The notes beneath the pieces were generated by a model, which worked only from the letters and a program-made list of their open reading frames with translations, ran no database searches and had not been told where the DNA came from. This document shows positions 1 through 64,000 of a DNA stretch of 64,000 nucleotides, piece by piece. The translations under genes and the position numbers were made by a program. This DNA is from Puccinia triticina (Eukaryota; Basidiomycota; Pucciniomycetes; Pucciniales; Pucciniaceae), in the NCBI RefSeq assembly GCF_026914185.1, contig NC_070571.1, positions 2,170,001 through 2,234,000 on the forward strand. The letters are read 5' to 3'. The number at the start of each line of letters is the position of its first letter. The first letter of the stretch is position 1.

Positions 1-267
1 AAAGTAGCATAGGGTACAGATAGGGCATATTGGTGGAGAGGCTGGGGGAGGAGCTATAAAAATTTTAAAAACCTCTCAGCCAAATGAACTTTCTGCTCCC
101 GCGCAAAATTTGGGATAATGCGCAAGTCCCTCCCTGCGGGAGGGGGGGCTTCGCCGCCAGCCACAGCGCTCCCACCAGGGGGGACTTGTGTTAAGTTAGC
201 TGTCCGCGTGTAATCTTCATCACTGTGTGTAGCTTTGCTCCACCGCAGTTCCCCAACTGCTCTGTAA
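1..267. other. Left edge, no gene; Harbinger-end-like repeat
   Basis: I see no gene. Around 115-205 there is a short GC-rich inverted repeat with AAGTCCCTCC-type and GGGGGGACTT-type arms followed by TTAAGTTAGC. The same arm pattern occurs at the ends of the PIF/Harbinger element (37763 and 42435) and at 49310-49395. It is probably a short non-autonomous relative. The rest is unassigned. Confidence 0.4.
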
Positions 268-657
268 CAACGAAGGGTAGTTACGCTACGCGTAACGCGT
301 AGATAACGGTAATGTAACAAAATTTTTGTCGTTATCTACGCGTTACGCGTAACGGCAGTGCGATTACGTTATCACAACACGTTGAGCCTATTTCTTTTAT
401 GCTTGTTGCGTTATCCGGGCGCGCGGAGCCCTTGAGAACGGGAAAAAAATGAGGCTAAAAAGCCTTAAATGGTCCGTTATTGCGTTATCCGGGGGATAAT
501 GTGATAACGGGCCTCAAAAATGAGGCCCGTTACGTTACGCGTGGGGCCTGAAATGACCCCGTTACTAGTAAAGTAACGGGGGGGGCCCGGATAACAGGGG
601 TAGTTACGTTACCAAAATTGCGCGGATAACGCAAGGTAACGTAACTACCCTTTGTTG
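268..657 (+). mobile_element. 390-bp MITE, copy 1
   Basis: Terminal inverted repeats start CAACGAAGGGTAGTTACG and end with the complementary CGTAACTACCCTTTGTTG. The element is flanked by a 7-bp direct repeat TCTGTAA (261-267 and 658-664). The interior is packed with short palindromes of the TTACGCGTAA type and has no ORF. A second copy of exactly the same length lies in opposite orientation at 28129-28518. A 7-bp duplication is unusual: 8 bp would suggest hAT, so the superfamily is left open. Confidence 0.9.
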
Positions 658-697
658 TCTGTAATAAGAGCATCCACCCTCGTCTCTGTAAACCCGC

Positions 698-1897
698 TGT
701 AAAGCTCAAAAGTGTTCCTGAGAACCTTTTGCTGAGTGCGGAAAGGGATGAATGAGGTTACCTCTGCCTTTCCTGGGTCACTAGACACTAAAAAAAGCCC
801 CCCAATCTACGATTGGAAGGTTTATGTAGTGATAGTGGAGGTTTATCAAAAGATAGCCTACGTCAAACAAGTGGCTTAGGGGATATGGGTGATGTAACCG
901 GTGCTGAGTGAGTTGTGAGTTGATATGGTCCGTGTGTTGCCGCAAAGAGATTGTGGAACACTCTGACAGAGGGGTTGATGATGATTGAGCGATGTAATAG
1001 TGTTGTTGTATGTATGTAATTGTTATGTAATAAGGGTAAAACCACAATATAGTGGGGGCTAATACTGTAGAGTGAGCAAGTGTTGTACTGTTATGGGGTA
1101 AGCTGAGTGCAAGTAGTTTGCTGAGAGAAATTACAACTGGGGGGAGGAGAGCCTCCTTAAATAGAAAAGAGTGAGGGATTTTAGCTCCAGGGGAACCAGG
1201 TAATGAGGGATTTTAGCTGCCCTGAGCTGTCAAATGAGGGATTTAGGCTGGTGGTACAGCCTAGATGAGGGAATTTAGCTGGTGAGAAAGTGGAGGTGAG
1301 AGGTTTGAGTTTGGCCTATGATGTCATTGGGTCATCTGATCATCTGTACTGCCCCTGTCTGTCAAATGATGTCATACAAGGGAATTTAGCTAGCCTGAGC
1401 TGTCAACGGATGTCATGTGTAAGCTGCATGAGGGGTTTTTGCTAGCTTGACACCTGCATGAACTGCAGCCCCTATTACACTAGTCTGCATGCACCTGCAT
1501 GAGCCTGCATAAGCCTGCATCTAGTGTGCATGACACTGCATGACACGTGCATAACACAATGTAATGAGTGCAGCTGATGAGGTAAAGCATATGTAAAGGG
1601 TAGACAAGTGTCAGAGTGGACCATGTAACAGATTACATGGTCCTGGGTAAGGGTGGTTCATGTAACGGATTACATGACCTGAGTATGGTGTTTGTGTGCG
1701 TGAAACTGGCTGATGGTGTCTTGAAGGGGTTGTATCTTCTGATCCAGAGGGGTGTAAGGTATGTTGTCCATGGTGTCCTGTGTAGTTTTGGCCGTAGAAT
1801 CCAATGGTGTCGCCGTATTGGTTGATTTGTGAGTGTACATATGAGAAAATGGAAAATTTTGAAATGGGCTAGATGGGTAACCATAAAGCATACCACA
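698..1897 (-). mobile_element. Solo LTR, Ty3-type, minus strand
   Basis: Read on the minus strand it starts TGTGGTATGC and ends in a TTTGAGC..TTACA-like terminus. It is flanked by the 4-bp direct repeat CCGC (694-697 and 1898-1901). It resembles the element B LTR: the CAAAAG terminal segment is shared, and AGCTAAAATCCCTCA boxes sit just upstream of a TATA-like stretch (minus strand, near 1155-1163). No internal domain remains, so it is a product of LTR-LTR recombination. Confidence 0.85.
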
Positions 1898-1901
1898 CCG
1901 C

Positions 1902-2210
1902 TCTTCAAGGCAGATTTACAGAGTATCTAAGGCCCCAATTATAAACACTATTTTGAGATTATTTTGAAATAGTTTTGAAATCAAAACCAACTTTGTTTTG
2001 ATTTCTTTTCATTTCAAAAATAGCTCAAAACTCTTCAAACACACCCAGGAGAGGAGGGTGTTTGAGATTGCAGAAATCCAAATTTTGAGGAATCAAACTT
2101 TTGAAATGGCAGTATGCCTGTATGGTTGCCAGGCAACTACTACCCATTCAAATTTCTGTACTGGGTTGGCGGAGGTTGCAAATGGGTACAATTAACCACC
2201 AATTCTTGGA
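1902..2210. other. Intergenic stretch left of element A
   Basis: No gene is visible. The end of this stretch (about 2140-2214, ending TTGGACCGG) is the pre-insertion target of element A. Its continuation on the right, from 20173, contains repeated TCCAA/TTGGA motifs, so A appears to have landed in or beside a small inverted-repeat array. Confidence 0.5.
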
Positions 2211-2214
2211 CCGG

Positions 2215-3875
2215 TGTGGTGAGCCTCATCAAAAGCACCTTCACTCTCCGCAGGCTCCAGGAATCAACTATCAGGGCGACCAACCACTCAGGACAACAAC
2301 ACTGTCAGCCTGTATGTAACTAACCGTGTCTGAGAGGGTTGTTACTATCAAGATGATGGTGTAAGATGCCAAGGATGGGCCAATGGGTTCGTGGTAAGAC
2401 CTGTAAAAGGTTTCAATCTATCAGTAATCTTGACTGAGAGGCTTGCTCAATTAAGGCGCATCCAGATCAACACAGGGTGTTAATAGGCATCCAAGGAATA
2501 ACTCAACTTGGGTTCGTGGTTTTACCTACAGAAAGGTAAGGGTAATCAAGAGTTGATGTTATTCCTGAATTGAAAGATGGGTGAGAATGAAGGCACTGTT
2601 TAACTATGTATGTGTTAAACCTTGCTATAATAATATTCTGAGGGATAAACAGTCCTGAGGGGCGTGTTTATATAGAAAAGAAAGAGCAGGAGGGAATATG
2701 AGGCGCTTGGAGGCGCTTCAGGACCAGGGGGGAACTGGAAGCGCTCAAGGGAAGCAGATCCTCATGAGGATCAACATTGGAAATGATCAGGGCAGTGTAA
2801 TGATCAGTAGCTGTGCACACTAGCTGATCATAACCAATCATTGATTCCATTCAGTGCTCTTTGAATTGGATTACATCATCTATTGTTTATGTAATTATAT
2901 CATAACCAATATATTATGTAAATGGGGACTGAGGTGTAACAGGGGATAAATGAGTGATACCTGTCTTGGGGTATTTCACGTGTACAGTAATATTACAATG
3001 TATTGTAATCTTACTGTTGCACGTAACTTAACTCTCATAACAACAGTACATTATGGTAACTGTATTTAACTATGGTTATCTGTAATGTAATGTATAACAG
3101 GAGTACATTCTTAAGCTTATATCAAATGATATACATATGTAATAAAGGTGTAAAAAGGAATGTACTATATGTAATGTGAACAATTGCAGGTACTTGGTAC
3201 GTGTAAGGTACTGTGACATGTACTCTGTGGCTGACAAACACGGAACACCAGACACAGGACCCAGGCGCCTCAACATCAAACACTCCATTGTCGCCAAATC
3301 CAGACATGCATCAAACATCAATCCATATTGGTCATCAACTCAACAGCCCTTTCCCTGTCTCTTGGTTTCACACTAATGCACCTACTTTGGGATTAGTACT
3401 TGTCTCATCTTCATGCGCCTCATCCCTTTTGTTCATTTCTCTTACACTTCTCCTTGATTGAAGTTTTTCACTGTTTCATTTTTCCCACAACCACAAGTCA
3501 ACCGCCCCCCAGATTGTCTATATAAACTGCCCCTTTGTCCACACTTTTGTCCCCCATCAGCTCATCAGACAGTAGTTGGTCAATAGTTATATAGTCTCAT
3601 AGTTACCTTATAGTCAATTACAGTAGCCATTCTGCCTTGACAATTATATCATCTTGCCTGTTCAACATCCAGTAACCATTCTGTGGGAGAGCATTACTTA
3701 CTTCGCCATTTCATCACCTTACCCTGATATCTTCTTGATCTTCTGCGCCACACCTTTTCTTGAGTTTCATTACTCTATTGGTGCCCTCTACTCTTTAGCA
3801 TTTCACCCGGAGGGCAGCCTTTTCACGCACTCATCCCCTCCACAGCTATCTCTATCCCACGGAGTAGTCCCCACA
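2215..3875 (+). repeat. 5' LTR of element A (interrupted)
   Basis: It matches 19452-20168 throughout once the 934-bp insert plus its 5-bp duplication are removed (722 versus 717 bp; one 5-bp indel near 3414). A TATATAA box is present near 3520. The differences seen between the LTRs are mostly transitions. Confidence 0.92.
2303..3236. mobile_element. Solo LTR inside the LTR of element A
   Basis: The insert starts TGTCAGCC and ends GGCTGACA, a perfect 8-bp terminal inverted repeat with TG..CA ends. It is flanked by the 5-bp direct repeat AACAC (2298-2302 and 3237-3241). The empty site is visible in the other LTR of element A at about 19528-19545. Length and ends fit a solo LTR of another family with 5-bp duplications. 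No coding capacity. Confidence 0.92.
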
Positions 3876-4077
3876 TCTGGTGTCCCAACAGTGGCTCGAC
3901 GATCTTTAGATTTATCAGTCACCTATAGTTAAGATACCCCTATAAAAATTATTAAAACTCACTAAAAATATATTCTCTTACTTCAACTTATTTCCTATTA
4001 CTCACTCTCATCTCACCTCAAATACTCTATAAAAACCATAAAAACATATATCAACTTCCCCTCTATAAATTACATCA

Positions 4078-6843
4078 ATGGCCTACCGCGACCTACCTCC
4101 CGGAATGAACCTCTACGCCGGCGCCAATTTACCTGAAAACCCCGGACCATTTTGCAAAAGAGAAGTCAGCCCGGAAAGCGCAGCCTTGGACCTCACGTTC
4201 AACTCCAGAACCCCTACAAAAATCAACCGGCCGCCAGACAAAACTATGGAATCCCTGTGTTACAAACAGCTCCTCAATGGGTCCCGCACTTCTTGGAAAC
4301 TAAAATCACTTTACCTGCCTATAATCCCGAACCCTTTGGAAGAAAACCTGTTAAAATCAAGTCCCAAGCCAAAGGATTATTTTTTGACGGATCAAACATG
4401 GATGTTAGTGACTTCATCAAACGCTTGGAGTACGCCGCACAAATCGATGGAGCCCAAGGATCGGATATTGCCTCACAAATAATTTTCTTCTTGGAGGGCG
4501 AAACACTTGTGAAAGAAGTTCCAGACATGGCGGAAAGGGTCAACCACGACTGGGAAAAATTGAAGGAAAGCCTGGTTCAGCGTTGGGGAAAAATGCAGCC
4601 ATTATTAAAATACACCCGTAACGATTTGGACAACCTAATTACTGCCGCACGTGTCGCCGGAATCAAGAATGAAAGGGAATTCCAGGACTTTAGCCTTCGT
4701 TTGGACAACATTGTAGCCTACCTTGTTAGATGTCAACACATGAGTAGCGCTGAAGAAATTCGCCATGCAATACTCAACTGTTTAACTCACCCAATTAGAG
4801 TTGCCGTCTCCAAGGAACTTATTCGGGACAATTGCATGCGCCGGGCCGTTGATGGATCTTACTTCCTGCCACCTTACAGTACTATCATGGAATATATTCA
4901 AAAGGAACTACGCACCATATTGATTTTGGATGAAGAAATTACTGGAGAAATTTTGCCGCCATCTACGCAACAGTATGCACCAAAAATAGCTCCGAGGCAG
5001 CAGAACCCGCCAATAAACAAAGAAGTGGATGATCTCACCAGGACCCTGGCTAGTTGTAATGTTCAGAAACCATCACCATTTGTTTCATCTTCCCACGTAC
5101 CCTATAAACCCGCGCAATACGACCAACCACCATCCGCCTTAAAGTGTAACTACTGTTTTGCGTCTGGACATACGATTTACCGCTGCCCATTATACGCCCA
5201 GGACAAATATGACCGGAAGTTATACCGCGAAGGGAAAGAAATTAAGCTTCCAACAGGAGTTGTAGTTCACTGGGACCGATCTTGTCCAATGAAGGCTGTT
5301 GTGGATAAATTCAGCAAAAACTTTCCGCCGCCTGGAGTAATTAATCTACCAACCGGAACTCAAATAAAGAAGGAGGAAGCCCCGGCGGAGCCACACAAGT
5401 CTTATGGAAAACTAGAGGAATGTGAACCAGAGGACGTCAGCACTTACAAAACGGATGCCGCTAAACGCATGAGGAGCGGGAGGGAAATACCGGAGACCCC
5501 ACCTTCCAATAAAAGAGTACGCAAGGAAAAAGATGAAGTCATGGATACAGAAGCAGAAAGGATCATGGAAATTGCACGTCAGGACGACTACGACCCTTTT
5601 CCAGTATATAAGGAGCAGAACTCTAAGCAACCTGACACTTCAAAAAAGGTACAATTCAAGGACCCAGGACTCAGTGCTCAGGAACCTAAGGAAAAACCGG
5701 CTCGTAAAACTTACCTGGAGAAACCAATGGCTAAAGAATTTCCGGAGGCTGAAGATCGTGTTGTGCAACAAATGGTTACGGAAGGAAAAATGGAGCTGTC
5801 TTTTGGAGAAATCTTTGCTATTTCCAACGGTGTGATGGAGGCCATCAAAAAGAAAATATCCCGCAAGAAGGTGCCAATAGAAGGAGCCAAAAAAATGACC
5901 AGTGCTGGCGATATTGACTCCGAGGAGGAAGAAGAATTCGAAAGGCCCCGCAGCTTGCATTATGCCTGCCCATTAGGATACATTAAAATTGGAATTAACG
6001 GAAAGGAGGTTCAACTTCTTTTGGACAACGGATCAATGGTCAACGTACTCCCAAAAGGTTTAACCACAAAGCTTGGCCTAATTGTCACGGAACAACGAAT
6101 GAACCTTAAAGGTATTGGAGGTCACCGCAACAAAATTCTGGGTATAGCGGAGGGAGTTCGAGTCCAAATCGGTAATATTTTCACAACAGTCCATTTCTGG
6201 GTTTCTAGCACAGACGTACAGCCTATATTGGGAAAGCCATTCCTACTTGACGTCTCAGCAAGTATGAAATATATGGAAGGTGGTGGCGAGACCCTGTCTA
6301 TTAATGATGACAAAGGGAGAACTTACTTAGTCCCAATAATTACACCAACCAATCAAAAATGGGAGACCGACTTTCCAACCAATGCTACCACAACTTCTAA
6401 CGTAGCTACGGCATCAAATTTTGTTCTGGAGGAAGCCAAGCCTTTGGTATCAGTCAATGCGGCCAAATATAAAACTGCAGCAAAGAAAGTAAAACCAGTC
6501 AACGAACCTATGCCTCAGAATATCAACCTTCCCCTCACCCTACCGCCGCTTTCTAGGGATCCCTATGTTACACCACTTACCCCTCATCCGCCAACTTTTA
6601 CGCCAACTGCCAAAATAACCGAGGAAAGACTTAAAGTTGTAAATTTTGGACCAAAGAATTTTCTATCAGACCAAGAACTTCAGCTACTAAAACACGTCAT
6701 CAAAATCCGAGAAGCCACTTTTGCATTTGACCCAGAAGAGCGGGGGTTATTTAAACATACTTACGGTAAACCTTACATCATACCGGTAGTTCCGCATGAA
6801 CCATGGCAACAGAAGCCTATCCCGATTCCACAGGCCATTTGAG
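4078..6843 (+). pseudogene. gag-protease of element A, frameshifted near its start
   Basis: The likely gag start is the ATG at 4078. The long open frame runs 4152-6843 in another phase without an ATG at its head, so a small indel between about 4150 and 4250 has broken the start. The 896-residue open stretch contains a capsid-like helical region, a CCHC zinc knuckle (C-x2-C-x4-H-x4-C from about residue 332) and a retropepsin-like aspartic protease box reading LLLDNGSMVN near residue 623. Gag packages the element RNA; the protease matures the particle proteins. The frame ends in TGA at 6841-6843, exactly where reverse transcriptase follows in frame, so that stop is probably one of the decay mutations. 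Confidence 0.88.
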
Positions 6844-7955
6844 ATCAGTACATTGAATTAATTTGGGAGCGAATTTGGACGGGACTCTATGAACAATCTT
6901 GTTCTAGCTACTCAAGCCCGGTTTTCTGTGTTGCCAAGCAAGATGGGAAGTTACGAGTCGTCCATGATCTGCAAAAATTGAATAAAGTCACTATAAAAGA
7001 CGCTGGATTACCGCCATCACCTGAGGAACTAATTGAATCCTTTACTGGAAGAGCTTGTTATGGATTGGGCGACATCATGGGAGGCTACGATGAACGGGAG
7101 CTGGCCGTACAATCTCGACCTCTTACTAATTTTGAGACGCCCTTAGGACGTTTCCAACTGACTCAATTACCGCAAGGTGCAACGAATTTGGTGGCAGTCT
7201 ACCAAGCACAGATGATGTGGATACTTCAAGATGAAATTCCCAATAATGTTGGTATTTTTATTGACAACGGGGGAATCAAAGGGCCAGTTTCAGACTACAA
7301 TCATGAAGTACTAAAGGAAAATAGCGAGATCAGACGCTTTATCTGGGAATACGCAATCACTTTGGAGAGAATCTTATTTTGAATTGAGGAAGCCGGACTC
7401 ACTGTTTCTGGAAAGAATTTTGCCTGCTGTGTACCTGCCTTGGATCTTGTTGGGCATGTAGTGTGTAAAGAAGGAAGGAAAATCTCAAAGAAGCAGCTGA
7501 ATAAGGTGGAAACTTGGCCAATCCCTAGGAACCCAACCAAAGTCCGCGGATTCTTAGGCGTCTGCGTTTACGTACGGATGTTTATCAAAAATTTCTCTGT
7601 AATTGCTGCGCCCCTGCGGAAACTCACACGAAAGGATGCGGACTGGGACTGGACTGAGGAATGCCAAACTGCTTTTGATAATTTCAAGAAAATAATTGGA
7701 CGTGACATCACTCTAAAGAAATTGGACTATACAAATGGCGCCGGTAAAATCAAGTTGGCCGTAGATTTGAGCTCTATTGCTGCTGGTGCGGTATTAATGC
7801 AAGTTCATCAGGGAAAAGACCGCCCTGTCTTGTACGAATCCGTGGTATTTTCGCCGGTGGAATCCCGGTACTCTCAATCTAAATTGGAACTCTGTGGCGT
7901 TGCAAAAATCCTTAAAAAGCTGCAAACTCAACTCTGGGGTCAACATTTCGAATAA
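6844..7955 (+). pseudogene. Decayed reverse transcriptase and RNase H of element A
   Basis: In-frame reading gives Ty3-type reverse transcriptase: KLRVVHDLQ near 6950, GLGDIMGGYDER near 7060, LPQGATN near 7170. The catalytic box near 7255 reads FIDNGG where a second aspartate is expected. RNase H follows with AVDLSSIAAGAVLM near 7765 and SPVESRYSQSKLELCG near 7855. TGA at 7381-7383 and TAA at 7953-7955 interrupt the frame. It cannot encode an active enzyme, so any recent movement of A would have needed help in trans. Confidence 0.9.
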
Positions 7956-9185
7956 ATGGTTGATGCAAAGAGTCTAATTGAAATGAAAAACTCACCTTCC
8001 TTGCCAAATGCGCCGATGACTCAATGGGTTTCCTTTATCCAACTCTTTTCTTACGAATTAACCCATGTACCTGGCAAGACCTTTACGATGCCAGATGGAC
8101 TTTCCTGCAGACCACCGGACAGTACAGAAGACAATGAACCTGATTTTGACAAAGATGAAAAATGGATCAAGCCACACCCAGGCTTTGGCGTAAAAGAGGT
8201 CAACACTCTTAATTTGGGGGTGGAAAATCGACAATTTGAACAGGACGGAATTTGGGACCTCTTGCAGCAATATTTGTCCACATTGGAGCGACCTAGGGAA
8301 TGCTCAGATGAGGAATGGAAGACCATCAAATATAAATCAGCCACTTTTTTTGTCTCAGACGATAAATTAAAACGCCGCAACAAACCTTTCCCTCAGATTG
8401 TAGTTTCTGTCCGACAGAACCAAAAATTTATTCTGGACATCTTGCATGAGCAACTTGGGCATAGGGGCGTTGAAGAAACTTTTCGGCGCTGCAAGTTACG
8501 ATTCTGGTGGCCTAACATGGAGAAAAACGTTGTAGAATGGGTTCAGTCTTGCAAAGCTTGCCAAAAGAGGAGTTCCACCAAACCAATGGAGCTAAAACAT
8601 GCAACCGGTAAATCTACTATATTTGGATGAGTTACTATTGACGCTGTACACATAAAAGCGGGGAAATGGAAATACTTGGTTGTGGCCCGGGATGACTTAT
8701 CCGGATGGGTTGAGGCCGTTGGACTGGAAAAATTAACCGCAAAGAAAGTAGCTGCTTGGTTTCACGAAAATTGGATTCTCCGTCATGGAACACCTTGGAC
8801 TGTTGCAATGTATGGCGGTCCTGAATTTGGAAAATAAGTACAAGATATGCTCAAAGCAGCTGGTTCCACAGTAAAAATCACGACACCCTACTATCCTGAA
8901 GCTAACGGAATGATAGAACACGTTCATCAGCCCCTGAAGGATGCTCTTGTAAAAATGTGCGGTACAGACGGCAAGAAATGGCGTAACTATTTACCTTTAG
9001 TGTTGTTTGCGGATCGGATTTCAACAAAGCGTACTACTGGTTACACACCATACAAATTGGTCTTTGGTCAACCGGCGGTCTTACCTATTGATTTGGAAAT
9101 GGAAACTTTCTTTGGTACGGATTGGACAAAAGTAAAATCTACGGCGGACTTATTGGCGGCACGTGCAGTGCAACTCGAGCAACGG
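7956..9185 (+). pseudogene. Decayed integrase of element A, 5' part
   Basis: After the RNase H tail (LPNAPMTQWVSFIQLFSYEL) comes the integrase HHCC zinc domain (HEQLGHRG then C-x2-C, about 8445-8570). The catalytic core follows: the first aspartate in VTIDAVH after a TGA (8628-8630), a damaged second site reading AMYGGPEFG near 8810, and the glutamate in EANGMIEH near 8905. Stops TGA (8628) and TAA (8836) break the frame. The gene is cut at 9185 by element B and resumes at 16971 in the same frame once one copy of the ACGG duplication is removed. Confidence 0.9.
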
Positions 9186-9859
9186 TGTGGTATACAAAAT
9201 GGGAAAAATCAAAAGTTTTTCTCTCATTTGCGTAATTAGTCATAGAATGCCTCATGGTACGACCATATGGACCCCAGAAATGGAATCTACGGCCAAATTA
9301 CCCCCTAGTCTCCACTGAAAGTGTAACTGTAGCCCCACTGCACTGGAAGTTAGACCCTCCGGACAACCTGTAGCACCCTGTTGACCCCTGTCACGCACCT
9401 CAAGCCACCTTTCCCTACTCCATGGTATCTCCACTGCATATATTATTTTGCCTTTGTTTTCTAGCTGCATGACATCATCCAGCACTGCCACTGCAGTCTG
9501 TGCCATTGTTCTCCGCATTCTAGAACTTTCACCTCCACTTTTGTTTGGTTTTATTGCATCACATGCCATTGTTCCCTGCATCATGCATGCACCCCTTGCA
9601 TAAATTGTACACAGCGCAGGCCAGCTAAAATCCCTCACTGGGGCTGCCCTGGAGCTAAAATCCCTCACATTTGTCTATATAAGGGGCTCTCTCCCCCTCA
9701 TTTGTAGCTCCTCAGTTTATTACTCATCAGTGATTCACTCACCACCTTGTACTCTCAACACTTACAACTATACTCATAACAACCCTTATATATCAATAAC
9801 AAATCTTTATAAAGTGTATCGAATAAACTCATCTTGAGCATTCACTCCTATCACCTAAT

Positions 9860-9893
<34 letters not shown>

Positions 9894-9983
9894 AGCTGGT
9901 AGTATAGAAGGGCAGAGCTTGCAACTCCTTCATCCCCTTCTCCATTCAGCAAAAGGGTTTCACAACCACTTTTGAGTCTTACA
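9186..9983 (+). repeat. 5' LTR of element B
   Basis: 798 bp, apparently the same as 16169-16966 over its whole length. The promoter region has two AGCTAAAATCCCTCA boxes (9623-9637 and 9653-9667) followed 8 bp later by TATATAAGG (9676-9684). Transcription should start shortly downstream. The boxes recur at the same place in the three related solo LTRs of this window. Confidence 0.93.
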
Positions 9984-10574
9984 AGGGAGTCCCCAACGTG
10001 ATTAGGATAAATTTGTTCGATCAACACCAGATTACCGATTGCAACAACTTGGAATAATGTCAAAGGATACCTACTTCTAGCGGCAAAAGGATCAAATTCT
10101 TCAACAAAATCTACAAACTCCACGGCATATTCACTTATTCTGTTGGAAAACCAGTCGAATACTAAAACATCATTTACAAAACGGATTACAAGCCTCTGAA
10201 GAGAACGTGTAACCACCAGACCTGAAAGGAGAATTTCGAAGAAAGCGGCTGATTATATACTGGAAGACGGTGTGTTGTACCAAAGGATCTGGATAATCAG
10301 ATACTGCTAGAAGAAAACTCTGGAGTCCACTCGAAGGAAACAGCCAATTATATACTGAAAGACGGTTGTTGTACCAAAGAATTCAGATAATTAGGATACT
10401 GTTTGAAGAACACTCCCAGTACGGTAAAGTTATTTATATCAATTATTAAAGAAAAAGCCCCAATTAGCCCTGGTAAAGAGACCAGAGACCAGATATTATT
10501 GTTTCTTTTTCAGAGCACAGTAACCGTTAGCAAAAGATTGTGATATTACAAAACTAGGATTCAACAAGAACAAA
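9984..10574 (+). other. Element B leader with a tandem duplication
   Basis: This is the untranslated leader between the LTR and gag. Two related blocks of about 98 bp, near 10235-10330 and 10332-10430, share TTATATACTG..AAGACGG and TTGTACCAAAG. The LTR is followed by AGGGAGTCCCCAAC, which resembles the candidate primer-binding site of element A but does not start with TGG. The tRNA primer is therefore unresolved. Confidence 0.6.
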
Positions 10575-12977
10575 ATGAGTTTACCGTTTAGCGCACCAGA
10601 TTTGGAGAATGGATTTGCTCCTCCATCAACCCCTTTTAGGAACAGACCTGCGGCCGGAACTTCAGCCTTGAATTGGAATCCGGATACAACAAACCCACCT
10701 GCACCACCCAGAAAAGACAAAGGAAAGGGAATTGACCTTCAACTCAGAGACCAATACGGAGATGAATTATCAGATTCGGATGAAACTCCTCAAAACACAA
10801 ACTTACCGCAACGTAACAATACTCCACATCAACCTATATCGGGGTACGGAATTCACAACACGGAAAATATTCGAGAAACTATGTATCAACCTCAGTTTCA
10901 ACAACGACAACAGCCAATTCCACCCCCACCGGTTCAACAACCACCCATTCAGCATCCACAAGCTTTTTATCCACAGTACTACCAACCCCCACAGTTCCAC
11001 CAAGTCAAACCAGTCATTATTAAAGAGCCTGGACTCTTCTATGATGGCAACCAATTTATGAAGTTCTTAAAGCGTTTCGAAAGAACGGCCAACGCTTTCC
11101 AAGCAACGGATTACGATAAGGCGCTTCAGATTGGACGATTTGTGCGGACAGAGGAACTCAAGAGCGAACTCGAGGAGATGGACGGATACAATGACTGCGA
11201 CTGGAAAAAATTACGGAAAGAAATGGTCAAAACATGGGGCAAATTAGATAATACTATTATGTACACCACCGATGATTTAATCAAAGTGGCAAAACAGCAA
11301 GCCAAGAACGGAGTCACAAATTATCGAGACTACAAGACCTATCTTGGGAAGTTCACCTCAATTCTCAAGTACCTTATTAAAAATGATCACATTAGCAAGG
11401 AGGAGGACGCGGCCCTGCTATTCCTAAGTGCCTTTTCAAATGAAAGTCAAAGAAGCATCAAACGGACTCTAGTCAACAAGGGACAACTTCCAAAAGCCAA
11501 GGATGGAAGCAATAAGGCACCTAAATGGGATGACCTTGTGGCAGCGGCAGAAACTGAAATCCGAATTAACGAAGGCTATGTCAATTTCTCAAGCTTTTCC
11601 GAGTCAAATCAAGCTATGCAGAAAAATCTAGAGGCTAGGAAAGGTGACGGGAAACGGCGAGAACAAATGTTACAAGAAACCCCAAATGACAAAGCAGTAG
11701 AACAGAAGTTAAATGAAGTCCAACAGGAGTTGGCATCACTTAAGCAGCAGCTTAAAAACACGGCACCAGTTTATCGAAAGGGACCAGTGGAGAGACAAGA
11801 ATTTTCTCGCGAAGCGCCAAGACCATCCACCCCACTATATGAATCTACAATCTGCTACTATTGTAAACGGGAAGGGCACTCTACCGGACAATGCCCAGAA
11901 TTCATTAAAGACAAGAGTCAAGGATTGGTGAAGAGAGAGGGGAAAGAGTGGTACTTACCGAATGGACAACACATTCCTTGGAACCCATCTCGGCCAATCC
12001 GTTCAGTAGTGGCAAGTGCTTCGGCAGATCCCGCCATGCAAGATGCGATTAGAAACTTAGCTGAATCAAGACAAAATAACGGAAGCACTCCCATGATGCA
12101 AAGCTCAGCTCAGACTGTCGAATGGGAACCACCTCAACTTGGTGCAGAAAACTATCTGAGAACTCATGCAATTACAAGATCTGAAGCTCAGAAAGGTCGG
12201 CGTAGCGTGAGGATCCAAGAACCAGAAAAAGACGGCATGATAGAAAGAGGACACCGGCCAATTAAAGACACATTGATCAAGATGTGCGGCAAGTCTGGAG
12301 GAAAATGGAGAGAATATCTACCTCTAGTGCTTTTTTCAGACAGGATTTTGACAAAACGTACAACAGGTTACTCACCATTTGAACTTGTTTTTGGACAAAA
12401 AGCAGTGCTACCTGTGGATCTAGAAATGGACACCTATCTAGGAATTGATTGGACGGAAATCAAAACTACAGAACAGCTGTTAGAAGCTCGAACAAAGCAA
12501 TTAGAAAGGAGGGACGAAATTCTGGAAATAGCTCACAAGAAACTAATGAAAGCTAGAGAATCCTCTGTTCGGTACTGGGACCAAAAAATGGCAGCAAGAC
12601 TCCGAAACCCTCTTGATCCTGGCGAACTAGTTTTAATTTACAATAAAAGCTTGGAGGACCAATGGGGAAAGCTTTTTCTTAACCGATGGAATGGTCCTTT
12701 TAGAATCACTAAACAACTACCAAAGGGGTCGTATATCTTGGAGGAATTGGATGGTGTGGAACTTAAAAGGGCTTACGCAGCTTCTCATATCAAACGCTTT
12801 TACCCACGTGGACGTGAACTTGAGGAGATCCAACAAGACGAGGATCCAGATCAACCTGATTTGTCGGATGAGGACGACACTGGTGAAAATTTGCATGAAG
12901 ATTCTGATGAAGAACTGGACAACAATCTGAATTGGTGCCCATCTCCAAGTTGGGGGAGAAAACAACATTCTATTTGA
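10575..12977 (+). CDS. Gag fused to integrase C-terminus (element B)
   Basis: An 800-residue ORF starting at an ATG. The N-terminal 85 residues or so are proline-rich and disordered, then glutamine/proline runs lead to a capsid-like domain (about 145-330). A CCHC knuckle C-x2-C-x4-H-x4-C begins at about residue 427. From about residue 552 the protein changes abruptly into the end of a Ty3 integrase: GMIERGH with the last catalytic glutamate, RTTGYSPFELVFGQ, and a GPF/Y-type motif NRWNGPFRI. An acidic tail follows. Protease, reverse transcriptase, RNase H and most of integrase are missing. The fusion is in frame with no stops. Gag function is plausible; catalysis is not possible. Confidence 0.92.
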   Translation: MSLPFSAPDLENGFAPPSTPFRNRPAAGTSALNWNPDTTNPPAPPRKDKGKGIDLQLRDQYGDELSDSDETPQNTNLPQRNNTPHQPISGYGIHNTENIRETMYQPQFQQRQQPIPPPPVQQPPIQHPQAFYPQYYQPPQFHQVKPVIIKEPGLFYDGNQFMKFLKRFERTANAFQATDYDKALQIGRFVRTEELKSELEEMDGYNDCDWKKLRKEMVKTWGKLDNTIMYTTDDLIKVAKQQAKNGVTNYRDYKTYLGKFTSILKYLIKNDHISKEEDAALLFLSAFSNESQRSIKRTLVNKGQLPKAKDGSNKAPKWDDLVAAAETEIRINEGYVNFSSFSESNQAMQKNLEARKGDGKRREQMLQETPNDKAVEQKLNEVQQELASLKQQLKNTAPVYRKGPVERQEFSREAPRPSTPLYESTICYYCKREGHSTGQCPEFIKDKSQGLVKREGKEWYLPNGQHIPWNPSRPIRSVVASASADPAMQDAIRNLAESRQNNGSTPMMQSSAQTVEWEPPQLGAENYLRTHAITRSEAQKGRRSVRIQEPEKDGMIERGHRPIKDTLIKMCGKSGGKWREYLPLVLFSDRILTKRTTGYSPFELVFGQKAVLPVDLEMDTYLGIDWTEIKTTEQLLEARTKQLERRDEILEIAHKKLMKARESSVRYWDQKMAARLRNPLDPGELVLIYNKSLEDQWGKLFLNRWNGPFRITKQLPKGSYILEELDGVELKRAYAASHIKRFYPRGRELEEIQQDEDPDQPDLSDEDDTGENLHEDSDEELDNNLNWCPSPSWGRKQHSI

Positions 12978-13417
12978 GAATGTTTTTCTCCCTAGCAAAA
13001 GTATTATATTTAAAATTGAAATTTTTCTCTTTGGGTTATTCTTGAACAACACATTTTCTCTATGTTGAAGTCATTCAGAACATTAAAAACTCACTTCTCA
13101 AGCAAGGTTGAGGACAACCTGTTTAAGTTGGGGGAGGGGTGTTGGTATATATATTTCAGGCTAATAATCAAAAGATAAAAAGAGACTAGCCTACTGTACA
13201 AGAGATAAAAAGAAAAGAATAATACATTTTTTAGTTTTACCTCATATAAGTTTTTTTTATTTTTTTTTCTATTATCTATCGATTTTTTTGGTTTTGTGAC
13301 GATTTTACCCCAGGAAACACGCAGCATAGGCGACTAAAAGAAAAAGCAAAGCAAAAATAATTAGTATAAAAATAATAATGCATAAAAAAAAAAAGAAAGA
13401 TAGAAACTCACTTTTGG
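12978..13417 (+). other. AT-rich spacer with two extra polypurine tracts
   Basis: AAGTTGGGGGAG occurs at about 12949-12960 and 13125-13136, the same tract that primes plus-strand synthesis before the 3' LTR at 16155. The second is followed by GGGTGTTGGTATATATA, which looks like the start of a lost LTR. This suggests that the 3' part of B was joined on by recombination between elements. No sense-strand gene is visible. Confidence 0.55.
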
Positions 13418-14802
13418 TCAATTGGCTTGACGAACAAGATGGTCGGTGGTCAGATATCGATGGGCCCAGGCCTGAAAAAGGTCAATACGTTCCATGTGGT
13501 CGAATCCATTCGGAGAAGGGTTGCGGTTAGAGAACGCAACAAAGTCCTCGACCATTCCGACATAGAAATGAAAAAGGATAGCTGGTTCAACCGTGGCGGG
13601 AGTCGTTGGGACAATACCGTGTCGGCGGGTAAGAAGCGCTTCGATTTGATGAGGGCGAAGGAAGGGAAATTCCGTTATACCATAATCACCGCGAACAGAC
13701 GGCGAAGGGATGCGCGGGAAGCCCTCAATGGGTTCATTATCGTGGTCAGAAAGTTCATTGATTTCGGATCTGGGATGGGCCGGCTCGTTCTCAGTAGAAG
13801 CCAACTCATCCACCTCGATAGCCTGCTGAGTTTTGGGCTGCAATGGAAGGCCGCGAGGACGAACTGTCCAAGCGGGTAGCGGTGTCCAGGAGTCTTCAAG
13901 AGCAACTTGGTTGGACGATAAGACCTATGTAGATATACAACTCAATGGGCATCAGCACAGTTCTGCGCTGAGAAAAGAATCAAAAGAGTAACTTACCGGC
14001 GCTGGGGAACTGTCAGGGGCTCTTGGATGGAAGATGGGCGAGTCAGGGTTAGGCAAGCGATCTGGGGTTCGAGGGCAGTAGACCGGCGATCCGGCAACAG
14101 GATTAATACCCTCAGGCGGGCTAGAAGTTGGATACGGTGTTGGAGTTCTGAATCGGGGGTGAAGCCCAACCAAACCGGGAGGGATTGCCGGGGCTGCGAC
14201 CTCAGCTGCAGAGGAAGTCGAGCCAAGGAGAGTTTGGACGTTCGGAGGGGCCCGATCACTGTTATTAGAACCCAAGAACTACACAAGATAGGGTCAGATG
14301 GCAGTATGGGCAAAGATGACTAAAGAAAATACCTTACCGTCTCTAAAGTCTGCATGGTTGCATCGCCAACAATGAACGGTCGAAGAGCCACCGGGGACTC
14401 AAGACAGATGTCAGACATCATCAGCGAGTTTGAGAGATAGTCACGCTGGTCCTGGGTCCAGTTCATGTGATCAAGTGAAGAATGGGTTGGCGGCTCAGCA
14501 GGCGCATCAGCACGAGGCGTCTGGCGAACACAACAATCAGTTTCCCTTGAAATAATAAAACATCAGAGATACAGGGAAAGAAAACCTACCTTGGGGAATG
14601 GCTGCCCAAGAGGGTGGTGGTTTAAGAGGTTTCGATCGAAACCCATGGTATCAAGGACCGAGGAATTCATCTACAGAAGAGAGCATCGTTAGCAAGGATG
14701 AAAGTTGAATCTGAAGAAGGGAGGACGCACCTGTTTTGCAGCAGAACTCACACGAGGACGTAAATAATAAGGGTGTGAAGGTTGGCTAGAGGAGGTAGTC
14801 AT
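13418..14802 (-). CDS. Intron-bearing antisense gene inside element B
   Basis: Minus-strand gene, unknown function. The best model has five exons: 14802-14731, 14670-14590, 14520-14338, 14278-13997 and 13924-13418. All four introns (60, 69, 59 and 72 nt) are GT..AG and phase 0; every exon is a multiple of three, giving 374 residues. A TATAAAA box lies at 14901-14907 on the minus strand, about 100 bp before the ATG; an in-frame ATG at 14949 lies upstream of it. The protein is proline/serine-rich with a motif LPNPDSPIFHPR in exon 4, an acidic stretch in exon 5 and a hydrophobic-aromatic C-terminal region (residues about 315-374) containing FHFYVGMVEDFVAF. The same LPNP..SPI.HPR motif occurs in the antisense ORF of element A. 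Antisense placement would protect its introns during retrotransposition. Confidence 0.75.
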
Positions 14803-14900
14803 AACAGGGTCGATGGGGATTGAAGGAACTAATGCAAAAGGGTGGTTGGACGCTGAGGAGATGATGGGGAGGAAACCTGAATCAACGGAGAGAAGGCTTG

Positions 14901-14907
14901 TTTTATA
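14901..14907 (-). promoter_or_regulatory. TATA box of the antisense gene
   Basis: TATAAAA on the minus strand, about 100 bp upstream of the proposed start codon at 14802. If functional, the antisense gene is expressed independently of the LTR promoter. Confidence 0.5.
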
Positions 14908-14952
14908 CCCTTCAGAGAGCCTATCAGCCTTGCCCGTATGGCCGGACATCAC

Positions 14953-16168
14953 CAGGAATCAGGATGCGAGTAGACGACTTACCTGGCTGCCTGGCAACAA
15001 CAAAGGCTTGAGGGCCCTGCCTCATTATTCGGATCCTTTGATCACGGCTCGGCGGGCGATGGCCGAGGTAATATAACCAAACGCACCCGTCATGAAGCCG
15101 GTCATGACCCGGACGTCCCAACCGGAGCATAACGTACTGAGTAAAGGATGAAAGGGCTTCAGCTGGAAGACAATGCAGCTGAAGCAATATAAACTTAATA
15201 TAAACAAATAACATTACATACCTTATGGGCTCAGCTTTGGCTGTCCGGAAGAACGAAGCGGGGATCGAATTCCTGCAGCTCAAGGCCGCAGAAGCAAGCT
15301 CGAGTTCAATCCTGAAGGCTGGTGACGGCGGCAGGAGGCGGCGAAATCGACGGATTGGCTCTGAGGCACTGAGTGCGCCTCAAAGGAATCCGCCCCGGGA
15401 GATGGAGGAGGTGGTCGGCGAAGTTGGCTTGTGAGTTGTTTGGAGGTCGTTTGGATCGAGAAGACGCCGGAAGGTCGCGAAGTTTGGTCCCATGCAGCTC
15501 AAGACTGCAGAAGCGAGCTCGAATTCGTTCCTGAGGCTAGCGGTGGTGGAGGAGAAGACAGCTTGATGAATCGTGGGCAACGAACTATGTGTCGGGAGGA
15601 TTATCTATGATCCGAGTCGGACCTCAGGTATGGTCGGAGCCAAACACAATCGGCCGGCATCGCAGACGGGGGGATCAGACAGACTGGACGGGTAGCGCGC
15701 GCCCCCAATCACTACTCGACAACAGAACGGGCGGGCGCGATCAACACAGAGCACCCGGGCCCATGGCCCGTTTACTCAGGAACAGCGTACGGGTCCCCGA
15801 TCAATACTCGTTGATCCGGGCTCGCGGCTTCAAGCGCGCGCACTCTGGAGCTCTAGCGCGGCAACTACGTACAACGGCGACACGAAGTCACATGCTGCGG
15901 CGCTGCGCAACTGCGCAGCTGCGGACTGCGCGCAGCACTTTGACTCCCAGACATGAAAAATTTTCCAGCTCACAAAGCACCTCAAAAATCACAAAATCCA
16001 ATTTTTGTGCAAACTTCACTCCATGGTACTCCAGCGACAAAAGAAAGCCAATATTCCAGAATTCTGGAATGACAGCTGTGCAAACTCAACTTTCAAGCTT
16101 TCAAAAATCTAAACGGGGCACTTTTTCACGGCGAATTGTCTGGGGACAGACAATAAGTTGGGGGAGAA
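14953..16168. other. 3' region of element B with a tandem duplication
   Basis: Between the antisense gene and the 3' LTR. Two related segments near 15276-15345 and 15493-15560 (CTCAAG..GCAGAAGC.AGCTCGA) are tandem duplicates about 217 bp apart. Minus-strand reading of 15283-14990 shows further open stretches with GT..AG pairs (GTATGT at about 15219, GTAAGT at about 14982), so extra 5' exons are possible. GC-rich from 15590 to 15950. No recognisable protein. Confidence 0.45.
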
Positions 16169-16842
16169 TGTGGTATACAAAATGGGAAAAATCAAAAGTT
16201 TTTCTCTCATTTGCGTAATTAGTCATAGAATGCCTCATGGTACGACCATATGGACCCCAGAAATGGAATCTACGGCCAAATTACCCCCTAGTCTCCACTG
16301 AAAGTGTAACTGTAGCCCCACTGCACTGGAAGTTAGACCCTCCGGACAACCTGTAGCACCCTGTTGACCCCTGTCACGCACCTCAAGCCACCTTTCCCTA
16401 CTCCATGGTATCTCCACTGCATATATTATTTTGCCTTTGTTTTCTAGCTGCATGACATCATCCAGCACTGCCACTGCAGTCTGTGCCATTGTTCTCCGCA
16501 TTCTAGAACTTTCACCTCCACTTTTGTTTGGTTTTATTGCATCACATGCCATTGTTCCCTGCATCATGCATGCACCCCTTGCATAAATTGTACACAGCGC
16601 AGGCCAGCTAAAATCCCTCACTGGGGCTGCCCTGGAGCTAAAATCCCTCACATTTGTCTATATAAGGGGCTCTCTCCCCCTCATTTGTAGCTCCTCAGTT
16701 TATTACTCATCAGTGATTCACTCACCACCTTGTACTCTCAACACTTACAACTATACTCATAACAACCCTTATATATCAATAACAAATCTTTATAAAGTGT
16801 ATCGAATAAACTCATCTTGAGCATTCACTCCTATCACCTAAT

Positions 16843-16876
<34 letters not shown>

Positions 16877-16966
16877 AGCTGGTAGTATAGAAGGGCAGAG
16901 CTTGCAACTCCTTCATCCCCTTCTCCATTCAGCAAAAGGGTTTCACAACCACTTTTGAGTCTTACA
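16169..16966 (+). repeat. 3' LTR of element B
   Basis: Copy of 9186-9983. The promoter boxes are at 16606-16620 and 16636-16650 and the TATA at 16659-16667. It ends TTACA, followed by the target duplication ACGG and the rest of the element A integrase gene. Confidence 0.93.
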
Positions 16967-16970
16967 ACGG

Positions 16971-17267
16971 GAGTCAGTCATTCAGCAGGCATACAAGCAA
17001 ATGAAAAATTCTTGTGCGAAATCTGTTGAATTCTGGAACGAGAAGCATTCAGACAGGGGGCCTATTTCTCCGGATACGAAGGTTTTGGTTTATAACAAAT
17101 CTCTTGAAAGCCAATGGGGTAAACTGTTTAAAAACCGCTGGAATGGCCCCTATAAGGTGGTTTTGCAAGAAAAATCTGGCTCTTACGTGCTTAAACAATT
17201 GGATGGCACAGAGCTCAAAAGACGGTACGCTGCGCCACAGGTTAAGGTTTATTACGACCGGGCCTGA
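16971..17267 (+). pseudogene. Integrase C-terminal part of element A
   Basis: Continuation of the integrase frame broken at 9185. It contains an SH3-like GPY/F module (NRWNGPYKVV) ending LKRRYAAPQVKVYYDRA, then TGA. It matches the end of the element B fusion ORF in order of motifs, which shows that A and B are related. This exon-like tail is undamaged, while upstream pol is full of stops. Confidence 0.9.
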
Positions 17268-17375
17268 AAACAGCTAACAAAGTAAAGAAGATAGGCGGTT
17301 GGGAGGGAAGGGAGCTCTATGTACACTATAATATCGCCAAACTCGACCGTTCCCTTCAATTCTGGACCTGCTAAA

Positions 17376-17376
<1 letters not shown>

Positions 17377-17414
<38 letters not shown>
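17377..17414. repeat. Poly-A run of about 38
   Basis: Uninterrupted adenines just downstream of the element A integrase. This could be a slipped microsatellite or the scar of a captured polyadenylated RNA joined to the element; the downstream RRM ORF makes the second idea worth testing. Confidence 0.8.
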
Positions 17415-17415
<1 letters not shown>

Positions 17416-17511
17416 AAGAGATGGGGATTAGTTTGGCGGTCATATTTCTATTTTGGATATCATTCTTCACTCATTTTCCTTTTGAAAACTCATAAAATCA
17501 AGGCTTACAAC

Positions 17512-18156
17512 TTAGATACGGTTCACCTCTGCCCGGATTGATTCCTGTTCCGCCATTTGGCGCAACATTCCCATAACTATGCGCTTGACGGCGGTCATTG
17601 GGATAGTACGGAAGGTCTGGTCGGTGAAAGGAAGGCGGTTTGGATTTTCGTGAAAGGCGCGGTTTCGGGACTGATTTGTATGGATTATTTGATTAAAGGT
17701 GTTGCTAATATGCCCCATAACGAATTCGACGCTGGACGCCCGGATGACAGAACAGACTTCAGGGCCGTACTTGGTAGGAGTATTAGGGAAATTGTCTGCG
17801 GTTTCAGAAAGTATGCGATATGGATTGCCTTGGGAACCGTTCAGCGGCATCCACTCGTCTTCGTCGGCTTCTTCATCAGCCTCCGCAGCATACAAATCAT
17901 AGGGATCATCGATGGGACTTGGACGTGGATGATAGATGGGACTTCCAGGGTTCGGGAAATTATTTGGGGAGTGGTTAGGAATAAATAAAGGGCTAGGTGG
18001 CGCGGGATCTTGCGCATTGGATTCGCTAGGTACATTAATCACTTCGCCATCTACGTCAGCAGAGGAGTTAAATTCGGCGGAAGGTTCGCGCAGAGAATCA
18101 TTAGAATGTACTATTTGGCCAGGTTGGAACGGTGCGACTTCGCCAGGCATCAACAT
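17512..18156 (-). CDS. Antisense ORF in element A
   Basis: A single open frame of 214 residues beginning with ATG at 18156 and lying antisense to the retrotransposon. TATATAT-like sequence about 45 bp upstream (near 18200) could be its promoter. The protein is acidic and proline-rich. It has the motif FPNPGSPIYHPR, matching LPNPDSPIFHPR of the spliced antisense gene in element B, and both end in a comparable C-terminal helical region (VEFVMGHISNTFNQII here). Function unknown; no recognised domain. Unlike B's gene it needs no splicing. Confidence 0.6.
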   Translation of the reverse strand: MLMPGEVAPFQPGQIVHSNDSLREPSAEFNSSADVDGEVINVPSESNAQDPAPPSPLFIPNHSPNNFPNPGSPIYHPRPSPIDDPYDLYAAEADEEADEDEWMPLNGSQGNPYRILSETADNFPNTPTKYGPEVCSVIRASSVEFVMGHISNTFNQIIHTNQSRNRAFHENPNRLPFTDQTFRTIPMTAVKRIVMGMLRQMAEQESIRAEVNRI

Positions 18157-18701
18157 AATGAAAGTAGTGTATGTTTTTTTTAGTAGGACTATGGGTCGAT
18201 ATATACTTCTATAGACGCGAAAGACTGGCGGATGAAGAAGCCATCGGACCGGCTCGAAGTATCGGCTTTATAGACCTGGAATCAACGGATGGAACCACGA
18301 CTCGGCCCAGCTTCTAGAGTTTTAGTACGAAGACGCCCAGCCGAGAGCATCGGCTGCTTTTGGAATCAAATGAAACACGAACAGGCAAGGGTTTCCTCGC
18401 CTGCTCAACGGATTGGTACATATGAAACAAGATGCGGCGACTTTTGCGCCCGGCTTGGACCCATGAAACAAGGAGACGCCGCCGTACCCGATTCCGCTTC
18501 TCTGATAGTTCGCCTGAAAGGGACATGTTCCCTACCTGTCCTTTACTCTGCAATCATCAGCGCCCACCCCGAGCGCACTGGCGAATGGAAACTCAGTTCC
18601 CCTTGTAACCTTTCTTCAAAGATTCTAGTTCTTTCCATCCAAATTTTCCTTCGTTTACTGCTTTCGGACCGAAACCAAAAACAAGAAAACACGAGCCCAG
18701 A

Positions 18702-19103
18702 ATGGAGTCTATGACGCCAGATCTTCTCAAAAGAATCGGTCAGCCCCCAAAGCGCACTCTTACGACCATCCGAGTGCGGAATCTTGCGCCCGGAACCAGT
18801 CTGGACGATGTAATAGCCGCTTTTAGCGACTTTGGCGAAATATTGGACTGTGTCCTCAAGCAGCGCTACCACGGACAGCTGCTACAAGTATCAGCTTTGA
18901 TCCTTTTTGAATCTGAAGCGCAAGCTGCGCATGCAATACGCGAAATGGACGGCGCGGTGGCCGACGGACAGATACTGGTCGTGGAACTCAAAGCAAATAA
19001 GAACCAAGCCCAAATTACTACTACGGATGGCGCAGCGCAGGACGTCGGATCTAACGCTGCGGAGGTACCTGTCACGCAATCCCTCCTGTCACGAATCTCC
19101 TGA
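18702..19103 (+). CDS. RRM-domain protein carried by element A
   Basis: A 133-residue ORF from ATG 18702, between integrase and the 3' LTR and in the sense orientation. Residues about 20-95 form one RNA recognition motif: an RNP2-like IRVRNL, an RNP1-like core ending SALILFES with weak aromatic content, and the expected alternation of beta strands and helices (LDDVIAAFSDFGEI, QAAHAIREMDG). The tail is short and polar. Upstream flank GCCCAGA before the ATG. This looks like an RNA-binding accessory protein that might bind element RNA, or a captured host fragment. Ty3 elements normally lack an RRM. The fold assignment is good; the role is inference. Confidence 0.8.
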   Translation: MESMTPDLLKRIGQPPKRTLTTIRVRNLAPGTSLDDVIAAFSDFGEILDCVLKQRYHGQLLQVSALILFESEAQAAHAIREMDGAVADGQILVVELKANKNQAQITTTDGAAQDVGSNAAEVPVTQSLLSRIS

Positions 19104-19451
19104 AAGCAACCCAGCGCGGAAATGGCAACTCTTCATTGAGATTAAACCAAGGAAAGATCATAATCTAAGTTGCCTTTAATACAAAGCTATAAAACAGTAT
19201 AAAAATTATAAAAGACATAGAAAACATATTAAAATATTAAAAATACTTAAGAAAATTCTCTGCATAATATAAAATCCTAAAAAAAAAAAAAAAAATAGTA
19301 CCAGCCAGGCCCCATCTTCTTCTCTTTCTCTTTCTTTCTCATTTCCTTTGCTTTTTTTTCTATTCTTTTCTTCTTTTCTCATCATCCACTATATGAAGAC
19401 CGCCTCATTCTCGCTTTGGATGATGGGGACATCATCGAATTTGGGGGTGGA

Positions 19452-20168
19452 TGTGGTGAGCCTCATCAAAAGCACCTTCACTCTCCGCAGGCTCCAGGAA
19501 TCAACTATCAGGGCGACCAACCACTCAGGACAACAACACGGAACACCAGACACAGGACCCAGGTGCCTCAACATCAAACACTCCATCATCGCCAAATCCA
19601 GACATGCATCAAACATCAATCCACATTGGTCATCAACTCAACAGCCCTTTCCTTGTCTCTTGGTTTCACACTAATGCACCTACTTTGGGATTAGTACTTG
19701 TCTCATCTTCATGCATCCCTTTTGTTAATTTCTCTTACACTTCTCCTTGATTGAAGTTTTTCACTGTTTCATTTTTCCCACAACCACAAGTCAACCGCCC
19801 CCCAGATTGTCTATATAAACTGCCCCTTTGTCCACACTTTTGTCCCCCATCAGCTCGTCAGACAGTAGTTGGTCAATAGTTATATAGTCTCATAGTTACC
19901 TTATAGTCAATTACAGTAGCCATTCTGCCTTGACAATTATATCATCTTGCCTGTTCAACATCCAGTAACCATTCTGTGGGAGAGCATTACTTACTTTGCC
20001 ATTTCATCACCTTACCCTGATATCTTCTTGATCTTCTGCGCCACACCTTTTCTTGAGTTTCATTACTCTATTGGTGTCCTCTACTCTTTAGCATTTCACC
20101 CGGAGGGCAGCCTTTTCACGCACTCATCCCCTCCACAGCTATCTCTATCCCACGGAGTAGTCCCCACA
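19452..20168 (+). repeat. 3' LTR of element A
   Basis: 717 bp starting TGTGGTGAGCC and ending CCCCACA, followed by the duplicated CCGG. It shows the uninterrupted version of the site occupied by the solo LTR at 2303-3236. A TATATAA box lies near 19812. Confidence 0.93.
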
Positions 20169-20172
20169 CCGG

Positions 20173-20840
20173 CATGTCCAACAACTCCTCTAGCCAACCT
20201 ATCCAAGAAGTTCTGTGATATGGTGGTCCAACAAGAGGTTGGACTTGCCTGTCCAAGCAGATGGGCCGATTGGTGATGGCCATGTCCAAGAACTGCTTGG
20301 ACAGGCCGCTCCAAGGACTTGTTGGACCTACCAGTCCAAACAGACAATTCAGGTGGTGCCAGTACCTAGTCTGACCTGCTTGCCGAGGTCTTTGGCGAGC
20401 AAGGAACATGTACATATGTACTGACACAAGGAAAACTCCTGGGCCAGCGGAGCATCCGGTTCAAGGTCCGTTCCTGGAGCTGTAGTCCAGCTGTCCTGGC
20501 CTGTGTCACAGACATCTTGCCCCTGCCCACCCACTCTGGCTGGCTACTTGGTCAGAGATGCACTTATTCTTATATGTGCACCCCTTTCTAGATAACTCCG
20601 GGTTTGTATGGTTACCAGCGCTGGGTTTCCACAACATACAAACCTCTTCAGCGCTCTGCTTTGAGCCTGATATGATCTGTCTAGTCTACGTAGTTTTCAG
20701 CCGCTCCACTTGCACACAGCAAAACTCCACAAGTAAGTAAGATTTGGGTGGTAAAGACTCTCTGTGGTGTAGCAATATGAAAAAGCTCTGCAAGTATAGC
20801 TCTAACTACAATAATACCGTAAGATGAGTAGTATGTAGAT
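20173..20840. other. Non-coding flank with short inverted repeats
   Basis: About 20175-20345 holds repeated TCCAA..TTGGA pairs forming several short hairpins, probably the right half of the repeat interrupted by element A. From 20350 to 20840 I see no gene. Confidence 0.45.
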
Positions 20841-20841
20841 T

Positions 20842-20979
20842 GGAGGACTTCCCATTTGATCTGGGACCCTTGCAGATGTCAATCTAGACCCAAAAAGTCT
20901 AGATTTTTGCAGGGAAATCTAGCTTTATGGGGTCGAGATCACTTCTGGGAGACCCGCAGATTCCAATGGGAAGTCCTCC
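20842..20979. mobile_element. 138-bp MITE
   Basis: Terminal inverted repeats GGAGGACTTCCCATT and AATGGGAAGTCCTCC with the 3-bp direct repeat ATT on each side. Its core (TAGACCCAAAAAGTCTAGA) recurs in a degraded relative at about 29170-29290. Non-coding. Confidence 0.7.
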
Positions 20980-20982
20980 ATT

Positions 20983-21570
20983 GATAGATAAAGAAGTGAG
21001 AGAAAAGCCCCCCAAAAAGGTCCCTGTTCCTCCACTACCTCTTCCCGCATAAATCCGCTCGCATCCTTCCTTTCCCGCACCCGCCAAACTCCGCATGCAT
21101 CACTTCCCAGCCTAGAACATCTCCGATGCTTGTTCTCCCGCACCCTCTGACTAGCCTCTGACCCCAGTCTCTACCTGGCGCGTCCTCCCCAACGCCATCC
21201 GCTTCCGCTGCCCCAGTTCACCTGGTGCCGGTCCACACTATTCAGTCTGTATGTGACTCCCGCCAAAGTCCTACTCCAACCGTTCCGCTAAGTCCGTGCA
21301 CCCAGAGCATGGCTTGAACCCGGGTTCCCTCGTCCCTGTGACAAGTCACGGGTCCCCCAGCTCCCTATTTGCCGACTTTCCGCATGCTTTCTGAGCAGTA
21401 GATTCAAGGTTCCACTCAGCCTACATATGAGACGCTAAGCACACCTGCTTATCCTCTTGTTTGGATATGTAGACTGAGCATTTGCTCAGCCACCCCACTG
21501 CATTCCCGCTCATGCTGCGGTGAGGGGAAATTCTACGCGGCTAGCCTATATAAATCACCACAACGACTGG
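20983..21570. other. Intergenic, no gene seen
   Basis: I see no coding region. A tRNA B-box-like GGGTTCAAGCC on the minus strand near 21310-21325 lacks a matching stem. There is a short polypyrimidine-rich region and nothing else recognisable. Confidence 0.4.
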
Positions 21571-21571
21571 A

Positions 21572-23420
21572 TGATACCGGCCATCAAGGAAAATGTGTAC
21601 TTGCCCTGATGGCTGGTACAACTTGTTCATCAAACTAAGTGTGTAATCCCTTTGATGGTTGGTCTAACCCGGCCATCAAAGGGAGTGTTGAGATTTTGAC
21701 TGAGTACCGCAGCACGAGGAAGCAAAAGATGATCCAGTGGGCTCGAGAGAGGGCAGTGAGGGTTGAGGGCTCACCGGATTGGCTCAGGATGGAGGCGCGG
21801 GAAAAATGAGGAAGAACCAATGGTGTTGATTGCAAGTGGTAGGCTATGTTTATGTAGACTACATGAATGGATCAAATTCTGGTTGAGAAGGAAAATGAAT
21901 ATGTAGAAATGAATAGAAGGATCTCGAACTCTTAGAGATATCACAAATGAAACAGAACTGTCACTTGCAGAGCGCGTGCACATCAGAGAATAAGGAACAT
22001 TGGGAAAGATCAATAGTCTAATCTCGGCAGGGAACAATGTCACATGGCAAGTACGGAAAAACAATCATGACAAAAACATACCAGATAATAGGAAGTGTGT
22101 GAGCATAAGAAGTGAGAGAAGGGAATCAGAAGGAATCACTTGAGTGAGGAAAGGAAAGGGAATAGGAGGCAGAAGGCAATATGAGGAGGACAAGAGGACA
22201 AAAACTCAACAGGGAGCACAGAGTCCCTTTGATGGCCAATTTTTACTGTCCATTGAAGGGTAAGTTTACTCCCTCTGATGGCAGGGTTAGACCAACCATC
22301 TAAGAGAGTACACACCCCCTTGGATGATTGGCACAACTTGGCCATTGAAGGGAGATCCCCTTTGACGGCTGAGTTGTACCAGCCATCAAGAGGAGTCCAC
22401 AATCCCATTGATGGCTGTCTTGTATCAGCCATTGGAGGGAGTACACACCCCTTTCAGTGGCTGGTACAGCTTGACTATCAAAGGTGTTGGAATACCATTC
22501 CCTCTCTTAAGAGGAGTACCTGCGGTGAGTAGTACTCTGTACACTCACTAGAGAAAACCCCATATTGAATATTCTTATTCTTTATGTTAAAACTGTGACA
22601 GGTAACCTGCACAAGCCAGATCACAAAAAGCTTTGCGCTGTTGTGCAAAGCAATGACGTAGACCACGTTATCAACCAAAACCATAGTGATTCGCTATCAC
22701 TAAGCTCAAAGTCAGTCGCTTCAGATCAAAGCTCAGACTGTTGAAAAACTCTAATGTTTTTCATCTTTCTGCAAACACTTTAGATCTTGCAACAACAAAT
22801 CAGAACCAATCAATCAAAAAGAAAGCAAAGGCTTATCAATTAAATTGTAAGTACTTACTATTCAATTGTTCATAATCAAGCAACAAGTTATTGACTTCTT
22901 GTCTTAACTTATTAGTTCGAATCTCATTGATTGAATAAGCGCATTCAACTCTACTATTGTTCTATTGAACAAAGAGTAAAAAGCTTTACTCAATTATAGT
23001 TAGTAAACTATTAAATCGCAAAAGTAAAGTTTTTCCTATCTTTAATCAGATCGATCTCTTCTTAAGATCGTTAGCTATTGATACTGACATGTGTTCAACG
23101 TCTTAAACACAAAATAGTTTCTTCTAGTATTGCTACTAGAATTTATCTGAGCATTCAGCTCGCTAACAGGCCCTAAGCAAGATAATTGACTAGCAGATTT
23201 CATCTGCCTTCAGGTACAATTTATCTTTAGTTAAAAGACTTATTGTATTTACTCTAGATGTTTATATTTACTTATCAAGAAATATATCTTCAGTTTTCAC
23301 ACTTCTCTCAAAAGGGAGTGTGTACTCCTCTCGATGGCAGGATTATACCAACCATTGGGGGGCACACTCCTTCAATGGCCGGTGCAACCCAGCCATTGAA
23401 GGAGTTTCCCTGTGATAGCT
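21572..23420. repeat. Hairpin-repeat array, interrupted by a solo LTR
   Basis: Successive hairpins with arms like CCCTTTGATGGTTGG and CCGGCCATCAAAGGG (clearest at 21648-21683) and spacers such as AGTGTGTACTCC. About four hairpins lie at 21572-21690, five or more at 22225-22484, and two at 23317-23410 beyond the LTR. The section 21690-22225 is unique-looking AT-rich sequence without a gene. The units are short, diverged and non-coding. Confidence 0.75.
22485..23311 (+). mobile_element. Solo LTR, 827 bp
   Basis: It starts TGTTGGAATACC, ends TTCTCTCA and is flanked by the 5-bp direct repeat AAAGG (22480-22484 and 23312-23316). The sequence on either side joins into one uninterrupted hairpin of the array. 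TGTTGGA ends with 5-bp duplications suggest a Copia-type element, but no coding region remains to prove it. Confidence 0.85.
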
Positions 23421-24250
23421 GAGTTGGGCAATGAGGCTATACATCCTTGTTGCCCAACCACAAACTTCTACCCTCTGAAGGCTGGGGCTTGTTAAATATC
23501 AAACTGAAGAATTGCAATTTTATCAGACAAAAAGAAAATAAAAGACAAAACAAAAAGAACAAAAAGATAGAAGAAAGTACCTGAAGGCAAACACGACAAA
23601 GAGAAGAGCATGACAAAATAGATTTGAGGAGAGGAAGACAGAAGAGCAGACTAAAAATAAAAAGGTCAACAGGAGAGCTCAGAAGTAGAAAAAAGGGTTT
23701 TGGAACATACAACCAAGAGATGTGTTTGAGGGAGAGATGAAGAATCTTGAGGCTTTGTCAAGTTTTGAAGACGGATTTTTGAAGGTCTTTGGGAGGAACG
23801 AACAGTCCGGACGGCAATGTGAATAAGGCAGTTGAGACTGTGAAGTGATATATCGAAAATGAGTTGAGTGAGTTCCCCAAGAGAAGGAAACAAGGCAAGA
23901 GAGAAGTCAGGTTTAAATATTCAGGAGTGTTGGAGCTTGCGGGTGAGAAGAGTTGAGTGAATCAAGAAGTCGAGATGAGCGGTTGTGAAGTTGATGATTA
24001 GCGTTTGTTGGTTTGAGCGTAAGAGGCGAGCTTGGGAGTCTGAGGGACTAGAGGAATAAGAGATGATTATGTAATGGTTGAGTGACATCCGCAAGACCAG
24101 AGAAAATCTTAAGCTGACGCAAGAGCTTGACTCTCAACAGGGCTGTCATCTGGTCCACAGCAAGGTTTGGCCAAACGTTGCGGCGGACAAGTGCACCACT
24201 TTTGAGCATTGATCAAGGCATACCCCTTTCTGGGGGCACATCTACACCCG
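23421..24250. other. Intergenic, no gene seen
   Basis: AT-rich. Open frames here are short and have low-complexity translations. A hairpin CCCCTTTCTGGGGG near 24225 resembles neighbouring repeats. I see no gene. Confidence 0.4.
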
Positions 24251-25199
24251 TGCTTTAAGAATCAAAAGTGGTTGTGTAACCCTTTTGCTGAATGGAGAAG
24301 GGGATGATGGAGGTGCAAACTCTGCCCTTCTATACTATCAGATAACAAGACCCACCAAGATAAGCTTGGCAAGTTTTAATCAAGTGATAGGTCTGGTCTG
24401 ATTCCAGATGAAGTTGTTTGATGACAGGTATGTGAGAATTGAGAGTGATTTCAGTGGTTATTTGCAAATATAAGGGTTGTAGTAATTTATGGTGGTGATG
24501 GTAAGTGTGAAGGTGGTGTGTAAATAATTGGTGAGTACTGAGCTGGGGAGCTGACAACTGGGGATGAGAGAGCTCCTTATATAGAAAAATGTGAGGGATT
24601 TTAGCTGAAAGGGGACTCCTGGTTGAGGGATTTTAGCTGGCCTGAACAGGGGTTTGAGGGATTTTAGCTAGTGGGAGTAGATGCAAGTGATTTCATGATA
24701 TGTCAGGGGTACATCAATGATGTCAGAAGAATGCAGTAGGGCTGCATGAAGGCTGTGTAAAGTGACAGTAGACTGCATAAGTTGAAAGGTGGATGCAGGG
24801 GGTGCGTAAATGAAGTCTGAGGCCGCAGAGTCAGTGTGGATGATGTCATAATATGGAATATGGAATATAGAAGAGTACTTGATAATATGTCATGACTGTA
24901 GTCTGATTGGGAGATTTATGTTTGTATCCTGTGATGTGTATAAGCATAATGCTATGATCCTTGACTTGAGGCTTGTGACAGGTTGGTGACTGGGTATGTT
25001 GAACATGTGATGGGTGTCCAGTAGTCCAAAGAGGTGTAACTCCCTATCCAGCGGGGCTCCAGTTCCAGTGGTGATTAGGAATGAAATTGATCGTAGAATC
25101 CATTCCTGGGGTCCGTTTGATGGGATCTTGAGGCCTAGTATGGGTAATTATATGTATTAGAAAAAAAACTTTTGATTTTTCACTTTTCTGTCTACCACA
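24251..25199 (-). mobile_element. Solo LTR, Ty3-type, minus strand
   Basis: On the minus strand it starts TGTGGTAGAC and ends with the CCACTTTTGATTC segment of the B-type LTRs. Three AGCTAAAATCCCTCA boxes (minus strand; 24592-24606, 24624-24638 and 24655-24669) lie upstream of TATATAAGG (24575-24583). ACACCC occurs on both flanks but is not exactly adjacent on the left, so the target duplication is uncertain. No internal region. Confidence 0.8.
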
Positions 25200-26180
25200 A
25201 CACCCTTCAAAAAAGGGTGACTGGCCTGCCTGAAGGGAATCCCTTCAAAGGGGCAATTCACCCTTCCATATCAAAAATTTTGTGTCTGTTTTACTGCCAA
25301 CCTTTGCCTCCCTCATGACCTTGGAGTTGTAGCAGGGAGTGCATTGGGCCATAATCCCAAATTATACAATATTAGACCGTTTTTTGTTCAACAAAGAGTA
25401 GGAATTTCTTTACTTTACAATAATTGCCAGGTCTCTGTTGCAAGCATTAGGTTTCCTATGCACTCAGATCTGGCAGGTGCTTGCAACACCCACAATTAGG
25501 CTGAATGAGGAAGGCCCAATCAGTAATAACAACCACAGTACAAATTTGGTTCTGAGCAAATGTGACTACAAGATGGCAAACCAAACGGTGTTCTTCCAAA
25601 CTGTTTTCCATATGCCAAGAATGGGACTTGGCTTTCATTTTGGGGAAAATATTAACAGCACTTAGTTTGAGTTATTCCCAAAGACTTGCATGGTACAAAA
25701 TACAAAGCAACTAATCAGATGATAAAGATAATCATATGGGTATCAGAGAGTGAAAGAGTCTTGCTTGAGCTTGACTTGAAATGGCTTCAACACCGCAATG
25801 CCTCAAACACATCAAGAACTGAAGAAAAGTAGATTTTGATTTGATTTAATTTGGGAAAGGGATGACCTTCTAACATTTTTGAGGCTTACTTGGCCACAGG
25901 CTCATCTGTGGTCACATTGAGATTGATCAGACCTTTAACATATACAATTATGATGGGTTAAGGGTAAAAATCACATCAGGAGGAGTCACTCATGATTTCA
26001 GACTGAAATACAAATAAATTCAGCAAACTGCTCCCCCAGGCATCAGTGTGACTTGAGCATGAGATACACATGAGTTGAAGTTGAAATTAGTACTGGCATT
26101 GGACTGATATCAGACAATTCCAATGACCAAATTACAGCCTGGCACTCTCTGGAGAGTGTGACCATTCCCCCCCCCCTCCC
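25200..26180. other. Intergenic, no gene seen
   Basis: Begins with a small hairpin cluster (ACACCCTTC..GAAGGG..CCCTTC, 25200-25275). The remainder is unique-looking AT-rich sequence without a convincing coding region. Confidence 0.4.
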
Positions 26181-26295
26181 TGGTGAATAGCGCAGCGCAC
26201 TTTTTTTAGCTGTAGCTTAGCGCTTTTGTGCTAATTTATGGCTAAAAAACACAAAAGCTATGGTGTGGTATTTATTCCTGCATTTCTATGCAGAG

Positions 26296-27324
26296 TAGAG
26301 ATTGCCCGTGGGTACCCGCCAGGGCCAGCGGGTACCCGCCCACGGGTGCCGTGTGCGGGTCCGTGTATTAGCACTGTTCACGTAAGAAATCTATGACCAT
26401 GGTGAGAGATATACATCAGAATACTTTCCCAGCCAAATTGGCTGGCACAATGGGATAAACTTTATTTCAATCTTGCTGATGTTTAGCTTACGTGAAGAGT
26501 GCTATTGCAATTTTGGAGAAAATGCTGTGGGTACCCGTGTCCATGGCGGGTACCCGTCACAAAAGGTTGTCCCCCCAATTGCTCCCGGAGGGCCCCGCCA
26601 CCGGCTCAAGTCCTTCAACTGGGCCCGATTGGTCGCCGTGGGCCCGCTGTTTACTGGCGGCGGTTCCAATTCACGCGGGGTAGTCCCGCTGTGTATACAA
26701 ACACCTTCTCGCCAAGAGCCCCTCGGCGGGTAGGTGCAAGTATATCTGCTCGCCAAGAGCCCCTCGGCGGGTAGTAGCAAGTATACCTGCTCGCCGAGAG
26801 CCCCTCGGCGGGTAGGTGCAAGTATACCTGCTCGCCAAGAGCCCCTCGGCGGGCAGGTGTATGTATACCTGCTTGCCGAGAGGCTCTCGGCGAGGTGGGA
26901 TCTGTATGACTGCTCGCCGAGGATTTCTCTTGGCAAGCAGGTATACATGCACCTGCCCGCCGAGGGGCTCTTGGTGAGCAGGCTCAGCGAGCAGGTGTTT
27001 GTATATTTACTCGAAAAACAACCTGATCAAACCCGGTTTTCTCAGGAAATGGAAGGATGGTATCCAGGAGGAAAAAAAAAACAAGGCTCAAAGACAAAAG
27101 GTAAAAAAAGTGTTGCAACTAGAGCTTGATTTGTTTTCAAAAAATTTATATAACAGCGAGGAATTTCATAAAAGTGCCTGAAAAATCATAAAAATAGTGG
27201 CGGGTACCCGTGATACCCGCCGCGGGTACCGCCGGTACCCGCACAACGGGTGCTGGGTCCGTGTCCGGGTGTCTGATTTTTCCCAAAATTACCGCGGGTA
27301 CCCAGGTCTAATCAGCGATCTCTA
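26296..27324. mobile_element. hAT-like non-autonomous element, 1029 bp
   Basis: The ends are TAGAGATTGCCCG and CGATCTCTA, with the perfect 8-bp direct repeat ATGCAGAG on both sides (26288-26295 and 27325-27332). An 8-bp duplication and TAGAGAT-type ends fit hAT. Both ends carry clustered GGGTACCCGC palindromes. The middle holds the hairpin minisatellite 26695-27010. No transposase. Truncated relatives are seen at about 28770-28887, 45594-45725 and 34590-34675. Confidence 0.88.
26695..27010. repeat. Hairpin minisatellite, about 53-bp unit
   Basis: Five to six imperfect tandem units of the form CTGCTCGCCGAGAGCCCC, TCGGCGGG, then TAGGTGCAAGTATAC. Each unit contains a GC-rich inverted repeat (CTCGCCGA/TCGGCGGG), and later units are in the opposite orientation. 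Non-coding. Confidence 0.85.
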
Positions 27325-28097
27325 ATGCAGAGAAATATAAAAAAAATACTTTTCTTCTTTATACATAAAAGATATTGTAATGGACTTTTCACACAAAATA
27401 ACCTACAGTCACCCACTGGAATGGCCCCTCTATCTCCACCGGTTTAGGAGTTACACAGATTTCAACCTGTCATGGAGAATGTTTCTCTTGCTTATTGTTC
27501 TTCAAGCTCACTTGGTATTACATATGCATAATTTTTGCTTGTATTTATAATTAGGGTAGGTCCCTTTGAGGCTGTGCTCCTGTCAAACTATATGTTGTAG
27601 GGATGTACCCCATTAGCTATTTAGCCCACCAAATCCTGTTTCCCTGGAGCTAAAATCCCTCACCCATGGGTATAAAAGGAGGCCTCTCTCCAGCCATTTG
27701 TTCCTCATGCTGGCAATTCCTCCCCCACATCACACCATATCACTCCTCATCACACCAAATTATATACTACCTACAATTTCATATTATTACCCTTACAAGT
27801 GAAATTAAAAGTCTAACACATGCTTCTTGGCATCAATATGACAAGTGCCTAGTGCCAGTACCCTGTCCTTGGTTCCAATCCTGGTTGAAGCATAGTGCTC
27901 CCACGCCCTTCACGCCTCACCTGAGCCAACCCGGGTTCCATCCTGGCTCTTGTCATTGATACCAATACCTCACCCAACCTCAGTTCAATCCCCCCTCTTC
28001 ACATCTTCATCACCAACACTCATTAGTACTCTATACTCTATACACATATTGATCGAACAACTCCATCCTGAACCAACCAATCCTATCACGTGATTAA

Positions 28098-28128
<31 letters not shown>

Positions 28129-28518
28129 CAACAAAGGGTAGTTACGTTACGTTGCGTTATCCGCGTGATTTTGGTAACGTAACTACCCCCGTTATCCGGG
28201 CCCCCCCGTTACTTTACTAGTAACGGGGTCATTTCAGGCCCCGCGCGTAACGTAACGGGCCTAATTTTTGAGGCCTGTTATTGCGTTATCCCCTGGATAA
28301 CGCGATAACTGACCATTTAAGGCTTTTTTAGCCTCATTTTTTGCCCGTTCTCAGGGGCTCCGCGCGCCTGGATAACGTAACAAGAATAAAAAAAAAGGGC
28401 TTAATATGGTGTGCTAACGTAATTGCACCGCCGTTACGCGTAACGCGTAGATAACGGCAAAAATTCCGTTACGTTACCGTTATCTACGCATTACGCGTAG
28501 CGTAACTACCCTTTGTTG
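28129..28518 (-). mobile_element. 390-bp MITE, copy 2
   Basis: Same length, ends and internal palindromes as 268-657 but inverted. It is inserted into the solo LTR with the 7-bp direct repeat GTCTTGT (28122-28128 and 28519-28525). The empty site GGTGGGTCTTGT can be read in the element B LTR near 9880. High similarity between the copies suggests recent activity. Confidence 0.92.
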
Positions 28519-28719
28519 GTCTTGTTATCTGGTAGTTAGAAGTGCAGAGCTTGCAACTGCACCATCCCCTTCTCCATTCAGCAAAAAGGTTTCACAACCA
28601 CTTTTGAGTCTTACAACGGGCTTGGCCCAAAAAGCGCAAGCATAGCCAAAATAAGCTAAAAATTAGCACAGCATAGCCATGCCAAAAAGCGCTGTGCTGC
28701 GCTTTCTGTAGTAAAAGCC

Positions 28720-29490
28720 ATTCAATGTTGCAACCAGGCAAAAAAAAAAATTCTTTTCAAAAATAAAGTGCATGTACCCGCAGGTACCCGTCTTTTGCAC
28801 CCGGGTCACCACCCACGGATGCCGGGTGTGGGTGTCCCAAATCCTGGAAAGTTGAGGTGGGTACCCAGGTGCAAAGTGACATCTCTAGTCACCACAATGT
28901 CCTGGAGATGTTAGATGGCTTCAGCCTGCCATGAGGCTGGACAAAGTGGAAGGCTGCCATGATTGCCTATGGTGGTGGTGCAGTTTGCTGTGCTGGATCT
29001 GGTTCCCTTTGCAGGTTCAAGATTGGGCAGCAAAAGGTGGAGTTGCCTCTCCTGTGGTGTGGGAGCATATCCAGCTGCACTGGTCTTGTCAAAAGCACCC
29101 ATTTATGGGGTGGAGGAGCTCTGCAGTTCCTACTCTCAAGCCTTCTCCTGCTTGGGCCACTTCCTGTGCTACCTGGGACCCCTGGCAGATGCCAGTTTTT
29201 AGACCCAAAAAAGTCTAGATTTTTGCAGGGGAAATGTGGCTTTTTTGGGCTCTAGATCACTTCTGGGAGGCCTGCAGATTTTGACAGGTAGTAGATGACT
29301 TCCTGTCAAGTCTGGGAGCCTCCTAGAACTCTATTTGCACAGAATTTTCAGCATCAAGGAGAATGTTTTCCCAAGCCTGTTGTTGATTGCTTTCATGTGT
29401 GTCCTGTTTGTAGTTCTGGTGGGTGTCTTAATTTAGGAGTTGTTGGGGCATCTAGAGCTCTCTAAATGCTGATGGGAAGTCATCCAGTGG
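28720..29490. other. Repeat remnants before the gene island
   Basis: A truncated relative of the hAT-like GGTACCC element (about 28770-28887, ending ATCTCTA) is followed by about 350 bp with a degraded copy of the 138-bp MITE core (29170-29290). No gene is evident. Confidence 0.5.
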
Positions 29491-29619
29491 CAGTTGGCAA
29501 GTAACACCTCTGGATTGACCAACATGTCATTTTACTACAGCCACTGGAGCTTCCTGAAGAAGTGGTTGTTTGAGGATATGCTTGTATGCTGGGACGGCTT
29601 AGTTGAGTTTGCACCCGGG

Positions 29620-31263
<1,644 letters not shown>

Positions 31264-32162
31264 CCCTCCCCGCCTTTCTTCTCGAGCGCTTGTCGGCTTC
31301 TTCGTGGCGTCTTCGAGGGGCACTCTTTCGCATCCTTGTCTGGCTCTTTTTCGCCTGCTACGCAATACACACCCAATCAAGAATAAAAGAACATGAACCG
31401 GGCCCGTACATACATGCCTCACATGATGTTGTCTCTCGCCGCCCTACTATCTTAACCCCTGTTTCCTTAACACAGCTTTACATGTATCCTCACCCCATGT
31501 GCATCTCTCGGCTCTTTCCCGATCCACTCCATACACACATACACACATTTTTTGCAGTAAACCATGTATCTCCCTCTCGAGAGCGGAGAGAGAGGGGGGA
31601 GGGGTTCCGAACACTTCTCCTTCCCGACAGCGTGTCCATTCCGTGCCCCATTTGACCTGAGCCCTGCTCTAAACGAGGAGACAGTACTGGGGGCTCGCTC
31701 GACACAGGGCCAGTGCGGGGAGCAAAAGACCGGCATTGCATTGTCGATTGTCTGGTACTACAGCTGCCACGGCGTGCGTGGACAGGGGTGGCGGAGCAGG
31801 GGCAGCGACGAGCCAGGTCGCCCAGCTCGTCGGGACAGCCTTTGGCTGGTGCGGATGCGCGCGGGCCATCCGCTTCTTAACCGACGTGCGATATCTTGCG
31901 GCAGCAAAGAACACAAAACAAGAACGCATTCGGGATTATTTTTAGGGTACATGAGGGTGGGAAGGAAGCCGTCCAAGAAGAGTAGTGTAAAAGTAGAAGT
32001 CTTGCTAGTTTTTTTTTTCAGACTAGAGATATTAGAGTATGCAAAACAATCAAGTAGGAGCCAAGCTGTCTCCCAGAACTTAAATGAGCAGGCGTTGGCC
32101 GGGCTAATGATTCCCGGACGTTTTGGTAATCAAGGTGGCAGAAAAGGTTCCCCGAGAGTTGA
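31264..32162. other. Intergenic between convergent genes
   Basis: Downstream of the CENP-B-type gene and of the minus-strand gene that ends at 32163. Open frames here have no recognisable domain. I see no gene. Confidence 0.5.
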
Positions 32163-33598
32163 TCATTCACTGTGGTCACTATCGTCGGTTTCCCACTGGT
32201 CGGCGTCGTTGAACCCGCAACAGTCGAGACACCTCTCGACGGCCAGATCGAAATGGGACTCCCAATCGCGACACCACCGTCGGCCGGCGTCTACTTCAGC
32301 CGGCTCGACGCGCATGGCTGCTAGAGAGTCGAAGTGCCTCTCGAGGAGCGGCAGGATTTTCTTGACCCGGTGCGCATTCACCCGCAAGCAGTGTCCGCCA
32401 TGTGTGCGACGGACCTGCAAGGTCAGCTGGGCAAACACGCGCAGATCGGAGTCCATCCGGTCCGTCGTCGCGTAGATCTCGTTCAACTCTTCGAGCGTCA
32501 TTCGGGCCGTCAGACTGTCGCTGTTGGTCGGCCTCGAGAGCTTGTTCAGCAGCAAGCGGGCGAGCCGGAAGACCGGCAGGGCGGCCTCGACGTACAGGAC
32601 TTCGTGCGCAGCCATCCGTTCTCGGGGACACCATTGGTCGATCTCGAGATGCTTCTGGTCCTCGAGCCCTTCGAGCGGGTTGGTGGTCCTCACCTTGCGG
32701 GGCTTGAGACACTTCACCAGCGCGTGGTTCAGGACTTCGATCTCCCGCACGGACCATCGCCACTTGGCCTGCATGGCCAGTCGCGGCGAGTCGATGTCGC
32801 GGATCATCTGGTCGATCAGCTCGAGGAGGGAGTGGACGCTTTTCTGGTCTTTGACGGGCACGTAGCCGGCTTGGAGAGGCTTGGAGTATGATTCGAACAA
32901 GTCGGCAATCGAGTCCCGGACGTGGTCGACGCCCCACGGGAGGTCGGGGTAGTAGTAGAGTGGCAAGTCGACCAGAGCCTCCTCGGAGCCCTTGTGCTCC
33001 GACGGCTCCCACGTCAAGCACACCGAGATCTTGAGCTGGGTTGCATCGATGCAGATCTGGTGTAGGTGCTGGCTGGCCGCGCGGAGGAGCGTGTCTGTCT
33101 TCAGCTTCCTGGGATGCATGACGTGGCAAAGCTCGACGATCCGGCGACGCAGGCGGGGCAGAAGGTCGCGCTCGATCCGGAAAGGCGCCTGGTTGCGGTA
33201 GTGCTCCTTGTCGTCCCACCAGTGCGTCGACCGGCCCTCCTGGAGCAGCGGGACCAGCGTCGCGAAGACCCGCACCAGGAAATCTGCCCCCAGATCCATG
33301 AGAGAACGGGGTCAGCGGGTGGTTTGGCCGCTGTTGATAAAAGTCTGCAGAGCTGTCCGGCGGGCCTACCCTTGAGAAGCTCGCTCCGTCGGCGCCCCTC
33401 GGCTTTCGACCTGGCCAGGATCGCCAAGGCTTCGGGCAGAGGATCGAACGCGGCCGCGGTCCCGAAGCTAAAAAGACTCTGGAGATGCAGCAGCCCGTCT
33501 TCCCGGACCTGGTCGACCGGCCGGGTGAACAGGCCTGCCGCATGGGCCGCCGCGATCGGATCGGTCGGGGGCCGTGGTGCTCTTCTGCCGCCGGCCAT
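32163..33598 (-). CDS. Rust-type hypothetical family protein, copy 1
   Basis: Two exons: 33598-33370 (starting at the ATG of MAGGRR) and 33283-32163, with an 86-nt GT..AG intron splitting an aspartate codon, giving 449 residues. The protein is mostly alpha-helical: an N-terminal basic/proline segment, then LVRVFATLVPLLQEG, PWGVDHVRDSIADLF and, near the end, HEVLYVEAALPVFRLARLL. The tail is acidic. The same layout (LLP..Q.I..L, then a W..L/F..P..KLSRLFFKKL-like helix, then W...FHF/FDLA) occurs in the gene at 57172. I recognise this as a multigene family of rust fungi without known function; that is recollection, not a search. No signal peptide is evident. Confidence 0.75.
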
Positions 33599-33738
33599 CT
33601 TCGGAAACAATCGGCTGGCCTGGATAGTCCAAGGTTGTGTGACCCTGGAAAGCCCCTATACACATCGGGGGCACCGGGGAGTCGGGCTGATTCCGGACTG
33701 GGCGCGATGACGCAGAAGCACGCCTTCTTTGTTTCCAA

Positions 33739-34984
33739 AACTCATCCAAACATCTTCATAGAACTTGTAATGAGTAGCCAAGAAGCGGATCCGCTACATT
33801 CTACAACTTTTCTTTGATTTTTAACCAACTTGCTGCCATCGCAGGAATTGGAGTCTCAGTCTTGTCCCACGCAGAGGCATGCATTTTGCAGCCCCGCGCC
33901 GCCAGAAAAACTTGTCAAGTGATGGACTTGGGGCACCCTTTTTGGAAGGAAGTTGCAGAAAGGGGGTCACAAAAATTGGGGAGGAGAAAGGCAGTATGAA
34001 TGCCTCTTCTGTCATCTTATCTGTGCCAATCTACCTAGTGTGGTTAAAATGTCATTCAAGTTTTTAGCTTTTCTCTGCCAAATGCAAAAACCTTGTCAGG
34101 CCAAAACTCCCCACTCATTCCTCAGTCCCACATTTGTATCTTTGCCCCCAGGAGGGACTTGATTTTTGGCTGATTCATACATTTCATTCAAGGTAAGTTC
34201 CCCCTGGGGGTTTGAAAGGCCCTGATGAAAAGCATGGATCTGAACTTTTTAGCTGATTTACCTGAAATTCATGCATTAGGAGGTTTCAAACCACAAGATT
34301 TGGGCTTGCACATCTTATTTTCAAGAATACTTTCCCCTTTCAAGACTTTCCAGAACATGCTCAAGTTTGAGCACCTCAAAATTCTCCTGCAAGTTGGTGT
34401 TTTCAGGACCTTGAAGCTTTTAAAAATATTCAACCTTAAGTTTGGGTTTGTGATCCTCCACCCCCTGAATCCTTGAATAAACCCACCAGGCCCTAATCCC
34501 CTGCATTGTCTCTGCCCAGTGTGCCTGGCAGAGGGTCAGCTCCTATCTAAGTACAGCTGGTACCTGCCCAGGCTGCACCAGGTGCAATACCAGGTGTTTT
34601 TTTTTTTGGTAAAACAAAATGACCCATTACCTGGACCTGCTGCAGTTACCCGGGTCCTGAATCTGATTTGAATCTCTAATTTGGGCTGGAGGAGAGCTCA
34701 TGGGAGCATGAGGCAAACCTGAAGAATTGGGGAGACCTACTGGCCAACATCAACAAGAAATTCCCAGAGGTAGTGGCCAAGCATTGGCAGAAACACAGAA
34801 GAAAGTGAGAGGGAAAGCTTTTTCCCACTGGGGTTTTTAATTTTGCCCAGTGAAAGAATGCAGAGCCAAAAGAGGAGGGTTTTTTTCATTACTTAATTAA
34901 ACCAGAAAAGGGTGACGCTTGGGCATTAAAGGGGGATAATGTTATGAGCTGTAGAGAAGATTTCTCTATTTATCTAGTCTGTAA
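33739..34984. other. Intergenic, no gene seen
   Basis: No convincing coding region. A truncated GGTACCC-family remnant lies at about 34590-34675 (ending AATCTCTAA). A pair of CCCCCAGG/CCTGGGGG segments near 34145-34210 can pair. Otherwise unassigned. Confidence 0.4.
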
Positions 34985-34986
34985 TA

Positions 34987-35463
34987 CAGTCGCGCGCGGC
35001 ATTCTACTGTACAGAGCTGCCTGCAAAACTTGTTGGGCTACGCGGGGGAAAACCCCGACTGGGTCCGGGGTCCAGCAGTCTAAAAGAGTACATTTTTGGA
35101 GTCTACAGAGTGTGTAGATTCCAAATTTAAAGTGGCAACCAATTTGGTCCAGCCAATTTTTATTTTTTTTGTTCACAGCCCATACTTTGGGCCCCACCTC
35201 CAAATACGGGCATAAGTACCTATGTATGGGGTCCCAAACCCATACTTATGCCTCCTGGTTGAGCACTAAACCCACAAATGAAGGCAGAAACTGTCATGCA
35301 GTTCTTTCAGGAGTGCCTGGTGGGTCTAAAACCATAGCTGAGACACCATACAATGTCCCAGCTGCCCAAAAATATGTGAAAAAACTGTATTTTTTCCAGG
35401 TTTTGGGCTCCAACATTTGGGACCGGCCCAAAAACTTGTACAGTAGAATGCCGTGCGCAACTG
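34987..35463. mobile_element. Mariner-type MITE, 477 bp
   Basis: Inverted ends CAGTCGCGCGCGGCATTCTA and, at the other end, the complement of CAGTTGCGCACGGCATTCTA, continuing into CTGTACA on both sides. A TA dinucleotide flanks each end (34985-34986 and 35464-35465), as for Tc1/mariner. No transposase. Confidence 0.85.
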
Positions 35464-35494
35464 TATACATGTCACAGCCACACTGTTGTAGTTC

Positions 35495-35605
35495 AAGAGG
35501 CTGGAGATCCAGATAGCTTCCTCATCCTGCAATCTACCATCTTAGTATCTAGAAACCACAGATCCCGTCTCCCTCTCCCCAGAACAGACCTTAACAGAAG
35601 CAATG
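35495..35605. repeat. Dispersed repeat also found in the Harbinger element
   Basis: This segment (CTGGAGATCCAGATAGCTTC, then CTCATCCTGCAATCTACCAT) matches, in inverted orientation, the foreign block at about 39088-39225 inside the Harbinger accessory gene. It is a mobile repeat of unclear class. Confidence 0.6.
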
Positions 35606-35734
35606 CTTTTTGAGGTTAGGTATGGTAACAAGAGAGTGCAATCAGTGACAGAGAGAAGGAGGCCAAATGAGGTGGTGTCTCACTGGATAGGATTGAAAGG
35701 TGAACCTCAAGGACCAAAGGAGAACAAATTTTTT

Positions 35735-37735
35735 AGAATATGATTTATAGGCTATCTACAGGTGATCAGATTGTGGTTGAGACAAATTGAATAAAAATCC
35801 ATAATGAACAAAATAGTGTCATTGAGTCTACACATGAAGATAAAAATGACTAACATAACTCTACTCCTCAGGGTTCTAAGACAACAGAGTCTGAGTGAGC
35901 TGTTCTATTGATATTCCTAGTGATGCTCAATAAATACATTGAATACTATGGAAATGATTCAATGACAATATGATTTGAGGGATAAGTAAGAGAGAGCTAT
36001 AAGAAATCCAACAATAGATGATTTACTATTGTCATTTTAGTGGCCATTTGCTGCAATCAAAGGTACTTGCTACTTATCAATTCTGGTTACTCTAGTCCAT
36101 GATCTTGTGGTCTCTATTCCTCAAATAGATTCATACTTTGAAGAAAATAAATGGATGTGTTTTTGAGACAAGAAGAAGAAAATTATGCTTTGCAGAAGCC
36201 ATATTTTCAAGAACCTCTTCAGGCATCATCATCTAGACGAACTCGACAAAGGGGACAGCTACGATTGTTGTGTTTGATTATCCACGGTCGAATGCATTTG
36301 GGGTGGAAGTCATGCCTGCACTTCTTGATCCTCGTAACTTCAGAGATGCGCCAGTAATCCTTGGCTTCGTTGAAAGGATACTTGAATTGCTCCCCACAAA
36401 CTACACATTCATTCTGGTCTTCTTTGCCGACTATGACATGAGAATATTTGTAATGATTGGGTGGATTGGCAGTTGAGCTGCCATTGGGACTTTCAGTATC
36501 TCGGTCCTGATTGGTGGGCTCATCCTGGTGACTGCAAGCTGCAGTCTTCTGATCCTGAATGCCCTTTAGTGTGCTTCTGAAAATGAGATCTCCGTCATCG
36601 TAATAATAGGAATTAACTTGATCCCTTTTACCTGGCTGGCTAGCTGCTGTGGTGGCTAGTAATTGTGAAGCTTGATCCAATGAGACTGTACCGTGTTCAG
36701 TTTCGGTATGCAACTTATGTCGTTCGTTAAAAGGTATGTAACCAGAAGTGATGGTATTACTGTCGAAAGCACGTTCCGCTTCTTCCAACTGTCGGCGCTG
36801 GCGGTTGAAAAACCCTTTGGACTCGATGTATGTATCGACCAAGTTGGTTCGATCGATGAGCACCACACTCCAGTCGTTCGCTATTTCCATGAAAGTTGTT
36901 CGCCATCCATCACCGGCGGAATCTGCTGGTATGTCTTGAAATTTTCTGATGATTCCTTCGTAAGAAACCTTAAGTCGATCACTAATGAATGTTGGCAGAT
37001 CAGGGCAGGGGACTGCTGACGCGACGGCCTGACGGTATTGGATGGGTAAGTCGTTTTGATGGTAGAGCGCCAGAAACCAGCCTTTCCCCTCTACCAAGAT
37101 TGTGACTTGCCAGATGTAAGCAGCGCGTTGTTCGATGGTTGCAGCTTGGTGCTCAGCTAATGGTTCATGAGCATCTGCCATTGAGGGATTAGTGCAGCCA
37201 AGTAATTGCCGTCGAATCCATGAAAGTGCTCTTGCACCCGTAGACCGACGCCTGCTTTCCTCAGCCTCCCAAGTCGACCCCTCGAGTAGTTCCTGAAATT
37301 CTGACCATGAAGATGGTCGAGTGGATGGGATCACCTCTTGAAAATCGGAGCTACCCGCTAGATTATGTCCTAGTTGCCCTGGAGGAATGGCCAGAGCTAC
37401 CAGGATGGCAGAAGACTACGCACGAGCAAAAAGTTCAAGTCATTCGATGCACAGCGATCAGTTTGTTGGGTTGCTCGATGCAGATCAGTACGTTTCCGAA
37501 CATCTACTTGAACTCAACTAGACTCAGGAGGAAAAGCTTCATAGCTGGTGGTTTATGACTAGATGCCTTTCGAGACCACTTGATTGATAATACTTAGTCG
37601 CCCAGGTCGGATGCTTGCAAGTGAGTGCTTTGTGTTACCAGATGGGTGAAGTTTTGATCCCTCCATCCGCTTATCACAGCAGCGGTCGCCCCAAGGCCTT
37701 CAGAAACGTGCCCGCCCCAAGGCCTGCAGAAACTC
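35735..37735. repeat. Segmental duplication, copy 1
   Basis: Matches 46755-48790 over about 2 kb, including the RING gene, its 3' flank (starting GATTTATAGGCTATCTAC) and its promoter side (ending CAAGGCCTGCAGAAACT). The sequence diverges abruptly beyond both ends; at this copy the PIF/Harbinger element begins within about 30 bp. Confidence 0.85.
36219..37542 (-). CDS. Predicted secreted RING-H2 protein, copy 1
   Basis: The likely model joins a tiny first exon (37542-37519, MKLFLLSL) to exon 2 (37415-36219) through a 103-nt intron. The start then reads MKLFLLSL-SSAILVALAIPP, a good signal peptide; the donor GTTGAG is weak, so this is inference. Without it, an internal ATG at 37181 (MADAHEPL) remains. 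The C-terminus is a clear RING-H2 finger: C-x2-C, CRHDFHPKC, then CPLC (about 36228-36390). RING fingers usually recruit E2 enzymes for ubiquitination. A cleavable signal would make it a candidate secreted effector. The paralogue at 47223 is about as long. Confidence 0.7.
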
Positions 37736-38281
37736 CAGCTTAGCCGGGCCGCCGGAGGACCCTAACTTAACTAAGTCCTTCTATTGGAGGGGGGACGCCG
37801 TCCCGCAGGGACCCTCCGAAGGAGGGACTTTTGCGCTATGTCTACCCCGTGGCAGTAGAGAATTAGAAAAATGATGTTTTTCAATCCTCTCTGGACGCAC
37901 CATTTGTCACCAGGTAAAAAAATTTTGGGGGAGCACAATGTGCACAACATCATGGAGTTTCTTTGTACATATTTTACAAATTTTTTGGGGCCTTGGGTGC
38001 CCCATGAAGTCCTTTTTTGTGACTGACAAGTGTCCACTTCATCGTGCATTCCACATTTTGCACTTATGGTGTTCAAAATTGAATTTATGCATGCATAATT
38101 CATAAATTCATAAAACAAACACCAAAAAAAATTTATGCACCCCCCAAACACTCCCCTGTCTCCATATTTTTTTTTCATAAAAGTTCCCTTGTGCACCCAT
38201 CACCATCGGAATTCGTCAAATTTTCTCCCTTATCATCCCTAGTCCCTCCATTCAACTTTAAAACACCACACAACCAGCAGA

Positions 38282-39900
38282 ATGTCGGATGTCAATGCTA
38301 CCCAGCCAACCCAAACTCAGCAGACTCCTACTCCTGCCCAAGTAAGCAGAACACCCCCAAACAACCAACAAACTACATCTCAAGGTCAAGGCGGAAGAAG
38401 AGGTGCATCACAAGGTTCTCAAGGCTCGCGCGGGCGTGGTGGTCGTGGTGGTGGTCGTGCCCGCGGTGGAGGTAATCATACACCTGGTAGTTGAGCACCT
38501 CACCGCTCATGGACTTCTGATTCCAACCGGGATGGGCTGTCCTCCCTCGATCTCATTGTTGAATGGCTAACCGTCCAAGGCAACTACGACCTCTGGCAAA
38601 ACAGCACCGTGAGTAAGAGGGAGGTCGCTGAACAGATCAACACATATCTTACTGCAAACGGGGCTGAGGACAGACAGTGGCGTGGAATTGAGCAGCAGGT
38701 TAGTGTCACTTCTGTGAATCCCTTATGCTGACAAATTGTGACACGCGCTTATATTTTTGACACCTTCTATAACAGGTCTCAGGCCTTGAGCAAAAAATTC
38801 GCCGGGCCCTAGCATGGCCGAACCAAACCGGCCAGGGAATTTTAAACAAAGCCAATGAGCTCGCTCGCCAACTCGGAGACAACCCCGCCGATCCCAATGC
38901 CGAAGATGTTATTGCCGACGCGGTGACTCGCACAGAGGCTGAACTCCAAAAAATATGCAAGTATTACTATGAACTTGAACCCGTTATGATCGATAGACCC
39001 TCGGCAATCCCCCTCGACTCTCAAGAACTAGGTGATCAAGACAAAAACCTTGCTGGGGCTCTCAACCTAGACCAGGGCCAGGAACGTTGTTAAGGTCTGT
39101 TCTGTGGAGAGGAAGATGGGGTCTGGGTTCTGGGGTTCTGGGGGTTCTGGATCCAAGATGGTAGATTGCAGGATGAGGAAGAGGCTTGGATCTCCAGCCT
39201 CTCGAACCTTGAGTATGGTCCGTGACATGTACGTGTAGTCTATGTACATGTGAGTCTGCGCTGCGGAGCCCGTGCTACGGCTCATAACAAACGTCAGACA
39301 ACCCCTCCTGAATGGAGCCAAATGGACCGTGTAAATCCATCACCAATCAACACCACTGGGCCAAAAATCACATTAACAGGTTCAGCTGGTGCTACTCCTC
39401 TCTCTCCTTTGGGCACCGGAATGCCAGCCAAAGCAAATCCCTTGTCTTGGGCCGCAACAATGTTGACTCTTGCTTCTCAACGCCCAGACCCTCAAGCTCA
39501 GCGCCGTCCCAACTACGCTGAACGCATCGCCAAGCGGCTCTTTCCATCTCGTGAGGAGATGGCTGCGCAAACCACTGCAGAACTTGAGTTGAACCGCAAG
39601 CGTGTGAACAACGACACTCGGATGGTAGACGCCAGCATTGCTCTGGCATCTGCAATGCGCAAAGGCCTTGGTGCTTCAGGTGATCCGGATTGCACCGACT
39701 GGCAAACCCGTCAGATCCAGCTTGACCTTGAGTTCTGTGAGATCAAAATCGCCCGTGTCCGAGCAAGTTTGGAAGCCGAGCGCTCTACCGGTGCCGCTTT
39801 TGATTGGGCGAAGATGGTTCAAGACTTTATCCAATCCGGTTTGAATGCCGAGGAGGCGCTCAGTATGACGGAAAGATTTTTAGGCCCCGAGGCCAATTGA
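38282..39900 (+). pseudogene. Harbinger accessory (SANT/Myb-like) gene
   Basis: Starts ATG 38282 with a Gln/Thr-rich then RGG-type stretch (GRGGRGGGRARGGG). An in-frame TGA follows at about 38492. Then comes a Myb/SANT-like unit (LDLIVEWLTVQGNYDLWQ, VAEQINTYL, WRGIEQQ) interrupted by a 79-nt intron (38699-38777). The C-terminal part (39280-39900) is helical (AERIAKRLFPSREEMAA..., ASLEAERSTGAAFDWAKMVQ). About 190 bp of unrelated repeat (39083-39275) sits between. Such proteins help the PIF/Harbinger transposase reach the nucleus and bind DNA. The stop and the insertion suggest that this copy is inactive. Confidence 0.7.
39083..39275. repeat. Repeat inserted in the Harbinger accessory gene
   Basis: GC-rich block with GGGGTCTGGGTTCTGGGG that shares inverted similarity with 35495-35605. 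It interrupts the open frame between ALNLDQGQE and GARATAHNK. I did not find a clean target duplication. Confidence 0.55.
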
Positions 39901-40424
39901 ACACTTCTCAACAACGTGTATGGCATATCCGCAAGACCAGGATATATGAACACCTCTTGACAACAATCCAGAAAACCCTTCTAGGTCCCGAAGGCTTGCA
40001 GATTTCTTGTATTGGAAAAAAAAAAGCTCTTCTGTCTCTTATTTCTTTATCCCCTAACCCTTCTAGGTCCCAAAGGCTTGCGGATTTCTTGTATTGGAAA
40101 AAAAAGCTCTTCTGTCTCTTATTTCTTTACCTACCCACATCCAATGAGTTATCACACGTTGTCTAGCTCTTACTTTATCAAGAATGCCCGGATATATTCA
40201 TACAAATTCATTTCATGCTATTGTTTCTAATTCAATGCCCAAGTGCGCCGTAATTGACTTGTGTGAAACACTTAGATTGCGAGAAACACTTAGCATTCAG
40301 TGAGAGACTGAAAAGGTCAAAACAACTGAGAGACACTTAGATTTTGGCGAGAAAAAACAATAATGAGTTCGGGATGAAAACAACTGAGAGACACTTAGAT
40401 TTTGGCAAGTTTGAGACAAGGATC

Positions 40425-41745
40425 CTAGCAATCGCAGGAAATCATCTGGCAAAAGCGCTGGAAAATCTGATCCCGACGGGTGAAGTCTTCGGCTGAAACT
40501 ACACCAGGATCTTCCTCTTCATCCTCGGCGGGGTCAAAATTTGGTACCTGGGCATTGAGCTTGTCCCATTCAACCTCACAAAGGTCAATGAGGTAGTTGT
40601 GCAACACAACACAGGCTTGGAGCCAAGCATTGAGCCGTTTGGCAGTCTTCTTGCTGAGGATTTGGATCAATATTAATTTGAGTGATTCCCAGCGGTTCTT
40701 CAACATTCCAATTGTGTGCTCAACAATCACTCGGTTATGGCTCAGCTCGTAGTTAAACTGCTGCTTCTCTGGTGGCAATGCGTGTCCAGCTGTGCGCTTG
40801 AAGGCTGGAATAATAGTATTGGTCGCAGTATAAGCTGAGTCCGCCAACAAATATTGACCTGGTGAGAAAAAGCAACGGGGATGTTGATAAAGCTGAGGAT
40901 GGAGTCCCAATCAGCAAAATACCCAAGATAAGTAAGACAAGAAATCATTCATACTTTTGAGTTCTTGTATACTCTTTGGTCATGAGCGCTCCCACACCAC
41001 CCATGTACTGCGTAGATGATCCTTTGCTTCCAATCACAGACTATCAGAGAGTTGACTGCGTAGACCATTTTCCTCATCCAATAATCTTCCTTGTGCTTTG
41101 CGGGTGCGGCAGCCAAGGGGAAAATTGTTCCATCGAAAAATCCAATGCAGTAATCGAAGACAGTTTTTCCCTTGAGTGTTGAGCAGAACCGGGCTCATTG
41201 TTGAGCATTTGGCCAGTATACATGTTGACTCTCCAAGGTCTCGATGATCGCCAAGATACAGCGGTTGGTGTAGTTCTCAACCAATCCCTCTAAATACACA
41301 GTATGAAGGGCTTTTAGAACCAAAAAAACAACACAAACTATATGGAGAAGATATACTTACTGCTGATGTTGTAGAACTGGCTGATCATATGAGGGGATCC
41401 TCCGTTACTGTACAGGCCTAGATGTGATAGAGCAACGAGAAGCTGCATTTCAACGGGCGCTTGAGGGTGGTTTGAGTTATTGAAAAAAACTGTGTGGTTC
41501 TTGATAGCATCAGCCAACAAAAAAAAGCTTTTCCGGGTCATTCGTGCCTGTGTTATTACCAAATCAGCTGTAGCATCAACACATACTAGGTCGCCATATT
41601 TACGCACCCATCTCATGAAGACATCCTTGCCTGTACTTGTTAAGACTTCATACGTCTTTGAGAGGCTAGCAATGCGGGGCCGAGGACTCCTGGAGACTAG
41701 GTATCGGGTTGAATACAGCTCGTCAGTCAGATTGAGAAGCAACAT
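40425..41745 (-). pseudogene. PIF/Harbinger transposase (DDE_Tnp_4 type)
   Basis: Exons on the minus strand: about 41745-41363 (FFLLADAIKNHTVFFNNSN, PVEMQLLVALSHLGLYSNG), about 41291-40975 (VENYTNRCILAIIETL; first catalytic aspartate in GFFDGTIFPL; second in SAHDQRVYKNSK) and about 40896-40425 (third aspartate in LLADSAYTATN, glutamate in IVEHTIGMLKNRWESLK). Introns are GT..AG. The DDE set is complete, but an in-frame TGA follows VYWPNAQQ in the middle exon. Further N-terminal coding may lie up to 42124, where another open frame (Pro/Thr-rich) occurs. It catalyses cut-and-paste transposition; this copy is probably dead by a single nonsense change. Confidence 0.82.
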
Positions 41746-42446
41746 CAGTTGGTTTCTTGCATGTTTCAGATTTTGGAGCCTGATTGATGATCTCTTGAGA
41801 TGGAAGTTGACTAGACCAAAATAGAAGTTGAACAGTCAGAGTTTCTTGGGTAGGAGTTTCTTCAGCTGGAGGCCGGCTGCTAGAAGGAAGTTGAAGATGA
41901 GGTGTTGGGTTGGGTTGGGTTGGATCACCTTGGAAGCTTGATGGGCCATGTTCATCTTCCCAAGGGATCCAACAAGCATGATTTCCATGCCCTTGAGGAC
42001 TTTCTTCCGTTCTGACTTGCAAGGCATGATCGGGATTTATGTAGTTCCTTGGATTTATGCAGGCTTGCGGGGTTCTCAAAGTCAAATGTGTATCATAATT
42101 GCATAAATCAGAAATCTCCTGCAAAAAAACTTATGATTTTATGATTTATGCAAATTCAATTTTGAACACCATAACTGTACAGAATCTGAAATTGATAATG
42201 TTACAACTATGATTGCAGCTCAACCAGAGGAGTTGAGGACAAGAAAAAATAGTAGAAAGAGGGGGACAGCTTAAGCCATCCCAGAAATGTAAATTAGAGA
42301 AAAAAAATTTCAGAAACAAAGACAGAAGAATGATTTTAAAAAAGTCTCTGCCAAAAGTGCTAATTCTCTACTGCCGCGTGGTTGATTCCCTTTGGATGTC
42401 GCTTCACTCCCCTGAGGAGGGAATTAGCTAAGTTAGCGGAGGACCC

Positions 42447-42970
42447 GGCGCGCCAAAGGCGCCTTGCAAAGCGAGCCTCTGAAAGAGGAGCTTGTGAGCA
42501 AAGCCCGACCTGTGGCTTTTTGTGGCTTTTTTGTCCTCTTTGAAACTGAAGCACTTGTAACTTCCAAACCACAAATCCAATCAACCAGCCTTGAATTTCC
42601 ACATGTAGGCAACCATCTTGGCTTTTTGGTTATGTATTTTTTAGGGCATTAATAAACGTACCCGGTAATCTCACTAAACATACCCGGTTTTTGTGTACCC
42701 CCTTTTCCACATACGTACCTGGTTTTTTTCCGCTCATTGTTACGCAATGCAAATGATATCAAAATTCATCTAAAATGATGAAAATAATTATCATGCAATC
42801 AGAATTGCAAAAGACTCAATTCTCAATTGATTAAATCATGTACCCGGTTTTTTGCATACCCGCTTTTTTGTGGAACATACTAATGGAAACATTTTTTTAC
42901 ATGTCCCAGATGCACAAAAATTGCTGTGACATGTAATAAAAATTTATCCAATTAGACAGATTTTTCCTAT
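42447..42970. other. Intergenic, no gene seen
   Basis: AT-rich with a few tandem TACCCGGT-containing phrases (ACGTACCCGG, CATACCCGG, 42655-42860). No coding region. Confidence 0.45.
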
Positions 42971-42998
42971 TAAGGCCCCGTTTGGAGCCAATATAAAT

Positions 42999-43340
42999 AT
43001 AGGTGACATAATCATTTGTAAATTCAATATAAAATACAAAACTCAACATAAAGAATCCAATTTTTTTTGTAAGAAACCTACAATACTGGTCTCATCAACT
43101 ATGAAGTCAGATTTAACTGATTTAGCCAGTTTCAGCACCATAATACCATTATATTGCTTTGTTTTGGTCAAAATCAATATAATGGTACTACAGTACTGAA
43201 TATGGCTGAATCAGTTGAATCTGACTTCATAATTGAAGAGACCAGTATTGTAGGTTGCCTAGAAAAAATATTTGGAGGCTTTATCTTGAATTTTGTAGTT
43301 TTCATTGAATTAACCAATGATTATATCACCTATATTTATA
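42999..43340. mobile_element. Hairpin MITE nested in the palindromic element
   Basis: Arms of about 165 bp: TATAAATATAGGTGACATAA pairs with TTATATCACCTATATTTATA, and CAATATAATGGTA lies near the loop at 43160-43195. It is absent from the corresponding place in the right arm, so it inserted after the large palindrome formed. Confidence 0.75.
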
Positions 43341-43604
43341 GGGAGTTGAAAAATCGACTCCCAGGAATTAATAAATTGACTCCCAAAAGTCGTTTACGTC
43401 GCGCTGACTGTCTCGGGACGTCCCCCCTGGGTCCTCGGGACCTCGCGCGGTCCCAAAAGCATTTTGGGAGTCAATTAATTAATTCCCCTCTTGAGGATGG
43501 GAGTCAATATATTAATTTAACAAAAAATGACGGAATATACAAATTTTTTTATATCTTGTCACTGTTGGACCCAAACACCCCAAAGCTTTTACAGCAATAT
43601 AAAT

Positions 43605-45050
43605 ACACTCTTTAGAGAATATTGCAAGCTTCACGGCATTAGTACTCCTCAGGGAGACCCTGTGTAGCCGGGGGCGGATTTGGCGGATTTCCTACTAAGG
43701 CAAACCCCCAAAACCTTATATACAGTGCTCCAAATGGCCCCAAATTTTTTAGCTATAAGATTACACTCTTTAGAGAATATTGCAAGCTTCATGGCATTAG
43801 TACTCCTCAGGGAGACCCTGTGTAGCTGGGGGCGGATTTGGCGGATTTCCTACTAAGGCAAACCCCCAAAGCCTTACCTACGGTGCTCCAAATGGCCCCA
43901 AAATTTTCTAGCTATAAGATTACACTCTTTAAAACATATTTAAAGCTTCACGGCACTAGTGCTCCTCAGGGAGACCCTGTGTAGCTGGGGGGCGGATTTG
44001 GCGGATTTCCTACTAAGGCAAACCCCCCAAACCTTATCTACGGTGCTCCAAACGGCCCAAAATCTTTTCTGCTATAAGGATAAAATCTCTAGAAAACATT
44101 TTAAGCTCCAATGAGGTATTACACATCAGGCACAGCTTCTATTGACCGTGGTGTAGCGTAGCGCAGCGCAAGTGCACTATTTTTTAGCGTAGTGTTAGCG
44201 CAATCGCGCGCATCTGCACTAAAGCTACGCGCACAGGGTGCAAAGCTATTTTAGCTTTTAGTGTAGTGTTAGCGCAGATACACGCCATTGCGCTAATGCT
44301 ACGTTAAAAAATAGTGCATTTGCGCTGCGCTGCGCTACACTACACCACGGTCAATAGAAGGTGTGCCTGATGTGTAATACCTCCTTGGAGCTTAAAATGT
44401 TTTCTAGAGATTGTATTCTTATAGCAGAAAAAATTTGGGGCTGTTTGGAGCACCATAGATAAGATTTCGGGGGTTTGCCTTAGTAGGAAATCCGCCAAAT
44501 CCACCCCCGGCTACACAGGGTCTCCCTGAGGAGTACTAATGCCGTGAAGCTTACCATATTTTTTAAATAGTGTAATCTTATAGCTAGAAAATTTTGGGGC
44601 CATTTGGAGCACCGTAGGTAAGGTTTCGGGGGTTTGCCTTAGTAGGAAATCCGCCAAATCCGCCCCCGGCTACACAGGGTCTTCCTGAGGAGTACTAATG
44701 CCGTGAAGCTTACCATATGTTTCAAAGAGTGTAATCTTATAGCTAAAAAATTTGGGGCCATTGGGAGCACTGTATATAAGGTTTTGGGGGTTTGCCTTAG
44801 TAGGAAATCCGCCAAATCCGCCCCCGGCTACACAGGGTCTCCCTGAGGAGTACTAATGCCGTGAAGCTTGCAATATTCTCTAAAGAGTTTAATCTTATAG
44901 CTAAAAAATTTGGAGCCATTTGGAGCACTGTATATAAGGTTTCGGGGGTTTGCCTTAGTAGGAAATCCGCCAAATCCGCCCCCGGCTACACAGGGTCTCC
45001 CTGAGGAGTACTAATGCCGTGAAGCTTGCAATATTCTCTAAAGAGTGTAT
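43605..45050. repeat. 158-bp tandem repeats in mirror orientation
   Basis: Unit starts are seen at 43605, 43763 and 43922 on the left (spacing 158-159). Each unit carries CTTCACGGCATTAGTACTCC, GGCGGATTTGGCGGATTTCC and GGCAAACCCCC. The right side shows the same unit inverted, with GAGTACTAATGCCGTGAAGC near 44531, 44690, 44849 and 45006. Non-coding. Confidence 0.88.
44130..44375. mobile_element. Central AGCGC hairpin element
   Basis: Arms ACCGTGGTGTAGCGTAGCGC and GCGCTGCGCTACACTACACC, followed inward by AGTGCACTATTTTTTAGCG and its complement. It forms the turn of the large palindrome and belongs to the AGCGC-rich family seen elsewhere in the window. Confidence 0.75.
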
Positions 45051-45341
45051 TTATATTGCTGTAAAAGCTTTGGGGTGTTTGGGTCCAACAGTGACAAGAT
45101 ATAAAGAAATTTGTATATTCCGTCATTTTTTGTTAAATTAATATATCGACTCCCATCCTCGAGAGGGGAATTAATTAATCGACTCCCAAAATGCTTTTGG
45201 GACCGCGCGAGATCCCGAGGACCCAGGGGGGACGTCCCGAGACGGTCCGCGCGACGTAAACGACTTTTGGGAGTCGATTTATTAATTCCTGGGAGTCAAT
45301 TTTTCAACTCCCTATTTATATTGGCTCCAAACAAAGCCTAA

Positions 45342-46740
45342 GACTGCTGCACACCCCTTATATCTCATCTTTTTATGCCACCCCATTGCTCCAAATTTCA
45401 AGTAACAGAGAAAATACAGATTTTAAACCCTCTTGGTGTCCACCACATACTGTAAATTGAGAGGGCATACATCCACCCTCTTGATGTCCAGCACAGACTG
45501 GACATTGAGAGGGTATACACACATCCTCTCAATTTTCCGGCACAGTCTCACAAATTGGACATCCAGACGGGTTAATCCCTTGGTGAGCGCACTTGGCGGG
45601 TACCCGCCGCTCCTTTTTCTCCCAAATTCACATACACAGACCCGCACACGGCACCCGTGGGCAGGTACCCGTTGCGCTAGACAGTTACCTGCCCGCGGGT
45701 GGTGGGTACCCACGGGCAATCTCTATCTCAGATAATGACTACAAGCAATTTTTCAAATTCAGTGGGATTGCACCTGAACGTCAAAACTGTACTTGTACAT
45801 AGTGTGATTCTGCTTAAGCTTGAACAATTCAAGATTTTCAGTGGGGTAAAGTTATGGTCTTTGAGGCACAGCACGGGTAAAATTTTTGTTTTCTGATCAG
45901 CACAGCTGCAAACTTGGCATGTCAGCCCCCTATTGTTGCCCAGCAAGAAGGCTGAAAACCTGAACTCAAAATGTCAGGATTCCATGATTTTGAGTTCACA
46001 GCTAAAAAATCTGTCCAAGCATTCCTGGAATCACAATATGGAATTGGAATTGAGATTGTTTCAGGCTGTTGTGCCCACTGCCATTACATCTATACACCTG
46101 ATAGCTGTAATGGCATTTGCCAGAGGGGAGCACTGCCTTTTTTTGGCAGGAACAGGCAGGAGCTGACCAAAACTGCCTCCATCACAATAAATATACAGCT
46201 ATACACCGGATACTGATAGCTGTAATAACATTTGCCTCAGGATTTGTATTGGTCAGATCCTGCCTGTTCCGGCCAAAAAAATCACTACACCCAATCCTGT
46301 CTGTCCTGGCAGAAACAAAGAAGTGCTCCCCTTGGGCAAATGTTGTTACAGCTATCAGGTGTATAGCTGTATATGTATTGATAATAACATGTGGTGTACA
46401 TGTTATTATTTACTGTGGTTGGGTTGTGGTGCGGAACAAGAGGTGTTGTTGCGCGGTAGGTTTTTGGGGAAAGCAAAGGTTTGGTTACTTGGGACAGTGG
46501 GGGTGCACTCTCTTGGGACGCCGTCTGGAGGCAGTCAGTTTGCCAGCTAATCAAAGGCAGCTTGTGCCCAATGGGACATTGATATCTATTGTGGGGGGGG
46601 GGGGGGGGGCTGTCGGTGAGCCATTGGGGGATGGTGATAGGCTTTCTTGCTTGAGTTGGATTTTCTATTGCTGTAGTTGCAGCTGTTTGATGTCAGGTTG
46701 TTGCCTGCGGTGGTTTAATGACAAACTTTGATTTTCTTGC
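45342..46740. repeat. Repeat-rich stretch without genes
   Basis: Contains a small hairpin array (45425-45580, CCCTCTTGATGTCC..GGACATTGAGAGGG) and a truncated GGTACCC hAT-like remnant (45594-45725). There is also an inverted repeat whose arms lie near 46085-46135 and 46325-46380 (CTATACACCTGATAGCTGTA and complement), and an uninterrupted run of about 18 G at 46591-46608. No gene. Confidence 0.65.
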
Positions 46741-47222
46741 ACCCAGTTTGTAGATTATGATTTATAGGCTATCTACCAGTACAGCTTATCAAATTTTGGT
46801 TGAGACCAATTGAATAAAAACCCATAATGAATAAAATAGTGTCATTGGTTCTACACATGAAGATCAAAATGACTAACATAACTCTACTCCTCAGGGCTCT
46901 AAGATCACAGAGTCTGAGTTAGCTGTTCTATCTAGCAATGCTCAATAAATACATTGAATGATATGGAAATGATTCAATGACAATATGATTTGAGGGAGAA
47001 GCAAGAGAGAGCTATAAGAAATCCAACAATAGATGATTTACCATCATCATTTTAATGGTCATTTGTTGCAATCAAAGATCCTTGCTACCTCTCAATTCTC
47101 TTTGCAATAACCCATATTTATTTTGTTGTCTCCATTCCTCAAAAAGATTCATAATTTGAAGAAAATAAATGGGTGTGTTTCTGAGATTATGCTTTGCAGA
47201 AGCCATATTTTCAAGAACCTCT

Positions 47223-48614
47223 TCAGGCATTATCATCTAGAAAAACACGACAAAGGGGACAGCTACGATTGCCGTGTTCGATTATCCACGGTCGAATGCA
47301 TTTGGGGTGGAAGTCATGCCTACACTTCTTGATCCTCGTAACTTCAGAGATGCACCACTGATGCTTGCCAGCGTTTTTAGGAGACTTGAATTGGTCCCCA
47401 CAAACTGCACATTGATTCTGGTTTTCTTTGCCGACTATGAAATGAGAATATTTGTAATGATTGGGTGGATTGGCAGTTGAGCTGCCATTGGGACTTTCAG
47501 TAACTCGGTCCTGATTGGTGGGCTCATCCTGGTGACTGCAAGCAGCAGTCTTCTGATGCTGAATGCCCTTTAGTTTGCTGTTGAAACGTAGACCTCCGTC
47601 ATCGTAAGAATCGGCAAGTCGATCACTTTCACCTGGCTGGCTAGCTGCTGTGGTGGCTAGTAATTGTGAAGCTTCATCCAATGAGACTGTACCGTGTCGA
47701 GTTTCGGTATGCAACTTTTGTTGTTCGTTAAAAGGTATGTAACCAGAAGTGATGGTATGACTATTGAAAGCACGTTCCGCTTCTTCCAACCGTCGGCGCT
47801 GGCGGTTGGAAAACCCTTCGGACTCGATGTATGTATTGACCAAGCTGGTTCGATCGAAGAGCACCACAATCCAGTCGCCCCCTACTTCCATGAATGTTCT
47901 TCGCCATCCATCACCAGGTCCAGATTCGTAATTAGCTGCTACAGATTCGTAATGAGCTGCTACAGATTCGTAATGAGCTGCTCCAGGTTCGTGATTAGCT
48001 GCTCCAGATTCGTAATTAGCTGCTTGAGCTTCGAAATTTTTGATGGTTGCTGGGTATGAAATAAGTAGATCAACATTAGTGGTCGTTGGCAGATCTGGGC
48101 GGGGGACTGCTGACGCGACGGCCTGCCGGCATTGGATGGGCAAGTCGTTTTGGTGGTAGATCGCCAGAAACCAGTCTTTCCCCTGTACCACGATTGTGAC
48201 TTGCCAGACGTAAGCAGCGCCTTGTTCGATGTTTGCAGCTTGGTGCTCAGCCAATGGACGAGCATGGGCCATTGAGGGATTGGTGCAGCTAAGTAATTGC
48301 CGTCAAATCCACAAAAATGCTCTTGCACCCGGCCGAGACCGACGACTGCGCCTTCGCTCCTCAATTTGTTCCTGAAAATCTGGCCATGAAGCTGATTGTC
48401 GAGTGGATGGGATCACCTCTTGTAAATCAGAGGTACCTGCTAGATCGTGTTCTGGTTGCCCTGTAGGAATGGCCAGAGCCATCAGGATGGCAGAAGACTA
48501 CACACGAGCAAAAAGTTCAAGTCATTCGATGAGTTTGTTGGGTTGCTTGATGCAGATTAGTACGTTTCCGGACATCTACCTGAACTCAACTAGACTCAGG
48601 AGGAAAAGCTTCAT
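47223..48614 (-). pseudogene. RING-H2 paralogue, copy 2, broken near the N-terminus
   Basis: Same organisation as copy 1: MKLFLLSL at 48614-48591, a hydrophobic stretch (SSAILMALAIPTGQ) from 48497, and a RING-H2 finger with CAVCGDQF, CRHDFHPKC and CPLC near the end. Where copy 1 has CGA in WIRRQLL, copy 2 has TGA (48305-48303), which truncates the full-length frame. An ATG at 48272 (MAHARPLAEHQ) could still give a 349-residue protein without a signal peptide. A 21-nt repeat encoding (H/Y)E(S/P)(G/V)AA(N/H)-type heptads occurs about five times at 47924-48025 and is absent from copy 1. Confidence 0.72.
47924..48025 (-). repeat. 21-bp coding tandem repeat
   Basis: About five copies of a 21-nt unit (AATTACGAATCTG.AGCAGC type on the minus strand) giving repeated heptads such as AAHYESV in the RING paralogue. 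It is absent from the other paralogue, so it expanded after duplication. Confidence 0.88.
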
Positions 48615-48790
48615 AGCTGGTGGTCTTTGACTAGATGCCTTTCGAGACCAGTTGATTGATAATACTTAGCCGGCCAGGTCGGTTCACTGGTTGCCAGATG
48701 GGTGAAGTCTTGATCCCTCCATCCGCTTATCGCAGCACTAGGGGTCGCCCAAGGCCTTCAGAAACGTGCCCTCCCCAAGGCCTGCAGAAA

Positions 48791-49477
48791 CTGGAGTCCC
48801 TCCGGCGGAATTCCTGAATAATCTCGAGATATATGTAAGTAGTCCAGGATACATCGTCCCGCCCGGCGGAGACCTATCTAGCTTACCAAGTGTAGTCGGG
48901 CAGGCTACAAGGCTATGAAAATGGGCCTGCGGCGGAGCAAAGCTACACGCGGCTAAATGACAAAGAAGAGGTGTCTGGATTTCCAACGACAGGGGATGGA
49001 TGCGGGAAACAGACATACAAGAGAGGCCCTTTTATAAGGGCCGACAATGGAAAAGAGAACCAAACAACAAGAAGAAAACGATGAATGATAATTCAACGGT
49101 ACAGACAATATGGGCGTGTACAGGTCACGCCTTGTCTGAGAAAAGAAAGAAGAAACGAAACCAACAACCCCTTGCGTGCAGTACGCAGGGGCTTCGGCAC
49201 CTCTAACTCCTGGCTCGTGCGGAGCCGGAGCCGGAGCCGGAAAAACCTAACACGCGTACAGCGCGCCCCTAGTATGGGCGCCTGTCGCGTAGCCAATTGT
49301 AGCACGGCTACACAAGGGCCAAGTCCCTCATTGGGGGGGGGACGCAGGGACCCTCCGAAGGAGGTTTGCTCCCCCGAGGAGGGACTTGGCCAAGTTCGGG
49401 TGCTTCATTGTATGCTCGCTGGCCACCTTGAATCTTCAACCCACTTTTCCTCAAACTTCGCGACAACCACCTTAGGA
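48791..49477. other. Intergenic / promoter side of the RQT4-like gene
   Basis: No gene seen. A short inverted-repeat element with arms GGCCAAGTCCCTC and GAGGGACTTGGCC occupies 49308-49396; it resembles the Harbinger ends. Small tandem GGAGCCG repeats lie near 49220. Confidence 0.5.
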
Positions 49478-51076
49478 ATGGACGGCAAGATCAGCTGCGA
49501 AGCTTTAATGCAATTCACTGGTCTAGGTTCGTGTTCCCACAAAACATAGCAAACTTCCAAACTGATCTGGACTCTTCCGCATTTCATAGATCAGGAATCA
49601 ACGATGACACAGATATTGCCATACCTGAAGAGTATGAAGACCAGGGCTGAGATAGAGGAATACCTCGGCAGCTTGATTGGGCAAGGTCAAAAGCAAACAA
49701 CCTTTATCCAGCGATTTTCTGATCAGCGGTTTCGGCCCAATCCGACGGTCTCAAGAAATCAGAACAATCTCGATTCCGCTTTCCCGTCATTGCAATCAAC
49801 CCACAAGTCGTCCTCATCCTCCAGTCTTCCAACTATCTCTGCTACCCTCGGCCCAAGCTTTCCAATCAAAAATCGACCTGGAGGACCATCGACCAAACAA
49901 CCAAAGACCGAATCTGGTGGTACAAGAACTCCCACGGTTGATCCCAAGATCTTGAACAACTTCGGCAACTCAGCGAACGTTTACATGAAGAGTAGAGACT
50001 CGGATGACTCGGTGACTAGATTGTCAAAAAAAAAGAATGCCAAGTCGAACCATTCTGGAGCAGTGACCCCGGAACCTAGACTACTTGAAGCCGCTAACAC
50101 TAATAATAGGAACACTCCCGATCAAATCAAATCGATGGAAGAACCGGTTGCCCAGACAGATTCGAAAGCGGATCTCCCGCCAGATATCGATATACCGATA
50201 TCCGAATTATCCCCGTCAACTCTCAAGGAACTCTTACAACTTAAGATCATCTTAGACAGCTTTGAATCGGAAGAGCCGACTCCAACCGGAAGCATCCAAT
50301 GTTTTTGTGAAGCAAGAACTCACGGCTTACCCATCGGTAGACTACCCAAGCAATGTGCGACCTGTGGACTGATCTACTGCAAATTGAAACCTGCTCTCAG
50401 TGCTTGTCCCTCCTGTGGCGAGCAGACTCCTCTGTCAAAGAATATCGATTTAAAGAACGCTGTCAGCAAAGAATTTCTGGAGAAACGCCAACATTTGATC
50501 CGACTGGAAATCGACAAATATCAGAAACGGATGGCGTTGGAAGAGCTGAAAAAAGCGCAAGCGCACGAAGCTGATCGCGCCTACCCCAGTCTCCCTTCCA
50601 CCTCGACCTTATCTCGCACTCACTCGTATAACCATCCACAACAACCAGCCGCGAAATACTCCAGCCAGCTCAACCCCGCCATGTCCGTCCAAAGCCGGAT
50701 CAGACTTGGCTACGAACGTCTGGCGGAAGAACATTCGCCCAAAGGCAACAGTCACCCACAACACTCCAACCAACAACAACAACAACAACATACCGTGTTG
50801 AGATTGAATTCAAGCAACGGGAAAACAAAAATCATCAAGACCACAACCAAGAAAACTCTTGTTAAAGATGGCAGTCTTCCTAAAGAGCAGACGCTCCTGA
50901 CAGTCAATCAAGGCTTCGATCCTGCACTCTTTTTGGATGATGATTGTCCGCCAGCATACCTAGATCCATGCGACGATCTCCTCACCTCTCACCCTTCCTT
51001 GTTCATCGAACACAAGTCTTCCTCTTCTTCGGCCATCCTTCCTGATTACGTTCCTGTCAAGCCCTATCAAGTTTAA
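49478..51076 (+). CDS. TRIP4/Rqt4-like C2HC5 zinc-finger protein
   Basis: Two exons: 49478-49526 and 49590-51076, separated by a 63-nt GT..AG intron. The join gives LMQFTGLDQESTMTQILPYL at the N-terminus and a 511-residue protein. An N-terminal helical segment (IEEYLGSLIGQG) is followed by a disordered Ser/Thr/Pro region. The zf-C2HC5 domain (about 254-292) has CFCEARTHGL, CATCGLIYC and CPSCG. A coiled region follows (FLEKRQHLIRLEIDKYQKRM), then a Gln run. Family members (human TRIP4/ASC-1, yeast Rqt4) bind ubiquitinated collided ribosomes as part of the ribosome quality-control trigger complex. The ASCH domain of human TRIP4 is not seen, as in fungal forms. A conserved single-copy-type host gene. 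Confidence 0.88.
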
Positions 51077-51682
51077 CTTTGTCTCTTGTCAGATTACATT
51101 TGTTGGTAGATAGATAATATTTATTTATGTGGTTGTTAGGCCCTAGGCACGAACTGCATTAGTCCATTTGAGTATCTGCAGAACTTGGTGGGTGCTGGAC
51201 TCGTCACTGGCCTGAGAGGGAAAATAAGGCTCAATCTTTGGACTGCAGATTTCAGCCTCCAAGCCTGTATAGCCCCTGTATTTCAGGTTTCATACAGTAA
51301 TATGATCATAAGAAAATCCCTATTTTCTTTATTTTTAACTTTGGGCCTCAAGTGTTGCACCATTGGAATCCTGGAGCAATTTCACGTTGTTTCAGCCCTC
51401 CGCTGCACAAACACCTCTTGCCCCTTGCCTGGCCCAGCATGTATAGCCAACCCATATGCCCAGAGGGGCTTTGACTGCCTGCCTGTAGTAGTACAGGCCT
51501 GTATGCAGAAAACATTTTGAGCCACACAAGCCCACAAGCTTTTTGGGAGTGGCTGCATTCCCTTTTGTGTGAACATGCAGTGGTTAAGGCTTAAATTTCC
51601 CTTTCATGAACTCAATTTGCAGACAATTGAAAATTTGAAATTTGATGTTACCTGCAAACTGATTTTATGAAATCATGATTGA
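51077..51682. other. 3' flank of the RQT4-like gene
   Basis: AT-rich sequence without a gene. Short open frames here lack domain features. Confidence 0.45.
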
Positions 51683-51685
51683 TTA

Positions 51686-53125
51686 AGGGTCAGCCTAAAT
51701 GCACCCCAAACATTTACTTCATGTACACCAAAAAGGGGTACTGCTGAAATGTACCCCAAACCACTTGGGGTGTACTTTTGCGCACCCCTGTGAAGATGGG
51801 GTACAGCACCTCATACCCCATGTAATTTGGGGTGAGCCACAGGGTACCCCAAAGCCAGTGAAATCTATGGTGTACACAGCCACAAAACCCCATCATACTG
51901 GGGTGCAAGCCCCCTGCACTCCAATATGTCACCCTGTGAAAGGGGTGAGCCACTCAACACCCCAGATGTATCTGGGGTGCCGCACCCACCCGCCCAACTA
52001 CACATCAGTCATTGAGGGGAGTGGCACCCCTCAATGACCAACACAGACCGGTCATTGAGGGTGCTACTCCCCTCAATGACCGGCACAATTTTTCATTGAG
52101 GGGAGTAGCACCTCCCCTCAATGACCGGCACAATTGTTCATTGAGGGGAGCAGCACCTCCCCTCAATGACAATCACAGACCAGTCATTGAGGGGGGTGCT
52201 ACTCTACTCAATGACCGGCACAAATTGGTCCTCAAGAGGAATAGCACCTCCCATTGATGACCGGCACAGATTGATCATCAAGGGGAGTAGAATCTCCCCT
52301 CAAAGGCTGGCACAGATTGGTCATCATGGGGAGGTGCGACTCCCCTCAATGACCGGTCTGTGCCGGTCATTGATGTGAGGTGCTATTCCTCTTGATGACT
52401 GGCACAATTGTTCATCAAGGGGAGTAGCACCTCCCCTTGATGACCAACACAGACCAGTCATTGAGGGGGGTGCTACACTCCCTCCCCTTGATGGCTGGCA
52501 CAGATTGGTCATTTATTCCTCCCCTCTATGACCAATCTGTGCCGGCCATTGTGGGGAGGTGCTACTCCCCTTGATGGATGATTTTGCCAGACATTGAGAG
52601 GAGTAGCACCCTTGATGACCGGTCTGGCACCCTCAATGACCGGTCTAGCACCCTTGATGACCGGTCTGTGTTGGTCATTGAGGGGTGCTACTCCCCTCAA
52701 TGATCAATTGTGCTGGTCATCAGGGGAGTAGCACCCTTGATGACCGGTCTCTGTTGGTCATCAAGGGGAGTAGCACCCTTGATGACCGGCCTGTAATGGT
52801 CATTGAGGGGTGCTACTCCCCTTTATGACCAATGTGTGCAGGTCTAACAAGCCAGGCGGGTGGGTGGGGGAGTAACTTGCCTCAATGGGGTGCGCTACTC
52901 ATGTACACCATTTCATTTGGTGTACATTAAATTTCACCCCAAAAATTGAAGCAGTCTGGGGGTTTTAACACCTGCACCCCAATGTTTTTGGGGTAAGCAG
53001 GTCTGCACACCAATAAATTGGGGTACTCCAGAAGTGCACCCCAGTAATATTGGGGTGCACATGTGGGTACACCAAAATGTTGGTGTACTTGAAGTAAATT
53101 TTTGGGGTGCATTTAGGCTGACCCT
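51686..53125. mobile_element. 1440-bp PIF-like element made of hairpins
   Basis: Perfect-looking ends AGGGTCAGCCTAAATGCACC and the complement, flanked by the 3-bp direct repeat TTA (51683-51685 and 53126-53128), as for PIF/Harbinger. Sub-terminal hairpins are of the CACCCCA..TGGGGTG type (51700-51990 and 52870-53105). The centre (52005-52850) is a dense array of hairpins with arms CCCCTCAATGACCGG and CATTGAGGGG separated by AGTAGCACC/GGTGCTACT. No transposase or other ORF. Confidence 0.88.
52005..52850. repeat. Dense hairpin array
   Basis: Roughly fifteen consecutive hairpins; arms CCCCTCAATGACCGG / TCATTGAGGGG, loops like CACAATTTTT or CACAGATTGG. The spacers AGTAGCACC and GGTGCTACT are themselves complementary from unit to unit. 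Arms vary (Tg/Ca swaps between CCTCAATG and CCTTGATG) but pairing is mostly kept. Confidence 0.9.
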
Positions 53126-53128
53126 TTA

Positions 53129-54180
53129 TTAACTTATGTTGAAACTTGCACCAAATCCAACATGCGCAGCGCCTTCCACACTCCGTGTTCTGTGTGCTTT
53201 CTGTACTGCATGCTTGCACAATTTAAATCTCACTTCCTTGAAACTAATGGAATCAAATTGTATTGGCACTTGGGAATTTTCTGATTTTCTTACCGGACTT
53301 CCTCCTGACATTTGTGACTCCACTTCCAATCAGAATTCTGCTCCCCTCTCAACGCTTGATACACTCACATCAAGATTAGCTCACCTCTCCTTGCATAAAC
53401 TATTGTTGACAAGCTTCCAAAGCATTATTTTAACTTGGAGCATCTTTCTTGCTTCCCAAATTGGTGAGAAATACATCAACGCATTTCCAAAAATTCTGTG
53501 ATTGATAGAGAATGTTGAAATGGACCCGTTTGGTGATACCCGGCACTGCCTGGTGGGTACCTCCCTCAAACACCACAAGTGCTGCGCTAAACACAGCGGG
53601 AGCGTAGAGAAAGAGCATTGGGTTTGGGCCCGCTTTGCTAGCACTTTTATCAGTGGGCGGCCCGCTACGCTTTTCACTGATTTTTCTGGGAGAAAAGGTT
53701 TGTAGATTTCCAGCGAGCTTTTTCAGCGGCCTGTAGCGGTTTTTTGCTACGGTTACCGCTGAAATAGCAGGAAAGCCGCTGCGCTATACGCTAAATAGCA
53801 GAAAATTCTGCCGAAATATTGTTTTTTTTTTTGCTAAATAGTGCTGAGGTGGGTATTGGTTTCTAGCAACCTTTTCCGCTGAAAAGTGGTGAGAGGTTTT
53901 TTCTAGCCTGTCATCACAAGTCTCATGTATGTAATAGTACTAACTAAATAAAGTAAAGCACATTTGAAAGGGGGGGAAGGGAATGGGAACAGAGAAGATA
54001 TTGGCAAGTTGGACTCAAGATGAGGAATCCTATAGAATGAGCTCCAGGTTGAATTTTGGATCATTGTCTGCAGCCTCAAAATTGGTGAGACAATTTTCAA
54101 AGTCATCTTGAGCCTTGATTCCATTGCAAAGCCAGAGGTGACTACTGATTCATTGCTCAATGGTTTGTTGCGCAAGAGAG
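53129..54180. other. Non-coding, AGCGC-rich section
   Basis: About 53520-53850 is rich in GCGCTA/AGCGG motifs (AGCAGAAAATTCTGC, CGCTGCGCTATACGCTAAAT) and belongs to the AGCGC hairpin family. I see no convincing gene; the 121-residue open frame at 53136 lacks any domain. Confidence 0.45.
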
Positions 54181-54184
54181 CTCC

Positions 54185-54690
54185 AAGAGCTTGTACAGTA
54201 CCTTGACAGATATATCCAAACCCCCAAAAGCTCATTCCAGAAGCCCAACCAGCAGACTTAAATTCATGAGGATTGGACAATGTGTGTGTGAAATTACTGT
54301 AGAAGAATGAATATAACAAAATAAAAAGTATTTGGAAAACCCAAAAATTAGTGCAAATTTGCAATTTTTGATGTGTTTTCACTGCCTGCTAAAATTTAGG
54401 GTGGATTCTGGGATTCATTTTTTCATTTTTTATCATTCAAATCACATTTCATTCTACTCATTCTGATTATTCATGATTTTTTTGGAATAGTATTGAAGAT
54501 TTTCCAAAATTGTCATTTAATGAAAGAAAATTTATAAATTTTTGGGTTTTCCAATTTTTTTTTTGTCATATTCATTCTTCTACAGCGATTTCACACACCC
54601 ATTGTCCAATCTTTGTGACTTTAAGTCTGCCGTTTGGGCTTCTGGAATGAGCTTTTGGGGGTTTGGATATATGTCAAGGTACTGTACATA
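54185..54690. repeat. Long inverted repeat (foldback), about 160-bp arms
   Basis: The left arm 54190-54352 (GTACAGTACCTTGACAGATA, AAGCTCATTCCAGAAGCCCA, GTAGAAGAATGAATAT) is inverted at 54541-54684 with roughly 90% identity by eye. The spacer is about 190 bp and AT-rich. It lies downstream of the hAT transposase exons and could be part of that element or independent. Confidence 0.85.
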
Positions 54691-55055
54691 TGTCAGAAGC
54701 CGCAGGGAATGTGCGCTTGACCATTGCCAAGCTGCTTGCACAAGCTAAATACTCCCTAGAAAAGGAAAAAAAGACTGGAGATGATGGAGCTTGTGTCTGA
54801 TTCAATTTAACAATCAGCCAAGCACCCCTCAAAGAAACAAATAGAAGTGATAAAAGACATAGTATGTACCTTCCACCACTCCAACATGTTCCCTCTAGTT
54901 CCCAGCGTGTACTTTGCTTTGTGGTAATGATTCAAGCCATTGTTGCTTTCATCTAGACTAGGGTTAAGTTGTATCCCTTGTCTTTGTCATTGATCTTTTG
55001 GGAAGACACATTAGGTGTAGTAGGGGTTGTTGGTTGTAAGATCAGCTGTTGTTGC

Positions 55056-56369
55056 TTATATTTGTTCAAAAATAGAGCTGACCCCGCATTTTGATGTGGC
55101 AAATGTATTTGAAAAAGGAAGTAATCGCCAAGAAGGGTGCAGCACTGCTGCCATCAGTATTGGTTCACACTTCAGAGCAAGGTCAAGGTACTTTGAGGCC
55201 ACTTTGATCATCAGATCAAACATGGCCTGCAAGAGACAATCAATACATTCTTTTTTCAATTTCTCCAGGTTATCAACAAGCCTGCTGTATTCATAAGGCA
55301 CCATTGACAAGGATGGACCATCTCCTTCCATTTGCTTGGTAATTAGATACAAGAATTCCTGTTGTAAAGCAAAAATAAGAAGCAGAAGAGATAAGTAATT
55401 CATAATTACAATTACAAATTTTCTTTACCTTGAGAACCAAGTTGAGCACTTGAATATTATCCCATTCCTTTGAGACAAACTCATAACAGCTAAATTAATC
55501 ACCTTTTCCATTCTTGGATTTGTTCTAAATGAGTTGGTTGATAACCTATGGATTCAATTTCAATTAATAAGACTGATGGAGCTGATGTCTCATGAAGACC
55601 AAAAAAGCAGAATCACTGACCTTTCTTGCTTGGTAAGCTTGGTTGCGGCTCTTGTATGCAATGTTCCAATGTATACCATAGTCACCAATGATACCCGGAC
55701 CAGTGTAGCTGAGTTCCTTTTCCCATACTTTGAATTCAGATTGTTTGGCAGGTGAGCTACAGATTTGACAGCAAAAATAGTTTATATTTTTACAAAATAA
55801 AGTTAGGTTGTCATGTCAGTCACTCGTTGCAAACAATCAATAGCAGTTTGGAGCTAAAAACTTGCCTTTTTCAATGTGAATCCAATTCCAGTCTTGGCAT
55901 ATTTCCCTTTGGCCTTCTTACTCTTAGTTGTACCCTTAGCCTTAGCCTTCTTTTTGACTACCAGACCATCATCATCCAATTTGGACTCAGAGCTTGCTTC
56001 TGTCACTTGGACATTGTTGGGATAAATTTCTGGTACAAAATCAGACAGGAGTTGATCCTCATCAACAATCAACTCACCCTCTTTGGTTATTGTTGGAAGG
56101 GTCAGAAAGTGTTTGGGTTTTTGTGGTTTTGGGCCCTCAGATGTTGATAAATTGATTGAGGACAGTCCAGCGCCCAAGATAAGTGCCACAATGTGCCAAA
56201 AACATTGCTGGTGGTTGACAGTATTATCCCAGAACATCCCGTTGTGATATTCAATCAACTGCAATAGTTCTTGAGTCATTGTGGATTCATTCAAGCTGGA
56301 GTTGGTTGTCTTTGCAAGGATGTGTTGGAAAACAAATACAAATGCAAAAAAGTAAGATATTTGATCCAA
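55056..56369 (-). pseudogene. hAT-family transposase, multi-exon
   Basis: Exons on the minus strand include about 56300-55860 (HIVALILGAGLSSI, then an acidic region and a Lys-rich KKKAKAKGTTKSKKAKGK), about 55700-55620 (GDYGIHWNIAYKSRNQAYQ, the RWN-like box), one ending 55429 (WDNIQVLNLVLK) and 55358-55056 (FLYLITKQMEGDGPSLSM, then ILMAAVLHPSWRLLPF). The last two are joined by a 70-nt intron in phase 0. The layout matches the catalytic and inserted helical regions of hAT transposases. The C-terminal dimerisation domain and the N-terminal BED finger are not seen, and a stop follows SIFEQI. A copy either degenerate or incompletely modelled. Confidence 0.72.
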
Positions 56370-56399
56370 ATCATAAGAATTAAATAAAGAGAAGACTTA

Positions 56400-57171
56400 T
56401 CTTATTGTGAAGATTGTTCTTGATTAGAACCTTGGCAAAAGGGGCAGCAAGGTATGCACCCGTGGGGTTCCAGGAGATGTATTTCATTGAGAGATTTTCC
56501 TGGTGTAGATCACTATTTGGTGTCAAGAGTATTTAACTGAGATAAAATAGATTGGTTATTGTCTTTTCTTCTCTTGTGAATTAGGATCATTTGACTCACT
56601 TTGACTTCAAAGATCTTTGATCCACATTGTCATCAATGATGCCATTACTCAAGCACCTTGCTTTCTTGCTAATTGGCTGTTCCAATTGTGAACCTTCCAA
56701 ATCTGCAACATTATGTATTAAACATTTTAGTCATATTTATCTTCTTGCAGTGAGTGTACACTTTGCACAGCTCACCTAGGAAAGTTCTCTGTCAAGAATC
56801 AGTGTTATAAGACAAATTCCAACAGATTGGCAATCTCATATCTTGGATGCTATTCAAATCCATCAAATCCATTGACTCTTCTTTGATTCCATTGGCTTCA
56901 ATCCTTTGGCAAAACTCCCTTCCCAAACTCTATTACCATCATTTCTGAGTTCTTTGGTGAGAAAAAGGATCACAGCTTATTCTTTGGTTCATGATCTTTT
57001 GCTGACTCTAATGTTTTAGCCTTGGTTCTTTTGCACTCTTGTCTAAAATCATTCTAGTCATATTTACATAATTTATTGTCTTAGTTGGTATGACCTATTT
57101 TCTTTCCTTATTGTGTCTTTTGAAATTGTTCTTTCTAACTTCCTGTATTAGTCTGGTTCAAATAAACAATC
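56400..57171. other. AT-rich flank, possible hAT 5' exons
   Basis: A minus-strand stretch near 56600-56700 (QLEQPISKKARCLSNG) may be an upstream hAT exon. Otherwise no coding region is recognisable up to the end of the next gene. Confidence 0.35.
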
Positions 57172-58521
57172 CTATGCGTACAGGTGGAGGAAGGGTCCCA
57201 TGGCCCAATGGAAGTGAGTGGACCAAGTAATAAACCAAGCCCTGAGATGGCTTTGAACTGGAAGATGATCAGTATCCGGAATCAGAGGTAAAAAATAAAG
57301 GAGTATACAAAGTACAGCAGGTTGGAAGTGTTCCTCCAGGTCTCGGGCCGCTGAAATAATCTCCTGGCTATCGGGGCTGCCAGTATCATTGTCAGATGGG
57401 ACCACTACAGCGTAAAAATATTTAATTTTTTGAGCAACACGTTCAGCTAATTCAACTAGGTATTCAAGCTGGTCGGAACGCATTTCGGTGAACGGCGCGA
57501 GAGTGTTCATGTTCATTCCTAGGTTCGATAATTTCTTGAAGAATAGCCTGGATAGCTTCAATATAGGTATGAACAAATGTTCCCATGGGACGAGTGGATC
57601 ATTCTGAGGCTTGCTCATAGCTCGATCTTCTTTGGTTGGATCGATCACTGCGGAGACCTTTTCCAAAAGTTCATCGATCTTGACTATCCCGCGGGGCCAA
57701 CGATATTGTACCAGCTCAAACTCAGTTGCTATGAACCATTTCGTCGGGTTTTCCATTCTCTCCAAAGCAGAAGTCGCCAAGTCGGTTATTCTACTTCTGA
57801 TGTCAGATGTACAATGTGGGGGATTCCATGGTGCAGGTGCATCATGCTCGGCGGCAAGTTTGCGAGCAGGTGGGCGAAATGGGGGCGTTCCTATTAAGAG
57901 TTTCATTTCTATAATGTGGCGATCGCATTCGTCAAAAATCGAAGTGATGTCTTGCAGTAGTCCATCTTTGAAGTCCCGGTAAAAGCCTTCCGATCGAAAG
58001 AATTTGAATTCCTTGAAAAGATGGTCATGGAATCGGCTTGAGCGTCGTTTTAGACAGAGCCTACACAGCGCCGATTGGATTTGGCTCAAAATCTCATCAA
58101 ATTCTAATTGGATGGCCAGGATGAGATCGAATTGTAAAGCAGGATTTTCCCGTATGCGAGTTGGGTCTAGTAATGGCGAGAGATTTCTGATTTGGAGTGC
58201 TAATTGCGGCAGAATACTCGACTGTAACCGCCTCAAGATATCTCTTATCGACTTCATGATCAGTGGGGTTTGTCCAATGTTTTAGAGCAGGCCTCGGGTA
58301 GGAATAATATGGGTCCGGATCATACTTGTTCTTGAGACTTTTGAAGCCGTCGGCCACCAAATCTGGAGAGTTGTTTGCAATACACTATCAGTTAGCGTTT
58401 GCGTACATACGGGAGTTCATCGGTGGAAAGCGGAACGGTACACACCAGCGTGATCCTGAAGTTTTATTATGGTTAATCGCTCGCCGCCAGCGTCCAATTC
58501 TTTGCTGGTTGAGTTCGACAT
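57172..58521 (-). CDS. Rust-type hypothetical family protein, copy 2
   Basis: Best model: exons 58521-58446, 58362-58326 and 58243-57172 with introns of 83 and 82 nt (GTGTGT..CAG with a CTAAC branch site; GTATGA..AAG). This gives 394 residues starting MSNSTSKELDAGGERL and reading HADLVADGFKSLKNK-DILRR across the junctions. The protein is helical throughout, with LQSSILPQLALQIRNLSPLL, FDECDRHIIEMKLLIGTPP, FIPILKLSRLFFKKLSNLG and, near the end, WFITWSTHFHWAMGPFLH. It parallels the gene at 32163. No signal peptide or known domain. The first exon starts within about 100 bp of the divergent scramblase remnant. Confidence 0.78.
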
Positions 58522-58639
58522 GACTTCCCTGAGGCTCGAAAGTGGGTCCCACGATGGCTGGTCTTGGATTTGGTGCTGTTGGTGTGTTTGGTGCGCGCCG
58601 ACCGTTTTTATTTCCCACGCTCAGATGGGCCGGCCCGAT

Positions 58640-59277
58640 GGGCTGGGCAGCCCATCACGGCCCACAGCGGCTCGCCGGTCCAGCGCCGAGGCGCCGACCG
58701 GTGCCGCACACCATCAACACAGAAAGCTGAGTCCCTCTGAGACGGCTCTCTTCCCAAACATCCAACGAGATATGTACCCAGTTCTAAGAATACGAATCCC
58801 GGAATCGAAATCGAGATGGCCAGCTGTAGCAGTCTTTAGCCCTCTTTCTGGGGCCACACTCACTCAACCGACGACTAACAGCCGGGCTACTATCAGGACA
58901 CCGGTGCAATTACTCTCCCCTGCCAGTACGACCGGCTCCGGAAGTTCTGTAGATATCCCCAAACTTCTTATGTTTGAGAGAGAGCAGGCAAAGTGAATAC
59001 ATAATTTATTTATCTCCAACAGCCCGCAAGTCGTCGAATCGAGGCAAACAGAAACTCCATCTGTCTGCCCTGGTTCACTAGATTGCTCAGTCGCCGTGGA
59101 ACTTGGGCTCCTTACAGCACAAGCTTTCCATGGACAGAGTATGAAAGCGGCTCATCTCTGACATCTCCGCCTAGAGCGACGAACGTTCCGAGCGGAGGAG
59201 CAGGACCCCGCCGATCGGTACAGGCACCAACATCGTTGATCCTCGTCCAGATACCTGACCATCCCAACGGCTACCAG
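58640..59277. other. Upstream region of the scramblase remnant
   Basis: The sense strand has open frames rich in Ser/Pro/Arg that could be degraded N-terminal exons of the scramblase gene (mitochondrial-type presequences in this family are poorly conserved). No motif allows a firm assignment. Confidence 0.35.
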
Positions 59278-59754
59278 CTTCTCCGTCCTGCCCATCCCGT
59301 CGCTCCGTTACTCTCGCAATCCGCCCTGGTCATCGGTCGACAGCTATGCTGAACTTGTTCGTCTGATTTGAACAGGCCAGCCGGTATCGTATCCTCAGTC
59401 CGACCGGGCAGACCTTGGGCTTCCTCGCCGAAGAAGAACGAGGGTTCAGCGGGACCCTTCTCCGGCAACTTGCGGGCACCCATTGGGCCTTCCAGGCCAG
59501 CATTTCCGACTCACTCGGCGTCGAGCTCCTCCGCATCCGCCGCCCTTTCAGTCTGATCAACTCGCGCATCTTCGCCGAGAATAGTAGTTGGACAGAAAAT
59601 CCTCAGGAGCGCGCGATGGTCGGCGAGAGTCAACAAGAGTTCCACCTCTGGCGCCGCCGCGACAATCTCTTCGCCCGTCTTGGCCGCTCAGATGCTGCTC
59701 AGGATGAAGTGCAGCAACCTATGAGCAATTCTCCCATGTCGACGCCGACTCACT
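59278..59754 (+). pseudogene. Phospholipid scramblase (Aim25-type) remnant
   Basis: RPAHPVAPLLSQSALVIGRQ opens in one frame (to about 59345). After a 4-nt loss the reading continues in another frame with MLNLFV, a TGA at about 59366, then FEQASRYRILSPTGQTLGFL, GTLLRQLAGTHWAFQ, LRIRRPFSLINSRIF and QQEFHLWRRRDNLF. These are the consecutive blocks of fungal scramblase-family proteins (yeast Aim25). The family normally continues for another 80-150 residues of beta-barrel strands, missing here because the convergent UNC-50 gene begins at 59755. A frameshift, a stop and truncation make it non-functional unless the assembly is wrong. Confidence 0.8.
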
Positions 59755-60817
59755 TTAGACTGAAAGTGATTTGTATCCTACATAAGGCACATAACTATAT
59801 TGTGTGACCTAAAAAGAGAAGGGATCGTGTTCACGTCGATCATGAGGTTGATTTAAATTTTAAAAGAAACGAGGCGGTTGAGCAGCTTGACTGGAAAGGG
59901 GCGAGATGACTTAACTGCAATTACGTACAGTGTGCTGCCGATCCGGAAGGAGACCCGATTGTGGCGCAGAACCAAGGGAGCCAGAATGAGTTGGAAGACG
60001 TAGAGGTTGAGGAAGAGGGGGAAGAATGAGTTCGTATGGATGTCGAATGCGTATTGCCTTCATGAAGTTGGAATCAGGTTTTTTGCTTTGCCCAGTTGAT
60101 TTGAAAATGGGATTGGGAGGGGGTGCAGTGGGGCTTATCATTCAACTGGGAAGAAATGGGTGGAAAGCGCCCTGGAATATATTGTCAAACAGAAGGAAGG
60201 AAGGAAATTGTTGGTTGAGGTGAGAGCAGAGAAGGTAATCATGGGAGTGGCAGATGACCAACCAGCGAAGAGCGCTGATGATCACGCCGCTCGAAAAAAA
60301 AAACCCACAAGATGAACCGGGAGACCAATCCGAGCCAGCTGATCGGACTCCAGGAGCGTAGATAGAGCGCGTTCAAGAGGAAGCCGACGGAGGCCATCGA
60401 TCCTATCAGCAGGATCACAATCGCTTGGTCATATCTTGCCCATGTGTTTCTAGTCTGTCTGTGGTTGTATACGTTTCGATAGCTAGAGTGAGGTTGGACA
60501 GAAAAGGGTGGGTGAAATCAGAGCAAATTCTCATAAATATTTGATTGTTTAAAAGGGATTAGAAGGAGGACTGACACTCTTCGTGGGGCGATACAAAGAT
60601 AGCTCATCTGCCACGCGGCGAGCTCGAAGTCCATCGTCGGCCATCGGCTGGGTTTGAGCAGTCTCGAGAGGAGTTTCTTGAGCCTGTCGGGAGCGGAGCG
60701 AGGCCTGGCGGAGGGGGCGGAGGGCAGAAGGATGGCGAATGGGGGGAGGTGTCCGCTGGGCGAGCTGGAGCCGAGAGGTGGGCCGGCGGTGTTGGGTGGT
60801 CGGGCACGATGAGCCTG
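59755..60817 (-). CDS. UNC-50 / Gmh1 family Golgi membrane protein
   Basis: Minus-strand exons: one ending 60576 and open up to 60817 (LKKLLSRLLKPSRWPTMDFE, LAAWQMSYLCIAPRRV), 60482 to about 60240 (YRNVYNHRQTRNTWARYDQA, VSRFILWV), 60057-59925 (QYAFDIHTNSFFPLFLNLYV, LAPLVL) and 59808-59755 (TQYSYVPYVGYKSLSV). These match UNC-50 blocks in order: MDFEFA.WQM, YRN..Y.KQT...WA, YAFD.H.N.FFP, and the YVTFLGYSALPF end. UNC-50 proteins are multi-pass Golgi/ER membrane proteins linked to vesicle traffic and receptor assembly. The first coding ATG is not resolved (an upstream exon is likely), and a run of ten A/T (about 60294-60303) shifts exon 2 by one base. The exon 2/3 donor is also unclear. It may be intact with a sequence error or recently broken. 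Confidence 0.8.
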
Positions 60818-61305
60818 CTACTATCGTGGGCCTGCTGTTTGCCCGTCGGCGCTGTTCTTGGTGGGTTTACTGCGGCTGAGCTGAGATATTGATTTCGAGC
60901 TTGGACTACCCAGAAACATGGATGGCGCAGCGGGGCCGGACCACCCGCTGCGCACCCGCTGACAGTAGCGGGTCCCCGCTTTTTCTCCCGAAAAGCGGTA
61001 GCGCAGCGAACGGGGCCGCTCATGTCAGCGCAGCGAAGCGGCTGCACCCTTGTTTGAGCCTTTTGCTTCTCATTGTTCATAGAACTCGGGCTGGTTAACA
61101 AGAGGATCCAAAGGATAGGAGATAGGCTAAGATTACTCCTGATTGAGGAAAAAAATATTGTTCACATGATGATGACTTTAGGGGTATAGGGTACAAGAGA
61201 GGTTGAACATTTCATCAAGAAAGTACAAGTAGAGAGGAAATATGGTTCTAATCTGTGCAAGTTGGTAAGAGAGAAAAATTGCACAGATTGAGGTTGGCCG
61301 AGCGC
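60818..61305. other. Upstream of UNC-50 with an AGCGC element
   Basis: About 60915-61050 carries GCGCAGCGGGGCCGG..GCAGCGAAGCGGC inverted motifs of the AGCGC family. It may lie in the UNC-50 promoter or first intron. No other gene. Confidence 0.5.
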
Positions 61306-61778
61306 TTACATCAATCTTGACATGGCATCAACCATGTAGTTGAACGCTGGCGAAGGCTGTTCTTCCTGAGGAACCGGAGCAAGGCGAGTGGGAAGTTGGT
61401 CGTGAGCACCGGGTCGAGGAGCAGCCGGAGTGCCATGGTTTTTCTGGGTACCACCGTGGTACTGGCGCCGCAAGGTCCAGAGCCGGGGGTGGTCGACGGT
61501 GTCTTGGAGCGCATCAGCCCGCGCGACCATCTCTTTCAGGCTCATCACCTTCGACGGCACCGACAAGTAAAGGTCAATCTTTGACGCGCGACGGACCAAG
61601 GCAAGGTAGGATGGATCTTGACAAGCGAGTCTGAAGCGCCGGAGTAAGTCTACATAATAAGATGGTTGCAAAAAGTAAGCAATTAAGATAGCTAAAGTAT
61701 ATGTCTATTAAGACCTTCTCCTTCACAAAATCACTTACCGAGGGCTTGCGCCTTTTCTGATTGGGGAAGCTCCTCCAT
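61306..61778 (-). CDS. Small unknown protein, tandem copy 1
   Basis: Exons 61778-61739 and 61649-61306, joined across an 89-nt GTAAGT..TAG intron that splits a GAC codon. The product has 127 residues: MEELPQSEKAQAL-DLLRRF. Helical N-terminal half (LALVRRASKIDLYLSV, KVMSLKEMVARADALQD), WTLRRQYHGG, then a Pro-rich region and a terminal helix (FNYMVDAMSRLM). No domain is recognised and no signal peptide is present. A second copy lies 1.8 kb upstream at 63105. Confidence 0.7.
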
Positions 61779-63104
61779 CTTGATCTAAACCGGGTGACCT
61801 TTTGCCTAGCGCTGGAGAATGATCAGAATTCAAGATATTGGATGGATCAGTTTTTTTTTGGAGGGTGAGTCAGTGTATGTGGTCTGAAGTATGTATACCG
61901 GCAATAGTTCTTACCTTGAGTCTAGTGTAAGGGGAGGAGAGTGGGGAGGAAAGGGGATGGGGGGGTGGGGGGGAGTACCAATTGCTCGATGGCTTGTGGT
62001 GAGAGAAATAAATGGCAGATTCACCGGCTTATTTATATTGGAAGAATTTGAAGCTGAGCCCAGGTGCTGCTTGCTTTACATGCAAAAGCTGCTCCCTTTG
62101 TCCATTATTGCTGCACCGCGGTGCGCGCTGTAACTACTCAGTCCTCACGAGACTGTCGCCCGCGCCCCATCAGAAGTCAATCATACTCAGCTGCTGAGCT
62201 AAACAATGCTACTGCGGGTGTCCTCATTATAATCTACCCATTATTCGCGCCCCCCTATCCAATGGCGACAATCCCGCCTTTGGGAGCCGGTTTGAAAGTG
62301 TCTTGAGTAGCGGGTCAAGTCAAGGGCAAGAATAGATGTGATCCCCAGATTCCGATTGAAGGTACTGGTTAGGAAGCCTGTGTTCTTTTTCCAAGGGAGA
62401 ACGAGAACATACTCTCCAATCATGTCTTTTCTCTTTTGTGCCTGATACCATGGGTTCATCTTTGTACATGTTTCTTCTTCAAATAGTGCACAGAGGCGTT
62501 GTTTTCCTTACTATTCCTCAAGTCAAATTTGTAACATAAATCATCACTTCAAAAGTGAGACCTTTGCGCGGAGGGTCAAAATACCTGTGGTTTTGTTTTT
62601 AGTCTCGGCAGACCTAACACATTATGGATTTTGGTCAGGATTTTTGTAACACAAAAGCGTTACGCCACCCATTGTCAATGAATCTCACTTGATGAGATTT
62701 CTCCCGAGATGTTGGCAGGGGGTGAGGTTGACGCAAATTGGGAAACAGATTTCTCATGATCATACCCATGGTTTGACTTTACTTGTCTACTTGATTTTTA
62801 ATTGAGAACATTCCTAGAATCAAGAGAAAAAGTAAACAATTGATATGGCATCTACCGTGTCATGCAAATTGTGGAGGGGCAAGTAAGGCGGTGCATAGGT
62901 GAGCAGAAGAGAACGAATAATATTGATTTGGATTAAAAAAAGGAGAGAAGGTGTACATGATTTATGGGGGGTGGTTTGATCCAAGAATTTAAGGGTACAG
63001 AGTGAAATACATTTTAGGATATACATACATTCCGTGGGGAAAAGGATAAGAGGAGGGGAAACATTATATGGTGGTTCAGGTCGGCCAAAAGATTAGATCA
63101 AGCT
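61779..63104. other. Spacer between tandem copies
   Basis: Includes the promoter side of copy 1. Segments of it (GTTTGAAAGTGTCTTGAGTA near 62290; AGACTGTCGCCCGCGCC near 62150) match the region above copy 2 (63640-63880), so the duplicated block spans gene plus promoter, about 0.8 kb. A poly-G/GGGGA tract lies near 61935-61975. From 62460 to 63060 I see no gene. Confidence 0.5.
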
Positions 63105-63568
63105 TCACATTGCATCAACCAGTTGAATCAACCCGGGCGCATCCTGTTCTTCCTGGGGAGCTGCAAGAAGAGGACGAGGGTGAAGTAGGCCTTGCACACC
63201 CAGTCGAGGAGCAGGCGGTGTGCCATGGTCTTTCTGAGGGGCACCGTCGTACTGGCTCCGCAAGATCCAGAGCCGGATGTGGTCGACGGTGCCTTGGCAA
63301 GTGCATTCCTTGGTGAGCATCTCTTTCAGGCTGATCACCTTCGCACGTACCGACAAGTAAAGGTCAATTTTTGACGCGCGACGGACCGATTCCCGGTAGG
63401 CTGGATCTTCACAGGCGAGTTTGAAGCGCCGGAGTACATTTACAAAATAAGAATGGCACAAAAAGTAAGCGATTAAGATAGCTATAGTATATCTCTATTA
63501 AGACATTCTCCTTTACAAAATCACTTACCAAGGGCTTGAGTCGCTTCTGATTGGGGAAGCTCCTCCAT
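63105..63568 (-). pseudogene. Small unknown protein, tandem copy 2, acceptor lost
   Basis: Exon 1 (63568-63529) and the GTAAGT donor are conserved with copy 1. The acceptor is changed: copy 1 has ATGTAG before exon 2, copy 2 has TTGTAAATG, so the AG is gone. The body (63450-63105) is still open and about 65% similar by eye: LRRFKLACEDPAY, RRASKIDLYLSVRAK, HIRLWILRSQYDG, LIQLVDAM. Without a new acceptor the transcript would be misspliced. Confidence 0.68.
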
Positions 63569-64000
63569 CTTGAACTAAATCCAGTGTCTTTTTGCCTAGC
63601 ACTGGAAAATGATCAGAACTGCATTATATACGCGCTATAGCTGCTGAGTCTTCAAAAGACGGCTGCCCGCGCGGTATCACGAGAAGATATTTACGCTCAG
63701 CAGTGCGGTGCGGCTCAGCTGAACATCACTGCCCTGGGTGCCTTCATTTGAATCTGCATGTTATTCAAAACCAGCAATGCGGGTTGAAACCATCTTGAGA
63801 GTGCGTTAAATCAAGGGTAAGATGTAAACTTGTGATCCAAGCTGGTCCCGGTTAGAAAACCTATAGTCTATGTGTATCCTGCTTCTAAAGGCAGAGAAAG
63901 GCCAAGTTTCTAATTACAGCTGCCCCTTTTTCCGAAAATATTCAATATTCTTTCTGATTCATAGTTGAATTTTGATCTTGGCCGAAAATTGGGTACTGTG
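63569..64000. other. Upstream of tandem copy 2, window edge
   Basis: Contains the promoter-side part of the duplicated block (63590-63900). No gene is seen before the window ends. Confidence 0.45.

Follow-up and report, generated by a model that had tools for sequence, protein, structure and literature searches.

HBZ of HTLV-1 is a spliced antisense gene of a retrovirus. Its product is a nuclear protein that is important in the virus life cycle (PMC11963269), and the HTLV antisense promoter is described as lying inside the 3' LTR (PMC7264820). Plant Ty3 elements carry antisense ORFs (aORFs) between pol and the 3' LTR, with Grande (gene23), RIRE2, Retand (TRP28) and PvRetro13 as described cases; the Grande ORF is reported to have its own promoter, and a role of such ORFs as regulators of the element itself has only been proposed (PMC7264820, PMC11963269). 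Papers citing Zhao et al. (2011) describe brtn of Boty as an antisense gene of a Ty3 element of Botrytis cinerea (PMC7264820, PMC8365987). The word 'intron' is absent from the available text of PMC7264820 and PMC11963269, so no spliced antisense case appears there, and neither 'antisense' nor 'intron' occurs in the available text of PMC12210899. A limited literature search found no multi-exon antisense ORF in Ty3 elements, nor any in rusts.

We analysed a 64,000-nt stretch of Puccinia triticina DNA (the window), in which an LTR element, element B, carries an antisense gene. The gene runs on the minus strand from 14802 to 13418 and has five exons of 72, 81, 183, 282 and 507 nt (stop included), which encode 374 residues. 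The four introns of 60, 69, 59 and 72 nt are all GT..AG and all in phase 0, in agreement with the first-pass annotation, which had claimed one 374-residue frame in five exons with four phase-0 GT..AG introns of 59-72 nt. Exon 1 (14731..14802, with the ATG at 14802) has the same length in 14/14 copies and is followed by intron 1 (14671..14730), exon 2 (14590..14670), intron 2 (14521..14589), exon 3 (14338..14520) and intron 3 (14279..14337). Exon 4 (13997..14278) is proline-rich and contains the motif IPPGLVGLHP. Intron 4 (13925..13996) is missing, together with its donor, in copy L020, and the last ~90 codons of exon 5 (13418..13924, including the stop) form a conserved helical domain. The span first given for the gene was 13418..14952; its end, 14952, lies 150 nt past the ATG, on the leader and promoter side.

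A TATAAAA box, put forward by its placement, was found at 14901..14907 on the minus strand, 105 nt before the ATG, where an earlier reading had set it about 100 bp upstream. The window copy, L017 and L018 (the last two of subfamily 2) have it at -105, L035 at -104, and L036 and L037 at -86. It was not found in the stretch upstream of the start of L038, a start whose position was guessed. The placement was similar in 5/6 elements checked outside the window, two of those five coming from one subfamily. We infer that the antisense gene may have its own promoter, the candidate being internal to the element, with about 1.3 kb between it and the LTR.

The rust gene resembles the plant aORFs, as these are described, in its place, its antisense direction and its retention in most copies and across families. 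It shows the features of an aORF-3R: it lies between pol and the 3' LTR, is antisense to gag-pol and occurs in most copies, not in one transduced copy. It differs from the plant aORFs in having a frame split by four introns, a fungal host and no TRP28 match. As far as citing descriptions go, it shares with brtn the condition of an extra antisense gene in a fungal Ty3 element; however, the host of Boty is an ascomycete, not a rust, and no Botrytis protein was among the matches listed in our protein searches. The comparison with HBZ is one of how the gene works and claims no homology; the candidate rust promoter lies inside the element, and Pfam listed no bZIP match for the antisense protein and its relatives. 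The first-pass annotation had noted antisense ORFs as known in some plant Ty3 elements, with no spliced one known to be described in rusts. Within its limited scope the literature search agrees with the second part, but plants are not alone, as an antisense gene is known in the fungal Ty3 element Boty (PMC7264820). An antisense accessory ORF is thus of a known kind; what is new, within that scope, is that the gene has several exons and that a family of such genes exists in rusts.

Element B is bounded on the plus strand by a 5' LTR at 9186..9983 and a 3' LTR at 16169..16966, with ACGG target duplications at 9182-9185 and 16967-16970. The LTRs, previously described as apparently identical, showed 0 mismatches over the 799 bases starting at 9186 and 16169; given the 4-bp ACGG duplication, each LTR was read as 798 bp. 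Between them (10575..12977, plus strand) gag is fused in frame to the integrase C-terminus and the pol part is gone, with the join near 12232-12239. The deletion between gag and the integrase end amounts to 3,668 bp, as measured on one relative, and falls at a shared 8-nt microhomology, ACGGCATG. Only one match spanned the join among the best 40 of 169 first-look genome candidates, and this was the window itself. By coordinates, about 3.7 kb separates gag and the integrase end in all 13 other copies, and long pol frames were read in four of these 13. Pieces of L010 and L013 matched Pfam RVT_1, RT_RNaseH and Integrase_H2C2, in that order. The LTRs, the target duplication and the pol order reverse transcriptase-RNase H-integrase in these two relatives mark element B, on sequence characters, as a Ty3 retrotransposon. 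We rejected a non-autonomous family lacking reverse transcriptase, because among the 40 scored matches the deletion was seen once and was not common to several copies. The description of B as a retrotransposon without reverse transcriptase holds for the window copy and fails for the family, as the 13 relatives keep a pol-sized stretch and reverse transcriptase is encoded in both relatives scanned.

The LTR pairs of the 13 other copies differed by 0-4 mismatches over the compared length, gaps uncounted; for L017-L019 and L021 the comparison covered part of the 3' LTR. The claim that the gene had been copied recently with its introns is borne out by the window copy, an intact intron-bearing antisense gene in a recently inserted LTR element. 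Target duplications were 4 bp of the form NCGN and were exact in 8/10 copies with both flanks (the window, L009-L016 and L020). In L016 and L020 one side differed at a CpG. These duplications suggest a CG-centred insertion preference.

A DNA search of the 122.8-Mb, 18-contig Puccinia triticina assembly found 13 further copies of the antisense-gene region. Nine are close to the window copy (subfamily 1, 98.6-99.8% in the region, L020 in two pieces) and four stand at about 86% (subfamily 2, L021 in two pieces). All four GT..AG pairs were retained in 13/14 copies. No exon indel relative to the window was present in 11 of the 13 other copies, and exon lengths were equal in both subfamilies, whereas introns differed by indels between them. 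Seven of the 14 copies were fully intact (the window copy, L009-L013 and L016) and the other seven were broken by a stop, an insertion or a deletion. In L020 an 87-nt deletion across exon 4 and intron 4 has removed the donor and puts exon 5 out of frame, and L021 has an insertion of about 1 kb in exon 3. L014 has two stops, L015 one, and L017-L019 one each at an identical codon. The pattern that the first-pass annotation had named as counterevidence, other copies full of stops and broken splice sites, was thus not seen.

The shared stop is at codon 154, where CGA has become TGA in L014, L017, L018 and L019; L035 has a stop at the corresponding codon as well. The simple reading of these stops is recurrent CpG decay, and read-through is also possible. 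The LTR pairs of L017, L018 and L019 differ by 0, 2 and 1 bases (668-686 bp compared), yet all three carry TGA at codon 154. Either this lineage moved with a truncated gene of its own, or there were repeated hits at the CpG site. Near-identical LTRs together with a common stop would mean that the antisense gene may not be needed in cis.

The gene is not confined to this one element: related genes occur across a large Ty3 clade and in a second rust species. Exon 5 gave 114 genome matches at E<=10 and 91 at E<=0.01, a few of them pieces of one gene. Neighbouring integrase ends were taken from the best 150 of 1073 candidates, with an adjacency cut-off of 5 kb. Among the 91 stronger matches, 70 lay tail-to-tail with a listed integrase end (median distance 609 bp), 1 lay otherwise and 20 had no listed neighbour; the corresponding numbers for the 23 weaker matches were 16, 0 and 7. 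The 14 copies described above were retrieved by the antisense gene itself, so the integrase ends provide the independent count. An antisense neighbour was present at 86 of these best 150 of 1073 ends, 81 of them among the 110 with the highest scores and 5 among the remaining 40; 64 ends were without a detected antisense match. Family L083 has no detected match, yet it has an antisense ORF with similar motifs; absences in this count may therefore reflect low sensitivity.

Of eight distant families examined, six had the integrase end in the retrieved stretch, in convergent orientation, and for L037 and L040 it was listed 3-4 kb away, also convergent. Across these six families, identity to the window ranges from 91% down to 74% for the integrase and from 57% down to about 25% for exon 5. 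Antisense divergence broadly parallels integrase divergence, the antisense protein evolving much faster, and this parallel speaks for old joint descent. Exon ends in L035-L037 were placed by hand from homology. In family 4 (L036 and L037) the homologous places are occupied by four introns, all GT..AG and 60-69 nt long; L037 has two stops. In L035, three of four introns pass the GT..AG test; the exception is intron 1, whose homologous acceptor lacks AG. Exon 4 of L035 contains a stop. Exon number varies in more distant families.

Profile searches gave at least 24 and at least 28 proteins among the matches listed. The species-named proteins among them belong to P. triticina or P. graminis f. sp. 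tritici and are annotated as hypothetical or uncharacterized. Two proteins of P. triticina race 1, PTTG_28511 and PTTG_05371 (partial), span joins 1-3 and 1-4, and family-3 DNA has introns at the places of these joins. Both are known here as protein sequences of gene models and are not proof of splicing. Several P. graminis relatives (such as P0012, P0016 and P0018) have glycine-arginine-rich N-terminal parts, as in RNA-binding proteins; L041 also has a glycine-arginine-rich stretch, an open frame whose place in the gene is inferred.

The antisense protein has 13.9% proline and a pI of 5.55, and its domain could be aligned across families at 21-30% identity. AlphaFold2 run on the exon-5 alignment gave a mean pLDDT of 64.5, with residues 1-14 and 19-66 below 50. 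The model was helical from about residue 81, with block means of 83-93 except for 62 at residues 101-110. The predicted chain is rich in proline and for the most part disordered, and it ends in a conserved helical domain. This domain had no Pfam match and no convincing fold match, and PF04195 (TRP28) was not listed by hmmscan for the 374-aa protein at E<=1 or for 41 exon-5 relatives at E<=0.1. No clear host homologue was found, the named proteins among the matches listed being from Puccinia only.

Selection on the spliced frame was measured between subfamilies by the Nei-Gojobori method (10 copies against 3, L021 left out). A dN/dS test on other genome copies had been proposed as a check on the gene, and it gave 0.27 (range 0.24-0.31), with dS 0.33 and dN 0.088. 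Differences at the first, second and third codon positions between the window copy and L019 were 36/23/86, a third-position excess. In the window copy the five alternative frames across the joined exons contained 8-30 stops, and their ratios were 0.34-1.76; only the proposed frame combined zero stops with a low ratio. Exons were 85-92% identical between subfamilies and introns 57-85%; intron 1 stood at 56.5% compared with 89% for exons 1 and 2. For exon 5, the most diverged pair in each of 10 families gave ratios of 0.09-0.80, nine of the 10 being at or below 0.44. The outlier, F11 (0.80), had few changes, and the less diverged F3 pair L035-L044 gave 0.62. These codon comparisons show the antisense gene to be under purifying selection at the protein level. 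Within subfamilies dN/dS was 1.2 and 1.0, so that single copies decay freely. In subfamily 1, 64 of 86 variants were CpG transitions, as would be expected if inserted copies are methylated and decaying; for P. graminis, CG methylation has been described (PMC8444563).

We consider it highly probable, from conservation and position, that the gene is spliced, codes for a protein and belongs as an antisense accessory gene to a large Puccinia Ty3 clade. The region could instead act as an antisense RNA, convergent transcription yielding dsRNA and small-RNA silencing and the frame being incidental. The tail-to-tail layout would overlap gag-pol RNA, many small RNAs from Gypsy LTR elements are described in the sister species P. 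graminis (PMC8444563), and a dsRNA idea has likewise been raised for plants (PMC7264820). However, an RNA role predicts neither the between-subfamily ratio of 0.27 nor the third-position excess, the constant exon lengths or the alignable protein domain; as an explanation it is improbable, and such a role could exist besides the protein. We give similarly little credence to the idea that an ancestral element took up a host gene on a single occasion and that this gene is now a functionless passenger in decay. Ratios near 1 within subfamilies and the seven broken copies of 14 would fit such a passenger, but single-copy decay is expected of any transposon gene, and the integrase end, at 0.22-0.23 between the same two subfamilies, also gave 0.48 and 1.16 within a subfamily. 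Constraint between subfamilies and within most families, the antisense match adjoining 86 of the 150 best integrase ends, and the lack of a clear host homologue among the matches listed all speak against it. A chance open frame or a shadow of a sense-strand gene is extremely improbable and is held refuted by copy conservation and frame-wise dN/dS, since reverse frame -1, with a ratio also low at 0.34, has 14 stops in the window copy while the proposed frame alone is open with a low ratio, and homologous annotated proteins occur in two species.

For the protein-coding reading, the gene, situated between integrase and the 3' LTR and tail-to-tail with gag-pol, would be transcribed by RNA polymerase II from the in-element promoter, spliced and then translated. 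Its five-exon structure, which is kept both within the gene's own family and in family 4, has been copied by retrotransposition with the introns. These survive copying because the reverse-transcribed genomic RNA carries only their complement, which splicing cannot remove. Position, conservation and analogy with the plant antisense ORFs point, tentatively, to an accessory regulator that may act in trans on the element's transcription, silencing or particle cycle; this is the role we favour, at somewhat below even probability. An unlikely further proposal is that an old, fast-evolving spliced antisense gene across the rust Ty3 clade works against, or adjusts, host silencing or copy number. The message must come from integrated DNA by splicing in the nucleus and is unreadable from genomic RNA, so its dose would report the number of integrated, transcribable copies. 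If this were true, the antisense gene would be a built-in copy sensor or an anti-silencing factor.

A transposon gene normally loses its introns in each round of retrotransposition; here the antisense direction of the gene has let them persist. This persistence can be tested in the genome on a large set of homologous copies that can be dated. The analysis also singles out, from the 'hypothetical proteins' annotated in two cereal rust genomes, an unrecognised protein family, which helps annotation to separate transposon genes from host genes.

Several further features were observed in the window. Element B is inserted into an outer element, A, which has an antisense ORF of its own on the minus strand (17515-18156, 214 aa), a single open frame after the integrase end. 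This ORF and exon 4 have the motif PNPxSPIxHPR in common, and four full-length copies of the ORF are present in the genome at 93-100%, the window included. ORFs of 371 and 349 aa at 36219-37334 and 47223-48272, both on the minus strand and about 11 kb apart, belong to a duplicated region with pieces 82-94% identical in DNA; both end in a cysteine/histidine pattern that we take to be RING-finger-like. A large inverted repeat at 43329-45324 has 579-nt arms at 96% and is made of ~158-nt repeats. A 589-aa ORF at 29494-31263 has a long CAA/CAG (polyQ) tract and a possible CENP-B-like helix-turn-helix.
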